A stretch of 28,220 nucleotides of DNA from IMG/VR virus record IMGVR_UViG_3300010430_006854, positions 1 through 28,220 of that record; one strand, given 5' to 3'. The stretch's first letter is position 1; every line of letters starts with the position of its first letter. The DNA is from a virus. Under the pieces are notes generated by a model. That model made no database searches. It was not told the DNA's origin and worked only from the letters and a program-made list of their open reading frames with translations. The translations under genes and the position numbers were made by a program. Below are positions 1 to 28,220 of the stretch, one piece after another.

Positions 1-303
1 GAAGCAGACAAAGAGGATGGCATTTCTTTAAATAAGCTTCATAAAGAAATCATGCGTGTTTGGAACGATATTGATTCAGTGATTAACCCAAAACCCAAAA
101 CCAAAAATAAGAGAAAAAACATAACTAAAAAATGGTTAAAAGCTAAAGATTTAGTGATAGACCCGAGTAAAGTAACAGTAGATGCAAAAAAGACATCTTA
201 CACCTACGACAAAGAATTAATTCACGTTAGCGAAAAAAATGGAAAGGATTACTTTCTGAGTGTTGATAAGCTAATCAAATTCCTAAAAGAACAAGGTGTA
301 TAG
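1..303 (+). CDS. Unknown phage protein, 3' part (truncated by window edge)
   Basis: The reading frame is open from base 1 and stops with TAG at 301-303, so the true start is probably outside the window. An internal ATG at 52 would give only 83 residues and has no evident ribosome site. The visible part is very basic in the middle (KPKTKNKRKN near the ATG-based residues 14-23), followed by a small mixed alpha/beta stretch ending in KLIKFLKEQGV. I recognise no family. It lies directly ahead of the zinc-ribbon gene with a 2-base gap, so it is the end of the early or replication operon that includes dnaB. It could be the tail of a replication or recombination protein, but nothing in the sequence shows this. 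Confidence 0.6.
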   Translation, partial: EADKEDGISLNKLHKEIMRVWNDIDSVINPKPKTKNKRKNITKKWLKAKDLVIDPSKVTVDAKKTSYTYDKELIHVSEKNGKDYFLSVDKLIKFLKEQGV

Positions 304-305
304 AA

Positions 306-581
306 ATGGAATGCCCACGCTGTGGAAATACTGAACATTACGTTATGCAATCTAAAAAACATATGATTGGGGTTGTCCGTACCCGAATGTGCAGTACTCG
401 AGATGACGATGATGACAAAGGGTGTGGGCTTGTTTTCAAGACTATCGAAGTTATAGAAGAAGTTAAAGTTTTTAACCATGGCCCTGTAAAAGCAGAAATG
501 GTAGACCTGTCAATCTACAAAGAAAAGCACTTAAAAAAAGAATTAGATGGTCTTTCAGGGTTCCAACAAAAAATGTTTTAA
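306..581 (+). CDS. Small zinc-ribbon protein, Ogr/Delta- or NrdR-like candidate regulator
   Basis: The 91-residue protein begins MECPRCGN (Cys3, Cys6), has a basic segment VRTRMC (Cys29), an acidic insert of five Asp, then GCGLVF (Cys40). That is a four-cysteine zinc ribbon with the second pair spread apart. The order CPxCG, basic stretch, cysteines, then an aromatic-F/T-I-E segment is that of Ogr/Delta late-gene activators of P2-like phages and of the NrdR N-terminus. The C-terminal half is helical and charged without recognised motifs. It is tightly packed between its neighbours (2-base gaps). If it is Ogr-like it would activate late promoters, of which the divergent region at 10634-10782 is the obvious candidate. 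DNA binding is inferred, not seen. Confidence 0.6.
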   Translation: MECPRCGNTEHYVMQSKKHMIGVVRTRMCSTRDDDDDKGCGLVFKTIEVIEEVKVFNHGPVKAEMVDLSIYKEKHLKKELDGLSGFQQKMF

Positions 582-583
582 AT

Positions 584-1285
584 ATGAATAATTACGAAAA
601 AATATTACAAAGATTAGAGCGAAAAATTTCTAAGCATATTCAAAAGCGAATTCGTGAAGGTGCTAGCCGTATTCAGATTATGTCAGAGGTTCGGTTAATC
701 ATCAGAAATTTTAATCCATACAAACGGCTTTCAGAACTTTTCTTAAAAGATGCTGATAAAGTAGCCAAAAGTGCTTTCACTACTGTGAAATCTAAAATCA
801 AATGGATTGACGACCGTATTCGCACGGCTCCCGATACTCAAGTTTTTCAAGTCCTTACTGTTACTAACAATGAATTTGCTTTCATGATAGACAATATAGA
901 AACTAGAGTAATTCGTGCTGTAGAGTCAGGAATTAAAGCAAATAGTACTCAAGCTGAAATAGCTACCCAAATTCAGAAAGCTGTAAATAATGGTCGCTAC
1001 CAAGCCGATGCAATTGCACAAACAGCTCTTTCTGGTTACTCTGGCATCTATCAAATTGAAATGGAACGTGAAGCAGGTGTTACTGAGTGGCGTTTAGGTG
1101 GGCCTAAACCTGAACGTGATTTTTGTAGCAAACACTACGGTAAGGTCTATACCTATGATGAAATCAGAGAGCTTAACAACGGCCACAATCTAGATGCACG
1201 ATATTACAAAGGCGGCTGGCGTTGTCGTCATTTCTGGGAACCAATTATTACAGCTCAAGTAGCTAGGGGGCCTATTGCAGCATAA
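584..1285 (+). CDS. Putative minor head / head morphogenesis protein (Mu gpF / SPP1 gp7-like C-terminus)
   Basis: The 233-residue protein is mostly helical in its N-terminal two thirds. From about residue 165 it carries a pattern typical of the C-terminal domain of phage head morphogenesis proteins: WRLGGPKPERDFC (Cys181), HYGKVYT, then a glycine-rich turn and GGWRCRHFWEP (Cys214) near the end. In the family this reads as D-x-x-C ... G-K-V ... P/G-x-x-C-R-x-x-W. Such proteins are minor capsid components that assemble with the portal in early proheads. In Mu the gene follows the portal, but here it is thousands of bases from the portal and on the opposite strand, directly upstream of dnaB, whose start overlaps its end. 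The function is inferred from the C-terminal motif; the N-terminus is unassigned. Confidence 0.55.
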   Translation: MNNYEKILQRLERKISKHIQKRIREGASRIQIMSEVRLIIRNFNPYKRLSELFLKDADKVAKSAFTTVKSKIKWIDDRIRTAPDTQVFQVLTVTNNEFAFMIDNIETRVIRAVESGIKANSTQAEIATQIQKAVNNGRYQADAIAQTALSGYSGIYQIEMEREAGVTEWRLGGPKPERDFCSKHYGKVYTYDEIRELNNGHNLDARYYKGGWRCRHFWEPIITAQVARGPIAA

Positions 1286-2663
1286 TTCACCCATAGTAGG
1301 TAATAGAATACCGCCAAATTCTTCTGAGTCAGAAATAGCCGTGCTAGGCGCTATGATGCTTAGCAAAAAAGCAATTGAAAAAGCTGAGCAAATTCTAACT
1401 ACTGATAGCTTCTATCATGAAAAGCATAGATTGATATTTGAAGCTATTCTACAGATGAAGAAAAAAGGTATTGCCGTCGATTTGGTTACTCTTTCTAACT
1501 ATTTGAGTGAGGTCAACAATCTCAAAAAAGTTGGCGGCCGTGCTACAATTGCAAAAATCAACAAAGAAGTTGCTACCTATTCCAATGTTGAGCAATATTC
1601 ACTAATAGTTTCTGAGAAAGAATTCAGACGTGAGCTTATTGGTTTTGGTGGTGATATTATCAATTCAGCTTATGATGAATCCAATGACATCTTATCTGAA
1701 GTAAGCAAAGTAGAATCTGGAATATTCAAGATTTCTGAAAAGAGAATATCTAAAAACTACCTTGATGTTCGTAGAGCTGCTACACAAACTTATCACTATC
1801 TCAAGAAAGTAAAAGAAAGAGCTGAAGCTGGTGTTACTGGTATTTCATCTGGTCTTATTGACCTAGACAAATATACTGGGGGCTTTCAAGATTCTGATTT
1901 AGTCATTATTGCAGCCCGTCCATCTATGGGTAAGACTGCATTGTCTTTGTCATTAGCTTGGAAAATGGCGCACCGCGGTGTCAAAGTCGCTTTCTTTTCT
2001 CTAGAAATGGCATCTAATCAGCTGATACTAAGATTGATTTCACAAATAGCTCAAGTAAATCTACAGAAAATCAGAACTGCAAAGACAACTAATGATGAAG
2101 ACCAAAAGATAATTGATGCTCTTGGTTTGCTAACTGACACTACTATGTTCTTTGACGATTCAGCTATGTTAGAAATAACTGAGCTTCAATCAAAGTGCCG
2201 TAAGCTAAAAGCCGAACATGATATTGATATTATCTTTGTAGACTATTTGCAATTAGTACGCTCTTCAGGTGCCGATACTCGCGAACGTGAAATAGCTGAA
2301 GTATCTATGAGGCTAAAAGCAACTGCAAAAGAATTAGATATACCAGTTATAGCACTAGCTCAACTAAACAGAGCTGTAGAGTCCAGACCAGGTAAAAGCC
2401 GTTCACCTATGCTATCTGATTTACGTGAGTCAGGTTCCATCGAACAAGATGCAGATGTTATAATGTTTGTTCAAAGACGTGAAGTCTACGGACAAACTGA
2501 ATATGAAGATAAAACAAGTACACAAAACACAGCAGAGTTAATAATAGGTAAGCAACGTAATGGCCCTATCGGCACCGTTCGAACTGCTTTCAAAAAGAAC
2601 TTTGCAGAATTTGACAATCTAGGTTATGGTTATGAAGAAATGCCAAACCAAGGTAAATTCTAG
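1275..2663 (+). CDS. dnaB: Replicative DNA helicase DnaB
   Basis: The 462-residue protein is full length for DnaB (about 440-470). The N-terminal helical domain begins at residue 14 (PPNSSESEIAVLGAMM), the primase-interaction half. The RecA-like C-terminal domain has Walker A ARPSMGKTA at 214-222 (Lys220), SLEM after strand 2, Walker B IIFVDYLQLV with Asp323, the conserved QLNRAVE segment, SDLRESGSIEQDADV, and KQRNGP with the arginine finger region. It unwinds DNA at the phage fork as a hexamer. The start is TTG at 1275, overlapping the previous gene by 11 bases. AGGGGG at 1265-1270 is the ribosome site, and the next in-frame ATG (Met27) would cut into the conserved N-terminal domain. A phage-encoded DnaB suggests theta-type replication rather than transposition. 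Confidence 0.95.
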   Translation: MQHNSPIVGNRIPPNSSESEIAVLGAMMLSKKAIEKAEQILTTDSFYHEKHRLIFEAILQMKKKGIAVDLVTLSNYLSEVNNLKKVGGRATIAKINKEVATYSNVEQYSLIVSEKEFRRELIGFGGDIINSAYDESNDILSEVSKVESGIFKISEKRISKNYLDVRRAATQTYHYLKKVKERAEAGVTGISSGLIDLDKYTGGFQDSDLVIIAARPSMGKTALSLSLAWKMAHRGVKVAFFSLEMASNQLILRLISQIAQVNLQKIRTAKTTNDEDQKIIDALGLLTDTTMFFDDSAMLEITELQSKCRKLKAEHDIDIIFVDYLQLVRSSGADTREREIAEVSMRLKATAKELDIPVIALAQLNRAVESRPGKSRSPMLSDLRESGSIEQDADVIMFVQRREVYGQTEYEDKTSTQNTAELIIGKQRNGPIGTVRTAFKKNFAEFDNLGYGYEEMPNQGKF

Positions 2664-2678
2664 AATAGGAAAAACACA

Positions 2679-3044
2679 ATGACTAAAGAAGTAGAGCAGA
2701 TACTTGATGAACTGAAAAATCGACTCAAGCACTATAAATATGAAGAGACGAAATATCAAAACCAATTAATTAAAAAGAAGTTTGATAGTCCTGAAGTACA
2801 CCACAACCTATTAGATGCAATTGCAAGAATCAAAGAGTTAGAAACACTAATTGATATTATTGGATTCGAATATAAGGATGTGTCTGCTAAAGATAATACT
2901 GTTTGCGGTTACATAGAACAAAAAGGTAAAAGGTATTTAATCCCAAATTGTTTTGCTGTTGCAAACTCTAATAATATAAAAGATTGTACTTGTGATAAAA
3001 GTAATGAATTTGAACTAAAAGAAGAGGAAGACAATGAACATTGA
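2679..3044 (+). CDS. Small coiled-coil protein of unknown function
   Basis: A 121-residue protein with an AGGA ribosome site at 2667-2670 ahead of the ATG. Residues 1-60 are predicted helical with heptad-like leucine/isoleucine spacing (coiled coil). The middle reads as beta strands (GYIEQKGKRYLIPN), then NCF and a CTCDK pair of cysteines, and the C-terminus is acidic (KEEEDNEH). It overlaps the next gene by 11 bases, so the two are translationally coupled. It is the first of three small genes after dnaB. I recognise no family. Possible roles include a helicase loader or other accessory replication protein, but only position supports that. Confidence 0.6.
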   Translation: MTKEVEQILDELKNRLKHYKYEETKYQNQLIKKKFDSPEVHHNLLDAIARIKELETLIDIIGFEYKDVSAKDNTVCGYIEQKGKRYLIPNCFAVANSNNIKDCTCDKSNEFELKEEEDNEH

Positions 3045-3300
3045 AATACTATTAAAACAAACTGAAGATGAGCAAAAAGGATATATCTATTGCTCTGTTA
3101 TAAATTGGATAGCAAAGAAAGAAAAGAATATCGAAAGATTAGAAGTCGAAATGGCACTCTGCTTAGAGCATAATTTTATTTACAAATACAGTAAATATCT
3201 TTTGGAATGTGAACAGCGAAGCTTGAAAGAATTAAAGGAATTCAAATCAAAAATAGAAAACGGTGACTTTGACACAGTAAAAGAAGAGACAGTAAAATGA
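3034..3300 (+). CDS. Small helical protein of unknown function
   Basis: An 88-residue, highly charged and almost wholly helical protein with GAGGA at 3023-3027 before its ATG. It starts inside the end of the previous gene and its TGA stop overlaps the next gene's ATG (ATGA at 3297-3300), which shows a coupled three-gene block. No motif is recognised. Two of its three cysteines (residues about 20 and 43) and its aromatic residues lie in predicted helices. It resembles the many short unknown early phage proteins; I assign no function. Confidence 0.55.
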   Translation: MNIEILLKQTEDEQKGYIYCSVINWIAKKEKNIERLEVEMALCLEHNFIYKYSKYLLECEQRSLKELKEFKSKIENGDFDTVKEETVK

Positions 3301-3506
3301 CTAATGAAGACCTAATTATAATGCACAAAGCAGAATCAATTATTGCTAAATATAATGATATAACAAATGATCGTTCAAAAGCTATTAAGTGCGCAATTCT
3401 TGATGTAGAAAGATTTCGAAAAACCCCATCTTACACAAATAGGGTTAGATGCGAACATGTGGATACATTGAAACTTAAGAAATATTTAGAAAGCTTGATT
3501 GAATAA
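3297..3506 (+). CDS. Small protein of unknown function
   Basis: A 69-residue basic protein starting at the ATGA overlap with the previous gene. It contains helices around IIMHKAESIIAKYND and DRSKAIKCAILDVERF and ends in LKKYLESLIE. It is the last gene before the tRNA-like element, only 15 bases upstream of it. No recognised domain. Translational coupling to the two genes before it is the main support that it is real. Confidence 0.5.
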   Translation: MTNEDLIIMHKAESIIAKYNDITNDRSKAIKCAILDVERFRKTPSYTNRVRCEHVDTLKLKKYLESLIE

Positions 3507-3521
3507 CTTTATTTAACAAAA

Positions 3522-3638
3522 GCCGAGTATGCAAATGGATTGCTATTGAAGCGGTTATACAGAGATGTAAGCACACCGCAATTCTGAAATGAATCTTTAA
3601 ATACAGAAAGCTCGTTGGTTCGATTCCAACACTCGGCA
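3522..3638 (+). tRNA. tRNA-like RNA with oversized anticodon/variable region (anticodon not assignable)
   Basis: The ends are classic tRNA: acceptor strands GCCGAGT (3522-3528) and ACTCGGC (3631-3637) pair over 7 bp with discriminator A3638. The T arm is GTTGG-TTCGATT-CCAAC (3614-3630), perfectly paired. A short D arm GCAA-ATGGA-TTGC (3531-3543) keeps the A14/GG/A21 features. Between D and T arms there are 70 bases instead of the usual 23-40. They can form ATTG/CAAT (3545-3548 with 3579-3582) enclosing GCGGT/ACCGC (3551-3555 with 3575-3579; the two share a base, so not both fully), and a TTCTG/CAGAA stem (3582-3586 with 3604-3608). The total is 117 bases. No 7-base anticodon loop is evident and CCA is not encoded. 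It may be a divergent class II phage tRNA, a tRNA with an insert, a decayed tRNA or a tRNA mimic. The antisense frame reads VGIEPTS, the usual signature of a T arm. Confidence 0.5.
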
Positions 3639-3707
3639 CTAAAATTTTATTTAACAATTTTTTTATTATATTACAATAACACTTTAACCAACATAGGAGA
3701 CGTAGAA

Positions 3708-4157
3708 ATGACAGAACAAACGAATATAGAAAAACAAGAATGGAAACCTTGGCACAAAGTTACTATAACAATTTTGTCAGTATTGACAGTGGGTATTTTC
3801 CTAATAACATTGATATTTGGAGATGACCCAAGAGAAGTAACTTATACAATAGAAAATGAAGGTGAATTTGGCATAGCCGCCGAGCCTGGATATAAATTCG
3901 CTATGGTGCTTGATGACCATACAAAATACTCTATGTTAGATTTACGATATGCAGCAGCTGAAGCAATTAAAGATGTAGAAGATGGGTATATTTATAAAAA
4001 GTTCACCGTGTTCATTGATGATCCAGATGAAAAGTTTTTAATGCCAGCGCTATTCAGATTTGATACAGATGATAGTCAAAGTAGAGTTGATCACAATAGC
4101 TTTACAATTGATACAATCCACGGCAATAATGAACCAGTTAAACTAAGAGAAGATTAA
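3708..4157 (+). CDS. Single-span membrane protein of unknown function
   Basis: I place the start at ATG 3708, preceded by AGGAG at 3695-3699. An upstream in-frame ATG at 3615 lies inside the tRNA-like element and is rejected. The 149-residue protein has a short hydrophilic N-terminus, one membrane span at about residues 18-38 (VTITILSVLTVGIFLITLIF), and a soluble C-terminal domain of about 110 residues rich in Asp/Glu and aromatic residues. No lipobox or signal peptidase site is clear, so it is probably an N-in, C-out anchored protein. It is followed by an intrinsic terminator, so it ends the left operon. Single-gene membrane proteins in such positions can be superinfection-exclusion factors, but that is only inference. 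Confidence 0.6.
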   Translation: MTEQTNIEKQEWKPWHKVTITILSVLTVGIFLITLIFGDDPREVTYTIENEGEFGIAAEPGYKFAMVLDDHTKYSMLDLRYAAAEAIKDVEDGYIYKKFTVFIDDPDEKFLMPALFRFDTDDSQSRVDHNSFTIDTIHGNNEPVKLRED

Positions 4158-4216
4158 TTTACACGAATGTAATACTTCCTGAAACATATACGAAAACACA
4201 CCCTAAAACAAAAGAC

Positions 4217-4240
4217 CTACTCAACTGAGTAGATTTTTTT
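4217..4240 (+). terminator. Rho-independent terminator
   Basis: CTACTC (4217-4222), a 4-base loop AACT, and GAGTAG (4227-4232) form a perfect 6-bp stem followed by A and seven T (4234-4240). It ends the transcript of the left operon after the membrane protein gene and separates it from the two-gene cassette that starts only 7 bases later. Confidence 0.8.
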
Positions 4241-4246
4241 ATATAT

Positions 4247-5296
4247 TTGAAAATAAGTAACCAATGGAAATTAATAATGAAACAATATCAACGTAAAGAA
4301 CTAATAGAACAAATAAGAGGGTTATTTATTGATTTTGACAGTTATGATATCGAAATGTTAATTGGAAGTGATAGACTCGGAAAGTTTGATGGCTTTCAAT
4401 CTAAAGAATCTGAGTTCATAGGAATTGAAAAGTTAGTAAATATTGTGAAAAATTTAAATTTGAATATGTTGCCTTTACCTTTACTTCATGAACTAAAAGA
4501 TAATTTACAAGAAGTTAATATAACGTACAATAATATTCGAAGTTTTTCATATAAGGCTAAGGATCCAGTAACATTGAAAGCTATCTTAAATCAAGAAATT
4601 GAGAAAGTGTATAGTGATTTAAATGATTTAACTGTGAAATGCTCTTTGTTCAGATATAATGAAATTGATTCCTTAGAATCAAAGATTGATTCTAGCCTTT
4701 CGATACTTAGTATAGCAAAGAAAGAAGCAAAAGACTCTTTAGAGAGAATAATTCAAATGCAATCATCTGTGGAGAAAGCTACTAAAGAAACGGGGGTCTC
4801 TACACATAGTACCGAGTTCAAAAATCTTGCTAATAGTTTTAAATATAAAAGTTGGGTTTGGCTCATTTTCTTAATGCTTTTCGTTGTTAGTACATTGTTA
4901 TTCATGTATTATTCACCTATAATTGTAAATGATTATTCATCAAAGTTAATCCAATTACCAGATACAGCTACAGCTGACCAATTATTCTATTATCAATTCC
5001 TACCAGCAATATTTTTAAAAATTTCAATTTTTGCTATATTACTTTACATTATAAACATTTGCAAAAACAATTTTTATGTTTCAAGGCATAATAAGATAAT
5101 TAATGACCATAAAGCAGCTTCTTTAGCAACTTTTAAAACTTTTACTACATCGACTCAAGATGAAAAGACGAAAGATGCTATATTGTTAGAAGCAACAAAA
5201 ACAATATTCGATCATCAAAGAACTGGTTTTTTAAAAAATGAACCAGAGTCAAATGATAATACATTTATTGAAGTGATTAAAAACATTAAAAAATAA
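4247..5296 (+). CDS. Two-span membrane protein with coiled coil; candidate phage-borne accessory (moron) protein
   Basis: A 349-residue protein. Residues 15-130 are helical, 140-185 look like coiled coil, membrane spans lie at about 203-223 and 252-271, and a conserved-looking cytoplasmic tail follows (RHNKIINDHKA, SLATFKTF, ILLEATKTIFDHQRTGF). A tail of this type, with a histidine/asparagine start and an FxxxxTGF end, is one I associate with accessory and defence-region membrane proteins, but I cannot name the family. TTG 4247 is the longest start; ATG 4277 (Met11) is equally possible, and neither has a strong ribosome site. It follows a terminator by 7 bases, so it needs its own promoter or read-through. 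It is more AT-rich than the structural genes. It pairs with the next gene and lies outside both structural operons. Function unknown. Confidence 0.65.
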   Translation: MKISNQWKLIMKQYQRKELIEQIRGLFIDFDSYDIEMLIGSDRLGKFDGFQSKESEFIGIEKLVNIVKNLNLNMLPLPLLHELKDNLQEVNITYNNIRSFSYKAKDPVTLKAILNQEIEKVYSDLNDLTVKCSLFRYNEIDSLESKIDSSLSILSIAKKEAKDSLERIIQMQSSVEKATKETGVSTHSTEFKNLANSFKYKSWVWLIFLMLFVVSTLLFMYYSPIIVNDYSSKLIQLPDTATADQLFYYQFLPAIFLKISIFAILLYIINICKNNFYVSRHNKIINDHKAASLATFKTFTTSTQDEKTKDAILLEATKTIFDHQRTGFLKNEPESNDNTFIEVIKNIKK

Positions 5297-5308
5297 AATA
5301 AGGATTAT

Positions 5309-5995
5309 ATGGGTATGTTAGAGCTACTTGACATTAATAGATTAATAAAGAAAAAGAATGAAAATAAAGACGTTTATATTTATGAAGTTGCGAGTGAAAT
5401 AAATAATTGGATTAGTTATGCAAGGGGTTCTAAGGATTCTTCTACTAGATACATCCAGAATTTAGTTGAAATTTATAAATTTTTAGAACTTTTATCTATA
5501 AATGAGTTTAAAATAAAAGAGTTTGTAGTTACTGACAGTATATATATTATAGAAGACTTAATATATGATATTACGAGAGTATTAATAAGAGACTATAGAA
5601 AAAAAATAATTAAAAGTTCAATGGAAAGCATAAACATTGAGTTAGATAACCAAAATATAATTGGAACTTTAAACCAAAAAGACCAACAATTAATATTTGA
5701 TGAAATCGAAAAGCTTAAAAGTCTAATAAAAGAAAGTGAAATATTAAACGAACAACAAAAGAACAGGCTACTTTACAAGCTTTCAAAACTGAAAGAAGAT
5801 ATATCAAGTGAAATAAAGGACTTTGATAAACTAATAGGATTGGTTGTTGAGACTGAGTTAAGTATATCAGATGATAAAAAAGTTGTTTTGAAAGTAAAAG
5901 AACTTTTTGGCTTTATTAAAAGTAAAGTTAATACTAAAAATGTTAAATTTTTGATGGATGTGTTTGAGTTTGGAACAAAATATTTGGGTCAATAA
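5309..5995 (+). CDS. Helical protein of unknown function, partner of the upstream membrane protein
   Basis: A 228-residue, strongly charged (Lys/Glu/Ile-rich) and almost entirely helical protein with no membrane span. A long predicted coiled coil covers about residues 105-175 (the FDEIEKLKSLIKESE region and beyond). AAGGA lies just before the ATG at 5309; a second ATG follows two codons later. It begins 12 bases after the upstream gene, so the two form one operon. The gene ends 5 bases from the convergent gpG-like gene, with no terminator visible between them. No catalytic motif is seen. Very low GC and position between two operons suggest late acquisition with its partner. A soluble sensor or regulator of a membrane effector would fit, but this is speculation. 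Confidence 0.6.
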   Translation: MGMLELLDINRLIKKKNENKDVYIYEVASEINNWISYARGSKDSSTRYIQNLVEIYKFLELLSINEFKIKEFVVTDSIYIIEDLIYDITRVLIRDYRKKIIKSSMESINIELDNQNIIGTLNQKDQQLIFDEIEKLKSLIKESEILNEQQKNRLLYKLSKLKEDISSEIKDFDKLIGLVVETELSISDDKKVVLKVKELFGFIKSKVNTKNVKFLMDVFEFGTKYLGQ

Positions 5996-6000
5996 ATAGA

Positions 6001-6516
6001 CTATTCCACCAGCTCTATTTCTATACCAGTTCCTAATATAGTATCGGCTAATTTGCTTAGCTCTTTGTCTTCTATGCCCATGAAGTCGCGCCCATTTTCT
6101 ATATTCCATAGTGCTTTCTGGGCTTGCTCTGATGTGTTGAATCCAATCTGAATTTGATTCTTTCTAGTGCTGATAACTGCTAAATCTTGTAACATCCTAC
6201 CAGTATCAGTTAGGTTTACGGTGCCGCCGTCATTTGGTCGCTTTGCTGCTTTCAGCTCTTTGTAACCGCCATCTATTACTACCCACTTAGACCCGCTTTT
6301 TGTAGTAAACCATATCAAACTACCAGATGAATCTAAGCTCTTTCTAGCTCTTTCTGTTAGAGCTCCCGATGGCATTGCAAAAGGTGTGCTGCTATAGCTT
6401 ACAAACGCTTCACCATCCTTATCAATTCCCTTTAGTGTTCGCTTTCTGATATGATTAACCACAGCTGAACCTAATAGCTGTAATCTTGTTTTGTCTATGT
6501 TAATCTTCAGTTTCAT
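6001..6516 (-). CDS. Phage virion morphogenesis protein (Mu gpG-like)
   Basis: A 171-residue protein read on the minus strand, overlapping the end of the portal gene by 17 bases. Features of the gpG/virion morphogenesis family are an early RTLKGIDKDGEAF segment, a central LTDTGRMLQDL motif (the family's L-x-x-T-G-x-L/M) and the C-terminal GRDFMGIEDKELSKLADTI, which matches the family's R-x-F-x-G-[IL]-x-x-x-[DE] pattern. In Mu the protein acts in head/tail joining and lies just downstream of portal and F, the same local order as here except that F is missing. It is the last gene of the packaging operon. Confidence 0.75.
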   Translation of the reverse strand: MKLKINIDKTRLQLLGSAVVNHIRKRTLKGIDKDGEAFVSYSSTPFAMPSGALTERARKSLDSSGSLIWFTTKSGSKWVVIDGGYKELKAAKRPNDGGTVNLTDTGRMLQDLAVISTRKNQIQIGFNTSEQAQKALWNIENGRDFMGIEDKELSKLADTILGTGIEIELVE

Positions 6517-7732
6517 CTAGCACAGCTGATAGACTATTTACCATTCTAGTAGTTACTACTTCATCTGGTTTACCCATTAGTGTAATACCTGTTTTCTCAT
6601 TCCACTCACGTACTTTAAACTGCATACCCAAACCTATAGCGGCTAGCATTATATTTGCATTGCTAGTTTTATCTTGTCTTAGTTTAGGTCTCATAGTAAA
6701 TTCATAAGGTAAGACTGTAGGCATCTCAGATTTGTTCACATTCATGAAGTAATCATATTTTAATAACTGATCATTGATTATTATTTCATAATCAAATCTC
6801 ATTTCCCTTGCCAAATCTTCTTCACCTCTTTCTAAAACCGTAAGAGCGTTTCTTTCTCTATCACTAGCTAGCATAGTAGTATTAGTTATGGCTATTTCTA
6901 TCTCTTCATATAGTGCATCCTGAAATACTTTGAATGCATTTCCAGAGTTCAGGTCATTTATTCGTTCCCATGTGAATTCTACCATTTCTGAAGTAACTGT
7001 AGCTTTGTTTTCTACAGCTTTCTTTACAGCTTCTACAGCCGCCTTTTCATCACCAGCACTAGCACCAAGTTTGATTTTGGCTTGTATTATACCTTTTAGG
7101 AATTGAACAAAAGTAGACCACTCTTGACGTGATAAATTAAGCATGAAGGCATTGTATAATATTGTCCTGAGTATTCCACCTGGTTCACTATAGTTTGGTA
7201 TATTTACTATGTAATCTTTTACCTCAAATTCTTTTATCTCAGTTCGGATAAATTGATTGTCTTTAGCTTCTTTTAGTATAGCTATACCTTGTCTATAACC
7301 TTCGTATGGTTCTATTTCGTATGGCCTATATGCTTTGTCTACAAAAGGTCTAAATAATCCATCTTTGTAAGGTTCCCAGCGCAAGCTCACTAATGAAGCT
7401 CCAAATAATTCACCGTCTACGTAATGTCTAGTGTATTCTTTGATTAATCTACTCAATCTTTGCTTTGCTGCTTTAGCAAGTTCCGCGGCGTTTTCGTCTT
7501 CTTTGTCAAATGGTTCTATATCCCAATCAGCACTAGATATATGTGAAGCACGGCGCATCTTGTGTCTTTTCATTTTTGGAATACTAGACATGATACGCTC
7601 TAGGTAACTCATTAAGTCCCTAGGGTCTCTATTTTCATCTTCTACTACAGTAGCTTTCTTTAGAGCATTCTGTAGTATGTTTGCTTTTAGTGGAAATTCC
7701 TTATGATTTAGTTCACTTGCTATATAATTCAT
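6500..7732 (-). CDS. Portal protein (DUF935 / Mu gp29-like)
   Basis: A 410-residue minus-strand protein directly after the large terminase gene (18-base gap). The N-terminus has the typical portal start (RDPRDLMSYLERIMSS, then basic RHKMRRASHISSADWDIEP, the bilayer-like SxxWxI motif of DUF935 proteins). The wing-to-stem region includes YVDGELFGASLVSLRWEP and later the long stem helices with FTWERINDLNSGN and TMLASDRER, where DUF935 proteins have conserved residues. The portal forms the dodecameric ring at the head vertex through which DNA is packaged. It is shorter than Mu gp29 (about 510), so the C-terminal barrel/crown part is likely reduced. Confidence 0.85.
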   Translation of the reverse strand: MNYIASELNHKEFPLKANILQNALKKATVVEDENRDPRDLMSYLERIMSSIPKMKRHKMRRASHISSADWDIEPFDKEDENAAELAKAAKQRLSRLIKEYTRHYVDGELFGASLVSLRWEPYKDGLFRPFVDKAYRPYEIEPYEGYRQGIAILKEAKDNQFIRTEIKEFEVKDYIVNIPNYSEPGGILRTILYNAFMLNLSRQEWSTFVQFLKGIIQAKIKLGASAGDEKAAVEAVKKAVENKATVTSEMVEFTWERINDLNSGNAFKVFQDALYEEIEIAITNTTMLASDRERNALTVLERGEEDLAREMRFDYEIIINDQLLKYDYFMNVNKSEMPTVLPYEFTMRPKLRQDKTSNANIMLAAIGLGMQFKVREWNEKTGITLMGKPDEVVTTRMVNSLSAVLDETED

Positions 7733-7750
7733 ATTCTAACCTTTGGATTA

Positions 7751-9397
7751 TTAAAAGCCTCCACCGAAGCCTACTTCAATTACTTTAAAATTATTAGTTC
7801 CTTTTGCTGATGCTATGAACATTGAGCGGTCTAATGCTAATGCTAAACAACAAATAAGATTATCTGGAAAGTCATCTTTCTTATTGTCTTTTTTAGTCAC
7901 AAATCCATGGAATTGATCCATAGCCTCATTACCCTCTTCACTATCCACAAAATCTTCAGGAAAATATAAAAGACCTTGTTTATAGATAGCTTCTAACTGA
8001 CTAGCTTGTATATCTGCATTGTATCTACAAAATACTATTGGTGGGTATGGTAAACCTGAAATTATAGTGTAGTTTCTAATGTTGTTTGTCCAAGTTGATT
8101 CTTGATTTACGTGTCCATCCATACCCATTAATCGTATCTTACTATCGAATAGCTTTACATAGTCACTAAGTAATTCGTGACTACTAGAATAACTTTTACA
8201 CCTTGGTTTATATACAAAGTATCTATTTTCCTTAGGGCTGTATAGTAAACCAGCCATGGCTGTAGTATCACCTTTTCCTTTTAGTGATAGGTTCAAATCA
8301 CAATAAGCTACACCAGTAGCATCATTAGGTAATTCAGAATGCTTATATGTCTTTCGTAGTTCCCTAGGGAAAATATGGCCCGTTTTTGCTATCGGGTCAT
8401 TTTGTGCTATCGACCACTCTACATCATCATGAACTTTCATCAGCTGTCTCATTTCCTTTTCAGATTTGGCATCGTATTTATCACGCCAAACAGTACCCAA
8501 ATAAGGGGTTGTTTCAGTTCTTTCGTTACTCCATGCTGGAAATGACATTATTGTAAATACTCCAGACTCTTCACCTTTTTCTTGTGCTATTTTTAGTCTG
8601 TTATACAAACACTTAGGGTCTATATTATTACCTAATATTATCATGTTTGCATTTGTTTTACAGCTCCTGTAGGCTTCTAATATTTTCTTCTTTCTCTTTT
8701 CAGTATTCTCATAGCTGTGATTATTCCTATCAGTTTCTGGGTCGTCAAAGTCCATAAAGTCGGGTCTATCTATACCAACATTATCACCTCTAGCATTTGC
8801 ATCCAGTGAGTAAGGTAAATAGTAACAGATTCCTTTATTCGTATTGCAAGTGAACCTTAACATATCATCATTCATTACTTCTATCTTAATGTCAAAGTCA
8901 TTAGCAATTCGCTTGTTTTCTCTTAGTATTGCTTCTATCGACCTTACGAATTTAGATGATTTCTTTAGCGTTTCACCAGCTATAGCTCCTATAGTAGCAC
9001 GTCCAGATAGTAAATGCCAAATCCTTATTTTCTTCAGATATGCTGATTTTGCTAGGTTACGAAAAGCACCAAACCAAAAGACACCAGTATAAAGTGTTTT
9101 TTCTAATATCGTGGTGTGCAATACACCAGGTTCATGATGGCCTTGGGTATGAAACTCAGGAGGAAAGTAAATCCTATCAAACTCTATAAAACTATCCAAT
9201 GCCTTTTGTTTTCGCTCTTCACGTGCTTCATAGCTGTTATCTTCAAATGTAACTGAAGGCATAGCATAATTCTTTCTTTCGATAGAATCTGCTATTTGTT
9301 CAAAGCTCTTGTCAAGTGGACTTAGTCTTCTATTTCTATTTGCTTCCAAAGATTTATTATCTTTGACTCTGTTAAGCTTGGGTCTATTAGTTTGCAT
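7751..9397 (-). CDS. Terminase large subunit
   Basis: A 548-residue packaging motor. The ATPase domain carries a deviant Walker A, GAFRNLAKS, at about 110-118 (the conserved Lys117 late in the loop) and a Walker B-like RPDFMDFDDPE at 211-221. The coupling motif region follows (IILGNNIDPK). The RNase H-like nuclease domain starts at about 363 with AYCDLNLS (Asp367), then GDTTA, MGMDGH (Asp427) and DDFPDN (Asp509/Asp512), the expected acidic triad. It cuts and translocates phage DNA with the small subunit and portal. The start ATG at 9397 gives a 76-base overlap with the small subunit gene, unusually long. A later Met46 would lose no motif, so the real start is uncertain. The protein ends in GFGGGF. 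Confidence 0.9.
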   Translation of the reverse strand: MQTNRPKLNRVKDNKSLEANRNRRLSPLDKSFEQIADSIERKNYAMPSVTFEDNSYEAREERKQKALDSFIEFDRIYFPPEFHTQGHHEPGVLHTTILEKTLYTGVFWFGAFRNLAKSAYLKKIRIWHLLSGRATIGAIAGETLKKSSKFVRSIEAILRENKRIANDFDIKIEVMNDDMLRFTCNTNKGICYYLPYSLDANARGDNVGIDRPDFMDFDDPETDRNNHSYENTEKRKKKILEAYRSCKTNANMIILGNNIDPKCLYNRLKIAQEKGEESGVFTIMSFPAWSNERTETTPYLGTVWRDKYDAKSEKEMRQLMKVHDDVEWSIAQNDPIAKTGHIFPRELRKTYKHSELPNDATGVAYCDLNLSLKGKGDTTAMAGLLYSPKENRYFVYKPRCKSYSSSHELLSDYVKLFDSKIRLMGMDGHVNQESTWTNNIRNYTIISGLPYPPIVFCRYNADIQASQLEAIYKQGLLYFPEDFVDSEEGNEAMDQFHGFVTKKDNKKDDFPDNLICCLALALDRSMFIASAKGTNNFKVIEVGFGGGF

Positions 9398-9816
9398 AGT
9401 TTTATAACCTTTTTTGCATCTGGTTTTTTAAGTGCATCAACTAGCTCTAGCTTTTGGTTTCGTGATTTCGCTAGTGTTATGTCATTAGTCATCTTTATTC
9501 TTTCCTTGATTGGTAAGTCTTTTCTTACCCTCAGCTCTGCTATTGTATCCAGTATAATTTCTTTCATCAATGCAGCTTGGCCGTACTCTTCTAATTCATC
9601 ATTTACTCTTATTCGCTCTTCTTTTATTTCCTTGCTTACCTCTTCATCTATTTTTGCTATGTATTTTTCACTTCGAAATTTCTTTACATAGTTTCTTACT
9701 TGGTCTACAGAAACACCAAATTTCAAAGCTACCTTTGCATAAGAGGTTTTACTAGGATTCTTAAGATAGTACTTAGCTATCTTCATTTGTTTTGCTTTGC
9801 TTACTGATTTGGCCAT
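9322..9816 (-). CDS. Terminase small subunit
   Basis: A 164-residue basic protein with an N-terminal helix-turn-helix: KIAKYYLKNPS, then YAKVALKFGVSVDQVRNYVKKF at about 26-47, the usual DNA-recognition domain that binds the packaging site. Central helices (YGQAALMKEIILDTIAELR) are suited to ring oligomerisation. The C-terminus ends in INLWKQIEIED. The ATG at 9816 has a perfect AGGAGGA ahead of it on the minus strand. It overlaps the preceding gp37-like gene by 16 bases and lies directly upstream of the large subunit gene, which supports the call. Confidence 0.8.
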   Translation of the reverse strand: MAKSVSKAKQMKIAKYYLKNPSKTSYAKVALKFGVSVDQVRNYVKKFRSEKYIAKIDEEVSKEIKEERIRVNDELEEYGQAALMKEIILDTIAELRVRKDLPIKERIKMTNDITLAKSRNQKLELVDALKKPDAKKVIKLCKLIDPSLTESKIINLWKQIEIED

Positions 9817-10256
9817 GGTTCCTCCTGAGCGCTCGAATCATAAATGAAAAAGAATGACACTCCAAATATCGACACTCCCTTTAACCTTTTGACTGGAAAT
9901 ATCGGCTCTTGTAATCTATGTATATCACCAAATCCATGTAATAGCGCTTCTACTTTTTCACCGAGTTCGTAAGAAGTTACTGATGAATCTACAGTATCAG
10001 CACTAGTAGTACCAACTAAGCAAAGTAAGATACCTTTTTTTCTGGTTTTCCTACCAGCTTGATTTATATCTGATGGTGTACTTTGAAATAGATAGACTCT
10101 GATAAAGGATTTTTTTACATTGAATGGTTTACTTTCATCTTCACCAACTTCACCTAGCTGAATATCTTTTTGTTTCACACCCAAATATTCGGAGTGAGCT
10201 TTTAACCTATTATGAACTATAGTTCGCATCTCGGCTAATGTAGGTTTAGTTACCAT
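9801..10256 (-). CDS. Putative Mu gp37-like (DUF1834) head/tail completion protein
   Basis: A 151-residue minus-strand protein with the alternating strand/helix pattern of small neck or completion proteins: an initial helix TLAEMRTIVHNRLKAHS, then IRVYLFQ, GILLCLVGTT, a helix with YELGEKVEALLHGF, and FGVSFFFIYD near the end. The central order strand-strand-helix-strand is that of Mu gp37-type proteins. It overlaps the next upstream gene by 7 bases and the terminase small subunit gene by 16. The assignment rests on this pattern and on its pairing with a gp36-like gene; the name could be wrong while the head/neck role still holds. Confidence 0.45.
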   Translation of the reverse strand: MVTKPTLAEMRTIVHNRLKAHSEYLGVKQKDIQLGEVGEDESKPFNVKKSFIRVYLFQSTPSDINQAGRKTRKKGILLCLVGTTSADTVDSSVTSYELGEKVEALLHGFGDIHRLQEPIFPVKRLKGVSIFGVSFFFIYDSSAQEEPWPNQ

Positions 10257-10633
10257 TTTTCTACCTCCATATCCACGTTATAGCTATTTGGTGAGTCAGT
10301 GTCTTCATTGTAGCTAGGAAATGAACTAAGCATACTCAAAGCATCATCATAATTCCTAAGAATTCTCTTTTGCTGAAAATCAGTCGGTTCATTCAGGTGT
10401 GAAAGTGAATAATATTCTAGTATCCATGCAAAGGGTCTACGTAACTGGTTCTTGATTTCCGAATAGTCTTCACCAGCTATCATTTCAGTAGTGTAGTTAG
10501 TGTACTGAGTTACTAGTGATTCTACTTCATCTTTCAATTCATCATACTTTGTAGCACTTTCACCTACCGACTCTTCTAACTCTTCATAGATTATAGATAA
10601 TATCAAACCTTTTAGGTCTATTAATTCAAACAT
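10250..10633 (-). CDS. Putative Mu gp36-like (DUF1320) head-tail connector protein
   Basis: A 127-residue acidic, helical protein; first gene of the packaging operon, with GAGG before its ATG. The segment EIKNQLRRPFAWILEYYSLSHL, followed by the KRILRNYDDALSMLSS helix, matches the C-terminal half of gp36-type proteins (R-x-P-x-x-[LI]-x-x-x-A/Y-x-x-[LI] and R-Y-x-x-A-x-x-x-L). These are adaptor proteins between portal and tail. The N-terminal half differs. It is coupled to the gp37-like gene by a 7-base overlap. I am unsure of the family name, but a connector role fits the context. Confidence 0.45.
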   Translation of the reverse strand: MFELIDLKGLILSIIYEELEESVGESATKYDELKDEVESLVTQYTNYTTEMIAGEDYSEIKNQLRRPFAWILEYYSLSHLNEPTDFQQKRILRNYDDALSMLSSFPSYNEDTDSPNSYNVDMEVEKW

Positions 10634-10782
10634 TCTTTTGCCTCAAATAATTTCTAATACAAAATTATTCGCTAAGCACTAAACTTTTTAGACACATAGA
10701 CTATGTGTCTATTTACAAATCAGAATAGTATCGAATTTGCACCTAATGAAATAACCAACACCAAAATAAAAGAGGCGAAACG
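10634..10782. promoter_or_regulatory. Divergent control region between packaging and capsid/tail operons
   Basis: This 149-base gap separates the minus-strand packaging operon from the plus-strand scaffold/capsid operon, so promoters for both must lie in or near it. It is very AT-rich. I see no convincing sigma-70 pair with correct spacing on either strand. TTTACA at 10712-10717 resembles a -35 box but has no good -10 partner. Its main feature is the dyad at 10690-10710 listed separately. GAGG at 10773-10776 is the scaffold gene's ribosome site. Confidence 0.6.
10690..10710. promoter_or_regulatory. 21-bp dyad, candidate operator/activator site
   Basis: AGACACATAG (10690-10699), a single central A, then CTATGTGTCT (10701-10710): a perfect 10-bp inverted repeat around one base. 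The one-base centre is too tight for an RNA hairpin of full length and no T run follows on either strand, so a protein-binding site for a dimer fits better than a terminator. Its position midway between two divergent late operons suggests shared control. Confidence 0.6.
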
Positions 10783-11445
10783 ATGAGCAAAATTAAAAGA
10801 GTGATTGATGGCAAAGAATATGAATTTGAAGTGACAGCTGATGAAGCTTTAGACTCAATTGATACTGATGACAAAGGATTTATACAGAAAGTCATAGCTA
10901 AGTTAGGTGGTAAGCCAGTAGAGCCACAAAAAACGCAACCAGCTGCATCTGCTGTTCAAAATTCTAATCAACAGTTTGACCCACAAGCTCTAGCTGATGT
11001 TTTTGCAAAAGCTCTTGAGCCAATCAACAAATCAGTTTCTAATCTGAGTGAAGAGGTTAAGGGCATTAAAGATAATCGCGAGAATGAAGAGAAAACTAAG
11101 CTAGAAAAACAAAGAGATGAAATAATTCAGAAAGCCTTGACTGATGGGCGCATAGCTCACGGTGAAGTAAAGGAATGGACTGAAAAGTTTGCTAAAGAAT
11201 ATCACTCTGATACCAATGTATTAAAGCAAATACTTTCAGCTAGACAAGTAGATGAAAAAGTGAAAGCCGAAAACACCAAGTCGCAAGAAAATAATTCTGA
11301 TAGTGGTTCAAATGAAGAAAGTCCTGATGGTAAAACAGCAGGCGCTAAAAGCTTCACTAGAGAGCAATTAAAGGATAGAGAGTTTTTTGCAAAAAACCAT
11401 AAAGCAATAGCTGAAGCTGAAAAGAACGGAAATATTTTAGATTAA
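10783..11445 (+). CDS. Capsid scaffolding protein (Mu I-like C-terminal region)
   Basis: A 220-residue, highly charged, largely helical protein immediately before the major capsid gene. The N-terminus KRVIDGKEYEFEVTADEAL is a small beta-type element. Residues 45-70 are Gln/Pro/Ala-rich linker, 70-115 coiled coil. DGRIAHGEVKEWTEKFAKEY at about 123-142 matches the G-[KR]-[IL]-x-P/H-x-x-x-x-[FW] helix of Mu I/scaffold-type proteins. A disordered Ser/Asn/Glu stretch precedes a final helix (TREQLKDREFFAKNHK). Scaffolds guide coat assembly and are then removed. No protease catalytic motif is visible, so it is a scaffold only; the maturation protease, if any, was not found. Confidence 0.75.
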   Translation: MSKIKRVIDGKEYEFEVTADEALDSIDTDDKGFIQKVIAKLGGKPVEPQKTQPAASAVQNSNQQFDPQALADVFAKALEPINKSVSNLSEEVKGIKDNRENEEKTKLEKQRDEIIQKALTDGRIAHGEVKEWTEKFAKEYHSDTNVLKQILSARQVDEKVKAENTKSQENNSDSGSNEESPDGKTAGAKSFTREQLKDREFFAKNHKAIAEAEKNGNILD

Positions 11446-11466
11446 TTATAAAGAAAAGGTGTAATA

Positions 11467-12336
11467 ATGCTTACAAAATTGATACCCGAAATTTTAGCGG
11501 GTGAGCTACTTAGAGGGCTTTCAGAAAGCTTGACGGCAAAGTCACTTTGTACTACCGAGTACGAAGGCCAGATAAAGGGTAAAGGTGATACAATCACAAT
11601 ACCAAAAGCTACAGCGGTTTCTATTTATCCATACTTGGGTACTATAAACTGGGAAGATATTTCAGATGACGGTGTTGACATTGTCATCAATCAAGAGAAT
11701 GCTTTCTCTGCGAAAATAAAAGATACTGATAAAGCAAAAACAACTTTTGACCTTGCTAATACTTATTTGTCTTCAGGTAAAACTGGTTTGGCGAATGTTG
11801 CTGATGAAACTATTTATAAAACTATGGTTCTTGGTGCACACAATGATAATGTAATCCCTACAATTACACTAACTGCATCAAACATCTATGATACTCTAAT
11901 TCTAGCTAACAAAAAGTTAGGACTTCAGAAAGTTCCAGCGAATGCTGAAAAGTTCGCGGTGTTAAGTCCTGAGGAAGTAGCGTTGTTGATACAGTCTAAT
12001 ATTATGACTAGATCATCTGATTTGAGTGATAATGTAGTTGTGACTGGTAGAGTTGGTAGAGTATTAGGGTTTGATATTATCGAATCTAACAATGTTTACA
12101 CTGAAGATCCTGACGATTTGACAACTAGTGACGATGTTCATAGAATCTTACCTTATGGTGTAAAAGGTGCTACTGCTTATGCAGATGCGATACCAATTGA
12201 AAGTGTTGAGCAAATCAGATTGCAAGATTCATTTGCTACAGGTATCAGAGGGTTACATAACTTCGGTGTTAAAGTAATTCTACCTGAAGCGGTTGGCGCA
12301 ATCAAAGTAGATACTGGTGTAAACGGTAACAACTAA
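11467..12336 (+). CDS. Major capsid protein
   Basis: A 289-residue protein in the canonical place after the scaffold. The sequence has the order expected of an HK97-fold coat protein close to the P22 gp5-like group: an N-terminal helix (IPEILAGELLRGL), an early GDTITIPKA strand, an E-loop-like stretch (WEDISDDGVDIVINQENAFSAKI), a spine helix (NIYDTLILANKKLG), AVLSPEEVALLIQS, VTGRVGRVLGFDIIESN (the A-domain motif with G-x-x-x-G-F-x-I), and a last strand in FGVKVILPEAVG. It forms the icosahedral shell. AAGG lies before ATG 11467. Two hairpins follow the stop, consistent with a processed or terminated, abundant message. Confidence 0.85.
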   Translation: MLTKLIPEILAGELLRGLSESLTAKSLCTTEYEGQIKGKGDTITIPKATAVSIYPYLGTINWEDISDDGVDIVINQENAFSAKIKDTDKAKTTFDLANTYLSSGKTGLANVADETIYKTMVLGAHNDNVIPTITLTASNIYDTLILANKKLGLQKVPANAEKFAVLSPEEVALLIQSNIMTRSSDLSDNVVVTGRVGRVLGFDIIESNNVYTEDPDDLTTSDDVHRILPYGVKGATAYADAIPIESVEQIRLQDSFATGIRGLHNFGVKVILPEAVGAIKVDTGVNGNN

Positions 12337-12352
12337 AATTTGGTTATAGTGG

Positions 12353-12404
12353 AAGAACAGGTTGTTCTTGAGCTAATACGGGATGGGATTAGTTAACCCA
12401 TCCC
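12353..12404 (+). terminator. Tandem hairpins after the capsid gene (partial terminator or processing site)
   Basis: The first hairpin is AAGAACA (12353-12359), loop GGT, TGTTCTT (12363-12369). The second is GGGATGGG (12380-12387), 9-base loop, CCCATCCC (12397-12404), a strong 8-bp GC-rich stem. The stretch after it is AT-rich (ATATATAAAATTTT) but not a clean T run, so termination may be only partial. They occupy the 108-base gap between capsid and the next gene. Confidence 0.65.
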
Positions 12405-12444
12405 ATATATAAAATTTTCGGAATAATTTTAAAATGGTTTTAAA

Positions 12445-12792
12445 ATGGCACTTGAGAGATTCAAAGAAAACCCTACTAGTTTTGATGCATCACAGAATCA
12501 TAAGATTCTAATTCCTTTGAATTCTGATTTCTATAAAATGAGAATTGGATATAGTGGTTTTGTTTCTGGTGCTGGTACTGGATTCAAGGTTCATAGTGTC
12601 GTCTCGACAGACCCTAAAGAATCTGAGTTAGTTGAAATACCAGACAGTGAACAGATAATAGCTGATGCTAGTGGAAATGTAATCTATTCAAACGCATTGC
12701 CAGAAAAAGCTGATTTTCTTTGTTTGGAATATACAGCTGATGGAAATGATAACGCATCTATATTTACTTTAAATATGTCTTCGAGGTCTTAA
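12445..12792 (+). CDS. Small structural protein, candidate head decoration protein
   Basis: A 115-residue protein with a beta-rich profile: HKILIPLNSD, YKMRIGYSGFVSG, GFKVHSVVS, and FLCLEYTAD ... ASIFTLNMSS. There are few charges and no cysteine pair. The start is ATG 12445, without a clear ribosome site. It follows the capsid hairpins and precedes two related small genes, the place where many phages carry capsid decoration proteins. I recognise no family; the role is inferred from position and beta-rich composition. Confidence 0.5.
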   Translation: MALERFKENPTSFDASQNHKILIPLNSDFYKMRIGYSGFVSGAGTGFKVHSVVSTDPKESELVEIPDSEQIIADASGNVIYSNALPEKADFLCLEYTADGNDNASIFTLNMSSRS

Positions 12793-12795
12793 GTA

Positions 12796-13161
12796 ATGGC
12801 TAATCATGTTAAAATATTGAATCAAGACTCAGGAGCTGATATGTCAGGTTATGTACAAAAAACGGATCCTACAACTAGTGGAATGGCATTTATTCTATCA
12901 GCATCTGGAACGACAGGTGCAATTAGTGTAGAAGCCCCTGGTCCAGTAACGATGAATTATACTGTTACAGGCGCTAAAGTTGGAGATGCAGTCATGATGA
13001 ACTTTCAGAATGATTCTACAAATGGATTAATAGTAGGGCAACCTTATGTGAGTGCTGCTGACACTGTAAGTATTGACTTTGGATGTGGTGACGAAACAGA
13101 TGGAGAATCAAACATGAGTTCAGCAAATTATGAAATAACAGTAATTAGAAAAGTAGTATAA
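12796..13161 (+). CDS. Small beta-rich structural protein (paralogue of next gene)
   Basis: A 121-residue protein. After a polar N-terminus (residues 1-35), a beta domain contains VTMNYTVTGAKVGDAVMMNF, IVGQPYVSAADTVSIDFG, and a last strand YEITVIRKVV. The V-x-GA-x-x-GD-x-V-x-x-N pattern recurs in the next protein and is one seen at the ends of various phage surface proteins. It starts 3 bases after the previous stop, so it is coupled. Probably exposed on the head or fibres; the exact role is unknown. Confidence 0.55.
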   Translation: MANHVKILNQDSGADMSGYVQKTDPTTSGMAFILSASGTTGAISVEAPGPVTMNYTVTGAKVGDAVMMNFQNDSTNGLIVGQPYVSAADTVSIDFGCGDETDGESNMSSANYEITVIRKVV

Positions 13162-13184
13162 AAATTAATTATAAAGGTGTAAAA

Positions 13185-13472
13185 ATGAATTTAGTTCAAG
13201 GGATCCCATTTAAACATACTAATATAACAGTTAGTACAGATATTGAAGGTTCTACAGAAGAATATGATGTAATTGGCGCTAGACCAGGTGACTCAGTTTT
13301 GCTGAATATCATTGGTCAAGATTCAAGATTGAGATTTGAACCATCAGTAGAAACTAATGATAAGGTTAAAGTGAAATATCACTTTAACAGGGATGAAGAT
13401 CAACAACAAGACAATATTACAAACACAGGCCTAACTCTTTGTGGCGTTGTATTTCTATCTGAAGAAAGGTAG
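13185..13472 (+). CDS. Small beta-rich structural protein (paralogue of previous gene)
   Basis: A 95-residue protein that is essentially the beta domain of its neighbour without the N-terminal part: EEYDVIGARPGDSVLLNIIG aligns with TMNYTVTGAKVGDAVMMNFQ, then FEPSVETNDKVKVKYHF with GQPYVSAADTVSIDFG, and LCGVVFLSE with the terminal strand. AAGG precedes ATG 13185. The shared core indicates duplication followed by divergence. A decoration role or minor fibre role is likely but unproved. Confidence 0.55.
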   Translation: MNLVQGIPFKHTNITVSTDIEGSTEEYDVIGARPGDSVLLNIIGQDSRLRFEPSVETNDKVKVKYHFNRDEDQQQDNITNTGLTLCGVVFLSEER

Positions 13473-13496
13473 AAAAAGATTGAGGTGGAATATTAA

Positions 13497-13781
13497 ATGT
13501 CCAAAGAAACTGAAAATAGAACTAACAGGGATATTATAAATACTATCATCATCTCAATTTTTGCATCGGCAATATTGGGATTGGGAGGCTCGCATATTTA
13601 TGTGTTGAATAAGTTGGCCGCTAATGAAGTAAGGATATCGCAAACAGAAGAAGCTGTTAGAAAATCGGATAGTAGATACTTAGAGATACTAGGCAAGATT
13701 AATGAATCAAATCTAAAGCTTGAAAGACTCATGACGGAGATCAAACAATTGAACAAGCAAAAATCGAATGAGGATAGATAA
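13497..13781 (+). CDS. Membrane-anchored coiled-coil protein, lysis block (candidate holin/antiholin)
   Basis: A 94-residue protein with a charged start, one membrane span at about residues 13-32 (IINTIIISIFASAILGLGG), then a coiled coil to the end (VRISQTEEAVRKSD, ILGKINESNLKLERLM). The layout is that of small phage holin or antiholin-type proteins with one span and a charged tail. GAGGTGGA at 13482-13489 precedes the ATG. Its stop overlaps the start of the next membrane protein (TAATG at 13779-13783). It opens a block of four coupled genes that includes the endolysin. Confidence 0.6.
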   Translation: MSKETENRTNRDIINTIIISIFASAILGLGGSHIYVLNKLAANEVRISQTEEAVRKSDSRYLEILGKINESNLKLERLMTEIKQLNKQKSNEDR

Positions 13782-14269
13782 TGAAATGGATAACAAACTT
13801 ATTTGACGGGGACATCTCTAAAAGAGATAAAAAGCATGCAGCAAGTAGGATATTAGTAATAGTGTTTAGTCTAATTATATCACTTTACTTAGTCAATCTA
13901 TTCTTTGGTTTTTCAAATGAAATTAGCATCAAATCAGCTGAACCAGCCTTGATTGCTAATAATAAGAATTTAGCAGATGCAGTAAAACTACCAGCTATGA
14001 AAGAGCTTTCAGCTTTGCATGAGCAAAGTAGAAATTATAACTTTTTCATTCAATTGTTACAGAGCACTATTACCATGATAGTATCTATTGTTTTCGCTAT
14101 GCTTTCTGGCTATGTATATACTAGGTACCGATGGAGTGATGACAAACGACAAGATTCACCAGAGTTGAAAGAATATGCTGATGTGAAAAAAACAAAAATG
14201 ATTGTATTAGCTGTGATATTCAGCACTGTGTTGTTGTCGATGTCAATACTAATGATAGCATTTGGTTAA
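13781..14269 (+). CDS. Three-span membrane protein, candidate holin
   Basis: A 162-residue protein with spans at about 23-43 (ILVIVFSLIISLYLVNLFFG), 94-113 (QSTITMIVSIVFAMLSGYVY) and 140-161 (MIVLAVIFSTVLLSMSILMI). A polar loop of about 50 residues lies between the first two, and a charged stretch (RYRWSDDKRQDSPE) between the last two. The count of three spans, small size and position directly before the endolysin fit a class I holin, though it is longer than most. The loop ends in NYNFFIQLLQ. No family recognised. Confidence 0.55.
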   Translation: MKWITNLFDGDISKRDKKHAASRILVIVFSLIISLYLVNLFFGFSNEISIKSAEPALIANNKNLADAVKLPAMKELSALHEQSRNYNFFIQLLQSTITMIVSIVFAMLSGYVYTRYRWSDDKRQDSPELKEYADVKKTKMIVLAVIFSTVLLSMSILMIAFG

Positions 14270-14273
14270 CAAA

Positions 14274-14825
14274 ATGAAAAACTTCTATAAAATATCGCTA
14301 TTGCTCTTCTTGGTGGTGTTCGGCGGTCCCCTAGGGAACTCTGAATTGAGTTCCCGCCCTGGGGTCAAAGTTACCCAACCAATAGTTGAGTTCATAAAGC
14401 TAAAAGAAGGTTACAGGTCTGTAGCCTATCAAGATGCTGTGGGAGTCTGGACAATTGGCTACGGACACACAGGAACTGCTAAAAGTGGAATGGCAATTAC
14501 TAAACAAATGGGTGAAAAGTTACTCAGAAATGACTTAGATCGGTTCGAAAGATATGTTCAAAAGAAAGCTCAAAGAGTACTACTCTGGAATGAGTTCGGT
14601 TCATTAGTTTCTTTCTGCTATAATCTTGGATATAGGTTAAAAGGTGATTTGCTTAATGGCATAAGGTCAGGAAATTCAGCTTTAGTTGCATACAAAATAA
14701 ATTTATATATCTATGCAGGCGGCCGAGTTTTGCCAGGACTAGTAAAAAGACGAAATGAAGAGGCCAGAATTTATACACACGGTTGGGATTCGATATTAAA
14801 AAGGTGGCACCCATGCAAAAATTAG
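14274..14825 (+). CDS. Endolysin, T4-like lysozyme (GH24) with N-terminal membrane anchor/signal
   Basis: The catalytic triad of T4 lysozyme is present with exact spacing: KEGYRSVAYQDAVGVWTIGYGH gives Glu45, Asp54 and Thr60. LVSFCYNLG matches the family's L-x-S-F-x-[YF]-N-x-G motif. The enzyme cleaves the N-acetylmuramic acid to N-acetylglucosamine bond of peptidoglycan. A hydrophobic N-terminus (residues 4-17, ISLLLFLVVFGG region) suggests signal-arrest-release or Sec export, so export may not need a large holin hole. I chose ATG 14274, 4 bases after the upstream stop; TTG 14262 in frame would add four residues and overlap that gene. The length (183) is typical. Confidence 0.88.
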   Translation: MKNFYKISLLLFLVVFGGPLGNSELSSRPGVKVTQPIVEFIKLKEGYRSVAYQDAVGVWTIGYGHTGTAKSGMAITKQMGEKLLRNDLDRFERYVQKKAQRVLLWNEFGSLVSFCYNLGYRLKGDLLNGIRSGNSALVAYKINLYIYAGGRVLPGLVKRRNEEARIYTHGWDSILKRWHPCKN

Positions 14826-15322
14826 GATACGCTTTATTAATACTAGTTCTTGGTGGTGTTATCGGTTGGCTAATCAAACCAGTTGACTATATAACTAACA
14901 CCAAATTCATTGAAAAAACTGATTCAGTAGAAGTAATTACTCCAGTGTTACAAGAGCCAATAAAAATAGTAAAGTGGTTACCGACTAAAACGGATACTGT
15001 GTTCATAGCCAATATTGACAGCTCTTATATAGCTGACTTGTTAACTGATTACTATTGCAATAGACAAAAGCTAATTAATAGCGGTGTAGAAGAAATTCAA
15101 TCTTATGAGAAAGTAACCGCAAAAGGTGACACGCTCAATATAGAGTACGACGCTATAGCTGATTATATAATGAAAGCCGAAATCAAGTTTGCTGCTAGAG
15201 AAGTAGTAACTAAGAATTACAAGACTACACTAATACCACCTAGTAAAGAAGATGAATGGTATGTAAAGCCAGCAATAGCTATAAGCAGCCTAGCGGTTGG
15301 TTATGTGATACGTGGAAATTAA
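14813..15322 (+). CDS. Membrane protein after endolysin, candidate spanin-like protein
   Basis: The start is ATG 14813, with AAGGTGG just upstream, overlapping the endolysin end by 13 bases; a TTG at 14783 would add ten residues. The 169-residue protein has an N-terminal span (residues 4-21, LGYALLILVLGGVIGWLI), a periplasmic-type domain with two helices and a strand-rich part, and a weakly hydrophobic C-terminal end (AIAISSLAVGYVI). This topology and its position next to the lysozyme fit spanins, which join inner and outer membranes in Gram-negative hosts. If so, the host has an outer membrane. No lipobox is present, so a separate o-spanin is not seen. Confidence 0.5.
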   Translation: MQKLGYALLILVLGGVIGWLIKPVDYITNTKFIEKTDSVEVITPVLQEPIKIVKWLPTKTDTVFIANIDSSYIADLLTDYYCNRQKLINSGVEEIQSYEKVTAKGDTLNIEYDAIADYIMKAEIKFAAREVVTKNYKTTLIPPSKEDEWYVKPAIAISSLAVGYVIRGN

Positions 15323-15352
15323 TAATTATTAAAATTTATAAAGAGGTTAACA

Positions 15353-15997
15353 ATGGGACAAGATGTAGCTTACGGAACTAGCTCCGTAGACCCAGTAGTC
15401 AGATTACATAGAATTAAATCTGATCACACAATGATACAACAACCAGTAGCTGACGGCGATTCAGAGTTCTCAGATATTGATGATGCAGAATTTGCATCAG
15501 AAATAATTGGTGACATTGGTGTAGCAGCTCAAGATGATGGTTCAACTCAGTTTAGTTTTGTTTGTGCCGCTTGGGGTGCTGAATTGCTTGATTTTATCAA
15601 CAATTACAAAAACGTTAATGCAGCTGGTGAAAAATCTGAGTTTGTTGGATTTCAAGGTAAAAAGTGGGGCGGTGATGGTGATAGTGGCACGAATGATCAG
15701 TTACTTTTGACTGCGCATTTGGCACCTGATCCTGACACAGGTAAAGGAATAGTGTTAGCAGCAATTGTGAACTTAGACCCTGCGGCTGGTTCACTTACTA
15801 TCCAGCCAAACGAATCGACGCAAGTTCAATTGCAATTCAACCAGGTAAAACCTAAAGTTGATCTAACAATACATAATGCAGCTGGTACAAAATCATTGTT
15901 CAATAGTGCTCTAGTTGACTTTACCGTTGAAAGTGCTGACAGAGATATGTTACAAGATAACTATAAGTGGCACTTCCCAGTGGCATTGGTATCATAG
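15353..15997 (+). CDS. Major tail tube protein
   Basis: A 214-residue acidic, beta-rich protein with GAGG before its ATG. It begins MGQDVAYGTSSVDPVVRLHRI, then alternating strands with FVCAAWGAELLDFI as the single helix typical of tube proteins, LLLTAHLAPDPDTGKGIVLAAIVNL, and STQVQLQFNQVKPKVDLTI. Position before the chaperone/tape-measure pair is the standard place for the tube. A hairpin (16005-16022) follows its stop. It would stack as hexamer rings around the tape measure. Recognition is by context and beta-rich profile, not by a strong motif. Confidence 0.75.
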   Translation: MGQDVAYGTSSVDPVVRLHRIKSDHTMIQQPVADGDSEFSDIDDAEFASEIIGDIGVAAQDDGSTQFSFVCAAWGAELLDFINNYKNVNAAGEKSEFVGFQGKKWGGDGDSGTNDQLLLTAHLAPDPDTGKGIVLAAIVNLDPAAGSLTIQPNESTQVQLQFNQVKPKVDLTIHNAAGTKSLFNSALVDFTVESADRDMLQDNYKWHFPVALVS

Positions 15998-16004
15998 AAA
16001 TAAT

Positions 16005-16022
16005 GGGTTTCTCGGTGAACCC
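16005..16022 (+). other. Small hairpin after tail tube gene
   Basis: GGGTT (16005-16009) and AACCC (16018-16022) pair around TCTCGGTG; a T-G pair can extend it. There is no T run behind it, so it may protect the tube message end rather than terminate. It lies in the 74-base gap before the next tail gene. Confidence 0.4.
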
Positions 16023-16071
16023 CAATTAATTAGAAAGAAATAAAATTTTATCAACAATAAGAGACAGTAAA

Positions 16072-16599
16072 ATGAAAAAGGCAGAATTAGCAGCAGAGAT
16101 AGCTGCAATAGAAAAAATAGAAGTAGAGACGTTGAAGGACTTAACAGCCAAACAGTTAAAAGCTCGTTTGGACGAATTGTTAGACACAGGTAATTCACCA
16201 AAGCTATCAGCTATTGAAGTTTCAATTGAGAAAGGTAAGGTAGTAATTACTGATGAGAATGGTAAACAGGAAACTGTACCATTCAGAGGGGGCAAAAGAA
16301 AAGCTGTAATAATTGGTATAATCCAAAAGACTAAAGATAGGATCATTATTAGCTCTAAGCCAAAAGTAAATAGAAACCAGATAGAAAGTGCTATACTTTT
16401 GGGACTCTGCAAGATTGCTAGAGTTGGTTTAGATGTTGAATCAATTCAATCAGAAACGGCTAAAAAATTACTCACTAGTAGTAAAGTTGCTGAAACATGT
16501 GACAATGAAAATATCACTATTGCTGACTTATTGACAATACAAGATGCATACTGTACAGAGTACGGCATTACTAGCAAAATAGAAACCGACAAGGTGTAA
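16072..16599 (+). CDS. Tail-region protein with N-terminal HeH/SAP-like helical motif
   Basis: A 175-residue protein. Residues 1-36 (MKKAELAAEIAAIEKI, then LKDLTAKQLKARLDELL) resemble the small HeH/SAP/Rho-N type element, L-x-x-L-T-x-x-x-L-K-x-x-L-x-x, which binds nucleic acid or protein. Then comes a basic beta domain (GGKRKAVIIGIIQKTKDRIIISS) and a helical C-terminus with NITIADLLTIQDAYC. It lies between tail tube and chaperone, where an extra tail assembly gene is common. GAGA precedes the ATG. No homologue is recognised; a tail assembly or tail tip role is inferred. Confidence 0.55.
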   Translation: MKKAELAAEIAAIEKIEVETLKDLTAKQLKARLDELLDTGNSPKLSAIEVSIEKGKVVITDENGKQETVPFRGGKRKAVIIGIIQKTKDRIIISSKPKVNRNQIESAILLGLCKIARVGLDVESIQSETAKKLLTSSKVAETCDNENITIADLLTIQDAYCTEYGITSKIETDKV

Positions 16600-16601
16600 C
16601 T

Positions 16602-17141
16602 ATGCAACACAAATTCCCTATGCTCTTCATGAATAAGAAGGGCCAATTAGAAGAGTTAGATGTATATGTCAAACCTGCATCTAAAATAGTTAGACAAGAA
16701 GTATTTGAATTAGAGAAAGACAACAAAATGTCTTCAATCAAGTTCGGAAAGAGAATAGCTAAAGAATATCCAGATTTATTTGAAGCTGAAAATAATTCCG
16801 ATGTTGATTTAGCTCAACTTTTAATAGATGAAGATTCTGTAAAAGATGAAGACGTTGAATCAATCCTCACTGAAAAAAACAAACTTGATGAAAGCCAATT
16901 AGATACAATGCTAAAGCAAATCAAAGTAATAGTAGATGTAGATAAGACTAGACTAAAAAACAAGAAAATCAAAGGAATGATCAGTCAATTAGAATCTGAC
17001 TTAGGTGAAACTACAAATGTAATAGTTGGCACTGGTGAAGATGCTGAAGAAAAAGAATTCGATTTTTGGGATAATCAAGATTTAGAAATCTTGATGGAGC
17101 AAAAAGTTCTCTTTTTTCGTCGAACTCGAATCGGACTCTAA
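16602..17141 (+). CDS. Tail assembly chaperone, short form (gpG-like of the G/GT pair)
   Basis: A 179-residue acidic protein in the place of lambda G, between tube and tape measure, starting at ATG 16602 after AAGGTG. The sequence starts HKFPMLFMNKKGQLEELDV and is rich in Asp/Glu with helical parts (DESQLDTMLKQIKVIVDV, then FWDNQDLEILMEQKV). The zero-frame end after residue 172 (RRTRIGL) is short and basic, as usual for a frame that is only read when no shift occurs. A second open frame begins at 17095 and runs to 17391, so a long form is expected by programmed frameshift. It binds the tape measure before tube polymerisation. Confidence 0.75.
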   Translation: MQHKFPMLFMNKKGQLEELDVYVKPASKIVRQEVFELEKDNKMSSIKFGKRIAKEYPDLFEAENNSDVDLAQLLIDEDSVKDEDVESILTEKNKLDESQLDTMLKQIKVIVDVDKTRLKNKKIKGMISQLESDLGETTNVIVGTGEDAEEKEFDFWDNQDLEILMEQKVLFFRRTRIGL

Positions 17142-17391
17142 ACGGTTAGAAGCAATAACCAAAAAGTATTCGATATTCCAGATTAATAAGAAAGAGAAGC
17201 AAGAGTTCAAAGCTGAAATGTTCTTAGGCTACGAAGTAGAGAGCATAGAACTAATAGCTAGACAACTAGCAAATGGTGACAACGTTGAGTTCAAACGATT
17301 ATTAGAAGAAGAAAAAGTTAGCGAAGTAGTTCGGATGTTTGCAATAGATGCAGCTATAAACTATTCACAAAAGAAAAATGCCGAGCAATAG
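17095..17391 (+). CDS. Tail assembly chaperone T-domain, expressed by frameshift (gpGT)
   Basis: Open frame +1 to the chaperone gene, with TGA at 17092-17094 bounding it on the left and TAG at 17389-17391 on the right. After the shift it encodes about 90 residues beginning VELESDSKRLEAITKKYSIF, then KEKQEFKAEMFLGYEVESIELIARQLANG and VVRMFAIDAAINYSQKK: helical, charged, without a start of its own (the first internal ATG is at 17218 without a ribosome site). This is typical of the T-part of a GT fusion, about 262 residues in all. The short and long forms together keep the tape measure soluble before assembly. Confidence 0.75.
   Translation, partial: WSKKFSFFVELESDSKRLEAITKKYSIFQINKKEKQEFKAEMFLGYEVESIELIARQLANGDNVEFKRLLEEEKVSEVVRMFAIDAAINYSQKKNAEQ
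17100..17118 (+). promoter_or_regulatory. Candidate programmed frameshift site (A5G and T6C)
   Basis: The downstream frame is +1 (equivalently -2) to the chaperone and is open only from 17095, while the zero frame stops at 17139, so a shift must occur in 17095-17138. Two slippery runs lie there: CAAAAAG (17100-17106) and six T then C (17112-17118). At either one the zero-frame tRNA (Lys on AAA or Phe on TTT) can re-pair fully at +1 or -2. GGAG at 17096-17099 is 3 bases before the AAA codon and 12 before the TTT pair. Mu uses a -2 shift at this position. Confidence 0.65.
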
Positions 17392-17401
17392 TTCGGCATT
17401 T
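17376..17401 (+). other. Hairpin overlapping chaperone stop, just before tape measure start
   Basis: AAATGCCGA (17376-17384) and TCGGCATTT (17393-17401) form a perfect 9-bp stem with an 8-base loop containing part of the TAG stop. It ends 8 bases before the tape measure ATG, which has no Shine-Dalgarno sequence. A role in attenuating or coupling tape measure translation is plausible; it may also act as a weak terminator. Confidence 0.6.
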
Positions 17402-17409
17402 GTTATATC

Positions 17410-20400
17410 ATGGCAAAGGCAAACCTATTAATAAATATAATAACTGACATCAAAGAAAATGTCATCAAAAAATCAGTTGATGACATTAAGAAGACTATGA
17501 ATAGTGCTTTTAGCAAGCCCTATGAAATAGATGTTGATGTTGATGACACGTCAGTCAAAAAATCCTTCAAAGACATTCCTAAAGGTGCTAAGAAAGCTGG
17601 TGATGATGCTGGTAAGTCATTCGGTTCATCTTTCTCAAGTACAGCGAAGAAATTAATAGGTGGTGCTGCTATATTCGGAGTACTAAGCTTAGGTGCTAGT
17701 GCAATTAGTGGAGCTACCGAAGAGTTTAGGAACTTCAATTCAGAGCTTAACAATGTAGCTTCATTAGGTGTTAAGAATATAGAAATACTTGGGCCTAAGC
17801 TAAATGAACTTAGCACTAAAACTATTGGTACTACTAGTGAATTAACTAGTGCTTATTATGATACTGTTAGTGCAGGTGTAAAAGGCACTCAAGATGAACT
17901 AGTCAAGTTCGTTGACCAAGCATCAAAAGTAGCCGTAGCTGGAAATGCTACCACGGGTGAAGCTGTAAAAGGTTTGACTGGTGTACTTAATTCTTATGGA
18001 TTAGGTGTAGAAGAAACTCAAAGAGTTTCAGATATATTCTTTGGTACTATCAAAAATGGTGTAGTTAATTTCAGTGAAATGAACAGCTCATTATCTGCTG
18101 TTCTACCCGCTGCATCTGCTGCTGGAATCAAATTTGATGAGTTAGCTGGTAATATTGCCCAAATGACAGCTAAGAATGTACCAGCAGCACAAGCCACTAC
18201 ACAACTAAGAGCTGCAATAATTGAATTGCAAAAGCCAGGGAAAACATTAGCTAGTGTTATGAAGGGTGTCACTGTTGAACTTGATGGAGTTTCACAGCAG
18301 TTAACATCTGACAATATTGGTGCTGTGTTAGAAAAGCAAGGATTGACTAAGACTTTACAAGATATTGAAAAGTCAGCAACTGCATCTGGTAAATCAATGA
18401 CTCAAGTGTTTAGCTCTGCTGAAGCAGGTTCTGCAGCACTATTGCTTACTGGAAAAAATGCAGCAAGTGCAAACCAACAATTACAAAACATACAAGATTC
18501 TATAAAAGATGGTGTGTCTGCTGATGCTTATGAAGCTCAGTTTAGATCTGTTGATAACCAGATGAAGTTATTACAAGATAACTTTCAAGCTGGTTTCAAT
18601 ACTATTTTCACAGGACTATTGCCACTTGTGAATGAGATAATTGGTTCACTCTTGCCAATCATACAAGAAGGGTTTAGTGGGATAATACCAATAATTGAAG
18701 ATATATTTAGTGGAATAGCACCATTGTTTTCAGTTTTATTGAGTATAATTAAACCAGTAATAGCAACTATTACAGTTAGCTTGGGTGCTTTGGTTTCTTC
18801 ATTCCAATTTCTATTTGATAATTTAGAGTATAGCCTGCCAATTATGGCCACTTTTGGAACTCTATTAGTAGCGATGAATGCAAACATAATTAAAAATACT
18901 ATTGCTTCTAAAGCTAAGTTAGTAGCAGACAAAGCTGTAATATTAGTAACTAAAGGTTGGACTATAGCACAAAGAGCTTTAAACTTTGTACTAAGTAATA
19001 ATCCTATCGGAAGAATTATATTACTAATAGGAGCTTTAGTAACTGGTGTAATATGGGCTTACAACAACTTCAAACCATTCAAAGCTATAGTTGATAAAGT
19101 ATGGGAATCAATTAAAAAGTTCGCTGGTACTGTATTAGATGCGGTTGAGAGTGTTGGCAAATTCTTAGGCTTAATATCTGAAGACGAACCAAAAGCACCA
19201 CTCAAAACTACAAATGAAGCAATAGTAGAAACTAAAGAAAATGCTGAGGAAATGAATGAAGTGCTTAGTGATGAAAAACCAATTGACACTAACAAAAAAT
19301 TAAATCTTGGGCTTGATAAAACAAAAAAGAAGACCAAAGAAAATAAGAAGCTGGCATTAGAATATTTCAAATCTGTTACAGAGGCATCGAAAGAAGCTCT
19401 GAAAATAGCTGATATAGAAGATGAAATTACAAGAATAAAGCAAGATAGAAAGAAAACTATTCAAGATGATATTGAATCACAGCAAAGAGAAATAAATGCT
19501 TTATTAGACCAAAAACTAACATTAGAAAAGTCATTGGCTAGTGGGTTTATAACTGATGACAAAGGTAACTCTATAAAGATAACGGCTGAAGAAAGAATAG
19601 ATTTTGAAGATATTATCAATGATATTAACAAAGACTTACTTTTCGCATCGAAAGATTTAGAAAAATTAGAAGTAACAGCTGAAGTAAATGCAAAAAACAC
19701 AAAAGAGAAAGCCAGATTAGCGATAAAAGAAATACGACGTGACCGATTAGAATTAGAAGTTGATTTGGAACTAAGGCCCCAAACTGACTTAATTGAAGCT
19801 TACAAACAAGATCTGATTCAGATAAACAAAGACATTAGAACGGCTGAAGGTGTAGAGCTTGAAAAGCTAATCAACTTACGAATACAGAAAGAAGACGATA
19901 TAGCGCAAATAAGAAAGAAACTGGACAAAGAAGCGGCCGATGAAGCGGCGTTTGCTTATAACAGGTCATTCGACTCTATAATCACTAACTTTAGCAAATC
20001 ATTAAGTGACAACCTTAGTAGTTTAACTATAGAGACTCAAAATACCGGTGCACTAAAAGGCGAAATAGAAGCAATAGAAGACAGACGTTCGGCCTTGCTA
20101 AGAGGTTATAGAGATGGTGAAGTATCAGCACAAAAATATAATGAATCTCTAGTAGAATTAGAACAAGAAAAGAACGCTAAGATATTAGAGCTCCACACTA
20201 GCCAGTTTGATTTACTTGATAGCTTACAGCGTGGATTAGCTACTACATTCAGAGAAACTAGTGATTTGTTCTTAGAGCAATTATCGAAGCAAGCTGAAGA
20301 GTTAGCAGGTCAATCGGATATGATTGAAAAAACTTATGGTTTAGCCGTAGCGACAGTAGCTAGTGCTTTTGGAGCCGTATTGGCTGAAGGTGATGTAACA

Positions 20401-21099
20401 CTCGGGAAAATAATAGCAAGTGCAATTGATGCAGCACAAGCTGTACTAAATGCTTGGGCAGCACCACTATTAGTAAAAACATCAGTTGAATTTCCATTCG
20501 GATTAGGACAAGTGCAATTTGCTGCACTTATGGCTGGTGCTAATTTGCTTTTAGGATTAGCAAAAGGCGCTATAGGTGGTGCACACAAAGGTGTATATAA
20601 TCTTAGTGAAAGAAATATGGGTAAACCTGGCCCTGGTGACAATATACCAATGATGCTCAAAAAAGGCGAAGCTGTAGTCCCAGCTGAAGTAGCTTTGACT
20701 AATCCATACATAGAGAAAGCCGTTTCTGGTATGGGTGAACAAGAGTATTTTGAAAGATATATATTGCCTAAATACCTAGATAGCATGGGCATTTCTATGC
20801 CGAGCTATGAGAAAATGAGCCAAATAGAAGCTACTTATAGCAAAATTGACTCTGAAAAGCTATCAGTAGCTATTTACAGAATGAAGAAAGAGAGTCAAGA
20901 AAGCAAACTACAGACACAACTACTTCTTGAAATATCTAACAAATTGAGTAAAGAGAATGCAGAATTGAGAAAAGATATGAGACAGCTGAGGACTGACTTT
21001 GCTAGCAACCAAAATGTAAATGTATATGGCGATTTGAAATTAGATGGCGGTGATTTAGTAGCAGCTATAAAAGCTAAACAAAGAAGGACAGTAGAATGA
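17410..21099 (+). CDS. Tail tape measure protein
   Basis: A 1229-residue protein, the longest gene. Residues about 85-360 are a TP901-type tape measure core (FNSELNNVASLG, then GTTSELTSAYYDTVSAGVKG, AVKGLTGVLNSYGL, FDELAGNIAQMTAKNVPAAQATTQLRA with breaks). Hydrophobic segments at about 400-490 and 530-555 are typical of parts inserted in the host membrane. Long coiled coils lie at about 620-850, and near 1057-1100 there is the C-terminal signature GAHKGVY ... GPGDNIPMMLKKGEAVVPA. It sets tail length and helps DNA entry. At roughly 1.5 angstrom per residue it implies a tail of about 180 nm. The start is at ATG 17410 and the end overlaps the next gene (ATGA). Confidence 0.93.
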   Translation: MAKANLLINIITDIKENVIKKSVDDIKKTMNSAFSKPYEIDVDVDDTSVKKSFKDIPKGAKKAGDDAGKSFGSSFSSTAKKLIGGAAIFGVLSLGASAISGATEEFRNFNSELNNVASLGVKNIEILGPKLNELSTKTIGTTSELTSAYYDTVSAGVKGTQDELVKFVDQASKVAVAGNATTGEAVKGLTGVLNSYGLGVEETQRVSDIFFGTIKNGVVNFSEMNSSLSAVLPAASAAGIKFDELAGNIAQMTAKNVPAAQATTQLRAAIIELQKPGKTLASVMKGVTVELDGVSQQLTSDNIGAVLEKQGLTKTLQDIEKSATASGKSMTQVFSSAEAGSAALLLTGKNAASANQQLQNIQDSIKDGVSADAYEAQFRSVDNQMKLLQDNFQAGFNTIFTGLLPLVNEIIGSLLPIIQEGFSGIIPIIEDIFSGIAPLFSVLLSIIKPVIATITVSLGALVSSFQFLFDNLEYSLPIMATFGTLLVAMNANIIKNTIASKAKLVADKAVILVTKGWTIAQRALNFVLSNNPIGRIILLIGALVTGVIWAYNNFKPFKAIVDKVWESIKKFAGTVLDAVESVGKFLGLISEDEPKAPLKTTNEAIVETKENAEEMNEVLSDEKPIDTNKKLNLGLDKTKKKTKENKKLALEYFKSVTEASKEALKIADIEDEITRIKQDRKKTIQDDIESQQREINALLDQKLTLEKSLASGFITDDKGNSIKITAEERIDFEDIINDINKDLLFASKDLEKLEVTAEVNAKNTKEKARLAIKEIRRDRLELEVDLELRPQTDLIEAYKQDLIQINKDIRTAEGVELEKLINLRIQKEDDIAQIRKKLDKEAADEAAFAYNRSFDSIITNFSKSLSDNLSSLTIETQNTGALKGEIEAIEDRRSALLRGYRDGEVSAQKYNESLVELEQEKNAKILELHTSQFDLLDSLQRGLATTFRETSDLFLEQLSKQAEELAGQSDMIEKTYGLAVATVASAFGAVLAEGDVTLGKIIASAIDAAQAVLNAWAAPLLVKTSVEFPFGLGQVQFAALMAGANLLLGLAKGAIGGAHKGVYNLSERNMGKPGPGDNIPMMLKKGEAVVPAEVALTNPYIEKAVSGMGEQEYFERYILPKYLDSMGISMPSYEKMSQIEATYSKIDSEKLSVAIYRMKKESQESKLQTQLLLEISNKLSKENAELRKDMRQLRTDFASNQNVNVYGDLKLDGGDLVAAIKAKQRRTVE

Positions 21100-21608
21100 T
21101 TGACGAATGGAAAATAAAGCTATTTGCATCGGATAATCCAGATGAACCTGATCATGCAGAGGCAAAGCAGGGTGAGTATGAGTTCAATGTATTGAAGTTA
21201 TACCCAAAAGAAGTAGTAGTAAATGATATTCCTAGACGAGCTGATGGTTCACTAGATAACAAAGCTTTACTTAGGACAATATATGAAGTTGAATTTGTAC
21301 CTTTTTATGTAACTGAAGGTAAAGTAGAGAATCAACAATCTATCTATGATTTGCTATTGCTTAAAAAAATGCTGAGACAACCATATATAGTAATCAAAGC
21401 TTGTACTCTTCCTATCTGGAATGATGGGCCTAATGATTTTACTTCAGAATATGAATTGCCAGTTATAGTAAGATGGGATAATGAATCATCGGAATCGAAC
21501 AATAAAGAAAGTGGCCACATTGAATTCAGTATAGAATTAGAAGATGAGTTACTAAAAGGCGAAACCAAAAACACACCAGTTACAACAACAGACACATACA
21601 CTTACTAG
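21096..21608 (+). CDS. Tail protein of unknown function, downstream of tape measure (candidate distal tail protein)
   Basis: A 170-residue acidic protein whose ATG overlaps the tape measure stop. It has a beta-rich N-terminal part (EYEFNVLKLYPKEVVVNDIPR, RTIYEVEFVPFYVTEG), a helix (QSIYDLLLLKKMLRQ) and strands to the end (HIEFSIELEDELL). The C-terminus is a Thr-rich tail (TPVTTTDTYTY). By position it should be a tail-tip protein of the distal tail type that links tape measure/tube to the hub. No motif is diagnostic. Confidence 0.6.
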   Translation: MIDEWKIKLFASDNPDEPDHAEAKQGEYEFNVLKLYPKEVVVNDIPRRADGSLDNKALLRTIYEVEFVPFYVTEGKVENQQSIYDLLLLKKMLRQPYIVIKACTLPIWNDGPNDFTSEYELPVIVRWDNESSESNNKESGHIEFSIELEDELLKGETKNTPVTTTDTYTY

Positions 21609-21609
21609 A

Positions 21610-23808
21610 ATGGGATTAAACACAAAATATCAAAGCTCAATTGGTTATCTTGGTAGCACTCGTTATTACTTCGAGGTACGACCTTTTGATACAACAGCTT
21701 ATAGTGACCCAGTTAGCATAGAAGAATTTCCTTTAGCTGCAATAGAGCACGGTTGGGATTATGAAGAGTCAGCTAATGATGATAAGGTAGGTATTCAGTC
21801 ACCTTCATCAATTGGAGCTAGGATTGACATTACGAGATTACCAGCAGACTTGAAAAATTACATACTTAGTCCTTTTGAGGAAGTTGACTTAGTAGAAGAT
21901 TTCCCTTACTCAGTACCATCTATTTTGAACATTCCGACCTACAGAGGATCTACAGTATTTATAATCTATACTGACACAGGAGACGATACAAAAGAAAAAG
22001 ACGAATTTGTTATCTATAGAAAATATGCACTGAAGCCTAGTAAGTCGGCAAAACACGAAATAGTAAATACGGCTGAATATAAAAGTCATACTGTAGATGT
22101 TGTATTAGTTGATTTGTTTAGAGTAATCCACGAAGGAATGCACCCGATATATTTTACCTGGTTAGCTTATAATGACATTGAAAACAATACACTCACCACA
22201 CCTAAATTAGCAAATCGAGTATGGGACTATCTTTATGGGAACAATGGCTCATTGCTTGATTTTGAGACTGTTGATTATTATAGCAGAACTGACTTTACAG
22301 ACCCTGTAGATACAGCTATAGATGGTGGTACTGTTGTTGATGGTGACAGAGTAATGTATTATGAAATTGGAAACAAGGCACGAATTGAAATATGGGAATA
22401 TGATGGTGTGGCTGGTGAGTATTTCTTAGTTAAGAAAGTTAAGAATGGATCAATCCAACCAGGGGATACTTTTAGTGTTTTGAATGGGACTTTGGCAGGT
22501 GGTAGAGTATTCAAAGTAGTGCTGAAAGAAATAACAGATGGATATGCAACATTATCATACTATGCATTAGAGGAAGTTGACCAAACAGAGACATTAAGCA
22601 AAGTCTTCGGTGTAGTTGATGGCAATTTCAATAGTATGGATGCTTACTTTTTCCCAGTTGAGAGCATCAAGACATACTATGCTTATGTGTTTGATTTCAT
22701 CTACAAAATGCAAATGAGAGTACCACAGAGTGATACAAACCATAAATTGAGCATAATTAGTAACATTACACAAGCTATTACATTCAAGAAGCAAAGCTAT
22801 AAGCGAAATTATCAACAAGGCGATAATTTGAATGCAAGTGATTTGTATTTCTGCGGACTCGTGAATAACGGCGGTGTTTATAGCGGTGGATTCTATGCTG
22901 AAAATGATGATGACGCTGGATTGTTTGAATATGACAATATGTGGGATTTCAACGAGCTACTAAAAGGAATGGGTCTGTGGATTAGCTATAGAGATAATGG
23001 CAAAGGTTACAGGATGGATTACGACACCTTCACGGGCTCTAATAATTCAATTTACACAGCAGAATGGCCAGTTAAAGATGCTGAGGGTAGAGTAGGATTG
23101 AATGTTGAAGAGAATGCTGAGACAAAAAGAGGAATAATAATAAATGTGAACGTAGATGGCGACAATAAGAATGAGTTCAAACATATCAAACAAGGTACTA
23201 TATTTGATGAAGAGCTATCACTAAAGACATTGTTTCACAATATGCCAACATTAGCATTAGATTCAGATGGATTAGTAGAGACTGACGAGTACCCAGAGCT
23301 AAAGGCAGCAAATGATAAGGAAATATATAAATATAATAAGCCAGAAATGCCTTTTGACAATCATAAGCTAGTCTATTTTGATACACCGACTGATTTTGCT
23401 GACAGTGAGATGTGTATAAGAGTACATAGTAATTGCAATATTACATTATCATTTGATCAAACTATATATAATCACGAAATGCCAGTATTGCCATTTGAGA
23501 ACGATGTAATAATCGCATTACAGAGTTATTCTGTAGCACTACAAAAGTATTCATGCAGCACAAATTATATTGCATTGAAATTATCTGAGTATTTTACTAG
23601 AGAAGGTCGGCCTACATTAGAAATTCTTGTTCCAATAGAAGATGCACTTAGTTTAGTAATGTATCAGCACCTAACACTAGATTATACTGGTTATCTGATA
23701 GACTCATTAGGCCCAGCACCGATTAGCAACAATTACTTTGTTGTTCTTTCAATCAGCTATTCAAATGATTCGACTGATGCTGTAATAAAAATAAGTGGGA
23801 GGAACTAA
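21610..23808 (+). CDS. Large tail-tip protein, candidate baseplate hub / tail-associated protein
   Basis: A 732-residue protein starting 1 base after the previous stop. It is mainly beta-rich with aromatic residues and many Asp. Visible blocks are an N-terminal domain with STRYYFEVRPFDTTAYSDPV, a central region containing LYGNNGSLLDFETVDYYSRT, a helical part around 365-410 and a C-terminal domain ending VLSISYSNDSTDAVIKISGRN. The last pattern, a strand with S-x-D-A-x-I-K, recalls the end of hub proteins that carry a lysozyme or fibre. No peptidase or glycosidase motif is seen. Position between distal-tail candidate and fibre supports a hub role. Confidence 0.6.
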   Translation: MGLNTKYQSSIGYLGSTRYYFEVRPFDTTAYSDPVSIEEFPLAAIEHGWDYEESANDDKVGIQSPSSIGARIDITRLPADLKNYILSPFEEVDLVEDFPYSVPSILNIPTYRGSTVFIIYTDTGDDTKEKDEFVIYRKYALKPSKSAKHEIVNTAEYKSHTVDVVLVDLFRVIHEGMHPIYFTWLAYNDIENNTLTTPKLANRVWDYLYGNNGSLLDFETVDYYSRTDFTDPVDTAIDGGTVVDGDRVMYYEIGNKARIEIWEYDGVAGEYFLVKKVKNGSIQPGDTFSVLNGTLAGGRVFKVVLKEITDGYATLSYYALEEVDQTETLSKVFGVVDGNFNSMDAYFFPVESIKTYYAYVFDFIYKMQMRVPQSDTNHKLSIISNITQAITFKKQSYKRNYQQGDNLNASDLYFCGLVNNGGVYSGGFYAENDDDAGLFEYDNMWDFNELLKGMGLWISYRDNGKGYRMDYDTFTGSNNSIYTAEWPVKDAEGRVGLNVEENAETKRGIIINVNVDGDNKNEFKHIKQGTIFDEELSLKTLFHNMPTLALDSDGLVETDEYPELKAANDKEIYKYNKPEMPFDNHKLVYFDTPTDFADSEMCIRVHSNCNITLSFDQTIYNHEMPVLPFENDVIIALQSYSVALQKYSCSTNYIALKLSEYFTREGRPTLEILVPIEDALSLVMYQHLTLDYTGYLIDSLGPAPISNNYFVVLSISYSNDSTDAVIKISGRN

Positions 23809-23809
23809 G

Positions 23810-25483
23810 ATGGCTTACAATAAGCACAAAAGAAAGAATAGACAATTCTATCCTAAAACCAACAGAGCTACTTCTTATGCTGTAGTTGGTGAGACTGTCA
23901 AGAACCAACCCAAGCCAGGCACCGAAAAGCAATTTGTATGTAATTATGTAACATTGGCAAATAAGACTCTGTCGGGTAGCCAAACAGTAGATAGTCATTC
24001 GCCTACGAACGGCGATAAGATATTAGTAGCGAACCAATCTGACAAAATGAAAAATGGCATCTACACTTATAGTGATAGTGATGACTGGAAAAGAGACCTC
24101 ACAATCAGCCCTGGTGCAATTATAACAATAACAGGCGGCACTAAGCAGGGTACGGTTTGGGTAGTAGAAACTGATGAATTTGTGATTGGTACTGACAATA
24201 TAGTAATTGTCGAAAGTGCATTGAACAGGAAAGGTAGTGATTATGATAGTTTTTCTGCATTAGCTGCAGCAGATGAAGATTTGCTATTAGCTGAAGATTA
24301 TTCCGATTCTTACAACAAAAAGAGGGTGTCACTATCGGCACTAAAGACGTTCTTTAACTTCCTCAGTAAAGCGGCTAACACTTTCACTACATTCACCTCA
24401 GTAACACCAGATGAAGATGATGTATTATTAGTTGAGGATGATTCAGACTCGTTCAATAAGAAGAAAATAACAATTGGTGACATATTGGGTATGGTTCCAG
24501 AAGCTGTAGTTGCAGCACAATATACTTTGTATGTATCGCCGACATTTCCGAACGAAAACAGAATGTATAGCACATTTGCAGCGGCTATTGCTTATGCAAA
24601 TACAGCACCGAATGATGCCCATGTATGGACGATAAGAACGTACTCAGGACTATATGAAGGGAACTATGATGTTAATAAGAATATAGTAGAAACAATTGGC
24701 AATGTAGAGTTCAAACCGAGTTCCAATAGTTCTCCATTAATGAGCTTTGAGGGTGGCAGATTAACAGGTAATGCTCTATTGACGAATGGAGCTGAGACAA
24801 TGACTGTTCCATTAGTCACAGTGAAAACTGGTGCCAAAATACAAGCAAAAAGAATAGTCAGCAATATCCGAGCAATTGAAGTGCAAAGCAATGCAGGAAA
24901 CCCAACAGTTGATTTAGAAATTGACGTGCATGACTTGGGAGATGTAAAAGATGCTAATACTGGCGGTGCTGTATTGATGAAGCTTAATGCGAATAGCTGT
25001 TCTGGTGTAGAATTAGTAGGAAACACTAATTCTAAATATCATTGCGAGATTAAAAGCCATACTGGCAAAGTAAAGCTTTCGACAGGTACATTATATATGG
25101 ACACACAGAGGTACACAAAGCTAACAGACACTATAGTAGAGATAACTGGCGGTGCTGCAAGAATAAGCGGTACAGTAGATAGTTATAGCGACACAACAGG
25201 ATTAGTAACACAAAGCGGCGGCACACTGAAGCTACATCAGTTCTTCGCAAAGAATGGAGGCGGCAGCGTAATTGATGGTACAGCTGGCACACTAATAATA
25301 GGAAATAGCGTATTGCAAGCAGGTGACCCTGGCGGTGGTTTGTCACCTACTATATCTGGCACGCCGAGTTATACGGTAACTTATAACAATGCAACAAGTC
25401 TTAATTCAGACCCTATACCGAGCCCTGGTATGACACAAAATGTTGAAGATAACAGACTAGTTGATTCTGCAGTGACAATATAG
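23810..25483 (+). CDS. Tail fibre / receptor-binding protein with beta-helix
   Basis: The start is ATG 23810 with GGGAGGA at 23796-23802; a GTG at 23795 would add five residues before it. The 557-residue protein has three parts. The N-terminal domain (about 40-140) carries the fibre pattern LSGSQTVDS, GDKILVANQSDKMKNGIY, W-x-R-D and GAIITITGGTKQGTVWVVE. Then come two repeats of about 28 residues (near 155-183 and 203-231), each D-D/E-D-x-LLxEDxSDSxNKKxxxxxxL. From about 245 on is a Gly/Ser/Thr/Asn-rich, alternating beta array, typical of a parallel beta-helix that touches host surface glycans. It is the last structural gene; divergence at this gene would decide host range. Confidence 0.8.
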   Translation: MAYNKHKRKNRQFYPKTNRATSYAVVGETVKNQPKPGTEKQFVCNYVTLANKTLSGSQTVDSHSPTNGDKILVANQSDKMKNGIYTYSDSDDWKRDLTISPGAIITITGGTKQGTVWVVETDEFVIGTDNIVIVESALNRKGSDYDSFSALAAADEDLLLAEDYSDSYNKKRVSLSALKTFFNFLSKAANTFTTFTSVTPDEDDVLLVEDDSDSFNKKKITIGDILGMVPEAVVAAQYTLYVSPTFPNENRMYSTFAAAIAYANTAPNDAHVWTIRTYSGLYEGNYDVNKNIVETIGNVEFKPSSNSSPLMSFEGGRLTGNALLTNGAETMTVPLVTVKTGAKIQAKRIVSNIRAIEVQSNAGNPTVDLEIDVHDLGDVKDANTGGAVLMKLNANSCSGVELVGNTNSKYHCEIKSHTGKVKLSTGTLYMDTQRYTKLTDTIVEITGGAARISGTVDSYSDTTGLVTQSGGTLKLHQFFAKNGGGSVIDGTAGTLIIGNSVLQAGDPGGGLSPTISGTPSYTVTYNNATSLNSDPIPSPGMTQNVEDNRLVDSAVTI

Positions 25484-25625
25484 ACCCGAAATGAGTTGAA
25501 AAAGAATAGAGAAATGGGTAAGTTGTTCCCACATTAAAAACACAAAATAAATTAAAATATTCCCAGATTAAGCGACATTAATGTGAGAAAAACGACGTAC
25601 TATAATATGGGAATATATAGTAGCC
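25484..25625. repeat. Phage right-end region with four copies of a 12-bp motif
   Basis: Copies: TTCCCACATTAA (25526-25537, plus), TTCCCAGATTAA (25560-25571, plus), TTCTCACATTAA (25578-25589, minus) and TTCCCATATTAT (25602-25613, minus). All fit TTCyCAnATTAw. The two on each strand point towards the middle, with spacings of 34 bases (plus pair) and 24 bases (minus pair). The fourth copy ends about 10 bases from the point where HsdR identity is lost. Arm-type recombinase sites or terminal transposase sites both fit. Confidence 0.6.
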
Positions 25626-26870
25626 CTTTAAAAACTCTGTTATTTTCTTAGCTACAATTTTTCTTCGCTCTTCTACCACTATGTTTTTATCAAAATCAGT
25701 TCTGTTATAAATCCGATCTTCGACTGGGTTGCCGTCCTTATCTAAAAATCCTTTCGGAGGTCGCCAACCTTCAGCATCGATATCTAATGTTACGTTAACT
25801 ACTTTATAAGGTGCAAGAAAGCCATCATCAATACCTTGTTTTAAGGAATATGTATAGATTGGATCACCGAAATAATCTATATTAGAAACCTCTTTAGTTT
25901 CTTTCGGAGTAGCAGTTAATCCGATGTGAGTAGCTTTGTCAAAATATGCTAATATTTCACGCCATTTACTGTCCTCTTTTGCACTTCCTCTATGACACTC
26001 ATCTATTATTATTAAATCAAAAAAGTCTCTGCTAAATTGCTTGTAAGCATCTTCTGACTTGCTATCTGATAATCCTTGATATAGTGCTAAGTATATGTTA
26101 TATGCTTTGTCAATTTGTTTATTTTTAATAATAGTCATTGCCTCTTTGAAAGGGGCAAAATCTTTTCTGTAAGTTTGGTTAATTAATGCGGTTCTATCGG
26201 CTAAGAAAAGTATTCTCTTTTTAGTTCCACTTTTCCATAATCTCCAAATAATATGAAAAGCAGTATATGTTTTTCCGCAACCAGTAGCCATTACAAGTAG
26301 TATCCTGTCTTGTTTATTCGCTACTGCTTCAATAGTTCTATTAATTGCTATTTGTTGATAGTATCTAGGAGCTTTACCAGAGTTGTCTATATAATAATCT
26401 TGTTTAGCTACCTCTTCTACAGATTCTTCCTTTATTCCTTTGTAAAGCTTATACTTTTCCCAAAGGTATTCGGGGTCAGGAAATTCATCCATTGATATTT
26501 CTTTCTCAATTTCCCCATCGGTTGCTGTTTTGTCATGGAAGTAGAATCCATCACCGTTGCTACTAAAAACACAAGGAATATCTAATGTGTTTGAATAATC
26601 AAGAGCTTGTTGAATACCACTTCTTACTGAATGTTTATTGTCTTTGGCTTCAATTATTGCTATAGGTACATTAGGTTTGTAGTAAAGTATATAATCAGCA
26701 AATTTTTTCTTACCTCTTGAAGTCATCTTCCCTTTTACATAGATTCTACCAGCTGTAAAGGAGATCTCTCGTCCAATCTGGGTTTGTTCATCCCATCCTG
26801 CTTTTAAAACAGCAGGAGTGATAAATTTAGCTTTGATATCAGCTTCTGACAATTGTTTTTTACTAATCAT
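25578..26870 (-). pseudogene. hsdR: Truncated type I restriction endonuclease subunit R (HsdR)
   Basis: A 430-residue N-terminal part, translated from 26870 leftwards. The nuclease domain has KFADYIL with Asp59 and IIEAK (Glu74, Lys76), the PD-(D/E)XK core. The helicase half has MATGCGKT (194-201, motif I), [10 protein letters not shown] (motif Ia), IIIDECHRG (DECH 290-293, motif II) and GLTATP (motif III, near 317-322). The domain stops at FLKG (about 416), just where motifs IV-VI and the HsdM-binding C-terminus should follow; intact members are usually 750 to over 1000 residues. The final 14 residues ([14 protein letters not shown]) are read from the non-hsdR side. The gene is therefore broken at about 25615-25625. 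It should lack restriction activity, although a stable nuclease fragment cannot be excluded. Confidence 0.85.
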
Positions 26871-27083
26871 AATCCTCTGTTAACACTTTGTAGCTTTTAT
26901 CATAAATAGATTTTGTTGAATCCTAATATAATAAAAATTCGATCCTATGGAAAGGATTGATTGACTTTTAACGAGAAATAGTCCCCACTAAACTAATGGT
27001 TCAATGAGGATATTAAAGTTTTATAGTTCTAAACAGATTATGAGACTGGAATTTAGACCAGTTAATCATATAAGTTAATTTAC
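26871..27083. other. Intergenic gap between HsdR fragment and recombinase
   Basis: 213 AT-rich bases. Two short hairpins are visible: ATCCT (26942-26946) with AGGAT (26953-26957), and ACTGG (27045-27049) with CCAGT (27058-27062). Neither has a T run on the minus strand, so no clear terminator for the recombinase gene is shown. I see no ORF of note, no motif copies like those at 25526-25613, and no convincing promoter. Confidence 0.4.
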
Positions 27084-28220
27084 CTACCCCCTCTTTAGAC
27101 CTTCCATTGACTTCCGAACTCTATCGTTATCATACGCTCGATATGCTTTGAGTGTAACATCAATTGATGAATGTCTCATCACATCTTTTATAACATCAAA
27201 TGGGACATCATTTTTAAATAATTCAGTAGCTAACAGTCTTCTAAATCCATGAGTAGATCTACCTTTTTTCTTTATGCCCAATGCTACTTCAATTCTATTG
27301 AGCTTTTTGTTTATCAGCCCTTTGTTATTAGAGTTATATGGTACTACTTTACCTTCATAATTAGGGTCTTTCTCCCCAATCTCTTTTAATCTTCTTAATA
27401 CCAACTCTAGTTCTGGGAAAATTGGAATAGTTTGAAATAGATCACGTCTTATCTTGTTTCTAAATCTAATTGTTAAGTTATCTAAGTCAACGCTATAAGG
27501 TGGTTTGTTAAAATAAGCATTTAACCATTCACCTAAACGACCACCTGTTAAGTAATATAGCTTTATCAAAAGGTAGAAAACTTCATCAGTTTCCTTTGCA
27601 TAATTTAAAATCAAATTGGCCTCTTCTGAAGAATAGCTAACAACTTCTTTTGGTATAATTTTTCTTTTGTGTTTCTTATAAAGGTTTACAGCTTTTATTA
27701 ATCCATTTTCAGATAAGAAGTTAATAAATAGTTGAAATTGCCTTAAGTGTTTGTTAATAGTATTGTTGTTGTGTTTCGTTCGACTCAAATATTCTTTAAT
27801 CTGTTTTTCTAATTTGTAAATTTGGTTTTTTCTGCCTTTCTCATAAGTAAATACTAATTCATCAACATCGAATTCCTTTGAAATTATATGGTTATATGAT
27901 AATTCATATTCATACACAGTTTGATCTGACAACTTCCTATCTCGACATATTTCAAGAAATTCTTCTAATAGTAAATATACATTTTTTTCTTGTCTTTGAT
28001 TACCCTCATCATCCATTAGTTTTTTGTTAATTAGATACTCTTTATACTTATGTTCTAGAATACCTTCCGCAACTTTCAAATTTTTCTTTGTAAAAGATAG
28101 TCCTAAAGCTTTGTGATTACCTTTACTTCCATAAGGTTTAATATATAGGTATTCCTCTCCTTTTTTGGTTTCTCTAACTAATATTGTACCTGGTATTTTT
28201 GTTTTAATTGCTCTAGCCAT
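27084..28220 (-). CDS. Tyrosine recombinase / integrase
   Basis: A 378-residue protein on the minus strand with ATG at the very last bases of the window, so a longer N-terminus is possible. It has an N-terminal arm-binding-like domain (residues 1-60, KGEEYLYIKPYGSKGNHKALGL), a SAM-like core-binding domain (about 80-180), and the catalytic domain with Arg228 (LTGGRLGEW), Lys in a beta hairpin near 256, His324-x-x-Arg327 (THGFRRLLAT), His350 (MRHSSIDVT) and Tyr360 (or 363) as nucleophile. Complete and apparently active. The arm-binding domain suggests an integrase that uses arm sites. It lies just upstream of the HsdR fragment and reads in the same direction; it may be the phage integrase or a recombinase of the restriction locus. 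Confidence 0.9.
   Translation of the reverse strand: MARAIKTKIPGTILVRETKKGEEYLYIKPYGSKGNHKALGLSFTKKNLKVAEGILEHKYKEYLINKKLMDDEGNQRQEKNVYLLLEEFLEICRDRKLSDQTVYEYELSYNHIISKEFDVDELVFTYEKGRKNQIYKLEKQIKEYLSRTKHNNNTINKHLRQFQLFINFLSENGLIKAVNLYKKHKRKIIPKEVVSYSSEEANLILNYAKETDEVFYLLIKLYYLTGGRLGEWLNAYFNKPPYSVDLDNLTIRFRNKIRRDLFQTIPIFPELELVLRRLKEIGEKDPNYEGKVVPYNSNNKGLINKKLNRIEVALGIKKKGRSTHGFRRLLATELFKNDVPFDVIKDVMRHSSIDVTLKAYRAYDNDRVRKSMEGLKRG

Follow-up and report, generated by a model that had tools for sequence, protein, structure and literature searches.

The window analysed here is a stretch of 28,220 nucleotides that corresponds to positions 1 to 28,220 of the virus record IMGVR_UViG_3300010430_006854. 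Within a run of co-directional genes that includes dnaB, it carries a tRNA-like RNA element, whose features and surroundings are the following (L002 is a related contig; L008 and L010 are unrelated virus records).

3297 to 3506, plus strand: upstream gene encoding 69 amino acids, from the list of open reading frames, with a stop codon 15 bases ahead of the element
3522 to 3639, plus strand: whole tRNA-like RNA of 118 bases, running from the acceptor stem through the discriminator A3638, plus C3639; delimited by folding, conservation in L002 and a generic finder of acceptor and T arms
3522 to 3528, plus strand: 5′ strand of the acceptor stem, GCCGAGU, with 7/7 Watson-Crick pairs to 3631 to 3637
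3531 to 3543, plus strand: D arm, GCAA-AUGGA-UUGC, from the sequence; the same D-arm plan is seen in L008 and L010
3551 to 3579, plus strand: second arm, GCGGU (3551 to 3555) with ACCGC (3575 to 3579), enclosing the inner hairpin UACA-GAGA-UGUA (3558 to 3569); from pair probabilities; replaces the anticodon arm
3582 to 3608, plus strand: third arm, UUCUG/CAGAA with a 17-base loop, in the place of the variable arm; from the minimum free energy (MFE) structure and pair probability
3614 to 3630, plus strand: T arm, GUUGG-UUCGAUU-CCAAC; from its canonical sequence and pair probability
3631 to 3638, plus strand: 3′ strand of the acceptor stem, ACUCGGC, and discriminator A, from the sequence
3708 to 4157, plus strand: downstream gene, from the list of open reading frames and alignment; a different, replacement gene stands here in L002
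4217 to 4240, plus strand: candidate intrinsic terminator (hairpin and T run) from a consensus scan, which would end the operon

The 3′ end can be shifted by one base, as the block shared with L002 reaches 3639 (GGCAC). A 12-base direct repeat, TTTATTTAACAA, stands at 3508 to 3519 and again at 3646 to 3657; it was rejected as a part of the element, its downstream copy not being kept in L002.

The original prediction had described a perfect acceptor stem and T arm, a plausible D arm and a gap of 70 bases between D and T arms with no anticodon loop, and all of these were found in the sequence and by folding. We thus confirmed that positions 3522 to 3638 are a tRNA-like RNA with intact ends and elbow, a replaced core and no anticodon loop. 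Indeed, the acceptor stem (GCCGAGT/ACTCGGC) consists of seven Watson-Crick pairs and is stacked without a gap on the T arm (GTTGG-TTCGATT-CCAAC), which has 5/5 Watson-Crick pairs and a loop, TTCGATT, that fits the TTCRANN consensus. The D arm has four pairs and its loop is shrunk to five bases, A-U-G-G-A, in which the GG is retained; in real tRNAs, the corresponding guanines dock into the T loop. Exactly 70 bases (3544 to 3613) separate the D arm from the T arm. The extra stems expected there were recovered by folding and pair probabilities as two arms, one of them with an inner hairpin. While an anticodon arm is a 5-bp stem closed by a 7-base loop, the second arm of the element is a 5-bp stem around a 19-base interior that contains its own hairpin, and no 7-base anticodon loop was found when 3522 to 3638 was folded. 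Moreover, position 8 is an A where tRNA has U8, and CCA is absent from the DNA, ACUA coming after the stem.

The predicted fold is well defined at its ends and in the second arm, with mean pair probabilities of 0.98 for both the acceptor stem and the T arm, 0.95 for the second arm and 0.93 for its inner hairpin, against 0.64 for the D arm and 0.59 for the third arm. Its MFE is −31.3 kcal/mol (z = −2.4), and one of 200 shuffled sequences folds equally well. A generic finder that asks for a T arm and a 7-bp acceptor stem separated by a gap of 8 to 140, with any core, criteria looser than those the element itself satisfies, gave 21 matches in 1500 shuffles of the window, that is 0.014 per window. 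Beyond what this finder demands, the element has stems that are all Watson-Crick and a D loop with GG. The predicted fold also holds the structural prerequisites of RNase P, namely G1-C72 and the stacked acceptor/T helix.

The element escapes the standard detectors of tRNA. ARAGORN called no tRNA or tmRNA gene in the window, and Rfam gave no relevant match there, with none for tmRNA, GOLLD or ROOL. The tRNA model RF00005 had no match on the window record at E <= 0.001; on the copies in L002 and in a second related contig, L003, it scored 12.5 bits over the T arm only, for a cut-off of 29 bits. Among the marks of a tRNA, the acceptor/T helix and the GG of the D arm are present; the anticodon arm, U8 and a passing covariance score are absent. 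Likewise, neither a tag reading frame nor a match to the tmRNA model (RF00023) was detected in the window.

Nonetheless, the order of the arms (D, second, third, T) is class II-like, and this is the part of an earlier suggestion of a divergent class II tRNA that stands, while the missing anticodon loop and the restriction of the RF00005 match to the T arm speak against it. It was also suggested that the element carries a small insert that is removed. In intron mode ARAGORN reported nothing at the element at its normal threshold; at a lowered threshold it read a His tRNA with an intron at 38 in the window and a Tyr tRNA with an intron at 27 in the near-identical L002 copy. These two readings are incompatible and give no support to a removable insert. 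Altogether, a working tRNA, either with a small removable insert or as an extreme class II form, would explain the arm order and the low-threshold call, but it is made very improbable by this His/Tyr discordance, by the silence of every ARAGORN mode at normal threshold and by the low RF00005 score.

In scans of virus contigs, only L002 and L003, which are contigs of one metagenome, carry copies of the element. L003 is near-identical to the window over 9.4 kb, whereas L002 is a distinct relative whose aligned blocks show 80-90% DNA identity. Between the window and L002, 116 of the 118 bases of the element are the same, as are 21 of the 22 bases just upstream, while the preceding gene (3297 to 3499) is 74% identical and the following segment (3640 to 3705) 48%. 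One of the two changes turns the GAGA tetraloop into GAAA (G to A), thereby keeping a GNRA-type loop, and the other (T to A at 3597) falls in the loop of the third arm. The 70-base core is kept as well as the ends. At a divergence of 10%, the probability of two changes or fewer in 118 bases is 4e-4. However, conservation around the element appears patchy, as the gene at 3033 to 3296, two steps upstream, is 95% identical, and in this comparison of a single pair a recent exchange between the window phage and L002 could mimic conservation of the element. Just two distinct sequences of the element occur in the collections, too few for covariation.

The element is absent from L173, a more remote relative whose terminase, portal and DnaB proteins are 54-62% identical (54% for the terminase) and where other small genes stand in its place; it is thus an accessory feature. 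An 88-aa protein encoded at 3034 to 3300 of the window is 90% identical in L173, against 54-62% for DnaB, terminase and portal, which may reflect unusually strong conservation or a recent transfer.

These comparisons bear on whether the locus is a decaying tRNA gene, its middle scrambled by insertions and deletions, as had been envisaged. An accessory element could be such a remnant, and some small tRNA-like RNAs of streptococcal phages, described below, do resemble internal deletions of a fuller tRNA. Decay should however also damage the acceptor and T stems, in which all 12 pairs are perfect, and it is disfavoured because L002 retains 116 of the 118 bases despite diverging neighbours (one pair compared). 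We therefore regard it as improbable.

Bacteroidota genomes contain terminase relatives with identities of about 25-36%, a hint that Bacteroidota may be the host phylum. Among isolated phages, one distant partial match was found for the terminase and none for the portal, and the exact D-arm string was found in no bacterial genome. At the other end of the window, an integrase gene (27084 to 28220) starts exactly at position 28220; the record has therefore probably been truncated at this point and may not be complete. Adjoining it, a reading frame of 430 aa (25578 to 26870) encodes an apparently truncated HsdR-like protein (type I restriction R subunit).

tRNA genes are frequent integration sites of phages, which leave tRNA fragments (PMC9897764), and the presence of an integrase gene raises the possibility that the element is an attP derived from part of a host tRNA gene. 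Such fragments nonetheless carry one end only, whereas the element has a matched 5′ acceptor strand and a D arm. Moreover, its 25-base T arm and acceptor end had no copy with up to two mismatches in 394 genomes of Bacteroidota, the presumed host phylum, and the integrase gene lies at the opposite end of the window, about 3.5 kb away even on a circular map. An attachment-site origin is thus very unlikely.

Outside this group, BLAST led us to streptococcal phages that carry a tRNA-like RNA of about 100-125 bases between the late-regulator and terminase small-subunit genes in most of the annotated records that were read. Over its 11 distinct sequences, 98.6% of cells are paired, and changes on both sides are observed in all four helices, namely the acceptor stem, the D arm, a small arm replacing the anticodon arm and the T arm. 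The covariation score of this family is 0.253, against 0.148 for shuffles, of which none in 500 reached the observed value, and 0.068 or less with the partners slid. Like the element, these RNAs combine an acceptor stem, a GG-bearing D arm, a second arm that is not an anticodon arm, a variable third region and a T arm, and receive no ARAGORN call. They differ by a long D loop and by a second arm that is a 3-4 bp hairpin with a UAGCG loop. The model built on the family (R1) scores the element at 16.8 bits (E = 0.046) and its own members at about 108 bits: the plan is shared, the family is not. In two of the phages (L099 and L096), the tRNA-like RNA begins two bases after a normal tRNA, an arrangement that resembles the layout of a dimeric tRNA precursor.

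Mini tRNA-likes of 41-46 bases were also seen (L013, 1480 to 1524; L016, 1482 to 1524 and 1807 to 1847; L086, 11274 to 11315). They are composed of an acceptor stem, a linker of 10-14 bases containing GG and a T arm, and the first kind recurs in many streptococcal phage late leaders. Some of the streptococcal minis resemble a fuller tRNA of the same site that has lost its interior (L172 compared with L013). At one site, phage LF2 has a fuller tRNA, so that at least some of these RNAs seem to have arisen by internal change of real tRNAs, with the ends and the T arm kept. In some of the streptococcal phage leaders, a GOLLD RNA lies amid tRNAs and tRNA-likes (L013, 1840 to 2215; L097, 642 to 1026; L099, 1035 to 1410), and the tRNAs or tRNA-likes might set the ends of GOLLD.

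That streptococcal phages conserve minis in which just 10-15 bases link acceptor stem and T arm would be expected of a cis-acting processing mark, whose acceptor/T-arm helix serves only to have the operon transcript cut between genes by RNase P and 3′ trimming, the excised RNA being inert. The position of the element between co-directional genes would suit such a role. The 70-base core would however be superfluous for cutting, yet it is conserved like the ends between the window and L002, and a mere processing mark seems rather unlikely to us.

We also searched for the element's plan with a D-arm pattern (GC..ATGGA..GC) followed by a gap of 60-88 bases and a T arm, leaving the acceptor free, in virus contigs and in one genome per species for 84,980 prokaryote species. 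This gave 59 distinct matches, of which about 50 are bacterial and correspond to ordinary tRNAs or to chance. A complete D stem along with an acceptor stem in which 6-7 of 7 positions pair was found in virus records only, in three unrelated lineages (the window group, L008 and L010); no bacterial match combined the two. L012, L107, L109 and L112 were rejected as tRNA-likes, as the pattern there fits an ordinary tRNA or a pair of tRNAs. Run on about 1.1 Mb of bacterial DNA, the generic finder gave 46 matches, all at tRNAs called by ARAGORN and none elsewhere. In phages, the same finder revealed further tRNA-likes that have no ARAGORN call and whose gap from acceptor to T stem ranges from 10 to 119, instead of the usual value of about 41; the virus sample was picked via tRNA-like patterns, and their occurrence in phages is not a measured frequency. 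These data support reading the locus as a tRNA-like RNA whose core has been replaced, and place the element within a wider phage phenomenon.

Within about 3 kb, L010 (IMGVR_UViG_3300044785_000009) bears no fewer than four aberrant tRNA-likes (1692 to 1802, 2243 to 2381, 3724 to 3835 and 4275 to 4336), three of which were identified by the generic finder and the fourth by the R1 model. Its 54.8 kb hold no ordinary tRNA gene, ARAGORN giving a single odd tRNA-??? call. The tRNA-like at 2243 to 2381 (minus strand), which has an RF00005 score of 42.7 bits, combines a normal D arm with a large insert replacing the anticodon arm; it overlaps the start codon of a 147-aa reading frame (1887 to 2330), so that RNA fold and gene start coincide. 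A shortened form with a gap of 35, in which the D arm is normal but the short anticodon stem bears a 10-base loop, recurs in four virus contigs, L103, L105, L106 and L110 (for example L105, 9008 to 9073).

The recurrence of tRNA-likes in unrelated phages could point to decoys or mimics of a tRNA-directed host factor, such as a CCA- or acceptor-directed toxin, EF-Tu, a modification enzyme or a tRNA nuclease, that cannot be inactivated at the anticodon. In the element, the acceptor stem, T arm and D-loop GG that such factors read are intact and the anticodon is gone. On the other hand, no defence or tRNA-nuclease partner gene was identified adjoining the element, and an RNA that lacks an anticodon arm would not titrate anticodon nucleases; we consider a decoy unlikely.

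Taken together, these data lead us to favour, with a probability of roughly 0.55, the proposal that the element is a small stable phage RNA, derived from tRNA but non-decoding, which the host enzymes that process tRNA ends excise from an operon transcript and whose core is the functional part. We infer its transcription, processing, stability and any target from the DNA. The element would be co-transcribed with the dnaB-led operon, and its intact acceptor/T/D elbow would be read at 3522 by host RNase P and at 3638 by RNase Z or exonucleases and by the CCA-adding enzyme. The product would be a stable RNA of some 117-121 bases, to which CCA has been added. Such RNAs have in common a stacked 12-bp acceptor/T helix with its T loop and, usually, a D-loop GG, and the stacked helix and T loop are what tRNA end-processing enzymes read; it is on this basis that excision by host RNase P and 3′-end enzymes would be expected. 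While the elbow would provide processing and stability, the two arms that replace the anticodon arm would be the working part, acting on a protein or RNA partner, with a tRNA-reading host factor or a defence protein as the natural first candidate.

More broadly, and at somewhat less than even odds, phages of many bacterial groups may carry an unrecognised class of tRNA-scaffolded non-decoding RNAs, in which the elbow and ends would be kept for cutting, capping and stabilising by the host, and the anticodon arm would be swapped for lineage-specific arms acting in infection, for example by sequestering a tRNA-reading host factor. Our search of the literature on phage tRNA-like RNAs, pseudo-tRNAs and decoys found no description of such a class. 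Counts of phage tRNA genes rest on programs that require an anticodon arm, and RNAs shaped like the element are consequently overlooked, while a simple search for acceptor stem and T arm picks them up in several unrelated phages. If they are made and processed, they would be a natural counterpart of the engineered tRNA scaffold, would give the RNAC of phage T4 relatives in kind for comparison, and would provide a defined set of RNAs whose partners could be sought among RNase P, the CCA enzyme, EF-Tu and tRNA-directed defence proteins.

Among known RNAs, the tRNA-like domain of tmRNA also associates an acceptor stem and a T arm with no anticodon arm; the element differs by having no tag reading frame and about one third of the length. 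C4 acts through complementarity to its own operon, whereas the longest complement to the element elsewhere in the phage, in a search for antisense targets, is 11 bases, which we treated as chance. C4, the antisense RNA of P1 and P7, and the M3 RNA of phi80 are phage RNAs other than tRNAs that are processed by RNase P (PMC11143913). For one T4 tRNA precursor, a non-encoded CCA end is preferred in efficient processing (PMC11143913). GOLLD and ROOL are large structured phage RNAs found near tRNA islands (PMC12286853), and are far larger than the element.

The closest parallel is T4 RNAC (species 1 RNA), a stable phage RNA that has been seen on Northern blots and whose function is unknown (PMC9697503, PMC3014915). 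The 3′ end of its 139 bases is a canonical T arm and acceptor strand, which pairs with an upstream 7-mer. RNAC thus shares with the element a T arm and a paired acceptor, a long arm adjoining the T arm and the lack of a standard anticodon arm at normal search thresholds. It differs by the absence of any visible sequence relation past the T arm, by a longer 5′ part, by its location in the T4 tRNA cluster beside RNAD and by an acceptor 5′ half that is internal in this reading. By its T arm and paired acceptor in the absence of an ordinary anticodon arm, the element would be RNAC-like in kind. What is new here is that phage tRNA-likes similar to T4 RNAC, a poorly known kind, recur in unrelated phages and escape the standard tRNA finders.
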